The position numbers were made by a program, and so were the translations under genes. The notes under the pieces were generated by a model, which made no database searches, had not been told where the DNA came from, and saw nothing but the letters and a program-made list of their open reading frames with translations. A stretch of DNA of 64,000 bases from Dethiobacter sp. (GTDB taxonomy: Bacteria; Bacillota; Dethiobacteria; Dethiobacterales; Dethiobacteraceae). The first letter of the stretch is position 1, and each line of letters begins with the position of its first letter. Positions 1-64,000 of this stretch are shown in pieces. The stretch spans positions 1 through 64,000 of the forward strand of contig JAGXRN010000018.1 in NCBI GenBank assembly GCA_018335875.1. Reading direction: 5' to 3'.

Positions 1-1
1 C

Positions 2-274
2 AAAGAGGGTTATCTCCATCAACCAAAGGAGTTTAATTTTAAAGACAACCCGGATCATTTAAAATGGTTACATACCATTATTTCCAATGCTAAAGCCTAC
101 ATTGCCGGAACTTACCATGGTCTGGGACCGAGGCATTTACAGTCGTACTTGGATGAATATAGTTTCCGCTTTAATCGCAGAAAGTTCAAAGGCCAGCTGT
201 TTAACAGGTTGCTCAATGCCTGTGTATTAACAGATACTATCACTTACAATGAGCTTGTTGCCGTGTCTCCCTGA
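2..274 (+). mobile_element. IS1595/ISXO2-like transposase, C-terminal part (5' end outside window)
   Basis: Frame 2 reads KEGYLHQPKEFNFKDNPDHLKWLHTIISNAKAYIAGTYHGLGPRHLQSYLDEYSFRFNRRKF...VSP*, typical of the ISXO2-like transposase C-terminus. Confidence 0.8.
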
Positions 275-381
275 GGTAACTTGATACTCAGGTAATATTA
301 AGATCTTAGTTATTGACATATGACCATAACCTGTTTATAATTTAATTAATGAGCATATGTTTAAAACTAGGAGGCATTAAT

Positions 382-762
382 ATGATTATTGCAATACCCT
401 CAGATGATGGAAAAACGATTTCAGCCCATTTAGGGCACAGCCGAAACTTCATAATTTACGAAATAGCAGAGGGCGGCGCTCAAAAGAAAGAAGAGAGGCA
501 GCGCCAGGGCAGCCAGGCATGTGGATGCCACAGTAACGAACCGGAGGCAAGCAGCAACGGCCATACTACTCTTTTCGATGTGCTTAAAGATGTGGATCTG
601 GTTATAGCCGGAGGCATGGGTAAAAAGATGTTTGAAGAATTGTTATCCGCAGGCATAGTGGCCATCACTACTGATGAGACAGATTCTGAGACTGCTGTGA
701 AAAGCTATCTTGCCGGGACATTAAGAGGCGGCGGCGGCACATTGTGCGGCTGCAACCACTAA
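382..762 (+). CDS. NifX/NifB-like dinitrogenase iron-molybdenum cofactor family protein
   Basis: MIIAIPSDDGKTISAHLGHSRNFIIYEI...LVIAGGMGKKMFEELLSAGI; RBS aggagg before ATG 382 (track ORF starts upstream at 349). Confidence 0.8.
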   Translation: MIIAIPSDDGKTISAHLGHSRNFIIYEIAEGGAQKKEERQRQGSQACGCHSNEPEASSNGHTTLFDVLKDVDLVIAGGMGKKMFEELLSAGIVAITTDETDSETAVKSYLAGTLRGGGGTLCGCNH

Positions 763-770
763 TAAAATTC

Positions 771-806
771 AAAGAGGCCGTACAATGTACGCCCTCTTTT
801 TTTATT
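771..806 (+). terminator. Rho-independent terminator
   Basis: AAAGAGGCCGTAC-aat-GTACGCCCTCTTT followed by T tract. Confidence 0.8.
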
Positions 807-816
807 GCATAGGAAA

Positions 817-1208
817 TTATAAGTTGTATTTATGCTTCAAGCGAATAATTCTTTCCACACTCTCGTCGATTCTTTGTTCGCTCAAATCTCCTGCTTCAAC
901 CGCCTCATGAAGGGCGTCCAGAGCATCCTGCTGCAGCTTGTAAATATGAGAAATCAGCAGGATGTCCGCTCCTGCTTTAACCGCCTCCAGGGCGGCTTCT
1001 TTTATGCCGTAATGTCTTGTGATGGCTCCCATTTCCAGGTCGTCTGTGATAATGACACCGTTAAATCCCAGCTCCTCGCGTAAAAGTCCTGTCAGTATAG
1101 CAGGCGACAGCGTAGCCGGCCTGCCGCTGTCATCTATCTTAGAATACCTGATATGGGCTGTCATTACAGCGTCTGCCCCGGCTTTTATTGCCTCTCTAAA
1201 CGGTTTCA
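817..1208 (-). pseudogene. 5'-truncated GH3 beta-N-acetylhexosaminidase (NagZ-like), duplicate of the 3' end of the gene at 11877-13049
   Basis: IKAGADAVMTAHIRYSKIDDSGRPATLSPAILTGLLREELGFNGVIITDDLEMGAI... nearly identical to the C-terminus of ORF 11877-13049; homology stops at ~1208. Confidence 0.85.
845..1208. repeat. 364-bp direct repeat, left copy (right copy 11908-12271)
   Basis: Gap-free alignment at constant offset 11,063 with roughly ten substitutions by eye. Confidence 0.9.
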
Positions 1209-1240
1209 TACTATTGCATAATTTCATCACTTGGATTTTT

Positions 1241-1256
1241 GTTGCTGTAATGCAAC
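1241..1256. promoter_or_regulatory. Candidate upstream activating sequence, distal: GTTGC-TGTAAT-GCAAC
   Basis: Perfect 5-bp arm palindrome with 6-bp spacer; centre 163.5 bp upstream of the -24 GG at 1412. Confidence 0.6.
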
Positions 1257-1308
1257 AGGACAATTATCTATGTATCTTGGCGCTTTTCTTATCTCGACCC
1301 GGAAAATC

Positions 1309-1324
1309 GTTGCATATTTGCAAC
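1309..1324. promoter_or_regulatory. Candidate upstream activating sequence, proximal: GTTGC-ATATTT-GCAAC
   Basis: Same palindrome as 1241-1256 and 4478-4493. Confidence 0.6.
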
Positions 1325-1409
1325 GCTAGAGCCGGATTGCAAGGCTGTTGCCCTGCTGCCGGCTCTAGTTCTCCCAGTAATTACGGTCTTTTTTCATAAT
1401 TATAAACTG

Positions 1410-1426
1410 TTGGCATAACATTTGCG
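1410..1426 (+). promoter_or_regulatory. Sigma-54 (-24/-12) promoter TTGGCATAACATTTGCG
   Basis: GG(1412-1413)-N10-GC(1424-1425) with TTGGCA and TTGC context. Confidence 0.75.
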
Positions 1427-1557
1427 TATCTTATAGATAGTTCTGTCTACTGACCAACCGGAGGTGATAAGGCTTATTTAGCTCTTTGCCGGCTCCACTG
1501 TATTAAATGGAACCGACGAACAAAGCATCAATATGATCGAAAGGAGGTTTTGTTAGA

Positions 1558-2871
1558 ATGTACGCAAAATACTGGGATGAAAAATTGGAAACCATGTCAA
1601 GGGAACAGATACGGGACATGCAGCTAAAACTCCTTAAAGAAACGCTGCATCTCGCTTCCAGTCAATCACCCTACTACAGAAAAAGCTTTGACGAACACAG
1701 TATAAGTGCCCAAGACTTACGGCGCCTGGATGACATCAGTAAATTTCCCTTCATCAACAAAGTCACGCTTCGCCAGAGACAGGAGGAAACTCCGCCCTTC
1801 GGAGACCTGGTCTGCGTGCCGGAAGAAAAAATGGTCTATCTTTCCGCCTCCAGCGGCTCCACCGGCGTGCCTACCGCTTCTCCTTTCACTTGCGGCGATT
1901 TTGACGATTGGCAGGACTATGAGGCTCGCCTCTTCTGGTCTTCGGGCATGAGACCCACTGACCGTTACTGCCATGCTCTCAATTTCACTCTGTTCGTGGG
2001 CGGCCCCGATGTTATCGGCGCCCAGAAGCTGGGAGCGCTGTGCATCTGGGCAGGCACCATACCGTCAGAGCGCCTGCTCACGATTTTTCAACAATGGGGT
2101 ATCACCGTTACCTGGACCACGCCATCTTATGCCTGGTACCTTGGAGAAACCGCTCTCAGCATGGGGATTGACCCTGCAAAAGACCTGAACATCAAAAAGA
2201 TTTTTGTTGCCGGCGAACCGGGCGGCTCAATTCCGGAGACGCGGCAGCGCATTGAAGAACTGTGGGGAGCTGATCTTTATGATTATTACGGCCTCTCCGA
2301 CATATTCGGCGCCTGCGCCGGTATGTGTGAGGCAAGGGACGGCCTTCACTGGGCGGAAGACCATATCCTGGTAGAAGTGATTGACCCCGACACCGGGGAA
2401 GAACTGCCCGAAGGTGAGCGAGGAGAACTGGTCCTCACTTCCCTGAAAAAGAGCGCGCGCCCGCTTATTCGTTTCCGTACCGGGGATATTGTCTCTTATA
2501 CAACAGAACGTTGTGACTGCGGCCGCACACACCTGCGCCTGCACGGTATTCACGGACGCCTCGACGACATGCTGATTATCCGTGGGGTTAACGTTTTTCC
2601 CAGTGACATCGAGGTCGTGGCGCGTAAAAATTCCAACCTGACCGGTGAATTCCGCCTGGTAGTCACAGAAGAAAAGCACCTGGCCGTCCTTACTGTGGAA
2701 GTTGAGCACAGCGCCGGATGTAAAGTTGACCTCAAAACATTGGAAGACCAGGTTGTCTCCAGCTGCTACAACACAGTAGGTATCCGGCCAAAAGTCCGTA
2801 TCCTGCCCCCTGACACGCTGCCGCGGGCAACCCATAAAGCAAAACGGGTTGTAGACGAGCGAGCGAAGTAA
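1558..2871 (+). CDS. Phenylacetate-CoA ligase-like (PaaK-family) AMP-forming acyl-CoA ligase
   Basis: SASSGSTGVPT, YYGLSDIFG, RFRTGDIV, GRLDDMLIIRGVNVFPSDIE motifs; RBS aaaggaggt. Confidence 0.85.
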   Translation: MYAKYWDEKLETMSREQIRDMQLKLLKETLHLASSQSPYYRKSFDEHSISAQDLRRLDDISKFPFINKVTLRQRQEETPPFGDLVCVPEEKMVYLSASSGSTGVPTASPFTCGDFDDWQDYEARLFWSSGMRPTDRYCHALNFTLFVGGPDVIGAQKLGALCIWAGTIPSERLLTIFQQWGITVTWTTPSYAWYLGETALSMGIDPAKDLNIKKIFVAGEPGGSIPETRQRIEELWGADLYDYYGLSDIFGACAGMCEARDGLHWAEDHILVEVIDPDTGEELPEGERGELVLTSLKKSARPLIRFRTGDIVSYTTERCDCGRTHLRLHGIHGRLDDMLIIRGVNVFPSDIEVVARKNSNLTGEFRLVVTEEKHLAVLTVEVEHSAGCKVDLKTLEDQVVSSCYNTVGIRPKVRILPPDTLPRATHKAKRVVDERAK

Positions 2872-3018
2872 GACTAATGCCGAAAGGAGGCGTCTGCCGA
2901 AGAGGAGATCTAGCCTGATTTAAAAGGCAGGACTAACACGCGTGAGGAAAAGTCTTAATTAAGTACTCAGAATATTTGATATATTCTGATACAACGATTA
3001 CAAGGAGGTCTTCAGTGT

Positions 3019-4395
3019 ATGTCTAAATACGCTCTCAAGGGCAAGCGGCCGTATGGGGCTGAGCAGCCTTATACCGGCGGTAAACTTAAGTTTCGTATTC
3101 CTTTTATTCATTATCCTTTTGAGTTTCCTGATGCCGTCCAGGGCGCGATACTATGCGTGGTGCCCATGGGGATTACGGCCGCCATGACCGAGGTGCTGGG
3201 CATTCCTTTTGAAATCGCCATTGCCATGGTAATTCTTAATAACTTTATGTATCTTCTCCATACCCATTTCGGCGACCCTGCGGTGGCAGGGTGGATTACA
3301 CCCGGTATCCCTCTTTACATCGCTTTTCTGACCACATTTGAACCGGGTCTGGCAAGAATTCACGCCTTGATCGCCCTGCAGCTTACCGTCGGTCTTATAT
3401 TCCTTGTCCTGGGAGTCACGGGGCTGGCAAAAAAAGTTGTGGACGCGGTGCCAATGTCCGTGAAAGCCGGCATCCTGCTGGGGGCAGCCTTTGCCTCTTT
3501 AATGGGCGAATTCAGGGCAGGCGGTCGCGTCTTCCAGTTCCCCATTGCCCTGATCCTGGGTCTTTTTGTTTCTTTCTTCATGCTTTTCTCCAACTCCACG
3601 GCAGAACTGCGTAAACGTTACAGCATTTTTCGCTTTATCGCGGCCTACGGCATAGCCATTCCTTTTCTTCTCTCTTATGTGGTTGGCATTATAGTCGGCG
3701 AAGTTGGTGTACCTTCAATCCAATGGAGCTTCACACCAATGCCGTTGGGTCAGATGGTATCCACCCTCTCGCCTTTCAGTATCGGCTTCCCCTCCTTCAG
3801 CGTCTTTGTGGCCGCCCTGCCCCTGGCTTTTGCGGCTTACATCATTGCCTTTGGTGACACACTGGTGGCAGCCGGATTGCTTAAAGCCGCTGACGAGAAA
3901 CGCCAGGACGAAAAAGTGATCTGGGAACCCAATCGTAACCATATAATCACCGCAGTCCGCAACCTTTCCGAGGGTTTTCTGTTCCCTTACCTGCCACTGG
4001 CCGGTCCCCAGTGGGCAGGCGGCCAGGCCCTGGTTGCGAACCGCTACATGAACAGTACTGAAAAGGAAGAGGAAACATACTGGGGAGGTGCCACCTCGAT
4101 TTTCTGGGGGATGAGCATTGCACTGCTGCTCGGCCCGCTGGTAACTTTCTTCCGTCCCGGTCTGGCCATCGGACTTTCGCTGACATTGCTGCTTCAGGGC
4201 TACCTTTGCGGTTACCTGGCCATGTCCATGGTCAAAGACAACCTTCAGCGCGGCATTGCCATGGTGATGGGCGTCATGATTGCCACCCAGGGCGCTGCCT
4301 GGGGATTGGGCATCGGCCTTGGTCTTTACCTCGCGCTTGAACGCAACTGGTTTAAAGATGTGCCTGAAGAAGCTGAAGTAAAAGCCCAGGCATAA
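3019..4395 (+). CDS. Polytopic membrane permease (xanthine/uracil or sulfate-permease-like fold)
   Basis: 458 aa with many hydrophobic segments; RBS aaggagg; family placement uncertain. Confidence 0.6.
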   Translation: MSKYALKGKRPYGAEQPYTGGKLKFRIPFIHYPFEFPDAVQGAILCVVPMGITAAMTEVLGIPFEIAIAMVILNNFMYLLHTHFGDPAVAGWITPGIPLYIAFLTTFEPGLARIHALIALQLTVGLIFLVLGVTGLAKKVVDAVPMSVKAGILLGAAFASLMGEFRAGGRVFQFPIALILGLFVSFFMLFSNSTAELRKRYSIFRFIAAYGIAIPFLLSYVVGIIVGEVGVPSIQWSFTPMPLGQMVSTLSPFSIGFPSFSVFVAALPLAFAAYIIAFGDTLVAAGLLKAADEKRQDEKVIWEPNRNHIITAVRNLSEGFLFPYLPLAGPQWAGGQALVANRYMNSTEKEEETYWGGATSIFWGMSIALLLGPLVTFFRPGLAIGLSLTLLLQGYLCGYLAMSMVKDNLQRGIAMVMGVMIATQGAAWGLGIGLGLYLALERNWFKDVPEEAEVKAQA

Positions 4396-4408
4396 TAAGA
4401 TAAGAGAC

Positions 4409-4446
4409 AATTAAAGGAGGCTCCGTCGGGGCCTCCTTTAATTAAG
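4409..4446 (+). terminator. Rho-independent terminator after permease
   Basis: AATTAAAGGAGGC-N9-GCCTCCTTTAATT, 13-bp perfect stem. Confidence 0.75.
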
Positions 4447-4477
4447 TGTTGCGTTATTGCAGTATATCAGGATATTT

Positions 4478-4493
4478 GTTGCGCTCACGCAAC
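4478..4493. promoter_or_regulatory. Candidate UAS, distal: GTTGC-GCTCAC-GCAAC
   Basis: Same palindrome as upstream of 1558; centre 163.5 bp from the -24 GG at 4649. Confidence 0.6.
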
Positions 4494-4557
4494 AGGGACT
4501 GGCAACCCCGTAAGTGCCTGCCGGCAAAGCTTTTAGCCCTGCTGAACCTGATATTAC

Positions 4558-4573
4558 GTTGCATATAGTCAAC
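4558..4573. promoter_or_regulatory. Candidate UAS, proximal, imperfect: GTTGC-ATATAG-TCAAC
   Basis: One mismatch from the GTTGC-N6-GCAAC palindrome. Confidence 0.45.
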
Positions 4574-4646
4574 ACTTCTGCTTTATGCCAATTTGTAGAC
4601 AGGCAATCAACCGGCTATATTCATGCAAATAAACTAAAATAATTTC

Positions 4647-4663
4647 TTGGCAGCAAACTTGCA
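4647..4663 (+). promoter_or_regulatory. Sigma-54 (-24/-12) promoter TTGGCAGCAAACTTGCA
   Basis: GG(4649-4650)-N10-GC(4661-4662). Confidence 0.75.
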
Positions 4664-4737
4664 ACAGAGTTATATAGGGACATTGAGTCCCCTATTCCGC
4701 AAAAATCAAACCACGCAAAAGAAAGGGGCATAAGATT

Positions 4738-5883
4738 ATGGATTTTAGGTTTAACGAAGAACAGGAGATGTTGCGAAAAGCAGCCCGTGAATTCGCCGAG
4801 GAAGTTCTTGCACCCAGGGCAGAGGAAATTGAGGAAAACGATGAAATCCCTACCGAGATTTTCAAAGAAATGGCCGAAAGAGATTTTTTTGCGGTAACCG
4901 TCCCCGAAGAATACGGCGGCTTGGGGCTGGGCCACGTGGCCCGCATGATTATCCTGGAAGAAATCAGCCGTGTATCGGCTGCTGTAGCCATGATGCTGCA
5001 GGTTTTCCACCTGGGGATCCATCCCCTCATAACTTTCGGTAGTGAAGAACAGAAACAAAAATATCTGCCTGACCTGGCAGCGGGCAAAATATTGGCCACA
5101 GTTGCCATTACGGAGGCCACAGGCGGGTCAGACCCAACCGGTATTCAGACTACGGCTCGTCCGGATGGGGACGGCTATATCCTGAACGGGCGCAAAGTAT
5201 TCATCACCGGCGCCAAAGTTGCTGACATCGCCGTTATACTGGCCAAAATGAATGATGACCCGGGAGTCTTCAGCGCTTTTATCGCTGAGAAGGGGATGCA
5301 GGGCTACCGCAGCGGGCGCACTGAAGTTAAAATGGGACTTAAAGGCAGCGATACCGGCGATATTATCCTTGAAGACTGCCGTATCCCAAAAGAAAACCTA
5401 CTGGGCAACCCGGGAGCGGGCCTTAAGATTTCACTGAACGCCGTGGGAGAGGTGGGGCGCGCCGGCATGACAGGCTGCGCCATGGGACTCATAACCGCCT
5501 GCATCGAGGCTTCTGTCAGTTTTGCCGGCCAGCGGGTGCTCGGCGGCAAGCCCATCAGCAAACTGCAGGGCATCCAGTGGAAACTGGCCGAGATGTTCGC
5601 CGACCTTGAGGCCAGCCGTCTTATGGGCTATCGGGCAGCCGCCTTAAAAGACGCGGGACAGCCCTGTGATGCGGAGTTTGCCACATCCAAGTACTTCTCG
5701 TGTGAGGCAGCCGTGCGTGTGGCTAAACTGGCATGCGATATCCACGGTGCGTACGGCTACATGAAAGAATACCCTGTCCAGCGTTATTTGCGTGATGCGC
5801 ACCTGATGATACCCTCGGCAGGCACTTCCGACATTATGAAACTTGTCATGGCCAGGACAGTCATGAAGAGATACGCCGTCTAG
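4738..5883 (+). CDS. Acyl-CoA dehydrogenase
   Basis: MDFRFNEEQEMLRKAAREFAEE...AITEATGGSDPTGIQTTA...DIHGAYGYMKEYPVQRYLRDA. Confidence 0.95.
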   Translation: MDFRFNEEQEMLRKAAREFAEEVLAPRAEEIEENDEIPTEIFKEMAERDFFAVTVPEEYGGLGLGHVARMIILEEISRVSAAVAMMLQVFHLGIHPLITFGSEEQKQKYLPDLAAGKILATVAITEATGGSDPTGIQTTARPDGDGYILNGRKVFITGAKVADIAVILAKMNDDPGVFSAFIAEKGMQGYRSGRTEVKMGLKGSDTGDIILEDCRIPKENLLGNPGAGLKISLNAVGEVGRAGMTGCAMGLITACIEASVSFAGQRVLGGKPISKLQGIQWKLAEMFADLEASRLMGYRAAALKDAGQPCDAEFATSKYFSCEAAVRVAKLACDIHGAYGYMKEYPVQRYLRDAHLMIPSAGTSDIMKLVMARTVMKRYAV

Positions 5884-5914
5884 CTACTAATAACCTGCCG
5901 GGGAGGAGATATAA

Positions 5915-6721
5915 ATGAGCTTAAGGATAGCCGTGCTGCTTAAATCCGTACCTGACCCTAAGCTTTGGCACAGAGTAACCATCGATCCCGTCACCAGGAC
6001 GCTGCGCAAGGAAGGTATCCCCCGGGTAATCAGCCCGCTTGACCGCAATGCGCTGGAGGCAGCGGCATCGCTGAAAGAAAAGCACGGCGGCGAAGTCACT
6101 GTTATCTGCATGGGATCATCCGGTGCAAAAGAAAATTTGCGGGAAGCTCTGGCTCTCGGTGCCGATAGGGCAGTGTTCCTTTCCGGCGGGACTTTTGGTG
6201 GGGCCGATTCCCTGGCTACCGCCAGGGCTTTGTCCGCCGCATTGCAAAAACTTGGCATTCCTGACCTTATCTTTTGCGGCGCTGTCAGTTACTACGGCAG
6301 CACAGGTCAGGTGGGCCCGCAGGTTGCACAAATGCTTGGCATCAATCATTTCAGTTCCGCTAGAAAGTTTGTATACGATGGAAATATGCTGACAGTGGAG
6401 TCTGTTACCGACGGAGGTGTCCTGGTGGCCAGAGGGCGGCTCCCCCTGCTGCTGACTGTGCTGAGGGAGGCAAACAAGCCGCGCGGCTTGCGCCTCTCAG
6501 AGACTGTCAAAGCGCGCAGGAAAGAAATACTGGAGTGGTCTCCCGCGGACCTGCCTGTCTCCGGCGCGCAGCTTGGCCTTGAAGGTTCAGGCACACGGAT
6601 GATAGACCTGCTCCCTCCCACACCGGGAAAAGACGCTGAAATTATTGAGGGCGAACCTGAGGTCGTGGCACGGGAGATTTTAAGGAAAATAAGCGTCTGG
6701 ACCTGCGGGACAGGAGGTTAA
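5915..6721 (+). CDS. etfB: Electron transfer flavoprotein, beta subunit
   Basis: VLLKSVPDPK...VTVICMGSSGAKENLREALALGADRAVFL. Confidence 0.9.
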   Translation: MSLRIAVLLKSVPDPKLWHRVTIDPVTRTLRKEGIPRVISPLDRNALEAAASLKEKHGGEVTVICMGSSGAKENLREALALGADRAVFLSGGTFGGADSLATARALSAALQKLGIPDLIFCGAVSYYGSTGQVGPQVAQMLGINHFSSARKFVYDGNMLTVESVTDGGVLVARGRLPLLLTVLREANKPRGLRLSETVKARRKEILEWSPADLPVSGAQLGLEGSGTRMIDLLPPTPGKDAEIIEGEPEVVAREILRKISVWTCGTGG

Positions 6722-6725
6722 TTAA

Positions 6726-7712
6726 ATGATCGCACAAAATAATGTCTGGGTTTATGCGCAGGAGACCCGCGGCGGGATTGCCGGTGTGACTCTTGAACTT
6801 CTGGGTGAAGGCCGCCGCCTTGCTGACCGGTTGTCTGTTAAACTGACCGCAGTACTCTGCGGAGAAAAAGTAGCAGGCCTTACCGGTTGCTTATTCGCAG
6901 CCGGCGCCGACACTGTCATTCTTGTGGAAAATCCCTCCCTTCATTACTATAATGCAGCCTGTTTTGGGCATTGCCTCGAAGGTCTGGCCCGGCGCTATCA
7001 TCCACAGATCTTTCTCTTCGGCGCTACGCAACAAGGAAAAGATCTGGCCGCCGTTACAGCAGCGCGTTTAAATGCAGGGCTGACCGCACACTGTACTGCT
7101 TTCGAGCTGGATGACGGAGGCCGCCTGAGGCAGATGGTACCCGCCTTTGGCGGCAGGTGTGTCTTTGTCTCCACCGGCTTTCCACAGATGGCCACCGTCG
7201 CCCCCGGCGTATTCCAAAGACCTGACTTGGACTGGGAACGCCGCGGAGAAGTGGTGCGTGAGCAATTCACCGGGGATGGCAACACAGCCGTCAAAGTGCT
7301 GAATTTTTTACCGTCACCCCGGGCCGAAAAGGGATTGGCGGATGCTGCTGTGATTGTGGCCGCCGGCGCCGGTGTGGGCGGTTCTGAAGGCTATGCATTG
7401 GTCGAAGAGCTGGCCGCTCTCCTGAATGGCGTTATGGGGGCAACCCGTCCCGCTGTCGATGAAGGGTGGGCTCTCGAAGAACAGATGATAGGCCAAAGCG
7501 GCTGCAACGTCCATCCCAAACTCTATATCGCCGTTGGTGTCTCAGGAGACCAGCTTCATCTGAGCGGGGTAAAAGATCCTGACGTTTTCATAGCAATCAA
7601 TAAGGACCGCCAGGCAAATATTTTTCGTCATGCACACTACGGAGTTATCGCCGACTTTAAGCTGATAATTCCAAGATTGATCGATTTGCTCAAAAGCCGA
7701 ACACATATATAA
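6726..7712 (+). CDS. etfA: Electron transfer flavoprotein, alpha subunit
   Basis: C-terminal FAD domain AAGAGVGGSEGYALVEELAALL...IGQSGCNVHPKLYIAVGVSGDQLHLSGVKDPDVFIAINKD. Confidence 0.9.
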   Translation: MIAQNNVWVYAQETRGGIAGVTLELLGEGRRLADRLSVKLTAVLCGEKVAGLTGCLFAAGADTVILVENPSLHYYNAACFGHCLEGLARRYHPQIFLFGATQQGKDLAAVTAARLNAGLTAHCTAFELDDGGRLRQMVPAFGGRCVFVSTGFPQMATVAPGVFQRPDLDWERRGEVVREQFTGDGNTAVKVLNFLPSPRAEKGLADAAVIVAAGAGVGGSEGYALVEELAALLNGVMGATRPAVDEGWALEEQMIGQSGCNVHPKLYIAVGVSGDQLHLSGVKDPDVFIAINKDRQANIFRHAHYGVIADFKLIIPRLIDLLKSRTHI

Positions 7713-7804
7713 TTGACAGTTCTAAATTTGTCTGCTAACCTGAAATTATACCCTTCCCGGTCTTCTGTTTCCGATGATACAGGGAAAAGAAAGGAGCGAC
7801 AGAT

Positions 7805-9907
7805 GTGACTGTAAGAAGTGCCCTGATGGACACCACCGTAAGAGATGTAATGAGTGAAAACCCGGTTACTCTTTCACCAAACAGCACGATAAGGGATGCA
7901 GGGGAAATTTTCCGCAGGTTTTCCATCGACGGCATCCCGGTAGTCGATACCGAACACCTTGTAATGGGCATGTATACCAAGTCGCACATGATCAACTCGC
8001 TGATGGAAGGCAAAAATTGTGAATCACCCATTGGAGAGTACATGGCCCGTGATGTGTTGTGCATAAAGCCGGAGCGTTCGGTCTACGATATCTGTCTGCT
8101 TCCTGTAAAGAGACTGCCTGTGGTGGACGGGGACGGCAAACTGGTGGGCATCATCACCAAGACCGATTTGATAAAAGTCTTTTCCGCCGACGTCAGGTTT
8201 ATCAAGGAGCGTCTGGCGACAATTATCGAATCTACCCACAATGGAATAGTTGCCATTGACGCCAACGGCAGTGTCTTCACTTTTAACTCGGCTGCTGAAA
8301 AAATACTGGAAATTCCGGCTAAAGAGGTCATCGGCCGCTTCATCAATGATCTTCCTGCCGACATCGGCCTCTTCAGTGTCCTCACCAGCGCCAGGCCGGA
8401 AGCAGGAGAACAGGTCACCGTGGGTAAAAAAACACTTTTGATCAACAGGACACCCATACTTAAAGACAGTGAAGTTATCGGCGCTGTCGGCGTTTTTCAG
8501 GACATATCGGAAGTCGATAAAATCTCCAGGCAGATGGATTCGTTTAAACGACTGAGCTGCGAACTCCAGGCCATAATCGAATCATCTTATGACGGTATCT
8601 GCGTAACCGAGGCAGACGGTAAAATTGAGCATCTTAATTCAGCTTATGAGCGGCTGATAGGTATCTGCAGGGAAGAACTTATCGGGAAGCCTTTCGGTGA
8701 AGACCTTACTGACATGGTTAAGCAACAGAAAAAAGCTGTGACACTGGTGCAAAAGACTGCCACAGGCAAGCAGGTCCTCATTACAGGCAACCCTCTTCTC
8801 GATGGGGACAGCCGGCGCTTGCTCAAGATTGTGACCAACGTGAGAGACATCACCGAATTAAGCCGCCTCAAGCAGGAACTCGACAACTCCAGGGAACTGC
8901 AGGAAAGATACAGCAGCGAGCTGGACTATCTCCGTGGCGAACACACCCGGCATGACAATATTGTAGCCAAACACCCCCGGATGAAAAATGTGATTGAGCA
9001 GGCCATGCGCGCTGCCGCTTTTGACTCCACTGTACTGCTGCTCGGTGAAACAGGTGTGGGTAAAGAGCTGTTTTCCAAGCTCATTCACGGTAATTCAGAG
9101 CGTCGGGACGGTCCTTTTATTAAAGTAAACTGTTCAGCAATCCCGGAGCAGTTGATAGAATCTGAACTGTTCGGCTATGCGCCCGGCGCCTTTACCGGGG
9201 CAAACAAAAACGGTAAACCGGGTATGTTCGAGCTGGCGTACAAAGGCACAATTTTCCTTGATGAAATCGCTGAACTGCCGCTGTCCCTCCAGGCCAAGCT
9301 GCTGCGCGTCCTGCAAGAACGTGAAATCTTAAAGGTGGGCGGGGTAAACCCGCAGAAAGTTGATGTCCGTATTATCGCCGCTACCAACAAGGACCTGGAA
9401 ATAATGGTGGAAGGCGGAAAATTCCGCAATGACCTTTTTTATCGGCTGAATGTAATCCCGCTGACTATTCCTCCCCTGCGTGAGCATAAGGAGGATATAC
9501 CTCTTTTAATCTACACTTTTATGAAAAAGTTCAACAGCCAGTGGGGAATCGATAAAAAGCTGACACAGGCTGTTGTCGATTCCCTCATGGACTATGACTG
9601 GCCCGGCAATATCCGTGAACTGGAACACATACTGGAGAGAATACTGGTAATGTCAAAAGATGAAACAATCAGGGTTGAAGACCTTCCTAAATCTTTACGG
9701 GGAAACGGAGTTTTTAGCAGCGCGCAGGAATTTGCGGAAAAAAACATTAAAATTCTGCCCCTCAGGGAAGCCGTGGATGTACTGGAAAGAAACCTGATCG
9801 AACGCGCCATCGAGCAGTGTGGCAGTATCCGCAAAGCTGCAAAAGTGCTGGAGGTTGACCCATCAACAGTGGTGCGAAAAATCGAACGCCTCAACGCCAG
9901 GTACTAG
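7805..9907 (+). CDS. Sigma-54-dependent transcriptional activator with tandem CBS, two PAS, AAA+ and Fis-type HTH domains
   Basis: CBS pair at N-terminus; LLLGETGVGKELFSKLIH, ESELFGYAPGAFTGA, GTIFLDEI; HTH GSIRKAAKVLEVDPSTVVRKIERL; GTG start. Confidence 0.95.
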   Translation: MTVRSALMDTTVRDVMSENPVTLSPNSTIRDAGEIFRRFSIDGIPVVDTEHLVMGMYTKSHMINSLMEGKNCESPIGEYMARDVLCIKPERSVYDICLLPVKRLPVVDGDGKLVGIITKTDLIKVFSADVRFIKERLATIIESTHNGIVAIDANGSVFTFNSAAEKILEIPAKEVIGRFINDLPADIGLFSVLTSARPEAGEQVTVGKKTLLINRTPILKDSEVIGAVGVFQDISEVDKISRQMDSFKRLSCELQAIIESSYDGICVTEADGKIEHLNSAYERLIGICREELIGKPFGEDLTDMVKQQKKAVTLVQKTATGKQVLITGNPLLDGDSRRLLKIVTNVRDITELSRLKQELDNSRELQERYSSELDYLRGEHTRHDNIVAKHPRMKNVIEQAMRAAAFDSTVLLLGETGVGKELFSKLIHGNSERRDGPFIKVNCSAIPEQLIESELFGYAPGAFTGANKNGKPGMFELAYKGTIFLDEIAELPLSLQAKLLRVLQEREILKVGGVNPQKVDVRIIAATNKDLEIMVEGGKFRNDLFYRLNVIPLTIPPLREHKEDIPLLIYTFMKKFNSQWGIDKKLTQAVVDSLMDYDWPGNIRELEHILERILVMSKDETIRVEDLPKSLRGNGVFSSAQEFAEKNIKILPLREAVDVLERNLIERAIEQCGSIRKAAKVLEVDPSTVVRKIERLNARY

Positions 9908-9924
9908 GAGGTGCTGTTTAACAA

Positions 9925-10095
9925 ATGGAGAGATATTTTTATATTGCCCTTATCTTTATTGGATTTCCGCTGATCGCCGCTTTCCTGTCTCAGCGGCTGG
10001 CACGCCTTGGCGTCAACAAAGGCGTCAGCAAATTTATTGTATCCACTCTCGGAGTGATTGCTTTTTCGTTTTTCTGGCTGGTTTTCCGCCGGTAG
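9925..10095 (+). CDS. Small (56 aa) membrane protein, hypothetical
   Basis: MERYFYIALIFIGFPLIAAFLSQRLARLGVNKGVSKFIVSTLGVIAFSFFWLVFRR*; two hydrophobic segments; aggaggtg 5' of ATG; not in ORF track. Confidence 0.65.
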   Translation: MERYFYIALIFIGFPLIAAFLSQRLARLGVNKGVSKFIVSTLGVIAFSFFWLVFRR

Positions 10096-10139
10096 CATGC
10101 AGCGAATATGCCGCAATAAATGGGAGGAGGAGTTTTACA

Positions 10140-11591
10140 ATGCCCGTTAAATCAAGAGAGCAGTACCTGGAATCTTTACGGCAGATGAGGCCTAATATTT
10201 ACAAGTTCGGGGAGCTAATCGGGGACGTTGTCTCTCACCCTGCAACCCGGCTCGTGGTTGAAAGTCACGCCCGCGCCTTTGACGCTGCACACACCCCTGA
10301 AAAAGAGGCCGTGTTTACCACAACATCCTCTTTTACAGGGGATAGGATTATGCGTTTCAACAGCCTGATGCAAAACCGCGATGATGTCATCGCCAATGCG
10401 GTGATGAAACGCCAGTGCTACAGGCAGACCGGCACCTGTGCCGGGGCACTCTGTGTGGGCTGGAACGCCATGAACGTGATGTGGGCGGTAACATATGAAA
10501 TGGACAGGGACCTTGGCACAAACTACAGAGAACGACTGGAAAAATGGATACTTCGAGCAGAGGCTAACAGCCTGGCGGTGGCCGGCGCCCTCACCGATGC
10601 CAAGGGCGACCGCAGTAAGACGCCTTCACAGCAGGCCAACCGCGACAGTAATGTCCATATAACGGAGCGCCGCAAGGACGGCATTGTGGTGAGGGGAGCC
10701 AAGGCGATGATTGCCGGCGCTGCTGCCGCCAACGAAATCTTTGTCCTCCCCGGCAGCGGCTACCGTGAACCGGACAGTGATTCTTCCGTAGCCTTTACGG
10801 TACCCCGGGACACGCCGGGATTGACACTGGTTGAGTGCCGGCGCCCCAGCGACTGCCGCGAACTGGAAGACGGTTTCGACAGCCCGGTTGAAACTGGCAC
10901 TACACAGGCCTATCTTCTTTTTGACGATGTTTTCGTCCCCAATGAACGTGTGTTCATGGCGGGCGAGTACAGATATTCAGGCAATATCATCAGGTATTTC
11001 ACTGCCAACTACCGTGCCTGTATCGGTGGTTGCGTCACCGGCCAGGGCGACGTGATGGTGGGCGCAGGAGTGCTGATGGCTCGCGCCAACGGCTTGCCGG
11101 CCAAGACATTCAGGGACAAGTTCGTCCAGATGTCAGTCAACAACGAGACCACATTCGGCATGGGCATCGGCGCCATCGCCATGGGTTACGCCCATCCTTC
11201 AGGCGTCTGGTTCGCCAATGACCTGATGTCCCATGTAAACAAAATCCACGTGGCCACGCTGCCATATGAAGTGAAAAGGCTGCTGCAGGAAATATGCGGC
11301 GGACTGGTGGAAACCGGCTGCTTCCCTTCAGCAAAGGACTTCAACCACGAAGAGTACGGCGCCTTTATCCAATCCTGCCTTAAAGCAGGCAATGTGTCCG
11401 CGGAAACACGGGCCAGGGCCGCCCGCCTGGCAGAATGGCTCACCATCGGCGCCGGCGTACCCGGCTGCATGCACGGCGGCGGGTCTCCCGACGGCGCCAG
11501 ACTGGTAGTCAGGGCCAACACTCCCCTCGATGACTATGCGGCACTGGCACGTGCACTGGCTGGAATTGACGAGGAAGTCTCCGAACCATAA
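10140..11591 (+). CDS. 4-hydroxybutyryl-CoA dehydratase / 4-hydroxyphenylacetate 3-hydroxylase family protein
   Basis: SREQYLESLRQMRPNIYKFGE, GDRSKTPSQQ, VFDDVF(V/I)PNERVFM-type motif, MHGGGSPDGARL; RBS gggaggagg; true start 10140 rather than track start 9819. Confidence 0.85.
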   Translation: MPVKSREQYLESLRQMRPNIYKFGELIGDVVSHPATRLVVESHARAFDAAHTPEKEAVFTTTSSFTGDRIMRFNSLMQNRDDVIANAVMKRQCYRQTGTCAGALCVGWNAMNVMWAVTYEMDRDLGTNYRERLEKWILRAEANSLAVAGALTDAKGDRSKTPSQQANRDSNVHITERRKDGIVVRGAKAMIAGAAAANEIFVLPGSGYREPDSDSSVAFTVPRDTPGLTLVECRRPSDCRELEDGFDSPVETGTTQAYLLFDDVFVPNERVFMAGEYRYSGNIIRYFTANYRACIGGCVTGQGDVMVGAGVLMARANGLPAKTFRDKFVQMSVNNETTFGMGIGAIAMGYAHPSGVWFANDLMSHVNKIHVATLPYEVKRLLQEICGGLVETGCFPSAKDFNHEEYGAFIQSCLKAGNVSAETRARAARLAEWLTIGAGVPGCMHGGGSPDGARLVVRANTPLDDYAALARALAGIDEEVSEP

Positions 11592-11601
11592 AGATAACAA
11601 T

Positions 11602-11645
11602 AAAAAGAGGACAGTCTTCAAAAATTTGAAGCTGTCCTCTTTTTA
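11602..11645 (+). terminator. Rho-independent terminator closing the island operon
   Basis: AAAAAGAGGACAG...CTGTCCTCTTTTT. Confidence 0.85.
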
Positions 11646-11653
11646 TTGTAAGA

Positions 11654-11812
11654 GACTCTTTGACTATTCCGGGTAAATTTAACACATATGAAGAGCTGGA
11701 AGCAGCAGTTATAGAGTACATAGAATATTACAATAACCATCGATACCAGAAGCAGTTGAACTGTATGACACCTTTGGAGTACAGGCAATACCTTCTCAGT
11801 TCAGCAGCATAA
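11654..11812 (+). mobile_element. IS3-family transposase (OrfB) C-terminal remnant
   Basis: DSLTIPGKFNTYEELEAAVIEYIEYYNNHRYQKQLNCMTPLEYRQYLLSSAA*, typical IS3 OrfB end. Confidence 0.75.
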
Positions 11813-11876
11813 AAAATAACACCAGCCATAATTAAATGATTGGTACCAGAGGTTTTTACTTTTTCCACTGAACGGC

Positions 11877-13049
11877 TCAGAATAAATTGTAATTTAGCTT
11901 AAGCCTTATAATTCTTTCCACACTCTCGTCGATTCTTTGTTCGCTCAAATCTCCTGCTTCAACCGCCTCATGAAGGGCGTCCAGAGCATCCTGCTGCAGC
12001 TTGTAAGTATGAGAAATCAGCAAAATGTCCGCTCCTGCTTTAACCGCCTCCAGGGCGGCTTCTTTTATGTCGTAATGTCTTGTGATGGCTCCCATTTCCA
12101 GGTCGTCAGTGATGATTACACCGTTAAATCCCAGTTCCTCGCGTAAAAGTCCTGTCAGTATAGCAGGCGCCAGCGTAGCCGGCCTGCCGCTTTCATCTAT
12201 CTTAGAATACCTGATATGGGCTGTCATTACAGCGTCTGCCCCGGCTTTTATTGCCTCTCTAAACGGTATCAGCTCAAAGCTGTCGAGACGCTCCCTGTCA
12301 TGATTCAGAACAGGCAGCACGTAATGTGAATCTGTGCTTGTGTCGCCGTGGCCGGGAAAATGCTTGATGACAGAAATTATGCCTTTATTTTGCAGGCCTG
12401 CCATCACCGCAACACCAAGCCGGGCTACAAGGCCGGGGTCTGCGCCAAAAGACCTGCTGCCAATGACAGTGTTTTGTGGATTGCTGTGAATGTCGAGCAC
12501 GGGCGCAAAATTCATATTGAAATCAAAAGAGGCAAGTTTTGACCCAATGGCTTGTCCGTTGGCAAAAGACAGCTCTGAGTCATTTTTTTTACCCAGTTCC
12601 CTGCTGGAAGGAAAGCGTGTATTTTCAGTGGGCAGCCTGGTAACAGTGCCGCCTTCTTCATCTACTGCTATAAAAAGAGGGAGCCTGTTCATACTGTTCA
12701 GCTCTTTGATAGATTTGGTCAAAGCTTCCAGTTGTGCACTGTCTTTAATATTTCTGCCAAAAAAGATTATTCCCCCGACATGGTTTTCAGTCACAAGTTT
12801 CTCTAAGGAGGCATCTATGAACGTATCATTAAACCCGATAATCACCATTTGGCCTATTTTTTCAGCCAGTGTCAGCTCAGAGAGCAATTCTTTAACCGGG
12901 TCTCTTCTTACAAATTCATCATTCTCTTCCCATATTTCCTCAAGCGGCAGCTTCTCTTTTTTATCCCCCGGGCCGGCGGCAGGAATTGTTTTACACCCGG
13001 CCACGGCTGCCGTTATTATTACCAGTATTAAAATCAGCAGCTTTCTCAT
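11877..13049 (-). CDS. GH3 beta-N-acetylhexosaminidase (NagZ-like) lipoprotein
   Basis: Lipobox ITAAVAGC; AVDEEGGTVTRL, KHFPGHGDTSTDSHYVLP, VIITDDLEMGAI. Confidence 0.9.
   Translation of the reverse strand: MRKLLILILVIITAAVAGCKTIPAAGPGDKKEKLPLEEIWEENDEFVRRDPVKELLSELTLAEKIGQMVIIGFNDTFIDASLEKLVTENHVGGIIFFGRNIKDSAQLEALTKSIKELNSMNRLPLFIAVDEEGGTVTRLPTENTRFPSSRELGKKNDSELSFANGQAIGSKLASFDFNMNFAPVLDIHSNPQNTVIGSRSFGADPGLVARLGVAVMAGLQNKGIISVIKHFPGHGDTSTDSHYVLPVLNHDRERLDSFELIPFREAIKAGADAVMTAHIRYSKIDESGRPATLAPAILTGLLREELGFNGVIITDDLEMGAITRHYDIKEAALEAVKAGADILLISHTYKLQQDALDALHEAVEAGDLSEQRIDESVERIIRLKLNYNLF
11908..12271. repeat. 364-bp direct repeat, right copy
   Basis: See 845-1208. Confidence 0.9.
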
Positions 13050-13325
13050 ATCCAGTCCCGCTTTCTGCCATCTTTACTGAAATTATATGGCTCTGTGCAA
13101 AGTTTTACAAGGGACAAAAAAATACCGGTAATCCAGAATGTTACATATGCCGGTCTTTAAAAAGCAGTATGAAAGGATATTTAATCATGAGGGTCGAAAT
13201 GTCTATCTGTGTCATATCTTTAGAAAATTTAACACGGCAGGCTGCTTTGTTAAATAAATGTTTTACCCGCAAGCCGCTTTTCATGATACATTATGGATAG
13301 ATAATAGTTAGCGGAGGTTGTACAT

Positions 13326-14330
13326 ATGCAAAGAAAGATTCTTCTCTCAGTTGTACTGATTATAGTTCTTATGTTTACTGCCGCATGTACACCCGGTCTG
13401 TGGAACAATAACAGTCCGCCGTCGGGGGGTAAGGGGAATAATGATGTCCCTCCTGCCGGAGAGGAACCGGACACAGGCAGCGAGCCCCCCGTCGAAGAAC
13501 CGGACGGGTATTTAGGCATTGAATTCACATTTTCGCCTGGGCTCAACTACAGTGTTCTGCTTGAAGAAAGATATGACAGTGATGAAGATCTTTTCGTTCG
13601 GCATTTTCTTCGTTTTGACGGGTTCTTGCATACTGAGACAGAAGAGACATTGACGGTTGCACTGCCTGAGAAATTTGCCGGCAGGCGCGAAGCCAGGGCA
13701 TGGGTGTTGGAGCAGCGTCCTGACAAACTTGAGTTGGTACCCCGGACTTTTGTGGTTGACCGGGTATTGGCGAGATGGCGGGACGAAGGATATGACTTTG
13801 AACATGAAAGCAAAAATATGATCTCGCTGGATTATCTTAAGTTTATTGGTGCGCTGACAAAAACAAACGAGCACTTTATCATCTACCATGAACCTGAAAC
13901 GCTGGAGAGCTTAATTAAGTGGGTGGCAGATGAATTTCTGCCTGCCGACCCCAACCTTCATATATCCGGGAATGTGGAGATAGAGGAACAGAGCTTTATG
14001 TACCATATCAGCCTCTTACTGCTTGAAGATGACAGCGCTGATGTGCTGGTCGGCGCCGATGTTGAGCTGTATTATCTGTTAACCTCTACAGGTGAACCGG
14101 AAGAATTTTCACTTAAAGCCAGTTTCCATGATATCAATTACCTTGAGCGTGTGGACCATGATGAACTGATAAGTGAGATCGCTTTCTTTGTCCTTGCTTT
14201 AAAAGAAGAGCTGACAGCCTACTTTGGCATATCAGGTGTCAGGAAGCTGGAGTACCAAAATATCACAATGATGTATGATATAGCAGAGGGTGGCGGCGGT
14301 TACGCTGAAGTCTACCAATTAGACCATTGA
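13326..14330 (+). CDS. Hypothetical lipoprotein
   Basis: Signal peptide with lipobox LMFTAAC, Pro/Gly-rich linker. Confidence 0.6.
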   Translation: MQRKILLSVVLIIVLMFTAACTPGLWNNNSPPSGGKGNNDVPPAGEEPDTGSEPPVEEPDGYLGIEFTFSPGLNYSVLLEERYDSDEDLFVRHFLRFDGFLHTETEETLTVALPEKFAGRREARAWVLEQRPDKLELVPRTFVVDRVLARWRDEGYDFEHESKNMISLDYLKFIGALTKTNEHFIIYHEPETLESLIKWVADEFLPADPNLHISGNVEIEEQSFMYHISLLLLEDDSADVLVGADVELYYLLTSTGEPEEFSLKASFHDINYLERVDHDELISEIAFFVLALKEELTAYFGISGVRKLEYQNITMMYDIAEGGGGYAEVYQLDH

Positions 14331-14463
14331 CTGCTGCCTTATATTGGCATATTATAGTTGTATACAAACTATTATTATACAAATGATGTAAATCCTTTGG
14401 TTGCTCTCATGTCAGAAAAAAAATAACGGAAAATTCAGATTATAAGAAACGAGGATGAGAAGC

Positions 14464-15225
14464 ATGAAAGAAAAAATCAGGTCTTTTGTGTCTGCCATGG
14501 GTGTAGACGACGTTGGTTTTGCCGCTGTAAAAGACTATAACAGCCCAAAGTCACCAGAGCTTGAGAGTATTTTCCCGGGCGCAAGATCATTGGTGGTGAT
14601 GGCATTTGCAGAGCTTGATAATTGCGAGAGTGAGAATATGCAGATCGCCTTTAACGGCCGCATGGAAACCATGGAGTTTATGCGTTCCTGCAACTACAAG
14701 CTGACTCGTTTTCTTAACAGGGAGTTTAAAGCCAAAGCCATGAGTGTGCCCCCTTCTTATCCTCTGGAGATGAGCTACCAGACAAAGGGGTCTGTTGGTG
14801 ACGTTTCACTGCGCCATGCTGCAGTAGCAGCAGGCCTTGGCAGCTTTGGCCGGCATAACCTTGTCATTCATCCGGAATTGGGCAGCAGGGTCTTGTTTAC
14901 TGCTGTCATTACAGACATGGAACTTTCATCGGGTAATCCCGTGGAAAAGCTCTGCACCGACTGCAACGCCTGTATTGAGGAATGCCCGTCCAATGCACTG
15001 GCCGCAGAAGGGAAAACCCATGTGGGAAGATGCCTTAAAACCAGCCAGCCCTATGGCATTGGCGCCAACATTGAATTTTGGACAAAGTTTGCCGACAGTC
15101 ATCCGGAGAAACAAAAAGAAATGGTCAGTGACGTTCATTTCTGGCGGTTATATCAAGCCGGCTTCGTTGGTTTTCAGTATTTTTGTTTTAATTGCATTAA
15201 AACATGTCCGATTGGGCGGGAGTAG
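14464..15225 (+). CDS. 4Fe-4S ferredoxin-type reductase, epoxyqueuosine-reductase-like
   Basis: CTDCNACIEECPSNAL and CFNCIKTCPIG ferredoxin motifs. Confidence 0.7.
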   Translation: MKEKIRSFVSAMGVDDVGFAAVKDYNSPKSPELESIFPGARSLVVMAFAELDNCESENMQIAFNGRMETMEFMRSCNYKLTRFLNREFKAKAMSVPPSYPLEMSYQTKGSVGDVSLRHAAVAAGLGSFGRHNLVIHPELGSRVLFTAVITDMELSSGNPVEKLCTDCNACIEECPSNALAAEGKTHVGRCLKTSQPYGIGANIEFWTKFADSHPEKQKEMVSDVHFWRLYQAGFVGFQYFCFNCIKTCPIGRE

Positions 15226-15255
15226 TAAGAGCGACTGATAAGGGAGTGAGCCGAT

Positions 15256-16668
15256 ATGGAGACAATTTGCTGGTCAACGGCGGCTGAACTTGCTGCTGCC
15301 ATTGCGGCACGGGATGTTTCTGTGCCGGAGGTCGTAGATGCCTATTTACAGAGGATAGAAAGTGTAAATCCCAAGCTTAATGCCATTGTAACACTTGTGG
15401 CTGAACGGGCTGTGGCTGATGCCAAAGAAGCACAGACTAAAATACAAAAGAGCCACAGGCTCGGTGCGCTGCACGGGGTCCCTGTGCTGATAAAAGACAA
15501 TGTATACACAGAAGGAATCAGGACAACTTACGGTTCGCTCCTCTACGAGAATTTTGTGCCTGATACAGATGCTATTCTGGTTGCACGATTAAAAGCGGCC
15601 GGCGCCATTGTCCTTGGCAAAACCAACCTTTCAGAGTTTGGCTTGGTGGCAATTACCGATAATGTCATTTTTGGACCGACAAAAAATCCATGGGACCTGG
15701 CAAAGACGCCGGGAGGCTCAAGCGGCGGTTCCGCAGCAGCGGTTGCAGCAGGATTGAGCCCGCTCGCCACCGGCAATGACGCCGGCGGATCCATTCGTCT
15801 GCCTGCCGGTTTTTGTGGGATTTACGGACTAAAACCTTCATTTGGACGTATTCCGTCCTATCCACGCCTGCCGGTATGCGAAGCTGTCAGCCACGAGGGC
15901 CCGCTTACGCGAAGCGTGGCAGATGCAGCTTTAATGCTGGAGGCAATGGCGGGACCTGATGACCGTGACAGGCTTAGCCTGCCGTCTGCGCCCGGGGATT
16001 ACCAGTCTTGCCTGAAAGAGGGCGTAGCCGGACTTAAAGTTGCCTACAGCCCTGACTTGGGTTATGCAACGGTGGATAGTGAAGTCAGAAAGATTATAAA
16101 CAAAGCTGCCCTGGTATTTGAGGAACTGGGCTGCCAGGTAGATGAAATTACTTTGGAACTGCCCGATATGGTAAAGTCCCTGCAGATAATGGTGCTTACT
16201 GAAATTATGGTGGCTAATGAAGACAGGCTTGAAGAATGGAGAGAAAAAATCTACCCCCTTTATAGCTCATTTTTCAGCAGGGTAGACAAATTTACAAATA
16301 AAGATATGGCCAGAATCCAGTTCCAGCGGTCGGAACTTTGGCACAAAATCAGGCGGGTTTTTGAGGATTACGACCTTCTCCTCACGCCAACATCTGCGGT
16401 AGCCGCTTTTGATTCAGGGGCGGGAGGGCCTGTGGGCCCCCCTGTAATAAACGGAGAAAAGGTACGGGGCATGACGTGGATGGCATTTGCTTACCCCTTT
16501 AATTTTACAGGTCAGCCGGCAGCTTCTGTTCCCTGCGGATTTACAGCCGCAGGCCTCCCGGTAGGGCTGCAAATTGTGGGCAGGCGCTTTGACGAAAAAA
16601 CAGTGCTGATGGCATCTGCTGCCTTTGAGGATGCCCGTCCCTGGAGAGAGCACCATCCTCCTGTGTAA
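15256..16668 (+). CDS. Amidase (amidase signature/GatA family)
   Basis: GVPVLIKDNVYTEG, GGSSGGSAAAVAAGL, GNDAGGSIRLPAGFCGIYGLKPS. Confidence 0.9.
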   Translation: METICWSTAAELAAAIAARDVSVPEVVDAYLQRIESVNPKLNAIVTLVAERAVADAKEAQTKIQKSHRLGALHGVPVLIKDNVYTEGIRTTYGSLLYENFVPDTDAILVARLKAAGAIVLGKTNLSEFGLVAITDNVIFGPTKNPWDLAKTPGGSSGGSAAAVAAGLSPLATGNDAGGSIRLPAGFCGIYGLKPSFGRIPSYPRLPVCEAVSHEGPLTRSVADAALMLEAMAGPDDRDRLSLPSAPGDYQSCLKEGVAGLKVAYSPDLGYATVDSEVRKIINKAALVFEELGCQVDEITLELPDMVKSLQIMVLTEIMVANEDRLEEWREKIYPLYSSFFSRVDKFTNKDMARIQFQRSELWHKIRRVFEDYDLLLTPTSAVAAFDSGAGGPVGPPVINGEKVRGMTWMAFAYPFNFTGQPAASVPCGFTAAGLPVGLQIVGRRFDEKTVLMASAAFEDARPWREHHPPV

Positions 16669-16670
16669 AA

Positions 16671-16790
16671 GGCCGTTGAAAAAGGCGCATTACTTTGTCG
16701 CTGCAAAACCCCGGCATCCTCAACGTATACAGAATACGCCTGCGGTGCCGGGGCTTCTTGCTTCGCGTCCTGCACTCTTTTTGAACGGCC
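16671..16790. repeat. 120-bp palindromic intergenic element (MITE/hairpin-like)
   Basis: Nested arms GGCCGTTgAAAAAG/CTTTTTgAACGGCC, CCCCGGCA/TGCCGGGG, CGTAT/ATACG. Confidence 0.7.
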
Positions 16791-16825
16791 TGGGATTTTG
16801 TGTACAGTTTCAGTTTTGCCTGTTG

Positions 16826-17182
16826 TCAGGCGGAACGCCTGTTGGTGAGCAGGTATTTGTGGAAGTAGTACTCTCCCACGGCAATTAGGACTCCGTAAAT
16901 GATCAGCGCAAAAAGCGTTGTGCGGAAAGGGTCTATAACTACGCCTGCAATATGGCCGGCCAGGGCCGCCATCAGGCCGTCTCCGGCCGCGGCGACTTTG
17001 TTGCTGTAGCTGGATAAGACGAGTATATCGCCTACCAGATAGTTCGTCACAGTGACAGCAAGGGCAAGGAGAAAGATCCAGCTTGCCGGGTTTTTGATAA
17101 AGGCCTGCAGTGCAAGTACTGTAAACAGGTAGGTCATTGTGAATTTTATTAAAAGCGCGTCGGCTATCCTATCCATTTTCAC
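16826..17182 (-). CDS. DUF2512-like membrane protein
   Basis: Four hydrophobic segments; DRIADALLIKFTMTY...NYLVGDILVLSSYSN. Confidence 0.65.
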   Translation of the reverse strand: MKMDRIADALLIKFTMTYLFTVLALQAFIKNPASWIFLLALAVTVTNYLVGDILVLSSYSNKVAAAGDGLMAALAGHIAGVVIDPFRTTLFALIIYGVLIAVGEYYFHKYLLTNRRSA

Positions 17183-17331
17183 ACCTCCGCCAAATATTTT
17201 CCCCTTAAAATTAATGTCTATCCGGCTGTATGAATACCCTCTTTTAAGGGTATTTTTTTCTGCAAAGCAGGATTTTTGCTTCCCGGGTCAAACAGTAGAT
17301 GTGTAGAAAAATCAGGGAGGGTGGTTTTAAA

Positions 17332-17538
17332 ATGCCTTATGTAAATATCAGGATAACAAGAGATGGTGTCACAGCTGAGCAGAAAGCGCAGCTGATCAAA
17401 GGAGTGACTCAGCTATTGGTGGACGTGCTGGGAAAGAACCCGCAGACTACTATGGTGGTCATAGATGAGGTGGAAACAGACAACTGGGGCTTGGCCGGTG
17501 AATCTGTCACAGTATTGCGTGCCCGGCAGCGCGGTTAA
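17332..17538 (+). CDS. 4-oxalocrotonate tautomerase family protein
   Basis: MPYVNIRITRDGVTAEQKAQLIKGVTQLL; Pro after Met. Confidence 0.85.
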   Translation: MPYVNIRITRDGVTAEQKAQLIKGVTQLLVDVLGKNPQTTMVVIDEVETDNWGLAGESVTVLRARQRG

Positions 17539-17593
17539 TCTTGTTTTCAGCTTTTTTTCATAAAAGAGTGCGGCGTGGAAACAATTTAGGAGA

Positions 17594-17980
17594 GTGTCTC
17601 ACGTGAGAATTCGCTGTGGCGTCGATTTGGTTGAAATTGAAAGAGTGGGCCGCGCTTACCGCAGGCGGCCGCAGTTTCTGCTGCGGCGTTTATTTTCGCC
17701 GGATGAGCAGGCAGAGCTGAGCAGCAGAAATTTTAGAGACAGGCACCTGGCTGCACGTTTTGCTGCCAAAGAAGCTGTCTTTAAAGTGCTGGGCGTTAGT
17801 CCGGGCGGCATAGCCTGGACTGAGGTCGAGATCCTCTCGTTGTCTACGGGGGAGCCTTTTGTGCGCCTGGGCGAGCGGGCAAAAGTAAGGGCTGCCCGCC
17901 TTGGCATAAAGGAAATTGCAGTTTCGCTGAGCCATAGCAGGGAGCATGCCGTGGCACAGGCAGTGGCTGTGGTAAAATAA
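17594..17980 (+). CDS. acpS: Holo-[acyl-carrier-protein] synthase
   Basis: GVDLVEIERV, FSPDEQAEL, AARFAAKEAVFKVLG, SLSHSREHAVA. Confidence 0.9.
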   Translation: MSHVRIRCGVDLVEIERVGRAYRRRPQFLLRRLFSPDEQAELSSRNFRDRHLAARFAAKEAVFKVLGVSPGGIAWTEVEILSLSTGEPFVRLGERAKVRAARLGIKEIAVSLSHSREHAVAQAVAVVK

Positions 17981-18077
17981 TTATAAATTATGTGTAATGG
18001 GGCTTGACTAAGGCCGGCTGGTTTGATACTCTAAAATTAAAGCTGAGTAATTTTATCGGGATTAAAAGAGGTGGAGT

Positions 18078-18518
18078 ATGAAGCTTTCTGCTAAAGGAGA
18101 ATATGGTGTACGTGCGCTGGTTATTCTGGCGCTTGATTACCGGGCAGGCCCTGTGCCCCTGCGGGAAATTGCCGAACGTGAAAATATTTCATACCAGTTT
18201 CTGGAGCAGATATTTGCACCCCTGCGGCGTGCCGGATTAATTGAGAGTGTGCGCGGCGCCAAGGGAGGTTACACCCTGGCGAGGGCGCCTGAGAAAATCA
18301 AGGTCGGCGATATCGTTCGTACGCTGGAGGGGCCCATCGCCCCGGTGGATTGTGTGGTTGAAGGAAATGAAGGAAAGTGCGGACGCAGCGATGCCTGCCT
18401 GTCACGTGGTATCTGGGAGAAGTTGCGTGACCGTATGTCTGAAGTTCTGGATGAAATTACCCTGGCCGATGTAATCGGAATGTCACCGATTAAACATGAC
18501 GAGGAGGACTTGAAATGA
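18078..18518 (+). CDS. Rrf2/IscR-family transcriptional regulator
   Basis: MKLSAKGEYGVRALVILAL..ISYQFLEQIFAPLRRAGLIESVRGAKGGYTLAR; Cys triad region. Confidence 0.9.
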   Translation: MKLSAKGEYGVRALVILALDYRAGPVPLREIAERENISYQFLEQIFAPLRRAGLIESVRGAKGGYTLARAPEKIKVGDIVRTLEGPIAPVDCVVEGNEGKCGRSDACLSRGIWEKLRDRMSEVLDEITLADVIGMSPIKHDEEDLK

Positions 18519-19678
18519 AAAAAGTATATATGGACAATAGTGCCACCACCCCTGTGCGCAGCGAAGTCCTTGAAGCTATGACACCCTACTTTACAGAAAC
18601 TTTCGGCAACCCATCCAGTGTGCATTCTTTTGGCCGTGAAGTCCGCAAAGCTGTGGACGAGGCACGTGATAAAACAGCAGCAGCAATTGGCGCCAGCCCG
18701 CAGGAGATAATTTTTACCTCGGGTGGTACGGAAGCCGACAACCTTGCAATCCGGGGTGTGGCGAGAGCGCTTCAGCAAAAGGGCAACCATATTATCACCA
18801 GCGCGGTGGAACACCACGCTGTGCTTGATGCCTGTCTGGCGCTTAAAGAAGAAGGTTTTGAGATCACTGTGCTTCCTGTAGACGAATATGGAATGGTTTC
18901 TGTCCGCGATGTAGAAAAGGCTATTAACGACAAGACTATATTAATTACAATCATGCTTGCCAACAACGAAGTTGGCACAATTCAACCTATTGCGGAGATT
19001 GGCAGGATTGCGCGCGAACGCCGCGTTATCTTCCATACAGACGCAGTCCAGGCTATGGGTAATCTTCCTGTGAACGTGGATGAACTGCAGTGCGACCTGT
19101 TGTCAATGTCAGCCCACAAGTTTAACGGCCCCAAGGGAATTGGCGCTTTATATGTGCGCAGGGGCACCAAGCTGAAAGTATTTAACTTCGGCGGCGCACA
19201 GGAACGAAAGATACGCCCGGGGACGGAAAATGTGCCCGCTATCGTGGGTTTAGGCAGGGCCATTGAATTAGCTGTGGGGGAAATGGGTGAAAAGACAGGC
19301 AAGCTGAAAGGGCTGCGCGATAAGCTGATAAAAGGCCTGCTTGGGATTGATAATGTGCGCTTAAACGGCCATCCCACAGAAAGGTTGCCGGGTAATGCCA
19401 ATGTTTCTGTGCAGTTTGTGGAAGGTGAATCCCTGATTTTAAGCCTTGATCTTAAGGGCGTTGCTGTCTCAAGCGGTTCTGCCTGCACATCAGGTTCACT
19501 GGATCCCTCTCATGTGCTAATGGCCATGGGCCTTGACCATCAGACAGCTCACGGTTCTCTTCGCTTTAGCCTGGGCTTTGGCAATACCGAAGAGGATATT
19601 GACTATGTGCTTGAAGTAATACCCGAGATAGTCTCAAGATTGCGCTCAATGTCACCTGTTTACTCAGCGAAAAAATAG
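18515..19678 (+). CDS. iscS: Cysteine desulfurase (IscS/NifS)
   Basis: MDNSATTPV, FTSGGTEADN, SAHKFNGPKGIGALYVRRG, SSGSACTSGS. Confidence 0.95.
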   Translation: MKKVYMDNSATTPVRSEVLEAMTPYFTETFGNPSSVHSFGREVRKAVDEARDKTAAAIGASPQEIIFTSGGTEADNLAIRGVARALQQKGNHIITSAVEHHAVLDACLALKEEGFEITVLPVDEYGMVSVRDVEKAINDKTILITIMLANNEVGTIQPIAEIGRIARERRVIFHTDAVQAMGNLPVNVDELQCDLLSMSAHKFNGPKGIGALYVRRGTKLKVFNFGGAQERKIRPGTENVPAIVGLGRAIELAVGEMGEKTGKLKGLRDKLIKGLLGIDNVRLNGHPTERLPGNANVSVQFVEGESLILSLDLKGVAVSSGSACTSGSLDPSHVLMAMGLDHQTAHGSLRFSLGFGNTEEDIDYVLEVIPEIVSRLRSMSPVYSAKK

Positions 19679-19689
19679 GAGGTGGAGAT

Positions 19690-20088
19690 ATGTATACAGA
19701 GAAAGTAATGGAGCATTTCACCAACCCGCGTAACGTGGGGGAGATTGAATGTGCTGACGGTGTGGGTGAAGTGGGTAATATGAAATGTGGTGATATCATG
19801 CGTATTTACATTAAAGTGAATGAGAGCGACGTAATCGAAGATATTAAATTCAGGACATTTGGCTGCGGAGCTGCCATTGCCACCAGCAGTGCTGTCACAG
19901 AGATGGTAAAAGGCAAGACACTGCAAGAAGCATTAAAAATTACGAATCAGCAGGTTGCCGAAGAATTGGGCGGACTGCCGCCAAACAAGATGCACTGTTC
20001 AAACCTGGCAGCTGATGCACTTCATAAAGCGATCGAAGACCTTAATAATAAACGTGATGGGAAACATGAAGAAAAGGACGGTGAGTAG
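19690..20088 (+). CDS. iscU: Iron-sulfur cluster scaffold NifU/IscU-like
   Basis: MYTEKVMEHFTNPRNVGEIE, GNMKCGDIM, FGCGAAIATSSAVTEM. Confidence 0.95.
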   Translation: MYTEKVMEHFTNPRNVGEIECADGVGEVGNMKCGDIMRIYIKVNESDVIEDIKFRTFGCGAAIATSSAVTEMVKGKTLQEALKITNQQVAEELGGLPPNKMHCSNLAADALHKAIEDLNNKRDGKHEEKDGE

Positions 20089-20089
20089 T

Positions 20090-20461
20090 ATGGACACTCC
20101 AATGGAGCTGGCACAAAAACTAGGTGAAGCAATACTTAACTCCGATGAGTACAAAAATTTTAATTCAGCACAGGAAGAAATGAACAATGATACTGAAGCC
20201 TGCAACCTGGTGGACGCTTTCCAGGAACTGCAGCAGGGTTTACGTGACGACCAGATGTTGGGGAGGAAAATTTCTCAGGAGCAGATAGACGAACTTCGTT
20301 CTCACCAGAAACAAATGATGGAAAACAGTGCTATCAACTCATACCTGGAAGCAAAGAGAACACTTGATAATCTGATGTCTTCTGTGCACCAGGCAATTGG
20401 CAGTGTTGTCGGCATTTCTCCTGCCGGCGGCAGCGGCGGCTGCAGCGGCGGCTGCTGCTAG
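20090..20461 (+). CDS. YlbF/YmcA-family protein with Gly/Cys-rich tail
   Basis: MDTPMELAQKLGEAILNSDEYKNFNSAQEEM...; C-terminus GGSGGCSGGCC; start 20090 rather than track 19955. Confidence 0.8.
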   Translation: MDTPMELAQKLGEAILNSDEYKNFNSAQEEMNNDTEACNLVDAFQELQQGLRDDQMLGRKISQEQIDELRSHQKQMMENSAINSYLEAKRTLDNLMSSVHQAIGSVVGISPAGGSGGCSGGCC

Positions 20462-20483
20462 CAGCCTGGATTGTTTGTTAGAT

Positions 20484-20510
20484 GGGGTTGCTATTAGCGC
20501 AACCCCTTTT
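20484..20510 (+). terminator. Rho-independent terminator
   Basis: GGGGTTGC-TATTAGC-GCAACCCC-TTTT. Confidence 0.8.
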
Positions 20511-20584
20511 GGTTTAACCTTCTTAATTTAATATTTTTTGTGGTATAATATACCTGCTGAAAACTGCTTAAATGATTAAAGCAG

Positions 20585-22132
20585 GTGAACACTATGGATA
20601 TTGTAACTGCAAACCAGATGCGCGAGATTGACAGGCGGGCCATTGCAGAATTCGCCATCCCCGGTATTATCCTGATGGAAAATGCCGGCCTGCGTGTGGT
20701 CGAAGCTGCGCGCGACTTGGCTCCAAAGCAGAAGGTTATTATTTTGGCCGGGCCGGGCAATAACGGTGGCGATGGCCTGGTGGCTGCGCGCCACCTGAGT
20801 AAAAAAACTAAAGTCTCAGTCTGGCTTGCCGCACTCCCCCAGGATTACCGCGGTGATGCGCTGTCTAACCTGACAATGCTGCAGCGGCTTGGGCACCCGT
20901 TCCGCCTGCTGGCAGATGACGGCGGCATAGCTGCCTTAGAGGGTGAACTTGAAGGAGCAGGCCTGGTAATTGATGCCATGCTTGGGACGGGGACTTCCAG
21001 AGCAGTAAGCGGAGTGCTGGCCGCGGCCATCAGCGCCGTCAACAGGTGCGGCAGGCCTGTACTTTCTGTGGACATCCCTTCGGGTATCTGCGCTGACAGC
21101 GGCCGTGTATTGGGGGAGGCTGTGAGAGCAAGTTTTACTGTCACCTTCGGCCTGCCTAAAAGAGGCCTCCTGCTTTTCCCCGGCGCCGACCATACAGGGC
21201 GCCTGGAAGTGGTTGATATTGGCCTGCCGCCGCAGCTGCTTACAGGACATGGGTTTGAGCTTCTTACGGAGGCAGCAGTTTGCGGGTTGCTGCGCAGCCG
21301 CGAGCCTGACAGCCACAAAGGCACATTCGGCACAGTGCTTTTGGTTGCAGGCTCTCCGGGGATGACCGGTGCAGCAGTGCTTGCTGCCCGCGCTGCATTG
21401 CGCGGCGGTGCAGGGCTTGTCACAGCCGCCTGTCCCCGCTGTGTCCAGCCTGTAATAGCTGCCATGGTTGCTGAAGCCACCACTCTGCCTCTCCCTGACA
21501 ACAACCATGGCCGATTGCGCGCTGACGCGCTTTTCCTGCTGCGGGAGAAATGGCAGAGCAGTAATGTTGTGGCTGTTGGTCCCGGCCTCTCCACAGATGC
21601 CAATATAATGCCTCTACTGGCGGGAATTCTAAGCGAATGCGGATTGCCCGTTGTCCTTGATGCCGACGCGCTGACGGCGCTGGCCCGGCACCCTAAACTG
21701 GCGGAAAGCCGGGAAGCAGATACTGTTATCACTCCTCACCCGGGTGAGGCTGCCCGCCTGCTTGGCTGCTCAGTGGCTGAGGTTCAGTCTGACAGGCCCG
21801 GCGCCGCTCTGTCGCTGGCAAAGCGTTACCGTGCCGTGGCAGTACTCAAAGGCGCACATACACTGGTGGCAGCGCCTGACGGTTCGCTGGCGCTTAACAC
21901 CACTGGAAACAGCGGCATGGCAACAGGCGGCAGCGGGGATGTGCTGACAGGACTGCTGGCTGCCCTGCTGGCGCAAGGCCTCGCGCCGTTTGATGCGGCC
22001 CGGGCGGCGGTTTATCTGCACGGGGTAGCCGGTGATCAGGCAGCGGCTGCCATAGGGCAGGACGCACTGATTGCAGGCGACCTGCTGGATTGGATTCCTC
22101 ATGCCTGGTTAAAAATAAGAAACAGAGAGTAA
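20585..22132 (+). CDS. nnr: Bifunctional NAD(P)H-hydrate epimerase / ADP-dependent dehydratase
   Basis: GPGNNGGDGLVAARHL; TVLLVAGSPGMTGAAVLAARAALRGGAGLVT; GTGNSGMATGGSGDVLTG. Confidence 0.95.
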   Translation: MNTMDIVTANQMREIDRRAIAEFAIPGIILMENAGLRVVEAARDLAPKQKVIILAGPGNNGGDGLVAARHLSKKTKVSVWLAALPQDYRGDALSNLTMLQRLGHPFRLLADDGGIAALEGELEGAGLVIDAMLGTGTSRAVSGVLAAAISAVNRCGRPVLSVDIPSGICADSGRVLGEAVRASFTVTFGLPKRGLLLFPGADHTGRLEVVDIGLPPQLLTGHGFELLTEAAVCGLLRSREPDSHKGTFGTVLLVAGSPGMTGAAVLAARAALRGGAGLVTAACPRCVQPVIAAMVAEATTLPLPDNNHGRLRADALFLLREKWQSSNVVAVGPGLSTDANIMPLLAGILSECGLPVVLDADALTALARHPKLAESREADTVITPHPGEAARLLGCSVAEVQSDRPGAALSLAKRYRAVAVLKGAHTLVAAPDGSLALNTTGNSGMATGGSGDVLTGLLAALLAQGLAPFDAARAAVYLHGVAGDQAAAAIGQDALIAGDLLDWIPHAWLKIRNRE

Positions 22133-22165
22133 AAAAAATACATATCCAGAGAGGAGTATCATAAA

Positions 22166-22612
22166 ATGTTTGCAAGGGATATAATGAGCCGCGATGTGTT
22201 AACTGTGACCAAGGATACAACAATTCAAGAGGTAGCCGCGATTTTAACCGGGCATAAAATAAGCGGCTTGCCCGTTGTTGACAGCGATGGGCGCGTGGTG
22301 GGCATTGTCAGCGAAGGTGACCTGATTTATCAGGACAAGAAGCTGCATACGCCGGCATTTCTCGAGATTTTAGGCGGCGTCATCTACCTGGAAGACCCAA
22401 AGCGAGTCGGCCAGGAGCTGATGAAAATGACGGCTGCCAAGGTGGTGGAGATAATGACGGCCAAGGTCTATACAGTGAGGGAAGATACAACTGTTTCTGA
22501 CATTGCCACTCTGATGATAGACCGGCAGGTCAACCGTGTACCTGTTTTGGACGGTGATGGAAGACTCGTCGGCATTGTCAGTCGCCAGGATCTCATTAAG
22601 TCCCTGCTTTAA
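22166..22612 (+). CDS. CBS domain pair protein
   Basis: ARDIMSRDVLTVTKDTTIQEVA...; two CBS motifs. Confidence 0.9.
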   Translation: MFARDIMSRDVLTVTKDTTIQEVAAILTGHKISGLPVVDSDGRVVGIVSEGDLIYQDKKLHTPAFLEILGGVIYLEDPKRVGQELMKMTAAKVVEIMTAKVYTVREDTTVSDIATLMIDRQVNRVPVLDGDGRLVGIVSRQDLIKSLL

Positions 22613-22632
22613 CAAGCGAAGGGGAGAGGCAG

Positions 22633-23646
22633 TTGGCGCTCAGGTTAAGAGTTTTTCCGCTGGTACTGCTGTTGCTGCTTACCGGGTGCTCAATGACACC
22701 TGAGCGGCTGGCTAAAACAGTAGAGAAGAAGACAGCAAAGCTTAAGGGCTATTATGCTGAACTTGATGCGGTTGTCTACAGTATGGATGATGAGCAGAGA
22801 TACACTGTTCGCCAGTGGGTGCAGTTTCCTGACCGCTGGCGGATTGAGGTGGATTTCGCCGGTGAGCAGCAGATATTTGTCTGTGACGGTGAACAAATCT
22901 GGGTCCATCAGGTAGGTATCAAAGAATACTACCGCTTTGACGCCCATAGGGCCGGGGAAATTCCATCGCCATTTTTGCTTGTCGGCTACCTGGAAGAAAT
23001 GATTAAAGCGGAGTCATTTACACTGCATGGCAGGCAAAAAAAAGATCATCTTAATTGCTACCTTATATCCTACAGTGGCCCGGTCAGCGGGGAAAGCGTG
23101 ACCATCTATCTTGAAGCAAAACGCTTATTCCCTGTTTCTGTGGAGACCCTACAGGGCAAAGAAGTTCTTAACCGCCTGAATTGCACTCATTTGGTGCTTA
23201 ACCCCACTTTTGAAGCAGAGCTCTTTAATTTCGAACCGGAAGCTGGTTCTGAAGTATCGGCACACTGTCTGACCAGGCCGCTCTCGCTGGAGGAAGCCAA
23301 AAGCGAGTGGCCTCTTCCGGTTTATATGCCCCGCTATCTGCCTCCGGGTGCTAAGTTGTTCTCAATTACACGCAGTGTGGAAGAAGGCAAAGAGCAATTA
23401 ATTTTAATTTTTGACGGCATAAGCGGATTTATTCTGGTGCAAAAAGAAAAAACAAACAACCCGGTGCATGCAACACCGGGCCTTGTTGAAGTAAATATTG
23501 GTGGGTATTCGGGACTGTATCAGAAAAACCGTCTTGAAGACCTGAACACGCTTTGGTGGTCCAACGAGACAAATGATTTTATTCTAAGCGGCCACATTCA
23601 ACTGGACGAAATGCTTAAGATAGCCGAATCTCTGGAGGCGGAGTGA
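22633..23646 (+). CDS. LolA-like outer-membrane-lipoprotein-sorting-type lipoprotein
   Basis: Lipobox LLLTGCS; beta-rich LolA-like body with DUF4367-like C-terminus. Confidence 0.6.
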   Translation: MALRLRVFPLVLLLLLTGCSMTPERLAKTVEKKTAKLKGYYAELDAVVYSMDDEQRYTVRQWVQFPDRWRIEVDFAGEQQIFVCDGEQIWVHQVGIKEYYRFDAHRAGEIPSPFLLVGYLEEMIKAESFTLHGRQKKDHLNCYLISYSGPVSGESVTIYLEAKRLFPVSVETLQGKEVLNRLNCTHLVLNPTFEAELFNFEPEAGSEVSAHCLTRPLSLEEAKSEWPLPVYMPRYLPPGAKLFSITRSVEEGKEQLILIFDGISGFILVQKEKTNNPVHATPGLVEVNIGGYSGLYQKNRLEDLNTLWWSNETNDFILSGHIQLDEMLKIAESLEAE

Positions 23647-23662
23647 GTTCTTAAACAGTCTG

Positions 23663-23684
23663 AGGCGGAGTAGTTACTCCGCCT
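23663..23684. terminator. Palindrome between convergent genes, likely bidirectional terminator
   Basis: AGGCGGAGTA-gt-TACTCCGCCT. Confidence 0.5.
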
Positions 23685-24255
23685 TTGCTGATTCCAGGAT
23701 TAGTTTTACGGGGGATATTTTGTAGACTGTGGTTGACATCAGCAATTGCCCTTTGGTATTTCTGGTTGATGTTCGCACAACAAACACCTTCTCTGCAGCA
23801 TTAATGCCAGCGTCAGCCTCAAAACCCGGGAACTGCAACAGAAACTCACGATAAGTCATTACTTGTTCCAGCACCCTTTGTGAACTCTTAGGCAGCTTTT
23901 CATCCGGTATATATCCCGGCAGGATAAGCCTGTTAATGCCGTCTTTCCTTGTCAGGGCAGCCGTAGTTTCCTTTTTTGCAGCGGCGCCTGATTTCTTCTC
24001 TTTTTTATTTGCCTGGGCGGCCTGATTTTCTTTTACTTTTTTTTTTGTCGGAGACGCTGCAGTTTCTTTAGCCTTGTTTTTTGTCTGGCTGGTTGAAACT
24101 GCTTTTTGCTGTTTCTTTTTTGGCGGCGGCTCAATTTTTTTCTTTTTACCCTTTGCAACGGGCTGGCTGTTCTTCTTTTTATTTTTACGACCTAAGATGA
24201 TATAGCCTATTGCTATTCCTACTGCAAGACTGACTCCGTAAACCCATGGCGGCAA
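23674..24255 (-). CDS. Hypothetical membrane-anchored protein with Lys/Ala-rich linker
   Basis: N-terminal TM VSLAVGIAIGYIILG followed by a KKKXXA-rich low-complexity stretch. Confidence 0.6.
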   Translation of the reverse strand: MPPWVYGVSLAVGIAIGYIILGRKNKKKNSQPVAKGKKKKIEPPPKKKQQKAVSTSQTKNKAKETAASPTKKKVKENQAAQANKKEKKSGAAAKKETTAALTRKDGINRLILPGYIPDEKLPKSSQRVLEQVMTYREFLLQFPGFEADAGINAAEKVFVVRTSTRNTKGQLLMSTTVYKISPVKLILESAKAE

Positions 24256-24285
24256 GATTACCCCCCCCTATCATTTTCATCTGTC

Positions 24286-24304
24286 CTATCATGCAACATG
24301 ATAG
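24286..24304. promoter_or_regulatory. Perfect 8-bp inverted repeat CTATCATG-CAA-CATGATAG in a divergent intergenic region
   Basis: Read directly; possible operator. Confidence 0.35.
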
Positions 24305-24399
24305 ATTTCACATGGTATAATTCTGCATCCGTCCGGCAATTCCTTCACCTGCCACCGTTCACAGGAATAGAATATCTGTAAAAAGGAGGGACAAAAAAC

Positions 24400-24585
24400 A
24401 TGGGAATAGATGGAGTACCACCCTGCCCTACAGGGTTGTTTCTCGAGATAGCGCCAGGTGACACTTTGTTTAAGATCGCCCGTGAACAGGGCACCACTGT
24501 GCAAGCCATTTTAGCACTCAACCCCGGCCTTGACCCTAAAAATTTACAAATCGGCCAGGTTATCTGCCTTCCCCTCCCCGCATAA
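24400..24585 (+). CDS. LysM-domain protein
   Basis: APGDTLFKIAREQGTTVQAILALNPGLDPKNLQIGQVICLP. Confidence 0.85.
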   Translation: MGIDGVPPCPTGLFLEIAPGDTLFKIAREQGTTVQAILALNPGLDPKNLQIGQVICLPLPA

Positions 24586-24595
24586 AAAGGCTAAA

Positions 24596-24810
24596 CCTGG
24601 GGTCAGGTCCAAACATTTAAACATTCAGGCAATTCCTGGGGTCAGGTCCAAACATTGATATTTACGTGTTCTTCATCTGACGATCAACCATTTAAAAAGA
24701 TAAATACTTAGAACTTTAGAAATTACCAGTGTTATAGTGCACTGGAATTTTATTTTTCTAAACTAACAAATATCAAATGTTTAAATGTTTAGCTCCTGAC
24801 CCCGGGCAGG
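24596..24810. repeat. 215-bp non-coding element with terminal inverted repeats (GGGGTCAGG...AAACATTTAAACATT)
   Basis: Left end CCTGGGGTCAGGTCCAAACATTTAAACATT, tandemly duplicated at 24635; right end is the reverse complement of GGGGTCAGGAGCTAAACATTTAAACATTTGATATTT. Confidence 0.7.
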
Positions 24811-24965
24811 AATGACCATTAATTTGTCGAATTATTTGTGATATTTTTTAATTTTAGAAGTGAGATGTACGTGGCAGTGTATTTTATCTTGCCGTGATTT
24901 GTGTGCGGTGCTATAATGTGTACTATATGTGGATATATGTCTATCGGATGTGGACGGAGGCGGCT

Positions 24966-25412
24966 ATGAAAGAACGTCAGGATAAACGTTATTTGGTTAT
25001 GGAGAGTGTTTTGCCCCAGGTGCTGCAAAAAACGGCACGGGCCAAAGAAATGCTGAAAAAAGGTGAGGCTGCCACTGTCAATGAGGCGGTGCAGTCGGTG
25101 GGAATCAGCCGGGCAGCTTTTTATAAGTACCGTGATTTCATCTTTCCCTTCAGGGAAGCGAGCAGGGGCAAAATTATCACTGTCACTCTCATACTTGAGC
25201 ACACTTCCGGCGTCCTTTCGGAGGTACTTAAAACCATTGCTGCCGTCAGGGGCAATATACTGACCATTAACCAGGGGTTGCCGCTGCAGGGGGTGGCCAA
25301 CGCATCAATCTCTTTTGAAACGGAAGGCCTGCTGACCGATGTGGATGAACTGCTGGTGTTACTGGCTGAAGTACCTGGCGTACAAAAACTGGAATTGATA
25401 GGGCAGAACTAA
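24966..25412 (+). CDS. ACT-domain protein (PheB/UPF0735 family)
   Basis: RYLVMESVLPQVLQKTARAKEMLKKGEAATVNEAVQSVGISRAAFYKYRDFIFPF + ACT domain. Confidence 0.85.
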   Translation: MKERQDKRYLVMESVLPQVLQKTARAKEMLKKGEAATVNEAVQSVGISRAAFYKYRDFIFPFREASRGKIITVTLILEHTSGVLSEVLKTIAAVRGNILTINQGLPLQGVANASISFETEGLLTDVDELLVLLAEVPGVQKLELIGQN

Positions 25413-25429
25413 GATAGGAGGCTATTGCA

Positions 25430-26722
25430 GTGGACAGAAAAGTTATTAGAGTCGGTATGCTGGGGCTTGGCACCGTAGGTTCAGGCGTGCTGCAGGTCCT
25501 GACACAAAACGGTGAGGAAATAACGGGTAAGCTTGGGTCGCGCCTGGAGGTTAAAAAGATAGTTGTACGCGATGTGTCCAAAAAAAGGGGCGTCGGGGTA
25601 GATCCGTCACTGCTCACCGACAAGCCTGAGGATGTGCTCGATGACCCTGAAATTGATATTGTGGTGGAAGTTATGGGTGGGGTGGAAGAAACGCGCCATT
25701 TAATCACCCGTGCCCTGGAGAATGGCAAATATGTGGTCACCGCCAATAAAGACCTGTTGGCACAGTATGGAGCCGACTTACTGCAGGTAGCAGGCGCTCA
25801 TGGGAAAAACATTTACTACGAGGCCAGCGTGGGCGGCGGCATTCCGTTGATCAGGCCGCTTAAGCGCTGCCTGGCAGCAAACCGGATCCTAAGCTTGCGT
25901 GGTATTATTAATGGTACGACCAACTATATTCTGACCCAGATGTCCCGGGAGGGAAAAGAGTTTGAGGAGGCACTCAGTGAAGCCCAGGCCAAGGGGTTTG
26001 CCGAGGCTGACCCATCCTCCGACCTGGAGGGAAGGGATGCTTCATATAAACTGGCAATTTTGGCATCGCTTGCTTTCTCCAGCAGGATAAACCTGGCCGA
26101 CATTTATGTGGAAGGTATCTCTGAGGTTAAGCTGCGCGATATCCGCTACGCGGCAGAACTTGGCTACGCAGTAAAGCTGCTGGCCATGGCTGAGGAAAAC
26201 GATCACGGCCTTAAGCTTCGCGTCCACCCGGTACTGATTCCGCTAACACACCCCCTGGCTGCTGTTTCCAATGAGTTTAACGCCATCTTTCTTAACGGGG
26301 ACGCTGTGGGTGAAGTAATGTTTTACGGGCGCGGCGCGGGATCGCTCCCCACCGCCAGTGCTGTCTGTGCCGATATCATTGATGCGGCGCGCAATATAAA
26401 GCACCAGGTGGAAAACGGTATTGTGGAGGCTACTTTTGGTGAAAAGCCCGTCATTCCCATTGCTGAGCAGGTTTCATGTTTTTACCTGCGCCTGAAGGCT
26501 AAAGACCAGCCCGGTGTCTTTGCCTCGCTAGCCACTGCTTTTGGCGACGCCAGGGTGAGCCTCGATATGATTATTCAGAAGCGCAGTGACGCTGAAACTG
26601 CGGAAATAGTATTGGTAACACATGGTGTGAGCGAAGGAAGCTTTGGGCAGGCAATAGCAGAAATTAAGGCCATGCCGGCTATTAAGTCCATCAACAGCAT
26701 CCTGCGCGTAATGGAAAGATAG
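25430..26722 (+). CDS. hom: Homoserine dehydrogenase
   Basis: GLGTVGSGVLQVL, VTANKDLLA, GIINGTTNYILTQM, C-terminal ACT. Confidence 0.95.
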   Translation: MDRKVIRVGMLGLGTVGSGVLQVLTQNGEEITGKLGSRLEVKKIVVRDVSKKRGVGVDPSLLTDKPEDVLDDPEIDIVVEVMGGVEETRHLITRALENGKYVVTANKDLLAQYGADLLQVAGAHGKNIYYEASVGGGIPLIRPLKRCLAANRILSLRGIINGTTNYILTQMSREGKEFEEALSEAQAKGFAEADPSSDLEGRDASYKLAILASLAFSSRINLADIYVEGISEVKLRDIRYAAELGYAVKLLAMAEENDHGLKLRVHPVLIPLTHPLAAVSNEFNAIFLNGDAVGEVMFYGRGAGSLPTASAVCADIIDAARNIKHQVENGIVEATFGEKPVIPIAEQVSCFYLRLKAKDQPGVFASLATAFGDARVSLDMIIQKRSDAETAEIVLVTHGVSEGSFGQAIAEIKAMPAIKSINSILRVMER

Positions 26723-26740
26723 CCGGAGGAGGAAGAGAAT

Positions 26741-27991
26741 ATGGCTTTGATTGTACAGAAATACGGCGGCACTTCAGTTGGCAGTGTGGAAAGAATTTAT
26801 AATGTGGCCAGGCGGGTGGCGGCTACAGTGAAAGAAGGGCATAGGGTTGCTGTTGTTGTCTCTGCAATGGGGCATACTACAGACGAGTTGGAGGCGCTGG
26901 CCCACTCAGTTTCCGCCCGCCCGCCGGAGCGGGAAATGGCAATGCTGTTGACTACCGGCGAGCAGGTGTCTGTGTCGCTTTTGGCCATGGCCCTTGATAA
27001 CCTGGGCTGCCCGGCCTGCTCTTTTACCGGGCCCCAGGCAGGTGTGCTCACTGACGGCTCCCCGCTTAGTGCTCATATTATAGATTTTAATGCTGTGCGT
27101 ATCAAAGAGGCGGTTGATGGTGGTAAAGTGGCTGTCGTTGCAGGTTTCCAGGGCGCAGACAGCAGGGGCGAGCTTAATACGCTTGGCCGGGGGGGCTCCG
27201 ATACCACTGCCGTGGCACTGGCAGCGGCCCTCAATGCAGATTCCTGCGAAATTTATACTGATGTGGACGGTGTCTATACAGTTGACCCCCGCCTGGTGGC
27301 TGAGGCGAGAAAGCTGGATGAGATATGTTATGACGAAATGCTTGAGTTGGCCAACCTGGGAGCCAAAGTGCTCCACCCACGCGCCGTGGAGTGCGGCAAG
27401 GAGCATGGTGTGGTGATCCACGTCCGTTCAAGTTTTAATAATGAGCCGGGTACGCTGGTAAAGGAGGAAACAAAAATGGAGACGGGGATTGCGGTACGGG
27501 GGATAGCATGTGATACTAACCAGGTGAAGATTGCAGTAATTGGTGTGCCTGATAAGCCCGGTGTTGCCGCGAGGATTTTTACGGCACTTGGCCAAGCGGG
27601 CATAAATGTGGATCTTATTGTCCAGAGTGTACGCCGCAACGGTGAAAATGATATCCTGTTCACAGTGCAGGAGGATGACCTCCCTAAAACACTGGCTGCG
27701 CTTGAGCCTACAGTGGCAGCGGTGGGCGCCAGGCATATTTTTCACCAGTGTGATGTGGCTAAAATTTCCGTGGTTGGTGTGGGCATGACTCACCGCTGTG
27801 GGGTTGCCGCGGCCATGTTTGAGGCGCTGGCGGGAGAGGGAATTAACATTGAAATTATTTCCACCTCCGAAATCAGAATCTCCTGCCTGATTGCCCAGAA
27901 CCGTGTGAAGGATGCAGCTCTTGCCATCCATAAGAAGTTTAATCTGGCGGAGGCTGAGTTGAATATCCAGAAAAAAGCAGCAAAGAGCTGA
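26741..27991 (+). CDS. lysC: Aspartate kinase
   Basis: MALIVQKYGGTSVG, GRGGSDTTAVALAAAL, ACT repeats. Confidence 0.95.
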   Translation: MALIVQKYGGTSVGSVERIYNVARRVAATVKEGHRVAVVVSAMGHTTDELEALAHSVSARPPEREMAMLLTTGEQVSVSLLAMALDNLGCPACSFTGPQAGVLTDGSPLSAHIIDFNAVRIKEAVDGGKVAVVAGFQGADSRGELNTLGRGGSDTTAVALAAALNADSCEIYTDVDGVYTVDPRLVAEARKLDEICYDEMLELANLGAKVLHPRAVECGKEHGVVIHVRSSFNNEPGTLVKEETKMETGIAVRGIACDTNQVKIAVIGVPDKPGVAARIFTALGQAGINVDLIVQSVRRNGENDILFTVQEDDLPKTLAALEPTVAAVGARHIFHQCDVAKISVVGVGMTHRCGVAAAMFEALAGEGINIEIISTSEIRISCLIAQNRVKDAALAIHKKFNLAEAELNIQKKAAKS

Positions 27992-28049
27992 GTATTGATG
28001 GCAGGAATAATCAGCAATACCGTGGAATACAATAGGTACTGTAAAGAAG

Positions 28050-29216
28050 GTGGTGCAGAATTTGAGCGGGTATCCGTTACGACCGACGTGGGCTGAAGTC
28101 GATCTTACGGCCATCGCCCACAACGTCCGGGAGTTCAGACGGATTATCCCTGACGGCACCAGTATAATGGCGGTTGTCAAGGCCGACGGATACGGCCACG
28201 GGGCTGTGCAAGTGGCCCGTCAGGCTGTTGCCGCCGGCGCTTCATTTCTGGGTGTGGCCCTGGCGGAAGAAGGCCTTGAACTCCGTAAAGCCGGTATCAC
28301 TGCTCCCATCCTTGTTTTAGGGTTTACACCGCGCGCCTCCGCCCCGCTCCTTTGCACTCACGACCTGATACCAACCGTATTTACACTACCCGAGGCCGAG
28401 GCATTTTCTGCCGCAGCGCAGCAGTGCGGGAAGAAACTTCCTGTCCATGTCAAAGTGGATACCGGTATGAGCAGAATAGGCTATTTTCCAAGCGAAGAGG
28501 CAGACGATTTTATCCTCAGGGTGGCGTCGTATCCCGGGCTTGAGTTGGCCGGCCTTTATACTCATTTTGCCGCTGCGGACAGAGATGACCTGACTCATAC
28601 ACGCTGGCAGCTTGGACGCTTTTTAGAACTTGACAGCCGCCTGGCCGGCCGCGGACTGGTAATTCCGGTTAAACATGCAGCCAACAGTGCCGCTGCCATG
28701 TATTTGCCCGCAGCTCATCTTGATATGGTAAGAATCGGCATCAGCCTTTATGGTCTTCATCCTGCGCCGGGTCGTGCGTCCACAGTTGATTTGCGCCCCG
28801 CTATGATTTTTAAGTCACGGATTATTTACCTTAAACGTGTTCCGGCCGGCACCAGTGTGTCTTACGGCTGCACTTTTACCACCGCCCGCGACAGCCTGTT
28901 GGCATCACTGCCCGTGGGCTATGCCGACGGATACCCCAGACGCCTTTCCAACTGCGGCCAGGTGCTTGTCCGTGGGTGTTTAGCACCGGTGGCCGGCAGG
29001 GTATGTATGGATCAGACTGTAATTGATGTCTCCGATGTGCCCGGTGTCTGCCTGGGAGATGTTGTGGTGCTCTTTGGCCGGCAGGGCGACAGTGTGTTAG
29101 CTGTGGATGAAGTGGCAGAATGGCTGGATACAATAAACTACGAAGTTGTAACATCAGTGAGCTACCGTGTACCCAGGCTTTATGTGCCCGCTGGCCGCAT
29201 AAGCAGCCAGGCTTAA
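28050..29216 (+). CDS. alr: Alanine racemase
   Basis: VVKADGYGHGAVQVA, KVDTGMSRIGY, GYADGYPR, GRVCMDQ. Confidence 0.95.
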   Translation: MVQNLSGYPLRPTWAEVDLTAIAHNVREFRRIIPDGTSIMAVVKADGYGHGAVQVARQAVAAGASFLGVALAEEGLELRKAGITAPILVLGFTPRASAPLLCTHDLIPTVFTLPEAEAFSAAAQQCGKKLPVHVKVDTGMSRIGYFPSEEADDFILRVASYPGLELAGLYTHFAAADRDDLTHTRWQLGRFLELDSRLAGRGLVIPVKHAANSAAAMYLPAAHLDMVRIGISLYGLHPAPGRASTVDLRPAMIFKSRIIYLKRVPAGTSVSYGCTFTTARDSLLASLPVGYADGYPRRLSNCGQVLVRGCLAPVAGRVCMDQTVIDVSDVPGVCLGDVVVLFGRQGDSVLAVDEVAEWLDTINYEVVTSVSYRVPRLYVPAGRISSQA

Positions 29217-29260
29217 TGGGCTGGTATCAGAAAAGTTTTAATTTTAGGGGGTGCCCCACT

Positions 29261-29533
29261 TTGACGGAGACAAAAAGAATTATGATTAGCCTGCCAAATC
29301 ACTTGCTGCAGGAAGTAGATGGAATTGTAGCCTCTGAAAACAGGACTCGTTCTGATTTTATTCGTGAAGCTATGCGTCTTTATCTCCAGGAAAGGGAGAA
29401 AAGGCAGATCAGGGAAAACATGCAAAGAGGGTATATGGAAATGGCCAGGCTGAACCTGCGACTGGCTAATGAAGCCCTTGATGCGGAAAACGAGGCTAAC
29501 ATTATTTCAGAACTGTTGGTGGGTAAGAAGTGA
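29261..29533 (+). CDS. MazE/EndoAI-type ribbon-helix-helix antitoxin
   Basis: [41 protein letters not shown] start after aggggg; overlaps toxin gene. Confidence 0.8.
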
Positions 29534-29889
29534 GCAGCACTGAAGTAAAACGCGGCTACATTTTTTTTGCCGACCTGAGCCCGGTGGTAGGTTCCGAGCA
29601 GGGCGGCATACGGCCGGTTCTCATCATACAAAACGATGTGGGCAACAAATACAGCCCCACTGTAATTGTGGCCGCCATTACGTCCCATATCGAAAAAGCT
29701 AAGCTGCCGACTCACGTTGAAGTGGAAGCAAAAGAGTATGGTTTGGAGAAGGATTCAGTCATCCTGCTTGAGCAAATTCGCACCATTGACAAACAGCGTT
29801 TGCTCGATAAAGTCACCGAGCTAGATGAAAAAGTTATGCAGAAAGTAAATCAAGCGGCGAAAATCTCACTGGGTCTGATTGAATTTTGA
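29530..29889 (+). CDS. ndoA: MazF/NdoA-type endoribonuclease toxin
   Basis: [46 protein letters not shown]. Confidence 0.9.
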
Positions 29890-29969
29890 TTTTAGGTGTC
29901 TAAGTTAAATGTCCAAATCAACGTAACTTAAAATGTTACGTTTTATTTTTTTCAGGGGAGGTTGTCCTT

Positions 29970-30662
29970 TTGCCGGTACGTATAGGCATCACCTGCAACC
30001 TGTCTGGTTTTGAAAACAGGCTGTCTGCGGCCTATGTGCGCGCTGTTGCCAAAGCCGGCGCTGTGCCTCTTTTACTGCCGGTGACAGTGCCTGCGCGCTG
30101 CTGGGAGCAGATGCTGCAGTGTATTGACGGCCTGCTGCTAAGCGGCGGCGGAGATCCGGATGCTCGCCATTTCGGTGCTGAAGCTTCACCGTCCCAGGGC
30201 AGCGTCCAGCCCTGGCGAGACAGCATGGAACTGTACATGGCCCGTCAGGCGCTTAAAAGCGGTCTGCCGCTTTTGGGTATCTGCCGCGGTGCACAGGTGC
30301 TTAATATTGCAGCCGGCGGTACACTGCACCAGGATCTTGCCGGTATAGCCCTTGTCCAGCATGACCAGAAAGCGCCGCGCAATTATCCCATCCACCAGGT
30401 CAGGATCATGCGCTCTTCTCTGCTTTACGGCCTTATCCGCCGCGAGACTGTCCTTGTAAACAGTTTTCATCACCAGGCGGTGAAAATGCCTGGTAAAGGA
30501 GTACATGTCAGCGCATACGCCAAAGACAGCGTAATTGAAGCCATTGAACTGCCGGGCCATCCTTTTGCCCTTGGTGTGCAGTGGCACCCGGAATGGCTTG
30601 CCGGCCAACACGGGCATGCGCGGGTACTCTTTACCGCTCTGGCTTGTGCAGCAAAAAGATAG
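29970..30662 (+). CDS. Gamma-glutamyl-gamma-aminobutyrate hydrolase-like class I glutamine amidotransferase
   Basis: GLLLSGGGDPDARHFG, LLGICRGAQVLN, VQWHPEWLA. Confidence 0.9.
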   Translation: MPVRIGITCNLSGFENRLSAAYVRAVAKAGAVPLLLPVTVPARCWEQMLQCIDGLLLSGGGDPDARHFGAEASPSQGSVQPWRDSMELYMARQALKSGLPLLGICRGAQVLNIAAGGTLHQDLAGIALVQHDQKAPRNYPIHQVRIMRSSLLYGLIRRETVLVNSFHHQAVKMPGKGVHVSAYAKDSVIEAIELPGHPFALGVQWHPEWLAGQHGHARVLFTALACAAKR

Positions 30663-30690
30663 TAGAATAATACGATAAATACTGTGTATA

Positions 30691-30738
30691 AATACTGAAG
30701 CACTGGTACTCTTAATAACCAGTGCTTCAGTATTATTC
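30691..30738 (+). terminator. Rho-independent terminator/long hairpin
   Basis: AATACTGAAGCACTGGT-N10-ACCAGTGCTTCAGTATT, 17-bp perfect stem. Confidence 0.7.
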
Positions 30739-30829
30739 ATTTATCTCCGATTTTAAGATTTTACGCTGGAGAGAAATGCATTTATCGTACCATAACAAAA
30801 CCATGTCTAGAGAGCGCCTTTATATCACT

Positions 30830-31610
30830 TGCAAATGTTTGAGAGAATGAGATATATCGTCTAGTAATATTCCGGCTTTTTCAACGGCAACTTTAACAAG
30901 TTCATCCATTTCTATTCCGTAAAACATCCCGTATCCAGGAATTAAGACAAATTGTCGTACACTTTAAACGGTTTTTGTGCTGGATGTCCAGTTTGTTCTT
31001 TTCGGCCAACAAAACCAACTAGTAGTGGACACTCAATGACATTTTCCGGCCAACCTTCTACCATATCCTCCGGAAAACTTTCGAGAACACTAGTTGGACC
31101 CGGCATATAACGTAATTTTCCTTTTCTGAGGAGTTCAAGTTGTTTTTCATTCAGGAAACGTTCAGGATAAAGTTTTGCATTTTTTTGGGATAGGTGTAGG
31201 CAAGCGTTTTGACTAGACCTCCATCCTCTGATTACTGACGGGTTATTTTTATAGTACCACGTCAACCAACAAGTTAAGCTAAGAGGCATTGGAATACGTT
31301 CAATGAACAGAGCAACTATCTCAGGAAATCCCCAAAAATATACATGTTGCGAAATTTCCCCAGATTCTTTAATCACATCTAAAAAAAAGTACAGATAGTT
31401 ATCTTGAATACCACCAAAGCCCTTATTATACCAGGGGTCAAGCATTGTCACATCAAATTGAAATTTAAGAAGTTGCATCAAAAAGAGTGTTTTGGTAACA
31501 TCTTGGGGAGGTAAAATGGCTACACCAAAGTTAGTAAGTTTCTCATCTATAGCACCCTTTATTTCAGCTAACAAGTCGGTGGTATGTTGGGGGTAATTAA
31601 GTATGCTCAT
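30830..31610 (-). pseudogene. Site-specific DNA (N6-adenine/N4-cytosine) methyltransferase, disrupted
   Basis: MSILNYPQHTTD...DVTMLDPWYNKG...TGHPAQKPFKVYDNLS* (stop 30942) then, in another frame, PGYGMFYGIEMDELVKVAVEKAGILLDDI; SAM-binding DPFxGSGTT segment absent. Confidence 0.65.
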
Positions 31611-31933
31611 TTTTTTCTCCTTTTCACAGTACTTATTCATTTGAAATGTTTGTCTATCTAAGAGTTTATTACCTTGTCTAGTTAATTCGTTTAAAATACA
31701 AAATTTCCTGGCAGAATTGATAATTATATTTAACTTTTCCGAGTAGCATATCGTTTTTAAAATTATAGCAAACAATTGTTCGTTGCGCAACAATAATTAG
31801 AATTAAAGCCCAGAAAATGGACTAAAAATTGTTTACAATTAAAAAATGATATGAACATTACAGGGTACAATTCGTGAAATTAAATAGTTTAAAGAATTTA
31901 TATAGAATTGTGTATAGAATTTATATAAATACG

Positions 31934-31955
31934 GTGCAAGACATAATACTTGCAC
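31934..31955 (+). promoter_or_regulatory. Inverted repeat GTGCAAG-N8-CTTGCAC in the serA leader
   Basis: Perfect 7-bp arms. Confidence 0.35.
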
Positions 31956-31982
31956 AGTGGCAGGCCCTATGGTATCATTAAG

Positions 31983-32022
31983 ACGTCCCTGCGGTCCGAT
32001 CCAAAGCGGCGGGGGCGTTTTT
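31983..32022 (+). terminator. Terminator/attenuator-like hairpin upstream of serA
   Basis: ACGTCCCTGC...GCGGGGGCGT + TTTTT. Confidence 0.5.
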
Positions 32023-32091
32023 GTATTCATGATTTTTATGGGAATTTATGTTAAGATAAAGAATTTATGTGTATAACCGAGGAGGATGTCA

Positions 32092-33678
32092 ATGAAGGTT
32101 CTCGTCAGTGATCAGATTTCAGAGCAGGGAGTGTCTAAACTGAGGGAGAAAGCAGTGGTGGACGTGTTCACCGATCTGTCTCCCGCACAGTTGCTGGAAA
32201 TAATCCCGGACTATGAAGCCTTGGTTGTAAGAAGCTCTACCAAGGTGACACGGCAGGTGCTCGAAGCCGGTATCAACCTGAAGGTGGTGGGTAGAGCCGG
32301 TGTCGGTGTAGACAATATTGACGTGGATGCTGCTACCCAAAGGGGGATTATTGTTATCAATGCCCCTGAGGGTAACACAATTTCCGCGGCTGAACATGCC
32401 ATTGCCATGATGACTTCACTGGCACGCAACATTCCTGCAGCCGCCTCCTCGATGAAAGCCAGGGAGTGGAAGCGCTCAAAGTTCATGGGGGTTGAACTGA
32501 ATAAGAAAACCCTTGGCCTGGTGGGGCTTGGCCGTATCGGCAGTGAAGTGGTAAAACGCGCCAAAGCCATGGGTATGGACATTATAGCCTATGATCCCTA
32601 CATTTCCGCGGAACGTGCTGAAAAGCTGGGTGTTACTCTGGCCGGCCTTGAAGAAATATACCGCAATGCCGATTTTATCACACTGCACACGCCGCTTACC
32701 AAAAGCACCTATCATATAATAGGTGAAAAAGAGCTGGCCATGATGAAACCAGGCGTGCGCCTTATCAACTGCGCCCGCGGCGGGCTGATTGACGAGCAGG
32801 CGCTTTGTGCGGCTCTTATCTCCGGCAGGGTGGCTGGAGCGGCGCTTGATGTGTTCGAGGAAGAACCGCCGGTGGACAACCCTCTCTGCGGCCTTGAAAA
32901 TGTCATTGTCACCCCGCACCTGGGTGCATCCACTGAGGAAGCACAAGTGAATGTAGCGGTGCAGGTGGCCGAACAGGTTATCAACGCCCTGCTTGGCGAG
33001 CCCCTGTTGACTGCGGTGAACGTCCCTGTAATCCCGCCGGAAACACTGGCTGACGTTAAGCCTTTTATACCTTTGATGAAGACACTGGGCTCCCTCTACA
33101 CCCAGGTCTTTAACGGCCAGGTGGAAGCCGTGGAAATACTCTACAGCGGGGAAATCGCCAATTACCCCGTGACTCCGCTGACTAATTCATTTTTAATCGG
33201 TCTATTGTCAGTAATCCTGAATGAAACCATCAACTACGTGAATGCTCCGGTAGTCGCCAAACAGCGCGGGATTAAGGTGCGTGAAGTTATAAGTAAGTCA
33301 GTGGAGAATTTCACCAACCTGATTTCAGTTAATGTTAAAACGGCAGAGGGCACCCAGACAATTGCCGGCACCCTCTATAATAAACACGATGTAAGAATTG
33401 TACAAATAGGAAAGTATCGGCTGGAAGTGGTGCCTTCACGCTATATGCTTGTCACCACTTATGTGGATATGCCCGGCGTGATCGGGCGTTTCGGGACTGC
33501 GCTTGGCAATAATACCATAAATATTGCCGGCATGCAGGTGGGGCGCCAGTCAATTGGCGGCGAGGCTGTTATGGTCCTGCAGGTAGACTCCCCTGTGGAT
33601 GAGAATATCCTTGCACAGCTGCAAAAACTTGATGCCGTCTTAACAGTGCGTTTAGTAAAGATTGATGTGGCTCAGTAA
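32092..33678 (+). CDS. serA: D-3-phosphoglycerate dehydrogenase
   Basis: MKVLVSDQISEQG, GRAGVGVDNID, GLGRIGSEV, C-terminal ACT domain. Confidence 0.95.
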   Translation: MKVLVSDQISEQGVSKLREKAVVDVFTDLSPAQLLEIIPDYEALVVRSSTKVTRQVLEAGINLKVVGRAGVGVDNIDVDAATQRGIIVINAPEGNTISAAEHAIAMMTSLARNIPAAASSMKAREWKRSKFMGVELNKKTLGLVGLGRIGSEVVKRAKAMGMDIIAYDPYISAERAEKLGVTLAGLEEIYRNADFITLHTPLTKSTYHIIGEKELAMMKPGVRLINCARGGLIDEQALCAALISGRVAGAALDVFEEEPPVDNPLCGLENVIVTPHLGASTEEAQVNVAVQVAEQVINALLGEPLLTAVNVPVIPPETLADVKPFIPLMKTLGSLYTQVFNGQVEAVEILYSGEIANYPVTPLTNSFLIGLLSVILNETINYVNAPVVAKQRGIKVREVISKSVENFTNLISVNVKTAEGTQTIAGTLYNKHDVRIVQIGKYRLEVVPSRYMLVTTYVDMPGVIGRFGTALGNNTINIAGMQVGRQSIGGEAVMVLQVDSPVDENILAQLQKLDAVLTVRLVKIDVAQ

Positions 33679-34100
33679 ATCTCCTGGTTCACCCACCCCA
33701 GCCTGACGCCGTTATTCTCGTAAATTGCAAAGTGTATAACGCGTCGCGGAAAGTATTTTTTGGTAATGGCAAATACATGGCTGCTGCCTGGGGTGCTTCG
33801 TCCGATTATCTTGCAGGTCAGGTAGCGAAATAACACAATCTCAGCCTGGAAATTCAATGCTAGTACGTACATGTCATTGCCCGGGTGGGGCGCCTGCGCC
33901 GTGATGCCATACCTGCTGAGGGCGCTCTGCAGCGCCAGCGGATCCTGAAAGATAAAAATCTGCTGATTAGTGTGTGAAAACGGATTTGCCCAGTTGCTGT
34001 TGCTGCCCAATGTCCGGATTGAAATGGGTATATACTGGATGATAGGATTGGAGAGAAACTTGGCTGCAGACTTCATCTTCTCCACCATCTGACGGAACAT
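33672..34100 (-). CDS. Hypothetical protein
   Basis: ORF MFRQMVEKMKSAAKFLSNPIIQYIPIS...; no family recognised. Confidence 0.5.
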   Translation of the reverse strand: MFRQMVEKMKSAAKFLSNPIIQYIPISIRTLGSNSNWANPFSHTNQQIFIFQDPLALQSALSRYGITAQAPHPGNDMYVLALNFQAEIVLFRYLTCKIIGRSTPGSSHVFAITKKYFPRRVIHFAIYENNGVRLGWVNQEIY

Positions 34101-34140
34101 ATTCTTCACCTCCATAAACCAGATAAGGAGCAAAGCTAAA

Positions 34141-34362
34141 ATGCCTATTTACGAATTCCGCTGTGCCAGATGCGGCGTGAAAACTGAAAAACTCTGCCGG
34201 CTTGGAGAAACAGGCGAATCATTGTCATGCCCATCCTGCGGCAGAAATGAACTTAAAAAAATTTTTTCTTTAATTCAGCGCAAGGGACGTCCGGGTGAAG
34301 ATGCCGGTGGCGGCAGCAGCTGCGGCTCCTGCAGCAGCAGCAACTGCGGCACCTGTCACTGA
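34141..34362 (+). CDS. FmdB-type zinc-ribbon protein
   Basis: MPIYEFRCARCGVKTEKL..SCPSCGRNELKKIFSLI; Ser/Gly/Cys tail. Confidence 0.9.
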   Translation: MPIYEFRCARCGVKTEKLCRLGETGESLSCPSCGRNELKKIFSLIQRKGRPGEDAGGGSSCGSCSSSNCGTCH

Positions 34363-34493
34363 TAATGACCCGCTCTCTCGTTCAGGCTGATGTATTTATC
34401 ATTTAATACCAGAATCTGGCCCTGCTTGGGGCACAAGACGGCCTGTTTAACCGTAATACAGTATATGAGATGCACGATAATTTGTGTGTAGCC

Positions 34494-34526
34494 AAAACTG
34501 CCGGTAATGACCGGCGGTTTTTTTTG
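34494..34526 (+). terminator. Rho-independent terminator/attenuator
   Basis: AAAACTGCCGGT-aatg-ACCGGCGGTTTT + T tract; lies inside the track's 34470 ORF, so the real CDS starts downstream. Confidence 0.7.
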
Positions 34527-34577
34527 CGCTACTGGGGAAAACTAAAAAACCCATACAGACAGGGAAGGGTGAATTAT

Positions 34578-35204
34578 TTGTTTGTCACAAACATAGGAAT
34601 GCTAAGCCTGGCGGCGGTAACTGCCTTGATTTACCTTGGTTTTCTCCACCGCGTCCTGGACAGGATGCGGCTGACTAAAAAGCAGGCGCTGGTTATACTG
34701 CTGGCCATGCTGGCCGCAGGTTTTCTGCCCAACATTCCACTTGTTGGCGGTCTGTCAGTGAATATAGGAGGAGCGCTGGTGCCGGTAGGTGTGGCGGTGT
34801 ACCTGATTGTCACTGCCGATGAGGCGGTGGAAAAGCGCAGGGCTCTTTTAACTTCCGGTGTGGTAGCTGTGACCACTTTTTTCAGTGAAAAAATACTGCC
34901 CCTGCACGGGGATTTTGGTTTTGACGTGGACCCGCTGTTTGTGCCAGCCATTATAGCTGCTATCACTGCGTATGCTTTGGGCCGCTCGCGCCGGGCGGCG
35001 TTCGTGGGCGGAGTTTTTGGTGTGATTCTCACCGATATCCTTGCCTGGAGTGAAAACCTGTTCTTCTACCAGCTGCATGTCCCCATTGTGCTTGGTTCTA
35101 CAGGTGTTTTTGGCGCCGCGGTTATCAGCGGCATGGGTGCTGTGCTGCTCGCCGAGCTGGTAGGCGAAATTCTTGAACGTTTGCAGGGAGGCCCGCGCTC
35201 ATGA
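34578..35204 (+). CDS. DUF1614-like membrane protein
   Basis: Multiple TM segments; FLPNIPLVGGLSVNIGGALVPVGVAVYLI; start set downstream of terminator (TTG 34578 or GTG 34569). Confidence 0.7.
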   Translation: MFVTNIGMLSLAAVTALIYLGFLHRVLDRMRLTKKQALVILLAMLAAGFLPNIPLVGGLSVNIGGALVPVGVAVYLIVTADEAVEKRRALLTSGVVAVTTFFSEKILPLHGDFGFDVDPLFVPAIIAAITAYALGRSRRAAFVGGVFGVILTDILAWSENLFFYQLHVPIVLGSTGVFGAAVISGMGAVLLAELVGEILERLQGGPRS

Positions 35205-36931
35205 AACGCAGTGTTCTAATTATACTTGCTCTTTTTCTTTTGCTTGTGCTTCCGACTGCACTGACAGGACTGCGTACCGCAGCACTGCGTGAACCGTCGG
35301 ATTTTCTGGAGATGCTGGAAATGGATGAAATCTCACGGGATGACGTGCTGGCAGAACGTTACTGGAGAATGGTGGACACAAACGGCCGTGAAATTATGGT
35401 CACCGGCCGCCGCATCTATGTGGGCGACGAATATATCACAGGCGACAATAAGCTGTACCGTGTTTACAAGGTGAGCGGCCGCACCGCCTACGCCCGCTAT
35501 ATCCGGGAAGTGGGAGCTGTCTTTGATGCCGGGCGAACAGGAATTTTTGCCGCACTGGCAGAGAAAGTGCTGCCAGTGCAAAACAACGAAGAAGAGGGTA
35601 ACGACCTGGCTCCTGAGACGGAGCCCCAGCGTTTAATCGGCATTTACCACACCCACAACGCTGAATCTTATGTGCCAAGCGAAGGTACTGACAGCATTTT
35701 CGGCAAAGGAGGCATTCACCAGGTGGGCGCCTCCTTTAAGGACGCCATGGAGGAAAAAGGGATCAGGGTTATTCACGATGAGACACTGCACCTTCCCCAT
35801 GACCGGGGCGCCTACCGCCGCTCCAGGCCTACGGCAGAGCGGCTGCTAAAAGAGGGGCCGGATATTATCTTTGATATACACCGCGACGCAGTGCCGCGGC
35901 ATGTCTACGCGACTCAGATTGAAGATGAATGGGTGACACAGGTGCAGTTTGTGGTGGGACGGCAAAATCCCAACATGGCAGTAAACCGCCAGTTGGCTCT
36001 GGATATGAAAAGTACTGCCGATGAGATTCACCCCGGACTGGTACGCGGTATTTTCATGGCCCGCGGCCACTACAACCAGGACCTCACACCCATGAACCTG
36101 CTGCTTGAAGTGGGAGCGCACACAAACTCACGTGAAGCCGCTGAGGGCGGGATCGCCCTTTTTACTGACGTGGTGGCCTTTTATTTCTACGGGCCCGAGG
36201 AAGAAAGGGAAAGAGCGGCGCCTTTTCAGGCCCAGAGGCCGCCGGGCGCACGCACAAGCCCCGGCAACCGCGCCGCCGCCAGAAATATCATGATGCTGCT
36301 TGGCGTCACTGCAGCTATCATCATCGGTTTTGTCCTCCTTAATACCGGCCACCTGTCCGACTTAAAAGATGTCTTTGCCCCATTTCTGTCGAGCATCAGG
36401 CGTACACTGAAACAGGGCGACCAGTATCTTTTGCCCTGGCGCGAAAAGATATACAAGCGGTCTGGGCCTGTCCGCCGCTACCTTGAGCCTGTCCTTGACA
36501 AAATAGATGTATTGGCTGCCAGAGCTTATGAAACAGCAGTCCCCTGGCTGGAAAAAGGCGACAACTTTCTTTTACCCTGGCAGGAAAGAATACACGAATT
36601 TTCGCTGCGGGCCTACCGCGGTGCGCTGCCTGTGCTTGAGCGGGCCGACAGCTTTCTTGAACCGTGGCAGGAAAAGATACATGTTTCTGCTGCAGCGGCC
36701 TGGAGCTACCTTTTCCCACGCTTGCGCGCAGCCGACCGCTACCTGTCATCCACTCAGGAGAGAATGTACAGGTCTACCCGCCGTGTTTGGGACAACCTTC
36801 TGCCCTGGCTGCTGCAGCGTGACGAGCAGCTTGCCCTGTGGCAGAAAAAAATCAGGGACTATGCCCTGATGTTAAAGGAACGTATAATAAATGCCTACAA
36901 CCGTTTCGGCAGGCGAAGAAAAATCAGGTAG
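35201..36931 (+). CDS. spoIIP: SpoIIP-family protein with long repeat-containing C-terminal extension
   Basis: IGIYHTHNAESYVPSEG, DIIFDIHRDAVPR, MNLLLEVGAHTNSREAAEGG, TM helix, then 29-aa repeats. Confidence 0.85.
   Translation: MKRSVLIILALFLLLVLPTALTGLRTAALREPSDFLEMLEMDEISRDDVLAERYWRMVDTNGREIMVTGRRIYVGDEYITGDNKLYRVYKVSGRTAYARYIREVGAVFDAGRTGIFAALAEKVLPVQNNEEEGNDLAPETEPQRLIGIYHTHNAESYVPSEGTDSIFGKGGIHQVGASFKDAMEEKGIRVIHDETLHLPHDRGAYRRSRPTAERLLKEGPDIIFDIHRDAVPRHVYATQIEDEWVTQVQFVVGRQNPNMAVNRQLALDMKSTADEIHPGLVRGIFMARGHYNQDLTPMNLLLEVGAHTNSREAAEGGIALFTDVVAFYFYGPEEERERAAPFQAQRPPGARTSPGNRAAARNIMMLLGVTAAIIIGFVLLNTGHLSDLKDVFAPFLSSIRRTLKQGDQYLLPWREKIYKRSGPVRRYLEPVLDKIDVLAARAYETAVPWLEKGDNFLLPWQERIHEFSLRAYRGALPVLERADSFLEPWQEKIHVSAAAAWSYLFPRLRAADRYLSSTQERMYRSTRRVWDNLLPWLLQRDEQLALWQKKIRDYALMLKERIINAYNRFGRRRKIR
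36416..36904 (+). repeat. Degenerate 29-codon tandem repeats within the SpoIIP-like gene
   Basis: GDQYLLPWREKIY.. / GDNFLLPWQERIH.. / ADSFLEPWQEKIH.. / ADRYLSSTQERMY.. / RDEQLALWQKKIR.. Confidence 0.8.
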
Positions 36932-37181
36932 TCATCCGCGGATTCTGTACGCCGTTGTTGTTGTAGTAATAACAGCAATGTTCCTTAGTTTGCAGCAAAG
37001 ACGTCGACGCCTCAAACCGGATATGTTTAAATAATTAATTACCGGTTTACTAATTACTCCCGTGCTTAAAGCTTTAATAAACTTATCATCTATTTAAAAC
37101 AAATTTTAAGTAAGAAATGAGTGATAATTTTGCAATATAGTAAAGCAAAACTCGTTGTTCATCTGCCGCCTATGGCAACGC

Positions 37182-37934
37182 CTATTCTTTTTTCCTCTGT
37201 GCTCCGTCGTTGCTGTCAATATAGTAATTATCTTTGTAAAGAAGTTCAGATATCGGAACAATCTGATAGCCGTTTTCTTTGGCAAAAGCGATGATTTCAG
37301 GCAGTGCGTCAGCCGTATAGCGTCCATTGTTATGAAAGAGCACAATGGCGCCGGGATGGATTTTTTCTGTCACCCTCTGGATGATGGCGGCCTCGCTCAG
37401 GTCTTTCCAGTCCAGGGAGTCCACACTCCACTGGATGGTCAGGTAACCAAGCTCGCCTGCTGCCTCTATTACCTTGTTGCTGTATTCGCCAAAAGGTGGA
37501 CGGAAAAGGTTTGGTTCCTTGCCCCACAGGTCTTTGAGGGCAAAATGGACGCGTTCCAGTTCTTTTTTAATGCCCTCTTTATCCAGCGTGTTGAGGTGAG
37601 GGTGGGTAAAGGTGTGATTGCCCAGTTCGTGGCCTGCGGCCGCGATTTTTTTTACCATATCAGGGTATTTTTCAATCCAGAAGCCTGTAAGAAAAAAGGT
37701 GGTCTTAATATTGTTTTCGTGCAGTATTTCAAGTATCCCGGGAGTGTATTCCGCCCCCCAGGAGGCGTCAAAAGAAATGGCTATTTTTTTCTCAGCTGTG
37801 TCCACATAATAAATTGGCACCATGCGCTGCGGGGCCATCACAGCGATGATCCCCCCAGGCAGAAAATCGTGCAGCACCAGCACAGCCATAATCAGGAATA
37901 ACACAGCCAGCTGCCAAAACATTTTTCTTCTCAT
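37182..37934 (-). CDS. Polysaccharide deacetylase, PdaB-like
   Basis: IAISFDASWGAEYTPGIL, TTFFLTGFW, HELGNHTFTHPHL. Confidence 0.85.
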   Translation of the reverse strand: MRRKMFWQLAVLFLIMAVLVLHDFLPGGIIAVMAPQRMVPIYYVDTAEKKIAISFDASWGAEYTPGILEILHENNIKTTFFLTGFWIEKYPDMVKKIAAAGHELGNHTFTHPHLNTLDKEGIKKELERVHFALKDLWGKEPNLFRPPFGEYSNKVIEAAGELGYLTIQWSVDSLDWKDLSEAAIIQRVTEKIHPGAIVLFHNNGRYTADALPEIIAFAKENGYQIVPISELLYKDNYYIDSNDGAQRKKE

Positions 37935-38144
37935 TATAAAACCTCCTCGGGGTCAGGTTTGAAGTATTGAACCAGTTTTCACTGATTGTCCATTAAAATT
38001 TATTCGCAGTATGCCGGGGGTAGACCTGAGTCTGACGCAAATTTCAATTTGAGGCAGGAAAATGACTCAGTTGTGTCGAATTTGACATTTTTATAAACAC
38101 TGCCGGAGGAGAAACGGCTCAAGGAGTTTTAAGGAGGGCTTAGC

Positions 38145-39443
38145 TTGTATTGGAACCAAGAAGCAGAGTGTATGTCGAGAGACCGGCTGCAGGAACTGCA
38201 GCTGCAGCGTCTGAAAAAAACGGTAGAGCGCGTTTACAACAGCGTGCCCCACTATCGCAGGGCATTTCAGGCCAGAGGGCTGGACCCCGGCCATATACGC
38301 AGCCTGGACGACTTAAAAAATCTTCCCTTTACAGTCAAGCAGGACTTTCGCGATAATTACCCCTTCGGTTTGTTTACAGTACCGCAACATGAGGTAGTTC
38401 GCTATCATTCTTCATCAGGGACCACCGGCAAACCGACTGTGGTAGGCTATACACGCAATGACATCGCCACTTGGGCCGAATTGATGGCCCGTTCGCTTGT
38501 CAGCGGTGGCGCCACCCGCAACTCGGTGGTGCAAAACGCCTATGGCTACGGCCTCTTTACCGGCGGGCTCGGCGTGCACTACGGCGCCGAACTGCTTGGC
38601 GCCGCTATTATCCCTATCTCCGGCGGCAATACTCAGCGCCAGGTAATGGTGATGAAGGATTTTGGCACTGACATTCTTACCTGCACGCCAAGCTATGCTT
38701 TGTTCATCGCTGAGGTGATTGATGAAATGGGACTTAAGATGGAAGAATTCAAGCTTAAAGCAGGAATTTTCGGCGCTGAGCCGTGGTCGGAAAATATGCG
38801 CCATCAGATAGAGAGCAAACTTAAAATCGATGCCATCGATATTTATGGCTTAAGTGAAATTATCGGGCCCGGCGTGGCCATAGAATGCAGTGAGAAGTGC
38901 GGCCTCCATATTTTTGAAGACCACTTCATTCCGGAGATAATAGATTCTGAAAGCGGCGAAGTTCTGCCTTACGGGGAAAAAGGGGAACTGGTCTTTACCA
39001 CCATCACCAAAGAGGCTCTGCCGGTGATTCGCTACCGCACCCGCGACATTACTTCTCTTACTATTGAGCCCTGTATTTGCGGGCGCACCCTGGTGCGCAT
39101 GGAAAAGGTTACAGGGCGCAGCGACGATATGATAATTGTGCGCGGTGTCAATGTCTTCCCCACCCAGGTAGAAAGTGTGCTGCTTGAAATCGGCGAGACA
39201 GAGCCTCATTACCAGTTGGTGGTGACCAGGGTTAATAACCTTGACATGCTTGAAATACAGGTTGAAGTATCTGAGAGTATGTTCTCGGACAAAATAAAGC
39301 GTCTCGAGGAACTGGAGAAGAGAATCTTTAACCGCATAGACTCAGTACTTGGTATCAGCGCCAAAATCAGGCTTGTAGAACCAAAGACAATTCCGCGCAG
39401 TGAAGGAAAAGCCAAGCGCGTGATTGACAATCGCCAAATATGA
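38145..39443 (+). CDS. paaK: Phenylacetate-CoA ligase
   Basis: [61 protein letters not shown] start. Confidence 0.9.
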
Positions 39444-39458
39444 CGGGGGGTTTAGCAA

Positions 39459-40565
39459 TTGAAAAAAGAGTTATTTCGCAACCAGATTCTTGCCATCAAG
39501 CCCTATGTGCCGGGGAAACCAGTGGAAGAAGTGGAAAGGGAACTGGGAATATCAAACGCAATTAAGCTGGCATCAAATGAAAACCCGCTGGGGCCTTCAC
39601 CATTGGCAGTAGAGGCCATGGCAAAGACTATAAGCAAGGTTTCGGCATATCCGGACGGCAATTGCTACTACCTGAAGAATGCACTGAGTGAGCATCTTGG
39701 CGTCACCCCCGGCCACCTTATCGTAGGGAACGGCTCCGACGAAATACTAAAACTTATCACCGAGGCTTTCCTCAATGAGGGTGAAGAGGCGGTGGTGGCA
39801 GACCCTTCTTTTTCCGAATATGATTTTTCTGTAAAGATCATGGGCGGCACTACAGTGGCAGTGCCTTTAACTGACTATACGCATGACCTGAAGGCTATGC
39901 GCGCTGCTGTTACAGAGAAGACAAAACTGGTCTTTGTATGCAACCCTAACAACCCCACGGGGACTACGGTGGGAAGGAAGCAGGTAACAGAGCTCATCGA
40001 CAGCCTGCCCGAGGGAGTTATTACCATACTGGACGAAGCCTACTACGAATATGTGGCCGACCCCGAGTACCCGGAGTCAATTGACTTTATCCACCAGGGG
40101 AAAAATGTGATTGTACTGCGCACCTTTTCCAAGATATACGGACTGGCCGGATTGCGGATCGGCTACGGCGTTGCCAATCCTGAGTTAATCGGCTCACTGA
40201 TGCGCGTTAAAGAACCCTTTAATGTGAATATGATGGCCCAGGTGGCGGCGCTGGCTGCACTGGAAGACAAAGAACATGTAGCGCGCAGCCGTGAACTTAA
40301 CGAGGAAGAAAAGATTTTCCTGGCCGGCGAGTTTACACGTCTTGGCCTTTTCCATGTGCCCACCCAGGCTAACTTTATCTGGCTGCGTGTTGCTGCCGAT
40401 TGCCGCAGTGTGTTCAACGCGCTGCTTAAGCGCGGCGTAATTGTGCGCACCGGCGACATATTCGGCGCGCCCGACGTGGTTCGTGTAACCATCGGCACAC
40501 GGGAGCAAAACAAGCGCTTTATCATGATGCTGGAAGAGGTACTCACCACAGAAGGCGTACTGTAA
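39459..40565 (+). CDS. hisC: Histidinol-phosphate aminotransferase
   Basis: IKLASNENPLGPSP, NPNNPTGT, DEAYYEY, FSKIYGLAGLRIGYG. Confidence 0.9.
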   Translation: MKKELFRNQILAIKPYVPGKPVEEVERELGISNAIKLASNENPLGPSPLAVEAMAKTISKVSAYPDGNCYYLKNALSEHLGVTPGHLIVGNGSDEILKLITEAFLNEGEEAVVADPSFSEYDFSVKIMGGTTVAVPLTDYTHDLKAMRAAVTEKTKLVFVCNPNNPTGTTVGRKQVTELIDSLPEGVITILDEAYYEYVADPEYPESIDFIHQGKNVIVLRTFSKIYGLAGLRIGYGVANPELIGSLMRVKEPFNVNMMAQVAALAALEDKEHVARSRELNEEEKIFLAGEFTRLGLFHVPTQANFIWLRVAADCRSVFNALLKRGVIVRTGDIFGAPDVVRVTIGTREQNKRFIMMLEEVLTTEGVL

Positions 40566-40576
40566 ACTTAAAAAAA

Positions 40577-40620
40577 AACGGGGGCCGCATACCATTTTGA
40601 TATGCAGCCCGCGTTATTTT
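40577..40620. terminator. Bidirectional terminator between convergent genes
   Basis: AACGGGGGCCGCATA...TATGCAGCCCGCGTT with flanking A and T tracts. Confidence 0.65.
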
Positions 40621-40642
40621 ATTGCAGGAGATTATATCAACT

Positions 40643-41815
40643 TTACTGCTCTTTTTTCTGCCAATCATTAAGCATATCTCCGAGTTGGTTCTTAATGGGA
40701 GTAAGAGCAGACTGGATTTCGCCGGCTGCAGCGGAGAGAAAAAGATGAGTCAGCCTCCCGGCTCCTTCTGCCCGGTCTGCAAGCTCTGCGGTAACAAGTT
40801 CTCCTTTGGCAGCCAGCAGGTTGCCGTGCTCATCGTGGACCGGATTAGCCAGTGTTTTACCCTCCACATATTTTTTCATCCCTGCCAGTGTTGTTTCTTC
40901 CAGCTTATGACCGCCGTGCGACAACTTCCCCTGCAGCTGCAACCAAAGTTCTCGGAGTTCACCGGTGGGGCCGGCACGCTCATCATCAACCCTGCGTGAC
41001 ATCCATTCGTGTGAACGGTTGCGCAGTGCCTGCCACGCCTCCAGTAGTTTACGGCTGCCGGTATCCAGTTTTTCTCGCGTGAAGTCGAGGCCATCCAGCA
41101 GCTCCCCCACACCGGCGGCCAGAAGCACGTGCGCCAGGCGGTTCTTTTCCCTGGCTAGTTCTATCACTTCCACTGTAACTTTTTCTCCCTTACGGACGAT
41201 GGCTCCCCCTTCTTCATCAAATACATCCTGCCCCGCTTCACGGTTGATAGCAAACTGAACTGCTTTTGCTTCCACGGAATGGACCAGTTGCTTTGCAGCC
41301 CCATCACCGTTGTTAATCCTTGCGGAATGCTCCAGGTAATCACCTGAGATGACTATAAAATCACGTCCGAAATTTTCCACTGATGTCACCGGCAGTTTAA
41401 GATGTCCCCCCGGTTTCTCAAGTGCTACATACAGGTCAACGAGCTCTCCGTTTTTAGTGCTGAAAGAAAAATCATCAACCGTACCGGCAAGAGTGCCGTC
41501 AACAGTGATCAGGCGGCTGCCAGACAGCTTTTTCCCCTGTAATTCCACATCCTGTGCTTGGGTGTCTTCCGGTGCCGGGTCATAGCCATGCAGTGTAACC
41601 GCATCGCTGCCAAAGCTTCGTACTGCAGAAAAAGGCACCTGCTGAAGCCTCGATTTCAGAAGTGAACGTTCGCCTATCTCCAACGCGTCCACGCGCCTCG
41701 TGGTGGAGTTAAATACGAGGCTTTGCACACGGCCCAGTGAACCTCCCTGACGCAATTCAATTACAGGCAGCCCTACTACCTCTCGTGCATTTTTCATTAT
41801 TTTTACCTCCATCAA
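40643..41815 (-). CDS. PRC-barrel domain protein
   Basis: REVVGLPVIELRQGGSLGRVQSLVFN... and second PRC-like repeat. Confidence 0.75.
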   Translation of the reverse strand: MMEVKIMKNAREVVGLPVIELRQGGSLGRVQSLVFNSTTRRVDALEIGERSLLKSRLQQVPFSAVRSFGSDAVTLHGYDPAPEDTQAQDVELQGKKLSGSRLITVDGTLAGTVDDFSFSTKNGELVDLYVALEKPGGHLKLPVTSVENFGRDFIVISGDYLEHSARINNGDGAAKQLVHSVEAKAVQFAINREAGQDVFDEEGGAIVRKGEKVTVEVIELAREKNRLAHVLLAAGVGELLDGLDFTREKLDTGSRKLLEAWQALRNRSHEWMSRRVDDERAGPTGELRELWLQLQGKLSHGGHKLEETTLAGMKKYVEGKTLANPVHDEHGNLLAAKGELVTAELADRAEGAGRLTHLFLSAAAGEIQSALTPIKNQLGDMLNDWQKKEQ

Positions 41816-41954
41816 TACTCAGACTTCTCTTTCCAGTATAACCTAAATGTATTATAACAATAAAGTTATTAAAGGTAAAATAAGGCTGCACATACACCCA
41901 TCCATGCGCTCTGAATATTGTTTTTTACTTATATAAACGATATAATCAATAGAC

Positions 41955-41995
41955 AGCAGGTTTTGACAGCTTGTTCCAACACTGTCAAAACTGCT
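41955..41995. promoter_or_regulatory. Inverted repeat GTTTTGACAG-N12-CTGTCAAAAC upstream of tsaE
   Basis: 10-bp perfect arms at 41960-41969 and 41982-41991, extendable by AGCA/TGCT. Confidence 0.45.
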
Positions 41996-42084
41996 GAAAA
42001 GCAGGCAGCGGCTGCTTATGAGTATAAAAGCGGCTTGCTGGGAAATATAATAGTTCAGGATAAAACGTGAGCGGTGATTCTTAA

Positions 42085-42546
42085 ATGTTAATACACACAT
42101 CAGATGAGGCGGATACGGAGTTGTTGGGGCGTGCTGTAGGGGAACGGTTGTTTCCGGGTGCACTCATCCTGCTTGAAGGTGAGTTGGGTGCGGGTAAAAC
42201 TGTTTTTGCCCGCGGCGTTGGCAGAGGTTTGGGAGTCAGGGGCCCCATCGGCAGCCCGACATTTAATATTCTTATTGTTTACAACGGGCGCCTGCCCTTC
42301 CACCATTTTGATCTTTACCGCCTTGAAGATGATGAAGAACTCTTTGAACTTGGGATTGATGAATACCTGGAGGGCGATGGCGTCACACTGGTAGAGTGGG
42401 CCGGTAAGTTCGGGCGTTTTTTTTCTCAACCAGCACTGTCGGTAGAGGTCGCCAGGCTCGGCGACAATGAACGGTCGGTGTCGCTTTCTGCCCACGGTGC
42501 AGAATATGTCCCCATCCTGGAAGAGATTATGAGATTGAGGGGATGA
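42085..42546 (+). CDS. tsaE: tRNA t6A modification ATPase TsaE
   Basis: LLEGELGAGKTVFARGVGRGLGV, SPTFNI. Confidence 0.95.
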   Translation: MLIHTSDEADTELLGRAVGERLFPGALILLEGELGAGKTVFARGVGRGLGVRGPIGSPTFNILIVYNGRLPFHHFDLYRLEDDEELFELGIDEYLEGDGVTLVEWAGKFGRFFSQPALSVEVARLGDNERSVSLSAHGAEYVPILEEIMRLRG

Positions 42547-42550
42547 ATAA

Positions 42551-43276
42551 GTGCTTGTGCTTGGAATAGATTCCACCACCCTGGCCTGTGGTGTGTCTGT
42601 AGTCAACACCGACAGGGTGCTTGCAGAATACATGCTTCAGGTAAAAAAAACTCATTCTGAGAGGTTGCTCCCGCTCTTATACTCACTTCTCCGTGACGCT
42701 GCGCTTTCTCCCTCCGACCTTGGCGGGGTGGCTGTTGCCAGCGGTCCCGGTTCTTTCACCGGTTTGCGCATCGGTATGGCCACAGCCAGAGCGTTGGGGC
42801 AGGCGCTTGACATTCCCCTGGCAGGGGTTTCCACGCTGGAAGTACTGGCTTCCCAGGTGCGCTATTTCCCTGGGTTTTTGTGCCCCTTGCTTGACGCCAG
42901 GCGCTGCCAGGTCTATAATGCAGTTTTTCGTCCGGGGGAGAAGCCTCTGCGCCTGAAGCCTGACCGTGTTTTGCCGCTTGCTGACGTGCTGGCGGAATTT
43001 GACAGGAAAGAGCAGGTATTGTTTCTTGGCGACGGCGCAGTTGTGAACCGGGAAACGATTATATCTGCCATGGGAGAATCAGCCTGCTTTCTGCCGCCTG
43101 AAGGAGAATTCAACAGGGCAGCCACTGTGGCCAGGCTGGGCCTTGCAGAGTTTTCTGCGGGCCGGGGCAAGTCATACCTTGAACTTTTGCCCAGGTATAT
43201 CAGGCGCTCTGAGGCAGAGGTTAAATTCCTGGCACGCTGTCAAGGGGGAGGAGACTTATCCGGGTATGATCATTGA
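42551..43276 (+). CDS. tsaB: t6A modification protein TsaB
   Basis: VLGIDSTTLACGVSVV, GPGSFTGLRIGMATARALG. Confidence 0.95.
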   Translation: MLVLGIDSTTLACGVSVVNTDRVLAEYMLQVKKTHSERLLPLLYSLLRDAALSPSDLGGVAVASGPGSFTGLRIGMATARALGQALDIPLAGVSTLEVLASQVRYFPGFLCPLLDARRCQVYNAVFRPGEKPLRLKPDRVLPLADVLAEFDRKEQVLFLGDGAVVNRETIISAMGESACFLPPEGEFNRAATVARLGLAEFSAGRGKSYLELLPRYIRRSEAEVKFLARCQGGGDLSGYDH

Positions 43277-43760
43277 ACGTATGAAGATTGAGCATGTGGA
43301 ACAGGTAGGAGCAATTGAAAAAATGGTTTATCCCTCGCCCTGGTCTAAAGGAGCATTCATAAGTGAAATTGATGAAAACAGTTTTGCCTCTTATTACGTG
43401 GCTTTGGATGACTGCCAGGTAATCGGTTACGGGGGAATTTGGATAATACTTGACGAAGCCCATATTACTAATCTGGCAGTCCACCCGCGTTACCAGCGCC
43501 TGCAGGTGGGCACCGCACTGCTGCAGCAGCTGATTTATGAAGCCCTGGCACACGGCGTACGCAGGATGACACTGGAGGTACGCTTCTCCAATAAAATAGC
43601 GCAAAACCTTTACTGCAAGTTCGGATTTATGCCACGAGGAGTACGTACCAAGTATTACAGTGACGAAGATGCTATGATTATGTGGCTTGATGATCTGGAG
43701 CTAATCAAAACGCAGCTGGAGCAAGTCAGAACGCAGCAGATTTCGCAAAGAAGAAAATAA
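43266..43760 (+). CDS. rimI: Ribosomal-protein-alanine N-acetyltransferase RimI
   Basis: MIIERMKIEHVEQVGAIEKMVYPSPWSKGAF; GNAT fold; start 43266 overlaps tsaB end. Confidence 0.9.
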   Translation: MIIERMKIEHVEQVGAIEKMVYPSPWSKGAFISEIDENSFASYYVALDDCQVIGYGGIWIILDEAHITNLAVHPRYQRLQVGTALLQQLIYEALAHGVRRMTLEVRFSNKIAQNLYCKFGFMPRGVRTKYYSDEDAMIMWLDDLELIKTQLEQVRTQQISQRRK

Positions 43761-43773
43761 CAGGAGGAACGGT

Positions 43774-43899
43774 ATGTTTGAAAAATTTTGGCTGCTTCTT
43801 TCACTGCACAACAGAAAATCCCGGATTATTTTCATTGCAGCCATGGTCTTAATTCTTACACTGACTTCGCTTGGAGCATTCTATTGGTATGCACCTTAA
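43774..43899 (+). CDS. 41-aa single-TM small protein, hypothetical
   Basis: caggagg RBS; MFEKFWLLLSLHNRKSRIIFIAAMVLILTLTSLGAFYWYAP*; absent from track. Confidence 0.55.
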   Translation: MFEKFWLLLSLHNRKSRIIFIAAMVLILTLTSLGAFYWYAP

Positions 43900-43943
43900 A
43901 AGACAGTGTACGGCTAAGGCGGGCCTGAAGGGCGGAGAAACCT

Positions 43944-44963
43944 TTGCAAGACCTGATTCTTGGTATTGAAACATCCTGCGACGAGACAGCGGCCGCTGTG
44001 GTTGCTGATGGCAGGATAATGCTCAGCAATATAATTTCCTCCCAGGTGGATTTTCACCGCAAGTTCGGGGGTGTTGTGCCTGAAATTGCCTCGCGCAAAC
44101 ATCTTGAACTGGTGAATCCGGTAATTGACAGCGCGCTGGCTGAAGCCGGCGTAAAGCTTTCTGCTCTTGCCGCCATCGCTGTCACTGCCGGCCCCGGGCT
44201 TGTGGGCGCGCTGCTTGTCGGTGTTAATACAGCCAAAACACTGGCGTATGCTGCCGGTAAACCTCTGGTCGCGGTAAACCATATCACCGCCCACGTATCC
44301 GCCAACTACCTGGTGCATGAAGTTACATTTCCTGCTGTCTGCCTTGTGGCCTCCGGTGGGCACACAAGCTTGTTATACCTGCGTAACCGACAAGAGTCCA
44401 AACTTCTGGGTACCACGCGGGACGACGCTGCCGGGGAAGCTTTCGACAAGGTAGCACGTGTGCTTGAGCTTGGTTACCCGGGAGGCCCTGCCATAGACAA
44501 ATTGGCGGCGTCTGGTGATGCTTCGGCTTTTGCCTTTCCAAAAGCTTTTTCGGGGCGGGACACGTATGAGTTTTCTTTTTCAGGCCTAAAGTCGGCGGTA
44601 ATAAACACACTGCACAACCTGAGCCAGCGTAAAGAGGAAATAAACAAGGCTGATATTGCCGCCAGCTTCCAGGCAGCTGTGGTAAATGTCCTGGTAGAAA
44701 AGACCTGTCTGGCAGCCGTTGAATTTGATGTCCAGTCAGTACTTCTTGCCGGCGGTGTTGCCGCGAACAGGATGCTTCGCAAGTCACTGCAGGAAGCATT
44801 GTACGTTGACGGCCGGAAACTTTTCTGCCCGCCACCGGAGCTTTGCACCGATAACGCAGCAATGGTTGCCTGTGCCGGCTTTGACCTATACAGGCTGAAA
44901 CATTTTGCCGGATGGGACCTTAATGCGACACCCGTTATTGACAATATTCTCCAAGCAGAGTGA
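43944..44963 (+). CDS. tsaD: tRNA N6-adenosine threonylcarbamoyltransferase TsaD
   Basis: LILGIETSCDETAAAVV, GGVVPEIASRKHLE, NHITAHV. Confidence 0.95.
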   Translation: MQDLILGIETSCDETAAAVVADGRIMLSNIISSQVDFHRKFGGVVPEIASRKHLELVNPVIDSALAEAGVKLSALAAIAVTAGPGLVGALLVGVNTAKTLAYAAGKPLVAVNHITAHVSANYLVHEVTFPAVCLVASGGHTSLLYLRNRQESKLLGTTRDDAAGEAFDKVARVLELGYPGGPAIDKLAASGDASAFAFPKAFSGRDTYEFSFSGLKSAVINTLHNLSQRKEEINKADIAASFQAAVVNVLVEKTCLAAVEFDVQSVLLAGGVAANRMLRKSLQEALYVDGRKLFCPPPELCTDNAAMVACAGFDLYRLKHFAGWDLNATPVIDNILQAE

Positions 44964-45016
44964 TAATTTTAACAATAACAGATTACTATAAAATTATGTT
45001 AATCACCTGTGAAATC

Positions 45017-45088
45017 TGTGGATAAAATCGGACATCCCCGCTATTTTTAGTTCTTTTCTGTGGATAACATTGTGGATACTGTGGATTA
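45017..45088 (-). promoter_or_regulatory. Cluster of DnaA-box-like sequences (TGTGGATAA x2, TGTGGATAC, TGTGGATTA)
   Basis: 45017-45025, 45059-45067, 45071-45079, 45080-45088; all same orientation (TTATCCACA on minus strand). Confidence 0.6.
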
Positions 45089-45358
45089 TTATGTAACTCC
45101 CATGCAAAATCAAGCCGTTTTTTGCGTAAAATAAGAGGATAACGGGATTGTGTCCAGGTTACATAAAAACTTTGCATAACAGTTTGAAAGATAATTCGAC
45201 AATTAGTTTTGACTGCTTTTCGTCGGCAAACGACACAAAAGTGTGACGACTGGTCAAAAACGGTGATGGAATAGAATGCATTTTTAACGAGCAGGTTCAA
45301 AAACAGTTGTTTTGTCATAAACTAAAAAGCGAGACTTAGGAGAGAGAGGGGTCAGCTT

Positions 45359-46741
45359 TTGCTGAAGGACATCAGACGGCTTCATTTTATCGGTATTGGC
45401 GGTTATGGAATGAGCGCACTGGCCCGTGTTTTGTTACATCTTGGTTATGCTATCAGCGGCTCAGACCTGAAACAGAGTGAAATAACAGAAAAACTGGCGC
45501 TGCAGGGCGCAAAAATCTACTATGGCCATGAAGCGCAAAACTTAGGGGAGGCGCAGCTTGTTGTTTATTCTACAGCCATACCTGAAGATAATCCCGAGAT
45601 AAAGGCGTCAAAGGCTAAAGGCTTGCCAATCTGGCACCGTTCTGAACTGTTGGCCCATTTTCTCAACGGCCGCTACGGTATCGCCATTGCCGGTGCCCAT
45701 GGCAAGACCACAACCACATCTATGGTAGCCCTGGTACTCACTCACGGCGGCCTGGACCCCACCGCCTTTATCGGTGGGGTTCTGGCAGATTTCGACGGCA
45801 ACGCCCGCATGGGTGATTCACACTTCCTGGTAGCTGAGGCCGATGAGAGCGACTACTCATTCCTGCGCTACCGTCCCAACATAGCCGTGGTAACAAATAT
45901 AGAAGCCGACCACCTCGAACACTATGAAGATGATTTTAGCAAACTGCTGGAAGCTTACCGCGGCTTTCTAAGCAATATAAAGCCAGATGGCAGCGCCATA
46001 CTTAATGCCGACGACTCCCACCTTCCGGCTATGCACCCCGGCCACGTGGCAAATATCATTACATACGGGCGCCGCCCCGGCGCCAACTTCCGCCCTTCAA
46101 ATGAAGAAGTAGTGGGTTGGGGAACCCGCTTCACCGTTTTGCAGGATGACGACAGGCTGGGACAGATTACACTCAGGGTGCCGGGGGAGCATAATGTAGA
46201 CAATGCCCTGGCCACTGTGGCAGTGGCCAATCAGATTGGCATCCCCTTTGACCGCATTAAGACAGGGCTGGAGATGTTCCGCGGGGCAAAGCGCCGCTTT
46301 CAGTTTCTCTACCAGCAGGACAGAGTGGCTGTAGTTGATGATTATGCCCATCATCCTACTGAAGTGAGGGCAACTCTAAAGGCGGCACGCTTTGGCAAGC
46401 CGTCCAGGGTTATCGCCGTCTTTCAGCCTCACCGCTATAACAGGACACATCTTTTTATGGATGAATTTGCCCGCTCCTTTAGCGGAGCTGATAAAGTATT
46501 TCTGCATAAAATTTACTCTGCGGGAGAAAAACCGATTCCAGGTGTTACCTCAGCAGAGTTGGCCAGACGCATGCGCGAGTACGGCACCGACGTGACCCAG
46601 ATCGACGACTCGTCTGATCTGGTGGAGGCAGTGCTTGAAGCTGTGCGGCCCGGCGACCTGGTGCTTAATATGGGCGCTGGAGATATCACAGAAATCTGTC
46701 ACACCATGGCAAAAAAACTTAGTGAGAGAAAAGATGCCTGA
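45359..46741 (+). CDS. murC: UDP-N-acetylmuramate-L-alanine ligase
   Basis: LHFIGIGGYGMSALARVLL, AGAHGKTTTTSMV, HHPTEVRATL. Confidence 0.9.
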   Translation: MLKDIRRLHFIGIGGYGMSALARVLLHLGYAISGSDLKQSEITEKLALQGAKIYYGHEAQNLGEAQLVVYSTAIPEDNPEIKASKAKGLPIWHRSELLAHFLNGRYGIAIAGAHGKTTTTSMVALVLTHGGLDPTAFIGGVLADFDGNARMGDSHFLVAEADESDYSFLRYRPNIAVVTNIEADHLEHYEDDFSKLLEAYRGFLSNIKPDGSAILNADDSHLPAMHPGHVANIITYGRRPGANFRPSNEEVVGWGTRFTVLQDDDRLGQITLRVPGEHNVDNALATVAVANQIGIPFDRIKTGLEMFRGAKRRFQFLYQQDRVAVVDDYAHHPTEVRATLKAARFGKPSRVIAVFQPHRYNRTHLFMDEFARSFSGADKVFLHKIYSAGEKPIPGVTSAELARRMREYGTDVTQIDDSSDLVEAVLEAVRPGDLVLNMGAGDITEICHTMAKKLSERKDA

Positions 46742-48068
46742 GACTTACTACCCCTATCTGCTGCAGGCTGTCTCAGTACATAATGTGCTCCCTTTGACTT
46801 CGGCCTGCAATCTGCACTGCATCTTTTGCAGCCACCGCCAGAACCCGCCTGGAATCACCACATACCGCCTGCCGCCACTCTCAGTGCACGAAGTGGAAGA
46901 GCTGGCATCATTCCTCACGCCCGGCCAAAAGGTGATTATCGGCGAGTCCGCCACAAGAATCGACGAAGGGGAGCCCCTGACCCATCCAGATTTTTTGCAG
47001 ATTCTATCAGTGCTGCGGCGTGAGCTGCCGGACACCCTTTTCTCTGTTACCACCAACGGTACTCTTCTTACATCTGCACTAATTGATCAGCTGGTACCGC
47101 TTGCACCCTTGGAGTTTACTGTTTCATTAAACAGTGCAAGCGCACAGGGGAGGCGCCTGCTCCTGGGCGATACACAGCCAGAGCGGGCAATCTCTGCGGT
47201 AAAATTACTCTCTGCCAGCGGAATACCTTTTCACGGCAGCCTGGTTGCCATGCCCCACCTGCTGGCAGAGGAAGATATTGTATCAACAATCAGCTTCCTT
47301 GCAGAAAACGGCGCACGTACAGCGCGCCTTTTTCTGCCTGGATACACAAAATTTGCGCATGAAAAACTGCGCTTCCCCCTGACCTCCTGGCAGGATCTTT
47401 CTTCCCTGGCACTTGACCTCACCCGTGAACTGGACATGCCTGTCATCGCGGAGCCTGCCAAACTCACAGACTTTAAGCCGCTGGTATATGGCGTTATGCC
47501 TGCCACGCCGGCACAGCGTGCCGGGGTAGAGGCCGGAGACGAGGTTGTCTCTGTGAACGGCATAAGGCCCCGTACCCGCGTAGATGCTTTTACCCTCGCC
47601 AGGCAGAAGGCCAACCCGCATCTCTGCCTGTGCAGGAACGGCAGTATAATTGACGTTATCATCAGGAAGGAACGCGGCGCCGCACCGGGATTTGTGGTAA
47701 ACTATGACTTTGACCCCTCGCGCCTGGAGGAAATTACGCGGGCATTGGCGCACAGCAATGCGAGAGCGCCCTTATTTCTCTGTTCCGAGTTTGGAGAAAC
47801 TATAATGCAGACAGCCGCCACTGAACTGGGACTGTCGGATGAGTCTGTATTTGTGGTAGAAAACAGTTTCTTTGGCGGTTCAATTAAGGCTGCCGGGCTG
47901 CTGGTTGTGGATGATTTGCTTGCCGCCGCCCGCCTGGCGCTTCAGCAGTTGAGCTATGACCATGTATTTGTGCCGCATGAAGCTTTTGACCATACAGGCC
48001 GCGACCTGACCGGCAAGAGCGCCATAGTGCTGGAGCAGGAATTGCGTCTCCCCGTGCAAGCCATATAA
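46734..48068 (+). CDS. Radical SAM protein with internal PDZ domain and DUF512-like C-terminus
   Basis: CNLHCIFC motif, PDZ PATPAQRAGVEAGDEVVSVNGIRPR, then FGETIMQTAA..FFGGSIKAAGLLVVDDLL. Confidence 0.75.
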   Translation: MPETYYPYLLQAVSVHNVLPLTSACNLHCIFCSHRQNPPGITTYRLPPLSVHEVEELASFLTPGQKVIIGESATRIDEGEPLTHPDFLQILSVLRRELPDTLFSVTTNGTLLTSALIDQLVPLAPLEFTVSLNSASAQGRRLLLGDTQPERAISAVKLLSASGIPFHGSLVAMPHLLAEEDIVSTISFLAENGARTARLFLPGYTKFAHEKLRFPLTSWQDLSSLALDLTRELDMPVIAEPAKLTDFKPLVYGVMPATPAQRAGVEAGDEVVSVNGIRPRTRVDAFTLARQKANPHLCLCRNGSIIDVIIRKERGAAPGFVVNYDFDPSRLEEITRALAHSNARAPLFLCSEFGETIMQTAATELGLSDESVFVVENSFFGGSIKAAGLLVVDDLLAAARLALQQLSYDHVFVPHEAFDHTGRDLTGKSAIVLEQELRLPVQAI

Positions 48069-48082
48069 TTCAAGCGCAAATT

Positions 48083-48120
48083 AAAAAGCCAAAGGATGAA
48101 TTAATCACCTTTGGCTTTTA
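48083..48120. terminator. Bidirectional terminator
   Basis: AAAAGCCAAAGG-N12-CCTTTGGCTTTT. Confidence 0.8.
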
Positions 48121-48534
48121 GTCTATATAAATATTTGCAAGTTTCTCAACGATTTCTTTCATCCTCTCAATACTAAATACAGCCTTGAAGCCTGATTTGT
48201 CTGAAAAACAGAGAGATTTTATCTCACCGTCCTTGTCAAAACTCTCAACCCTGATATGCGCGATGGAGTTGCGCAGGCAGTGTACAAATTTCATAATAGT
48301 TCTTTTTTGTTCCTCAATTTTGCCCCAGGACTGCAACTCGGAGGAGCTAATACCAAGATCAGCGAGTTGGATGCCTTTTTCTTCAAGGATGCCCTCAAAA
48401 TTTTTCTCTGTTGGCAGAACAATGAGCCCAAGCAGGCAGTTAATTAACAGGGTGACTCCGTAAGGGCCCTTATAGTTGTGTAGGATATCCAGTGTGCGTA
48501 TGACAAAATCCCGCTCCAGCCTGTTATATGCCAT
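48118..48534 (-). CDS. HEPN-family protein (pEK499_p136-like)
   Basis: YNRLERDFVIRTLDILHNYKGPYGVTLLINCLLGLIVLP...LRNSIAHIRVE (RNxxxH motif). Confidence 0.7.
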   Translation of the reverse strand: MAYNRLERDFVIRTLDILHNYKGPYGVTLLINCLLGLIVLPTEKNFEGILEEKGIQLADLGISSSELQSWGKIEEQKRTIMKFVHCLRNSIAHIRVESFDKDGEIKSLCFSDKSGFKAVFSIERMKEIVEKLANIYID

Positions 48535-48677
48535 ACCCGCACTCCCTGCAACTCTTTTGCAGCGGTTTAAGAGCAAGTCCCATATAGTCTCCTTCTATTT
48601 TTTTTACCTGAAAGTAGTTTGGGACTATCGGCCAACTCATATTCAATTTTTTAAAAAGTCACGACATCCTTCCCGGT

Positions 48678-49178
48678 TTACGGCAGGTATATAATTTCCC
48701 CGCTGATTTTTTCACCCAGTGTAAGCAGGCCGCAGGATGGCCGCGTACTGCGCCGCGGGTCAGTGGGTGAACCGGGGTTAAACAGCAAGACATCGTCAAC
48801 CATTTTATTGTAAGCTACATGACTGTGGCCAAATATGATACAGTCCATTTTCTGTCCTCTAAAAGCTGTCAGCGCCCGCTGCGGCGTCTTTGCCCGGTCA
48901 TATCCGTCACCCAGGTCACCGTGCACCAGTCCGATGTTAAAATTCCCCACGTTAATAATTTTGCGCCTGCCAAGACGTGTGGAGAGCAGGTATGAGTCCA
49001 TATTGCCGGCCACCGCCTCCACAGGCGCCATTGCCGACAGCTCTGCCAGCACATCCTCGTCTGTGATATCGCCTGCATGCAGGATGAGGTCCACATCTGC
49101 CAGGATTTTAAACAAAGCAGGCGGCAGCAGGCGGGTACGATTGGGGATATGAGTATCGCTGATGACTCCTATTTTCAT
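48678..49178 (-). CDS. Metallophosphoesterase (YfcE/MJ0936 type)
   Basis: MKIGVISDTHIPNR, LILHAGDIT, VAGNMDSY, IIFGHSHV. Confidence 0.9.
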   Translation of the reverse strand: MKIGVISDTHIPNRTRLLPPALFKILADVDLILHAGDITDEDVLAELSAMAPVEAVAGNMDSYLLSTRLGRRKIINVGNFNIGLVHGDLGDGYDRAKTPQRALTAFRGQKMDCIIFGHSHVAYNKMVDDVLLFNPGSPTDPRRSTRPSCGLLTLGEKISGEIIYLP

Positions 49179-49597
49179 GGCACTCTCCTGTCTGGTCCTG
49201 TGACGGCCATTGTAAGTACCGCCTGCCAGTGTGCAGGCGGTACATTCATCACTGAAAGCCTTGGCAGCCTTACCAGCTCCCAGTCGGCAAACTGCGGCAG
49301 CGCCTTTATTTCTGCCAGGGTTACAGGCCGTGGCAGGGGGTGGCGCGCACTTAACTTTACAGCGGCAAATTTGGCATCTGACGGGTCGGGAAAAGCCGCC
49401 GACGCAATCTCAGCAACCCCTGTGACAGCTTTTTCTCTGCCTGTATGGTAGATAAAAGCAAGGTCTCCCGGCTGCATGGAGCGCATGTTCTTTTGCGCCT
49501 TGGCGTTGCGTACGCCGTCCCATATTTCTTCTCCTGCCTGCACCAGATCATGGAAGGAAAAATCTTCAGGTTCTGTTTTAAGCAGCCAGTAATTCAT
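49175..49597 (-). CDS. EVE-domain protein
   Basis: MNYWLLKTEPEDFSFHDLVQAGEEIWDGVRNAKAQKNMRSMQPGDLAFIYHTG. Confidence 0.9.
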   Translation of the reverse strand: MNYWLLKTEPEDFSFHDLVQAGEEIWDGVRNAKAQKNMRSMQPGDLAFIYHTGREKAVTGVAEIASAAFPDPSDAKFAAVKLSARHPLPRPVTLAEIKALPQFADWELVRLPRLSVMNVPPAHWQAVLTMAVTGPDRRVP

Positions 49598-49740
49598 GGA
49601 TAGGCCTCCTTTGTTCTGCCCTGGGCAGAACATTTAAGTTAAAGGATTTTACTTTTTACCCTTTAGTATAGTTTTTACTCTTTTAATAGCGCGCAAACTT
49701 GTGATATACTTGGAAGCACAGAACAAAGAAGAGGATAAAA

Positions 49741-50397
49741 ATGAATAAAACAAAATTTATCAAAACTGCTCTACGCTTAGTGGCTCTTTTTTTTGGCTAT
49801 TTTCTCATTGCCAACGGAATAGTTTATACCGTCCGTGCCGGCCTGGGCGTTAGCCCTTGGGATGTATTGCATTTAGGCGTTTCCTACCTTACAGGGTTAA
49901 GCCTTGGCCGTGTAACCCAGGGGGTGGGGCTGATCTTGGTCATTCTCAGCTATACCTTGAAAGTCAGGCTATATATCGGCACACTGCTCAACATTATTTT
50001 TATAGGCCTGTTTGTGGATCTTGTGGCCAACCTTGGCTTTGTTCCTGTGCCCGGAGCATTATGGCAGAGGATTGCACTTTATCTTACGGGTGTAGCAGCA
50101 GCCGGTTTCGGGATTGCACTTTATATCAGCACAAACCTTGGCGCCGGACCAAGAGACAGCCTGATGCTGGCGCTGGTCAGAGTAACTTCCTTGCGGGTTG
50201 GCGTTATCCGCACCATGATGGAAGTGAGTGTGACAATTATTGGTTACATCCTGGGCGGACCACTCGGCATTGGCACTGTATTGTTTGCCTTACTGGTGGG
50301 GTGGTTTATGGAAGCAGGTTTTGCAGTAATCAGAATGATTAAAAAAAGTGCATATTACAGTCGTGTTTGGACCGGAGCACAGGTCAACAAAGCATGA
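49741..50397 (+). CDS. YczE/YitT-like integral membrane protein
   Basis: GYFLIANGIVYTVRAGLGVSPWDVLHLGVSYLTGLSLGRVTQ; NLGAGPRDSLMLAL. Confidence 0.75.
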   Translation: MNKTKFIKTALRLVALFFGYFLIANGIVYTVRAGLGVSPWDVLHLGVSYLTGLSLGRVTQGVGLILVILSYTLKVRLYIGTLLNIIFIGLFVDLVANLGFVPVPGALWQRIALYLTGVAAAGFGIALYISTNLGAGPRDSLMLALVRVTSLRVGVIRTMMEVSVTIIGYILGGPLGIGTVLFALLVGWFMEAGFAVIRMIKKSAYYSRVWTGAQVNKA

Positions 50398-50438
50398 CAA
50401 AACTAAAGATCATGTCTGTAAATAAAAGGTGATGTGGC

Positions 50439-50744
50439 TTGAAAAGAAAAGAATTAGCAGTGTGGTTAATGTGGTTATTGCTGGCGTCTTCCTTTGCTGT
50501 TTCTTTGTTTCACAGAAACTCCTTTTTGTCCTGCGAATTAAAGAAACCAACTGTACCGGCATTGAGCACAAGACAGCAGAAGGTGCAAGTCAGAGTGGAT
50601 AAAAAAGAGCAGATTGTAAAGATTGAGCACAAAATCAGTGAGCTGCGGGGAAGGTTGCCGGCCCACTCGGTAAAACCGGCCATGCTGCAGGAGCTGGAAG
50701 AACTTGAGGAAGAACTGGCAAGATTGAAAAAAGAAATTACTTAG
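50439..50744 (+). CDS. Hypothetical membrane-anchored coiled-coil protein
   Basis: N-terminal TM plus Glu/Leu-rich coiled coil. Confidence 0.55.
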   Translation: MKRKELAVWLMWLLLASSFAVSLFHRNSFLSCELKKPTVPALSTRQQKVQVRVDKKEQIVKIEHKISELRGRLPAHSVKPAMLQELEELEEELARLKKEIT

Positions 50745-50764
50745 CCTGGACAAAACCTGTGCGC

Positions 50765-50800
50765 AAAAGACCGGCTCCTATTAACGGAGCCGGTCTTTTT
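50765..50800. terminator. Bidirectional terminator
   Basis: AAAAGACCGGCTCC...GGAGCCGGTCTTTTT. Confidence 0.85.
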
Positions 50801-51674
50801 ACAGAGCCCCATTCTCAGGGCGCCTGAATCTATTTTCATTCAATGTAAGGGCGTAGTCGATTTGCTGCAGCATTTTGCCCTTGTCATTGGGCATGCTTCC
50901 TTCCACATACCAGTAATTTGATACATGGTCGCTTAACAATTTACTGTCTATGGCGCCAAGGTTTTCGATAAAAAGCCTTGTCTCCTGCAGTGCTTCATGC
51001 GGGGAGAGCAGTTCAAACGCGCCGCTTTTATATTGTGCATGCAGAGGAGAACCGGGCATTGGCATGAAAGTGCGCAGGCGGATAAAATCAGGGTTGATTT
51101 CATTTAGCACCTTAGCACTGCTTTTGGCATGCTGCTGCGAGAGAGCACGGCCGCCCACTCCGACTACCAGATACTCGCTCAGCTCAATGCCGGCAGCCAT
51201 CACCTTTTTGCCGGCTCTGATTATGGTGTCTGCATCCGCCCCTTTGTTTATCAACTTAAGTACCTCATCATCCCCTGATTCCATGCCTGAATGAAGACGG
51301 CCTAAGCCCGCTGCTTTAAGTTGATCAAGTTCTTCCTGGCTTTTGAGGACAATAAAGCGGGCTGAGCCGTAGAGCGTAATCCTCTCCAGGTGGGGGAAGA
51401 GTTTTCTGGTGTATGTGAAGATTTCTACCAGTTCTTTTGTTCTCATTATAATTGTGTTGCCATCGGCAAAAAATACCGTCCTCACAGCATCACCGTAATA
51501 ATCCCTGGCCATGTCCAGGTCCTCTTTAATCTCTTGCACCTTGCGTATTCTGAAGCGGCTTCCCTTATACATAACGCAAAAGGAGCATTTGTTGTGCGGG
51601 CAGCCGATTGTTGCCTGGATTATCAGACTGTTTGCTTCGCTCGGAGGCCTGTAGACCATACCCTCGTAACGCAT
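50799..51674 (-). CDS. Radical SAM protein (coproporphyrinogen/Elp3-like)
   Basis: ATIGCPHNKCSFCVMYKG (CxxxxCxxC-type), FADGNTIIM, GLGRLHSGMESG. Confidence 0.85.
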   Translation of the reverse strand: MRYEGMVYRPPSEANSLIIQATIGCPHNKCSFCVMYKGSRFRIRKVQEIKEDLDMARDYYGDAVRTVFFADGNTIIMRTKELVEIFTYTRKLFPHLERITLYGSARFIVLKSQEELDQLKAAGLGRLHSGMESGDDEVLKLINKGADADTIIRAGKKVMAAGIELSEYLVVGVGGRALSQQHAKSSAKVLNEINPDFIRLRTFMPMPGSPLHAQYKSGAFELLSPHEALQETRLFIENLGAIDSKLLSDHVSNYWYVEGSMPNDKGKMLQQIDYALTLNENRFRRPENGAL

Positions 51675-51822
51675 AATTTCTCATCCCTTCAGCCGCAGAT
51701 TAAAGGAAAATACTCCTTTTTTAGTTTCTACATTATATTTACATGTCCTGCAATCTTGATTTCCTGCTTGGGATGGATTATAATGAATCCAGTGCTACTA
51801 CAAAATGTAGGAGGTATTTAGG

Positions 51823-51942
51823 ATGGCAAGATTTTTACCATATTTAATGATTATACTCTGCCCGCTACTGCACATAGTGATGATGCGCGGCATGCACGGA
51901 CGTAAAGGGCACTGTGAAAAAAAAGGGGAAGTGGATAATTAA
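51823..51942 (+). CDS. 39-aa DUF2933-like membrane miniprotein
   Basis: MARFLPYLMIILCPLLHIVMMRGMHGRKGHCEKKGEVDN*; stop overlaps lgt ATG (TAATG); not in track. Confidence 0.65.
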   Translation: MARFLPYLMIILCPLLHIVMMRGMHGRKGHCEKKGEVDN

Positions 51943-52679
51943 TGTCTGCACCAAGAGTTCTGTTTAACATCGGAGGGTTTTCACTTCATTTGTTTGGCCT
52001 CATGGTAGCCCTTGGCTTTCTCGCCGGTACTTATGCAGCTTTCAGGGGTGCAGAGAAGAAGGGCTACGACAAAGAAAAAGTTGCCGACCTGCTTCTCTAC
52101 ATGCTTATCGGTGGTGTGATAGGCGCAAGGGTTTTGTATGTAGTGCAAAACCTGGGTTACTTCCTGCCAAACCCTTTAAGCATCCTTTCCATCCACCAGG
52201 GCGGCCTCTCCTTTCATGGCGCTTTCTTCGGGGGCGCCGCAGTGGTTTTTTATTATACCCGCAAGCACAGGCTCTCCTTTCTTGAGCTGGCAGATATTCT
52301 TGCTCCCGGATTGGTTATTGGATATGCCATTGGCCGTATCGGCTGCGACATCTATGGCAATGTTACCAATGTCCCCTGGGCGGTTACTGTTGAGGGTATT
52401 AAAAGACACCCGGTACAGCTTTATTCCGCCTTGGCGGCATATATAATTTTTGTCCTGCTGGTGGAAAGAAGTAAAAAGCAGCATTTTAATGGTGAAATTT
52501 TTCTGCTTTTTGTTGCCTCCTACTCAGTTTACAGGTTCTTTATTGAATTCTTCAGGACAGCAAGCACAAACCTTATCTTTTCCCCGGCCCAGTATCTGAG
52601 CATTATAACTGCGGCTGCAGGCCTTCTGTTATTGTTTCTTTATAAAAAATATATGCCAAAGCAAAGGGGTGTACAGTAA
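51942..52679 (+). CDS. lgt: Prolipoprotein diacylglyceryl transferase
   Basis: FSLHLFGLMVALGFLAG, GGLSFHGAFFGG, GYAIGRIGCDIYG. Confidence 0.95.
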   Translation: MSAPRVLFNIGGFSLHLFGLMVALGFLAGTYAAFRGAEKKGYDKEKVADLLLYMLIGGVIGARVLYVVQNLGYFLPNPLSILSIHQGGLSFHGAFFGGAAVVFYYTRKHRLSFLELADILAPGLVIGYAIGRIGCDIYGNVTNVPWAVTVEGIKRHPVQLYSALAAYIIFVLLVERSKKQHFNGEIFLLFVASYSVYRFFIEFFRTASTNLIFSPAQYLSIITAAAGLLLLFLYKKYMPKQRGVQ

Positions 52680-52817
52680 ATGAGAGGCTGCTGCGGTTCA
52701 GGAAAAAACAACAATAACGACCAGGAAAAAAGCGGTGCGCCTGCACCATGGTTTCTATGGTTTACGGCCGGACTTCTGATTATAGCTCTCTACTATCTGC
52801 TAAACGGCTCAATTTAA
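52680..52817 (+). CDS. 45-aa Cys-containing single-TM miniprotein, hypothetical
   Basis: MRGCCGSGKNNNNDQEKSGAPAPWFLWFTAGLLIIALYYLLNGSI*; starts one base after lgt stop; not in track. Confidence 0.6.
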   Translation: MRGCCGSGKNNNNDQEKSGAPAPWFLWFTAGLLIIALYYLLNGSI

Positions 52818-52831
52818 AAAGTGCTGATAAC

Positions 52832-52874
52832 AATGGCTTTCAGGCAGAACCTGAAAGCCATTATTGTTTTTTTT
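52832..52874 (+). terminator. Rho-independent terminator
   Basis: AATGGCTTTCAGG-cagaa-CCTGAAAGCCATT + T tract. Confidence 0.85.
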
Positions 52875-52969
52875 AGCCTCAAAGCAGGAATCAACAATGT
52901 GCCTGTAGAAGCAAAATGCTAAAATGGAGGGATTCAAAATTAAATGAACAAGAAAAGGGACAATTTTTT

Positions 52970-54238
52970 TTATTTGTACCAGCCGCGCACTTTCATGGCG
53001 TCTGCCAGGCGCCGCAGTGCGTAAAGGAAGGCCGCTTCACGCATGGTGGTGTTGTCCTCACAGCTGCATTTGTAATTGTAGATGTGGTCGAAAGCTTCGG
53101 TCATCTTAAGTTCCAGCCGGCTCTCAATCTCTTTTTCAGTCCAGTAATAGCGGTAGTTATTCTGTACCCACTCGAAGTAGGAGACAATGACACCACCGCA
53201 GTTGGCCAGGATATCCGGTACAACCAGTACGTCTTTTTCTTTTAGTATTTCATCCGCCTGGGGGGTGGTGGGACCGTTGGCACCTTCGGCGATAACCCGG
53301 GCGTTGATGCCTTTTGCCACTTCAGCAGTGATCTGGTTCTCCAGAGCTGCTGGAACGATGATATCGCAATCCACGGCATAGACCTCCAGGTTGTCAAGGT
53401 TGTCAGTCCCCGGAAATCCTTTTACAGAGCCTGTCAGTTTTTTATGTAACAGCAGATCTCTGCAGTTTATACCGTTAGGGTTATATGCGCCGCCACCGGA
53501 ATCGGACACCGCCACTACCTTGCACCCTTTTTGTTCCAGGAAAAGGGCAGAGAAGTAGCCGACATTGCCGTAGCCCTGCACAGCCACCCTGGCTCCCGGC
53601 AGGGGAATTTCCTTAACCTTTGCCGCTTCGATAACAGTGTAGACAACACCACGGGCAGTGGCTGTTTCCCGGCCCACACAGCCCCCCATCTCCAGCGGCT
53701 TACCCGTAATGACGCCAAAGTCGTTGTGCTGCTTAATTCGGCAATACTCATCGGCCATCCAGGCCATTATCTGGGCGTTGGTATTGACATCCGGGGCGAG
53801 GATGTCTTTTTCCGGCCCAAGCACCAGAGCCATGTGCTGTATATATTCACGGCTGAGCCTCTCGAGTTCGTTCACTGACAATTGACGCGGGTTGCAGCAA
53901 ATGGCGCCCTTGCCGCCGCCAAAAGGCACATGGGCAACAGCACATTTGAATGTCATCCAGATTGAAAGCGCCTTCACCTCATCGGCGTCAACTTCGGGGT
54001 GAAAACGGATACCGCCTTTATAAGGGCCAAGCACATTGTTATGCTGTGCACGGTAGGCGGTGAAAACCTGTATCCTGCCATTATCCATCTCTACCGGTAT
54101 TGAGGCTTCCACCAGGCGGTCCGGCGCTTTCAGCCACTCATAGACGTCCATTGTCAGTCCTGACTGCTCCACAGCGCGCTTTATTCTTTGTTGTGCCACA
54201 TGATAGGTATTAATTTTTTTCTTTTCCCTGGTTTGCAT
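52970..54238 (-). CDS. gdhA: Glutamate dehydrogenase (Glu/Leu/Phe/Val family)
   Basis: GPYKGGIRFHPEVDADEVKALSIWMTFKCAVAHVPFGGGKGAI; VAVQGYGNVG. Confidence 0.9.
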   Translation of the reverse strand: MQTREKKKINTYHVAQQRIKRAVEQSGLTMDVYEWLKAPDRLVEASIPVEMDNGRIQVFTAYRAQHNNVLGPYKGGIRFHPEVDADEVKALSIWMTFKCAVAHVPFGGGKGAICCNPRQLSVNELERLSREYIQHMALVLGPEKDILAPDVNTNAQIMAWMADEYCRIKQHNDFGVITGKPLEMGGCVGRETATARGVVYTVIEAAKVKEIPLPGARVAVQGYGNVGYFSALFLEQKGCKVVAVSDSGGGAYNPNGINCRDLLLHKKLTGSVKGFPGTDNLDNLEVYAVDCDIIVPAALENQITAEVAKGINARVIAEGANGPTTPQADEILKEKDVLVVPDILANCGGVIVSYFEWVQNNYRYYWTEKEIESRLELKMTEAFDHIYNYKCSCEDNTTMREAAFLYALRRLADAMKVRGWYK

Positions 54239-54511
54239 ACAAACACCTCCAATTTATTATTGTATCCAAATTCTTATGCTTTTTCGTCTCATGCGCAAGC
54301 TTAAATTTTACCAATCTCTTTGTCTATTCAATTTCACTTTGCGGAAATCCTTGTATCAAGGCTGAATTATTTTAGTGATTCTTTGAAGATCTTGTTTTAT
54401 GTATTGACCTGACTGCCGCTGTTGCTTAAAATAAGCAGTAGCAGTCAAATATCTTACTAATGTTATTAGAATTTTCACAAAAATTCAAATACAGGCAAGT
54501 GGGAGGAAGAA

Positions 54512-55507
54512 ATGCCCGAAATACTGGTTCATGTGGAAAGAGGAGGAGTGGTGGAGAGTATCCACCGCGGCGACCTGGTGGTGGCAGACAGCAGCGGCAG
54601 TATAATTTATAGTATTGGCGATGCCTGCAAATTTACATACTGGCGCTCTTCCGCCAAGCCATTCCAGGTGCTGCCTCTGGTAGAAAGCGGGGGAGTGGAA
54701 CATTTCGGACTTGACAACCAGGATTTGGCCCTCTTCACATCTTCCCACAATGGAGAAGAAAAACATGTGGCAGGTATACATAGTATCTTTACCAAGCTTG
54801 GCCTTGATACCGGCCTGTTGAGCTGTGGTACCGCCCCACCACTATCACAGTGGGCATCTCGCAGCCTGCTTGGGAAAAATGAACCTTTTACTGCGCTTAC
54901 CAACCCCTGCTCGGGCAAACACGCCGCCATGCTGGCACTTTGTTTAATCAGGGGCTATGATACCACAGGTTATACTGACCCGGCGCACCCTCTGCAGTTG
55001 GAGATATCTGACACAATATCCGACGTTACAGGACTTGGGCCGGCGGATATAACACTTGGCACAGACGGCTGTGGCGTCCCTGTATATGGACTGCCTCTGC
55101 TCAACATGGCTCTGGCCTACGCCAGGCTCTCTTTACCCGGCGACAATTTCTCTGCTGCGCGCAGAGTGGCTTTGCGGACTATTGCCGCCTCCATGATTGA
55201 AAAACCCTACTATGTGTCCGGCACACGCAGCCTTGACACCACAGTCATGGAGGCCACAGAAGGCAGGATACTGGCCAAGCAGGGCGCTGAAGGAGTTTAC
55301 TGCCTGGCGGTGATGGACAAAGGTATGGGACTGGCGCTTAAAATAGAAGACGGCCACCACCGCGCCATCGGCCCCGTTATCATTGAAGTGCTGAGAAGGC
55401 TTGGTTTAATCAGGCCTGAAGAATTGGAACGTCTTAAAGACAGCCGGCAGGTGAAAATCCAAAACCACAGAAAAGAGGTAATCGGCCTCATAAAAACAGC
55501 TTTTTAA
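54512..55507 (+). CDS. L-asparaginase II family protein
   Basis: RGGVVESIHRGDLVVADSSGSI, SSHNGEEKHV, NPCSGKHAAMLALC, GTDGCGVPVYGLPL. Confidence 0.85.
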   Translation: MPEILVHVERGGVVESIHRGDLVVADSSGSIIYSIGDACKFTYWRSSAKPFQVLPLVESGGVEHFGLDNQDLALFTSSHNGEEKHVAGIHSIFTKLGLDTGLLSCGTAPPLSQWASRSLLGKNEPFTALTNPCSGKHAAMLALCLIRGYDTTGYTDPAHPLQLEISDTISDVTGLGPADITLGTDGCGVPVYGLPLLNMALAYARLSLPGDNFSAARRVALRTIAASMIEKPYYVSGTRSLDTTVMEATEGRILAKQGAEGVYCLAVMDKGMGLALKIEDGHHRAIGPVIIEVLRRLGLIRPEELERLKDSRQVKIQNHRKEVIGLIKTAF

Positions 55508-55544
55508 TTGTTTGACTAATACTTGATAAGATGAGGTGTTAACA

Positions 55545-55802
55545 ATGGAAGAAAGCACTACAGAATGCCGCGGGTTAAGAGAAGAGCTCCTGTGCCTGGA
55601 CCAAAGACATTTCCTGCACCCGACCACAGTTATCAAAGAACAACAGGAAAATGGAGCTGCCGCTCTTATCAACGAAGGGAAGGGTATTTATTTAAAAGAC
55701 ATTAATGGAAGCGTTTATATTGACGGGCTCTCTTCGCTGTGGAATGTTAATGTCGGCCATTTTTTTAACCGCAGAAATAAAAACAGAACAATGAAGGAAT
55801 AA
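55545..55802 (+). pseudogene. Class-III aminotransferase, N-terminal fragment
   Basis: LDQRHFLHPTTVIKEQQENGAAALINEGKGIYLKDINGSVYIDGLSSLWNVNVGH then ends FFNRRNKNRTMKE*; no PLP domain follows. Confidence 0.75.
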
Positions 55803-55862
55803 CATGGATGAAGATATAATTCTATATAAATCAGGATAAACAGATTAGCAGGAGGAATAATT

Positions 55863-56828
55863 GTGAAAAAGAAGATATTATTAATGGAACCATTCCACGA
55901 GGTTGGCTACAGGGTTTTTGGCGACCAGTTTGACGTTCAGATTGCCTCAGACACTTCAGTGGAGACGATGGTGAAAGAAATCAAGGGAGCCCACGGTGTG
56001 CTTGTCAGGGTTTATCCTCTGACCCGGGAAATGATTGAAGCTGCCGACTGCCTGCAGGTTGTGGCGAAACACGGCGTGGGCGTCGATAACATCGATGTTG
56101 AGGCCTGCACAAAAAAAGGCATCCTGGTTGTAAATACCGGTGATGCAAACTCACTGTCGGTTGCAGAGCATGCTCTGGCGGCGATAGGAGCACTGGCGAA
56201 AAGGGTTATGGCCATGGATAACGGCATCAGAAACAATAACTGGAATATAAGATTGGAATACAAGGCAATTGACCTGAACACTAAAACTTTGGGCCTTGTA
56301 GGATTTGGCCAGATCGGCAAACTTTTAGCGCAAAAAGCCAGGGCTGCCTATAATATGAATGTGATTGTCTATGACCCGTATGTTAATACTGAGCAGGCAC
56401 AAGCCCTTGGTGCTACACTGTATGACAGCTTGGAGCGCCTTTTTGCAGAGTCAGATGTAATATCACTGCACGCGCCGCATACGCCCCAGACCAGGAACAT
56501 GATCGGGGAGAAGCTGCTGTCACTGATGAAGCCGTCTGCCTATTTTATTAATTTTGCCCGCGGTGAAATAGTGGATGAAAAGGCTCTCTACAATATCCTG
56601 AAAGCCAAAAAAATAGCCGGGGCCGCGGTGGATGTATACCAGCAGGAACCAACACCGCCGGTGCATCCTTTCTTTGAGCTTGATAATATCCTGCTTTCTC
56701 CCCACAGTGCAGTGGCTACCCAGGAGTGTATAGTAAGAACGGCCACAGCGGCTTCGCAGGGTATTGTTGATGTGCTGCAGGGCAGAAAGCCAAAATTTAT
56801 CTCCAACCCCCAGGCCTGGAAAGAGTAG
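55863..56828 (+). CDS. D-isomer-specific 2-hydroxyacid dehydrogenase
   Basis: VVAKHGVGVDNIDVEACTKKGI, GLVGFGQIGKLLAQKA, lacks C-terminal ACT. Confidence 0.9.
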   Translation: MKKKILLMEPFHEVGYRVFGDQFDVQIASDTSVETMVKEIKGAHGVLVRVYPLTREMIEAADCLQVVAKHGVGVDNIDVEACTKKGILVVNTGDANSLSVAEHALAAIGALAKRVMAMDNGIRNNNWNIRLEYKAIDLNTKTLGLVGFGQIGKLLAQKARAAYNMNVIVYDPYVNTEQAQALGATLYDSLERLFAESDVISLHAPHTPQTRNMIGEKLLSLMKPSAYFINFARGEIVDEKALYNILKAKKIAGAAVDVYQQEPTPPVHPFFELDNILLSPHSAVATQECIVRTATAASQGIVDVLQGRKPKFISNPQAWKE

Positions 56829-56886
56829 CGTCTTACTGTATAGGTTGTTGGCAGCTTGTATAGAACTAAAACACGGGAGGATATAT

Positions 56887-57795
56887 ATGAAACTTGTAAC
56901 TTATAAAAAACAGGACAAAAACTCTATCGGTTTTTTAATTAATGACAGTGTTGTTGACCTGTCAGCCGCAGCAGAGTATGCGGCGTCAAGAACAGGTGCT
57001 GCCGCTGCTGTCTCATACCCGTCAGATATGGTGGAATTACTGGAGCGCGAAATGCTTGACGCCGCCCACTCTCTTCATGAAACATTTCAGAAGCAAAGCG
57101 AGTGGGTCAGCGAAATCGGGGTTCCTGTTGCTGAAGTTGAACTGCTGGCTCCTCTGAGAAAGCCGGGCAAAGTGATCTGCATCGGGTTAAATTATATGGA
57201 TCATGCAAAAGAAACTGGGAAGCCCATACCGACGGCGCCCATTGTTTTTGGCAAGTACGCCAATTCAATCGTGGGGCCGGGCAGCGCCGTCAATATTCCA
57301 CCAGTTACTGACAAGGTTGATTATGAGGCAGAACTTGCTGTGGTCATTGGCAAACGTGCCTCCAGGGTAGCGGCTGACTCAGCACTTGGTTATGTGGCAG
57401 GCTACATGAATTTTAACGATATCAGCGCCCGCGACCTGCAGATGGCGGACGGGCAGTGGATGAAAGGAAAGTTTCTTGACACTTTTGCGCCAACCGGACC
57501 TTGGCTGGTAACAAAAGAAGATATCCAGGACCCCGGCAAACTCAAAATCGAGCTGCGCTTAAACGGCAAAACAATGCAGTCATCGAGCACCGGGAATTTG
57601 ATTTTCTCAGTCCCCACACTGATATCATTTCTGTCCGGACTGTTAACACTTGAACCCGGCGATATCATCGCCACAGGGACACCGTCGGGCGTAGGCGCGG
57701 CAATGAATCCACCGCTCTTTCTGCAGGCGGGCGATACTGTGGAGGTTGAAGTGGAGGGACTGGGCGTCCTTACCAACCCGGTGACCGCTTCCTAA
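56887..57795 (+). CDS. Fumarylacetoacetate hydrolase family protein
   Basis: KVICIGLNYMDHAKETGKPIPTAPIVFGKYANSIVGPG, GYVAGYMNFNDISARDLQ, GDIIATGTPSGVG. Confidence 0.9.
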   Translation: MKLVTYKKQDKNSIGFLINDSVVDLSAAAEYAASRTGAAAAVSYPSDMVELLEREMLDAAHSLHETFQKQSEWVSEIGVPVAEVELLAPLRKPGKVICIGLNYMDHAKETGKPIPTAPIVFGKYANSIVGPGSAVNIPPVTDKVDYEAELAVVIGKRASRVAADSALGYVAGYMNFNDISARDLQMADGQWMKGKFLDTFAPTGPWLVTKEDIQDPGKLKIELRLNGKTMQSSSTGNLIFSVPTLISFLSGLLTLEPGDIIATGTPSGVGAAMNPPLFLQAGDTVEVEVEGLGVLTNPVTAS

Positions 57796-57811
57796 AGAAA
57801 AACAATAATAG

Positions 57812-57857
57812 AAAAAGGAGGACAGACATATGCGCTTTAAGTCTGTCCTCCTTTTTA
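57812..57857. terminator. Bidirectional terminator
   Basis: AAAAAGGAGGACAGAC...GTCTGTCCTCCTTTTT, 16-bp stem. Confidence 0.85.
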
Positions 57858-57859
57858 TG

Positions 57860-59563
57860 TTACGCGCCGGCTGAACCTTTCTGCCTTTCTTCATCAACCA
57901 AAACCCGCCGCAGGATTTTACCGATGGCGCTCTTTGGCAGTTCTTTGCGAAATTCAATCTGCCGCGGCACCTTATACCTGGCCAGTTTTGTTCTGCAGTG
58001 GTCCAGGATCTCCTCCGCTGTGGCTGTCTCACCGTTTTTAAGGACAATATAGGCCTTCAGCACCTCACCGTAATAGTTATCCGGAATACCTGCGGCTACG
58101 GCCTCAAGCACTTTGGGGTGCTCAAAAAGCACCTCGTCCACCTCACGCGGGTAGACATTGTAGCCGCCCGTGATAACCATATCCTTTTTTCTGTCCACGA
58201 TGTAAAAGTAGCCTTCTTCGTCCATCTTGGCGATATCCCCGGTATAAAGCCAGCCGTCCCGCAGTGTCTGCGCAGTCTCTTCGGGCCGGTTCCAGTAGCC
58301 TTGCATAACCTGGGGCCCCTTGATGATAAGCTCGCCTTCCTCGCCCGGCGCCATATCCCTGGCGCCTGTTTCAATGTCGACAATCCTGCAGTCGGTATCG
58401 GGGTATGGAAAGCCCACGCTGCCGGGCTTGCGTTTTCCCACAAAGGGGTTGGAGTGGGTCACCGGAGAAGCTTCGGAGAGGCCGTAGCCCTCAAGCACCT
58501 TTGCGCCGGTGCGCTTCTCAAAATGCTCCATCACTTCCACGGGCATAGGCGCCGCCCCGCTGTTGCAGATATCAATGCAATCAAGGTTGGAGTTTTCCGC
58601 TTCCGGGTGGTTGGCCATCGCCACATAGATGGTGGGGATTGCCGGGAGCGTAGACGGTTTGTATTGCTTGATGAGGGCAAGCAGCGCATCAATGTCAAGG
58701 CGAGGCAGCAGGACCTGCGTGGATGGCATGGTCAGGCCGCCGTTCATGAGGGAAGTCATGCCGTAGCTGTGGAAGTAGGGTAGGAGGCTGATGCTGTGTG
58801 TAGGGGTGACTTTGTTACGGTACTTCCTGCGGTTCTCCAAAGACCACCAGTCTCCTTCAAGGTCATTGATATCATTGCGGTGCTTAAAGTAGGGAGTGAT
58901 CCATTCCCTGATCTGTATCACGTTTGACGTCAGGTTAAAGTGGCTCAGCATAACAGCTTTGGGGAACCCGGTAGTGCCGCCTGTATACTGGAAAACAGCA
59001 AGGTCTTCTCTCGGATTGATTTTAGCATGCTCCACCTGCGGCAGTGTCTGCTGCAGCAAATCGTCAAAAAATAAGTTCTCGCCTTCAACTTCAGTCCAAA
59101 GCATGCGTGCCACGATGGCGTGTTCCACAGCAACTTTATGGCGCACAGCATGAAAAGAGCCAAATACGGTATCCACAGCCACAATAACTTTGGCGCCAGA
59201 ATCATTCAATACAAATTCAACTTCATTTGACGTGTAGAGGGGATTCAACTGCACCACAATTGCTCCCAGTTTCATGCAGGCATAATAGGAGTAGACATAC
59301 TGCGGGCAGTTTGGCAGCATCAGCGCGACCCTGTCACCCTTGCTTACCCCAAGGCCGGCCAGGGCGTTTGCCGTACGGTCAATATTTTGCTGCATCTCTT
59401 TATAAGTGACTTCGCTGCCCATAAAGATAAGGGCCACCCGCTCGGGATACTCCGTGGTAGCTTCCTGCAAAAACTCGTACAGTGAAATCTCCGGATAATT
59501 AAGGTTCCAGCGCACAGGGTAGTTCTTCAGCCAGGGTCTTTCATGCAACAGGGCCACCTCCAA
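57860..59563 (-). CDS. fadD: Long-chain fatty-acid-CoA ligase
   Basis: FQYTGGTTGFPKAVMLSH, EGYGLSEASPVTHSNPF, GWLYTGDIAKMDEEGYFYIVDRKKDMVITGGYNVYPREVDEVL. Confidence 0.9.
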   Translation of the reverse strand: MEVALLHERPWLKNYPVRWNLNYPEISLYEFLQEATTEYPERVALIFMGSEVTYKEMQQNIDRTANALAGLGVSKGDRVALMLPNCPQYVYSYYACMKLGAIVVQLNPLYTSNEVEFVLNDSGAKVIVAVDTVFGSFHAVRHKVAVEHAIVARMLWTEVEGENLFFDDLLQQTLPQVEHAKINPREDLAVFQYTGGTTGFPKAVMLSHFNLTSNVIQIREWITPYFKHRNDINDLEGDWWSLENRRKYRNKVTPTHSISLLPYFHSYGMTSLMNGGLTMPSTQVLLPRLDIDALLALIKQYKPSTLPAIPTIYVAMANHPEAENSNLDCIDICNSGAAPMPVEVMEHFEKRTGAKVLEGYGLSEASPVTHSNPFVGKRKPGSVGFPYPDTDCRIVDIETGARDMAPGEEGELIIKGPQVMQGYWNRPEETAQTLRDGWLYTGDIAKMDEEGYFYIVDRKKDMVITGGYNVYPREVDEVLFEHPKVLEAVAAGIPDNYYGEVLKAYIVLKNGETATAEEILDHCRTKLARYKVPRQIEFRKELPKSAIGKILRRVLVDEERQKGSAGA

Positions 59564-59642
59564 ATAATTGAATATTCAAAAAACTCGGTCTGAGGGGGAA
59601 CCAATGGGTAAGGTTCCCCGCCTGAGTGTTCAGCCTTGCCTG

Positions 59643-60818
59643 TTATCTTACTCTTTCCCACAGTGAGGCATTGGCGTTGCCGAAACCTCCGCAGAGCGTG
59701 GCGAGCCCGTAACGGGCATCAGGGCGCTCAGTCTTCATGATGTTATTCAGGGTAATAACTACGCGGGCTCCCGATTCTCCCAGAGGATGGCCAAGGGCCA
59801 AAGCGCCGCCCCAAAGGTTGGTCTTTTTAAAAGGAGCGTTTTCTTCCAGTCCCAACTCACGCAGGCAGGCCAGAGACTGGCTGGCGAAGGCCTCATTTAT
59901 TTCCACCACGTCAATCTCGTCTATACTGAGGCCTGTGCGCTGTAAAAGCTTCTGCACTGCATAAATGGGTCCGACACCCATCACCGTGGGGTCACAGCCT
60001 GTCATGACTCCGCCTTTATACTTGAGATGATACTCACAGCCGAGGCGGTCAGCAGTCTCGCGGCTCATCAACAGAAGCGCACAGGCGCCCTGGGTGAGAG
60101 GAGAGGAGAGGGCTGCGGTTATTACGCCGCCCGGCTTAAAGGGCGACATCATTGTGGCCATGCTTTCCAGGGATATGTCCTCCCGAATCCACTGATCGTG
60201 TTCCACCATAAATTTTGTCCCGTCTTCCAGCTCGCCCTCAATGGGGACAATTTCCCTTTTAAATTTGCCGGCGTCACGGGCTGCCGCCGCATTTTTGTGG
60301 CTGTAGTAGGCCATGGTTTCCATATCCTGGCGGGAGATGTTCCAGTGCTCGGCCACCTTTTCCGCTGTGGGCCCCATGGGTATTTCCTCAGGCCGGTAGC
60401 GCTTTGTGAGCCGCGGGGGAAAATCCAGCCCCTGGCCCATTTGCACATGGAGCATATCCTCTGCGCCGGCAGCTATATAAATGTCACCTTCGCCGCACAT
60501 GATGGCCCGTGCGGCATGTTCGATGGCAGCCATCCCCGAAGGGCACTGCTGGCAGATTCCGTTTGCGGCCACCGACTCGGGGAAGCCGCCGGCCAGCCAG
60601 GCCAGACGGGCGATATCATTGGTCATGCCGGTCTGGTTAGCCGTCCCCACAAAGACTGCCTCCACATCCTCCGGCCTGACTTGTTGGTTTCTGGCAAAGA
60701 GCTCCTCGTAGACAGCCGTCAGGAGCTCATCCGGCCTCTTGTTGCGAAACCAGCCTTTTTGGGCATGGGCCCGGCCGTTTGGTGACCTGACGCCGTCGAC
60801 AATTACACATTCTTTCAT
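59643..60818 (-). CDS. Thiolase (acetyl-CoA C-acyltransferase)
   Basis: NGICQQCPSGMAAIEHAARAI, VVEINEAFASQSL, NLWGGALALGHPLGESGARVV, TLCGGFGNANA. Confidence 0.9.
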   Translation of the reverse strand: MKECVIVDGVRSPNGRAHAQKGWFRNKRPDELLTAVYEELFARNQQVRPEDVEAVFVGTANQTGMTNDIARLAWLAGGFPESVAANGICQQCPSGMAAIEHAARAIMCGEGDIYIAAGAEDMLHVQMGQGLDFPPRLTKRYRPEEIPMGPTAEKVAEHWNISRQDMETMAYYSHKNAAAARDAGKFKREIVPIEGELEDGTKFMVEHDQWIREDISLESMATMMSPFKPGGVITAALSSPLTQGACALLLMSRETADRLGCEYHLKYKGGVMTGCDPTVMGVGPIYAVQKLLQRTGLSIDEIDVVEINEAFASQSLACLRELGLEENAPFKKTNLWGGALALGHPLGESGARVVITLNNIMKTERPDARYGLATLCGGFGNANASLWERVR

Positions 60819-60890
60819 GATGAATCACTCCTTAATCATTGTTTCAGAGCATTATATCGGTAGTATTTTACTACATTCAGTTAAAGTAAG

Positions 60891-61736
60891 CTACTTCAGC
60901 CATACAGCTGCGTTGGTGATGCAGTACTGGCCTCTCTCTGCCGTTTTGGCCTGGAAGATAATCTTGTCTTCTCCATCCTGCCACATTTCTGTGACGATGG
61001 TTTCTCCCGGAAAAACAGGGCGGGAAAAGCGCACTTTGATGGCTTTGAATTTATTTGGGTCGTTGCCGCACCACTCCCGGAGCACGGCTCTTGCTGCAAA
61101 GCCGAAGCTGCAAAGCCCGTGCAGGATTGGCTTTTCAAAGCCGGCCATGGCGGCAAAGGCGGGGTCGGAGTGAAGCGGGTTGTAGTCGCCGGAGAGGCGG
61201 TAAATGAGCGCCTGGCGCGGCAGGGTCTGCATTGATGATACTTTGTCCGGTGCCCGGTCCGGGGGCTCATGGCCGGGTTCCGGCCCTTTCTCCCCGCCAA
61301 AACCGCCTTCACCGCGGAAAAAGCTGCCGAAGCGGTTGAAATAAACCACGTTGCCTTTATCGTCCACGGTATCAACTTCCATCTCGACCAGGGCTCCTTT
61401 GCCCTTATCGTAGACGGCAGATATTCTTGGCTTTGAAGTCAGAACTCCCTCTGTGGGGACAGGATGGCGGCGAATCTCCATGTACTGCTCGCCGTGCAAA
61501 AGAGACGCCAGGCTGACGTCAAACCCTTCCATGCCTACAATCCCCATCAGGGCGGGGAAGGGTGGGACGACTCCGAAGGTAGGGAGCACCTCCAAGCCGT
61601 TCTCATAAACAAACTTTAGTTCTTCCGGGCTTTCGCCCGCGCCTACGCCAAGGGCGTAAAGCATCACATCCCGCTGTGTATAAGAATATTCCAGGGTTGG
61701 CAGCTCCCTGCCCACAACTTTTAGATCAATAGCCAT
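60891..61736 (-). CDS. MaoC-family 2-enoyl-CoA hydratase (double hotdog, hydratase-2-like)
   Basis: YRLSGDYNPLHSDPAFAAMAGFEKPILHGLCSFGFAARAV. Confidence 0.9.
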   Translation of the reverse strand: MAIDLKVVGRELPTLEYSYTQRDVMLYALGVGAGESPEELKFVYENGLEVLPTFGVVPPFPALMGIVGMEGFDVSLASLLHGEQYMEIRRHPVPTEGVLTSKPRISAVYDKGKGALVEMEVDTVDDKGNVVYFNRFGSFFRGEGGFGGEKGPEPGHEPPDRAPDKVSSMQTLPRQALIYRLSGDYNPLHSDPAFAAMAGFEKPILHGLCSFGFAARAVLREWCGNDPNKFKAIKVRFSRPVFPGETIVTEMWQDGEDKIIFQAKTAERGQYCITNAAVWLK

Positions 61737-61763
61737 TTTTACACCTGCCTTTGCTTTTTAATA

Positions 61764-62678
61764 TTACTGTGTTTGCCCCATCTTGGAGATGATGTGAAAA
61801 CTTTGCTCCATGGCGGAGTCAAATTCGCGTCCATCCTTAACGCTTGAGATCTGCTCCAGTTTTTCAACCACCATTTCCACTGTCAGTTCCCGTTCCGGGT
61901 CAAAAAAGACGCCGGGCCCTTCCACCACCGCGGCACGGCTAAAATAGCCGCCTCCGGCTGTAAACATCTTGCCGCTCACGTTGCACTGTTCAGAGCACAA
62001 CCAGGCTACAATGGGGGCCACGTACTCTGGCTTAATCTTTTCCACTATATCCTGGGGCATAACAGTGGCTGTAATCCTGGTGCCCGCTGTGGGAATGATG
62101 GTATTGGCCAGGATGCCGCAGCGTGCGCCTTCCTGTTTGACTGAGTTCATTAAACCGGCGATACCCATCTTGGCTGTGCCGTAGTTGGTCTGGCCAAAAT
62201 TACCGTATACCCCGGCGGTGGACGATGTTGATACGATACGGCCGTAATTCTGCTGGCGCATATGGGCAAAAGCCGCCTTGGTGCAGAAAAAGGTGCCGTT
62301 TAAGTGCACAGCCATGATTTTAAGGTAATCATCCAACTCCATCTTAAGGATACTCTTATCTCTGAGGATACCGGCATTGTTGATTAAAATATCTATTTTT
62401 CCATAGTTGTCAATGGCGGATTGGATAATCTTTTGGGCACTCTCCCACTCAGAGACGCTGTTATAGTTGGCAACCGCTTCTCCGCCAAGTGCCATGATTT
62501 CATCTGCTACTTTCTGTGCCGGTGCAGCATCTGCTCCCAAACCGTCAACGCTGCCACCCAGGTCGTTTACCACCACTTTGGCGCCGCGGCTCGCCAACAG
62601 GAGGGCGTAGGCCTTCCCCAGGCCGCCGCCGGCGCCTGTCACCACTGCCACTCTGCCGTCAAACCTGATTTCAGACAT
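61764..62678 (-). CDS. Short-chain dehydrogenase (HSD17B4/MFE-2 dehydrogenase-like)
   Basis: GRVAVVTGAGGGLGKAYALLLASRGAKVVVNDLGGS, LINNAGILRDKS, YGTAKMG. Confidence 0.9.
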   Translation of the reverse strand: MSEIRFDGRVAVVTGAGGGLGKAYALLLASRGAKVVVNDLGGSVDGLGADAAPAQKVADEIMALGGEAVANYNSVSEWESAQKIIQSAIDNYGKIDILINNAGILRDKSILKMELDDYLKIMAVHLNGTFFCTKAAFAHMRQQNYGRIVSTSSTAGVYGNFGQTNYGTAKMGIAGLMNSVKQEGARCGILANTIIPTAGTRITATVMPQDIVEKIKPEYVAPIVAWLCSEQCNVSGKMFTAGGGYFSRAAVVEGPGVFFDPERELTVEMVVEKLEQISSVKDGREFDSAMEQSFHIISKMGQTQ

Positions 62679-62792
62679 TGATTTTAACTCCTTTCCTACT
62701 CCCTGGCATACACTATTAAATTCTTACAGTCTCAAGAACAGGGGGTCACTACGCATGGTTAAAATTTAGATTTTGTTGCAGTATAAAACCGG

Positions 62793-63116
62793 CTAACCTA
62801 TGATTGACTGAAGTTTCATTGCAAGGCCCATGTCGCCTTTAATTTTCAGTTTCCCGGCCATGAAAGCAGAAGTGGAATTAAGCTTCCCTTCCATCATGGC
62901 AACGTAGTCTGTAGCTGTCATCGTAATGGTGACATTGGGGCTGCCGCTTGAACCATCCGCCAGTGATACAGCACCATCCGCCACAGTCAGGTAGAAGTTT
63001 CCACCGTCATCGCCGGTAAGCTCAAACTGGAATACTCCGTTTACACCCTTGGCTTTGGCGGGGTCCCCTTCACTGACCCTCTTTTGTACCATATTGAAAA
63101 TATCAGCAAAAGCCAT
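62793..63116 (-). CDS. SCP2 sterol-binding domain protein
   Basis: MAFADIFNMVQKRVSEGDPAKAKGVNGVFQFELTGDDGG...MEGKLNSTSAFMAGKLKIKGDMGLAMKLQ. Confidence 0.9.
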   Translation of the reverse strand: MAFADIFNMVQKRVSEGDPAKAKGVNGVFQFELTGDDGGNFYLTVADGAVSLADGSSGSPNVTITMTATDYVAMMEGKLNSTSAFMAGKLKIKGDMGLAMKLQSIIG

Positions 63117-63205
63117 TTTATTACCCCCTTACTAAGTTTTTAATTGTAGCGACCCCTGTCTTAAGAAACTGTTTTTGACATAACATTAAAACCGTTGCTC
63201 CTGTA

Positions 63206-64000
63206 CTACTTGCCGTGGGCGGCGATGGCGCGGGAGATAACCATGCGCTGAACCTCTGCTGTGCCCTCCCAGATCTGATAGATCTTGGCATCGCGTACCC
63301 ATCTCTCCACCGGGTAGTCCCGCATGTAGCCATAGCCGCCAAGTACCTGCAAGGCGTCCACAGTCACTTCCATGGCCACGTCTCCGGCATAGAGTTTGGA
63401 CATGCTGCCTTCGCCGCGCTGGAAGGGGATGCGATTGTTGACCATCCAGCCTGCCCGCCAGATTAAGAGACGTGCGGCATCAATCTTGGTGGCCATATCG
63501 GCCAGCTTGAACCCGATCCCCTGATGCAGATGGATGGGCTTTCTGAACTGCACCCTGTTTTTACTGTATTCCAGGGCGTATTCGTAAGCTGCCCTTGCGA
63601 TGCCAAGAGCGCTGGCGCCAACTCCCGGCCGCGAATGCTCCAGCATGGAGATGGCTCCAAAGGCGCCTGAGGTGGACCCGGGTTCACCCGGTTCCCCGCC
63701 GAGGCGGTTGGCTTTGGGGATGCGGCAATCGGCCATGACCACTTCTGCGGTGTGAGAAGCGCGCACTCCCATCTTTTTCTCTTTCTTCCCCATGGATAAA
63801 CCAGGTGTGTCTTTATCAATAATGAATGCTGCCAATCCGGCCCAGCCCAGGCTCCTGTCTGTGGTGGCAAAGACCACGTGCACGTCGGCGATGCCGCCGT
63901 TGGTGATAAAGCACTTGGTGCCGTTTAAGACATATTCGTCTCCATCCAGCTTAGCCGTGGTGGAGATGTTGGAGACATCGGAGCCGGCTTCGGGCTCGGT
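63206..64000 (-). CDS. Acyl-CoA dehydrogenase (partial, continues past window end)
   Basis: Frame open to the edge: TEPEAGSDVSNISTTAKLDGDEYVLNGTKCFITNGGIADVHVVFATTDRS...ALQVLGGYGYMRDYPVERWVRDAKIYQIWEGTAEVQ. Confidence 0.95.
   Translation of the reverse strand, partial: TEPEAGSDVSNISTTAKLDGDEYVLNGTKCFITNGGIADVHVVFATTDRSLGWAGLAAFIIDKDTPGLSMGKKEKKMGVRASHTAEVVMADCRIPKANRLGGEPGEPGSTSGAFGAISMLEHSRPGVGASALGIARAAYEYALEYSKNRVQFRKPIHLHQGIGFKLADMATKIDAARLLIWRAGWMVNNRIPFQRGEGSMSKLYAGDVAMEVTVDALQVLGGYGYMRDYPVERWVRDAKIYQIWEGTAEVQRMVISRAIAAHGK

Follow-up and report, generated by a model that had tools for sequence, protein, structure and literature searches.

We found that a gene at positions 10140 to 11591 (+ strand) of the analysed stretch of Dethiobacter sp. 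DNA (the window; 64,000 nucleotides) encodes a 483-amino acid (aa) flavoprotein of the AbfD/HpaB family that is probably not a 4-hydroxybutyryl-CoA dehydratase. It would instead be a [4Fe-4S]/flavin acyl-CoA enzyme with three cluster cysteines, belonging to a distinct subfamily on the AbfD branch. AbfD is a radical dehydratase in which one ligand of the [4Fe-4S] cluster is, unusually, a histidine. The window protein has cluster-site cysteines at C100, C105 and C298, and Tyr291 lies at the position of this histidine (His292 of AbfD).

The open reading frame starting at ATG 10140 is real. GGGAGGAGG supplies a good ribosome-binding sequence ahead of this ATG, and a longer, GTG-started frame of 590 aa at the same gene is not the likely start because it overlaps the upstream regulator. 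Within the 483-aa translation, TGTCAGALCVGW carries C100 and C105, and the cluster loop reads C100-AGAL-C105 (codons at 10437..10454, +). The distal stretch YRACIGGC contains Y291, C294 and C298 (codons of Y291-RACIGG-C298-V299 at 11010..11036, +). An earlier note on this DNA had read the 483-aa frame with its C-x4-C and Y291-RACIGG-C298 motifs correctly, as the translation confirms.

The window protein matched the Pfam HpaB_N and HpaB domains at 268 and 130 bits, relative to gathering cut-offs of 35 and 25. Its best phmmer matches were the 4-hydroxybutyryl-CoA dehydratase of Nitrosopumilus maritimus (PDB 6vjr, 309 bits), which has the same fold, and AbfD of Clostridium aminobutyricum (1u8v, 306 bits), as compared with 92-98 bits at best for HpaB-type enzymes and 133 bits for NCBIfam HpaB-1 (cut-off 480). 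An AlphaFold2 model from 12 closely related sequences was unusable (pLDDT 44.5). A usable model (pLDDT 82.8, pTM 0.83) was obtained from 17 sequences after adding canonical AbfD and IMG/VR fragments, with residues 441-459 poorly predicted. Foldseek ranked 1u8v first for this model (TM 0.88, 35% identity), followed by 6vjr (TM 0.88), and placed HpaB-type enzymes below AbfD at TM of about 0.75-0.79. Judged by sequence and predicted fold, the protein is thus within the AbfD/HpaB superfamily and nearest to AbfD. No characterised close homologue was found, the nearest solved structures being ~35% identical.

The earlier note had also considered a cluster-free enzyme resembling an oxygenase. Such an HpaB-like oxygenase or hydroxylase would account for the Pfam domains and superfamily fold that the window protein has in common with the HpaB 4-hydroxyphenylacetate 3-monooxygenase family. 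However, HpaB is more distant than AbfD in sequence and fold and has no cluster cysteines in the aligned stretch, whereas these cysteines are invariant among close relatives of the window protein, whose identifiable carriers appear to be anaerobe-type genomes. The protein therefore did not group with HpaB-type flavin monooxygenases by either proximity or cysteine content, and we regard a cluster-free oxygenase as highly improbable.

Orthologues were gathered from GTDB contigs and sampled genomes, and 71 members of the resulting clade were aligned with 25 other family members (96 sequences). Both phmmer and MAFFT alignments matched C100 to AbfD C99, C105 to C103 with one extra loop residue, Tyr291 to H292 and C298 to C299. 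The first two of these correspondences hold because the conserved flanking motifs, T-[GA]-x-C on one side and C-V-G on the other, both fall into register once an additional residue is allowed in the clade. All three cysteines were invariant (71/71), and the extra residue between the first two was likewise found in every member (71/71), making it a clade-specific insertion. The earlier proposal of Ala at AbfD C99 came from an ungapped alignment and did not survive, since the insertion places C100 there in 71 of 71 members. Its proposal of Tyr at H292 was borne out: this position is Tyr in 70 of 71 members and Glu in the remaining one, the deepest-branching member (L077). Hence, the clade departs from the canonical Cys/Cys/His/Cys set. 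We rejected C294, another suggestion of the earlier note, as a required replacement ligand because fewer than half of the members have Cys there and more than half have Ala, Pro, Tyr or Thr.

Departure from AbfD extends well beyond the histidine to a joint loss of residues that the earlier note had not described. The K300 position is Val in all 71 members (V299 in the window protein), the Y296 position is Ile in 70 of 71 (Ile/Met across the clade), the E257 position is almost always Gln, the T190 position is Cys or Ala, the Q101 position is Gly or Ala, and the segment with E455 is absent throughout. We take Y296, K300 and E455 to be active-site residues of AbfD. In the 25 family members outside the clade, H292 and K300 were kept without exception. 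Relative to 1u8v, then, the window protein has a similar fold (TM 0.88), ~35% identity, the FAD-side motif TDxKGDR and three of the four cluster ligands (C99, C103 and C299). It differs in that H292 is replaced by Tyr, Y296 by Ile, K300 by Val, E257 by Gln and T190 by Cys/Ala, the E455 segment is deleted, C-x4-C stands in place of C-x3-C, and there is an additional invariant cysteine, C394. The N. maritimus enzyme has the canonical ligand and catalytic residues that the window protein is without.

These substitutions bear on whether the clade might still function as a 4-hydroxybutyryl-CoA dehydratase or vinylacetyl-CoA isomerase that tolerates them. The nearest solved relatives have this activity and TDxKGDR is kept, but H292, Y296, K300 and E455 are changed across the clade, and contig C42 of the window genome encodes a canonical AbfD that retains the four ligands. 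The presence of this canonical enzyme suggests that the window gene does something else, and exchange or deletion of the acid/base set (H292, Y296, K300, E455 and E257) argues against either activity. We consider residual AbfD activity very unlikely, and on sequence grounds the chemistry of the clade very probably differs from that of 4-hydroxybutyryl-CoA dehydratase. The clade-wide loss of H292 and catalytic residues upholds the idea in the earlier note of an AbfD homologue whose ligand set is non-canonical and whose substrate probably differs.

The window genome contains about nine AbfD/HpaB-family genes or fragments (contigs C42, C56, C61, C71, C79 and C81; L003-L008). One paralogue, on C71 (L008), is without the first cluster cysteine (GGIL-VHC) and represents another non-canonical ligand set. 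A second copy of the gene under study (L040:9165-10354; G000:C79:93164-94350) is 78-89% identical and adjoins another paralogue. Residues 72-159, including the C-x4-C loop, are missing from this copy, which is out of frame and reflects either a disrupted gene or an error in assembly.

Conservation of the cluster cysteines exceeds what would be expected by chance, as C100, C105, C298 and C394 are present in 68 of 68 full-length members at pairwise identities down to 47%, while cysteines 93, 233, 239, 294, 386 and 413 of the window protein are not conserved. C394 (codon 11319..11321, +) sits in an insertion found only in the clade (ETGC). C443 (codon 11466..11468, +; PGCMHGGG) is nearly invariant (66/68 full-length members) and lies beside the deleted AbfD E455 segment. 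These two residues raise the alternative of an all-cysteine [4Fe-4S] cluster with an electron transfer or structural role, in which C443 (or C394) takes the place of His292. Both are clade-specific, and C443 falls at the E455-S456 active-site loop of AbfD, beside a conserved HGGGSP motif. Yet two members have Thr at 443 with the rest of the site kept, and C394 follows a GG-x-x-T stretch, which in acyl-CoA dehydrogenases contacts the ADP part of FAD rather than the flavin ring. An all-cysteine cluster is in our estimation rather unlikely, but either residue could, as a fourth ligand, close the cluster site.

In a maximum-likelihood tree of a 51-row subset, the clade was monophyletic (100/100) on a stem of 1.06 changes, and its identity to other family members was at most 44%. 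Members came from Bacillota, Deltaproteobacteria-type metagenome-assembled genomes (MAGs) and Thermoplasmatota. Orthologues were present in 12 of 399 sampled genomes of the window's own phylum and, when the phylum of a Deltaproteobacteria-type MAG was sampled, in 15 of 345 genomes. They were most frequent in the phylum of a Thermoplasmatales MAG, sampled in the same way, where 46 of 243 genomes had a match at 52% identity or higher and three had only 33-39% matches. A literature search for a paper separating the clade from AbfD found none. By these sequence comparisons, the clade is a large, previously unseparated subfamily of AbfD-like enzymes in anaerobic bacteria and archaea.

The neighbourhood of the gene in the window points toward acyl-CoA metabolism. 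Directly upstream, all on the + strand, are genes for a 56-aa predicted membrane protein (9926..10096; MERYFYIALIF...), a sigma-54-dependent type regulator (7805..9907) with its best NCBIfam match to PrdR below cut-off, the electron transfer flavoprotein (ETF) subunits EtfA (6726..7712) and EtfB (5915..6721), which are both conserved neighbours, and an acyl-CoA dehydrogenase homologue without the catalytic Glu (4738..5883), having Ala at the position of MCAD E376 and Gly at the 255 position. Further upstream are a PurT-related permease (3019..4395), matching PDB 7tak, a membrane protein that we take to be a nucleobase transporter, and a PaaK-type AMP-forming CoA ligase (1558..2871) with PDB matches to PaaK and 2-hydroxyisobutyryl-CoA synthetase. 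Ahead of the dehydrogenase gene, a sigma-54 -24/-12-like site, TGGCAGCAAACTTGCA (4648..4663, +), is suggestive only, because such matches occur at chance frequency in the window. AcrC, AcrB and AcrA were among the best NCBIfam matches of the neighbours, but an acrylate pathway was dropped because these matches were unspecific and far below cut-offs, and because the archaeal dehydrogenase lies closest to that of PDB 5ol2.

Two other features of this region were observed. A similar small membrane reading frame precedes the orthologue in locus L047 (upstream of 8751), and the two genomes have a KFIVST/RFIVST motif in common. Separately, a 390-bp stretch at 819-1208 has 95% DNA identity on the same strand to 11882-12271, the start of a glycosidase-like gene region (11877-13049). 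The copies flank the whole cluster from the ligase through the permease, dehydrogenase and ETF to the AbfD-like gene, which suggests insertion or duplication.

Across 68 loci, EtfA, EtfB and acyl-CoA dehydrogenase each recurred in 33-34 (duplicates included), in both bacteria and archaea. About half of the loci had no dehydrogenase or ETF nearby, and ligase types differed. The bacterial dehydrogenases and one euryarchaeal dehydrogenase mostly had Ala or Gly where the catalytic Glu would be, together with Gly at the position of the alternative base, and these base-less enzymes formed one clade (100/100). Besides the window gene at 4738-5883, the group comprised those of L009, L010, L012-L014, L016-L018, L071, L075 and L145-L148. 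Archaeal dehydrogenases, together with bacterial L049 and L070, kept the Glu and were butyryl-CoA-dehydrogenase-like, the archaeal enzyme being nearest to that of PDB 5ol2, presumably the C. difficile butyryl-CoA dehydrogenase. The association with the clade thus exists for two dehydrogenase lineages, one bacterial and base-less, the other archaeal and butyryl-CoA-dehydrogenase-like. Loss of the Glu alone does not fix a reaction, as the residue is likewise missing from the dehydrogenases for long-chain acyl-CoA, isovaleryl-CoA and benzylmalonyl-CoA (PMC11659651).

The frequency of EtfB and EtfA among the neighbours, along with loss of the acid/base residues on which dehydration by AbfD depends, would also fit a redox enzyme rather than a lyase, that is, an iron-sulfur flavin acyl-CoA dehydrogenase or reductase exchanging electrons with the co-encoded ETF. 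Against this, most such loci include a dedicated acyl-CoA dehydrogenase, the usual partner of ETF, in the same cluster, and we know of no AbfD-branch enzyme that is a net oxidoreductase. We judge a redox enzyme to be unlikely.

Archaeal loci provided a further indication of substrate. Nine of them adjoin genes for the large and small subunits of a mutase, MeaB and a B12 adenosyltransferase. At the positions of Y89 and R207 of methylmalonyl-CoA mutase, this archaeal mutase carries Phe and Gln, a combination that we take to be the isobutyryl-CoA mutase signature, and its assignment as methylmalonyl-CoA mutase was rejected on this basis. Its nearest solved relative is the 2-hydroxyisobutyryl-CoA mutase HcmA, although it does not have the Ile and Asp that are specific to HcmA. 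The gene set of these nine loci equals that of a previously described isobutyryl-CoA mutase cluster (PMC5017805). Many of the bacterial mutases fetched were ordinary methylmalonyl-CoA mutases, and the case for a C4 substrate therefore comes mainly from the archaea.

Other common archaeal neighbours were an AMP-forming short-chain acyl-CoA synthetase and a DUF6125 protein. The latter (L124:8957-9493 and 15 other loci, nearly all archaeal) has a conserved cysteine-containing C-terminus, and a literature search on DUF6125 found no paper. A different operon type (L138, L140-L142 and L144) has aldehyde:ferredoxin oxidoreductase-family and AIR-synthase-like genes near the AbfD-like gene, as well as genes for a molybdopterin oxidoreductase, a CoA-transferase III and an acyl-CoA carboxyltransferase. 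Five Deltaproteobacteria-type loci have a homocysteine S-methyltransferase nearby, and DMSP/methionine catabolism, considered on this account, was set aside as not general.

Under the reading that we favour, a three-cysteine enzyme other than 4-hydroxybutyryl-CoA dehydratase, the protein would bind FAD and a putative [4Fe-4S] cluster on C100, C105 and C298. The fourth iron, held by His292 in AbfD, may be open to substrate or water, or may have Tyr291 (Glu in the one exception) as a weak oxygen ligand. An acyl-CoA substrate is likely because CoA ligases and ETF-linked dehydrogenases are encoded alongside: the nearby ligase would make the acyl-CoA, the ETF-linked acyl-CoA dehydrogenase would be the partner, and the enzyme itself probably catalyses a related reaction assisted by flavin and cluster, in which a short-chain acyl-CoA undergoes elimination, addition or isomerisation. 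In archaea, where the pathway appears to run through isobutyryl-/butyryl-CoA, the mutase makes a branched or straight C4 acyl-CoA our best guess. Interconversion of hydroxyisobutyryl-CoA and methacrylyl-CoA, followed by reduction and the mutase, would fit but is only one candidate.

Two working analogies are available for such chemistry. The (R)-2-hydroxyacyl-CoA dehydratases, such as 2-hydroxyglutaryl-CoA dehydratase, are established to have a three-cysteine [4Fe-4S] cluster whose open iron binds the substrate, with the thioester at the fourth iron (PMC8473912). They are of a different fold and family and have an ATP-dependent activator of their own; the window protein has the AbfD/HpaB fold rather than the HgdBC-type fold and is thus not a member. 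The gamma-butyrobetainyl-CoA TMA-lyase BbuA catalyses a C4 elimination that depends on flavin and acts on a CoA thioester, but it belongs to the acyl-CoA dehydrogenase family and shares about 10% identity or less with 4HBD (PMC8364193). More tentatively, the clade may constitute a class that combines the AbfD fold and flavin with an open-site, three-cysteine [4Fe-4S] cluster and converts an acyl-CoA in a way not described so far, perhaps by dehydrating or hydrating a branched C4 hydroxyacyl-CoA, as part of a previously unknown anaerobic pathway. This class would be coupled in bacteria to the base-less, ETF-linked acyl-CoA dehydrogenase and in Thermoplasmatota to isobutyryl-CoA mutase.

The AbfD gene is a marker for the 4-hydroxybutyrate carbon-fixation and fermentation pathways. 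Annotation by homology would probably mislabel the clade as 4-hydroxybutyryl-CoA dehydratase, because the cysteines and fold are kept while the histidine and catalytic residues are lost. Clade members should not be counted as this carbon-cycle marker enzyme. In the sampled Thermoplasmatota, the clade is far commoner than other close relatives. A marker inference of this kind has been drawn for 4-hydroxybutyryl-CoA dehydratase in a Thermoplasmatota lineage (PMC6461988), and the gene concerned is a possible, not an established, clade member. For the role of the histidine ligand, the clade provides a natural experiment, and it points to an unassigned anaerobic acyl-CoA pathway common to bacteria and archaea.
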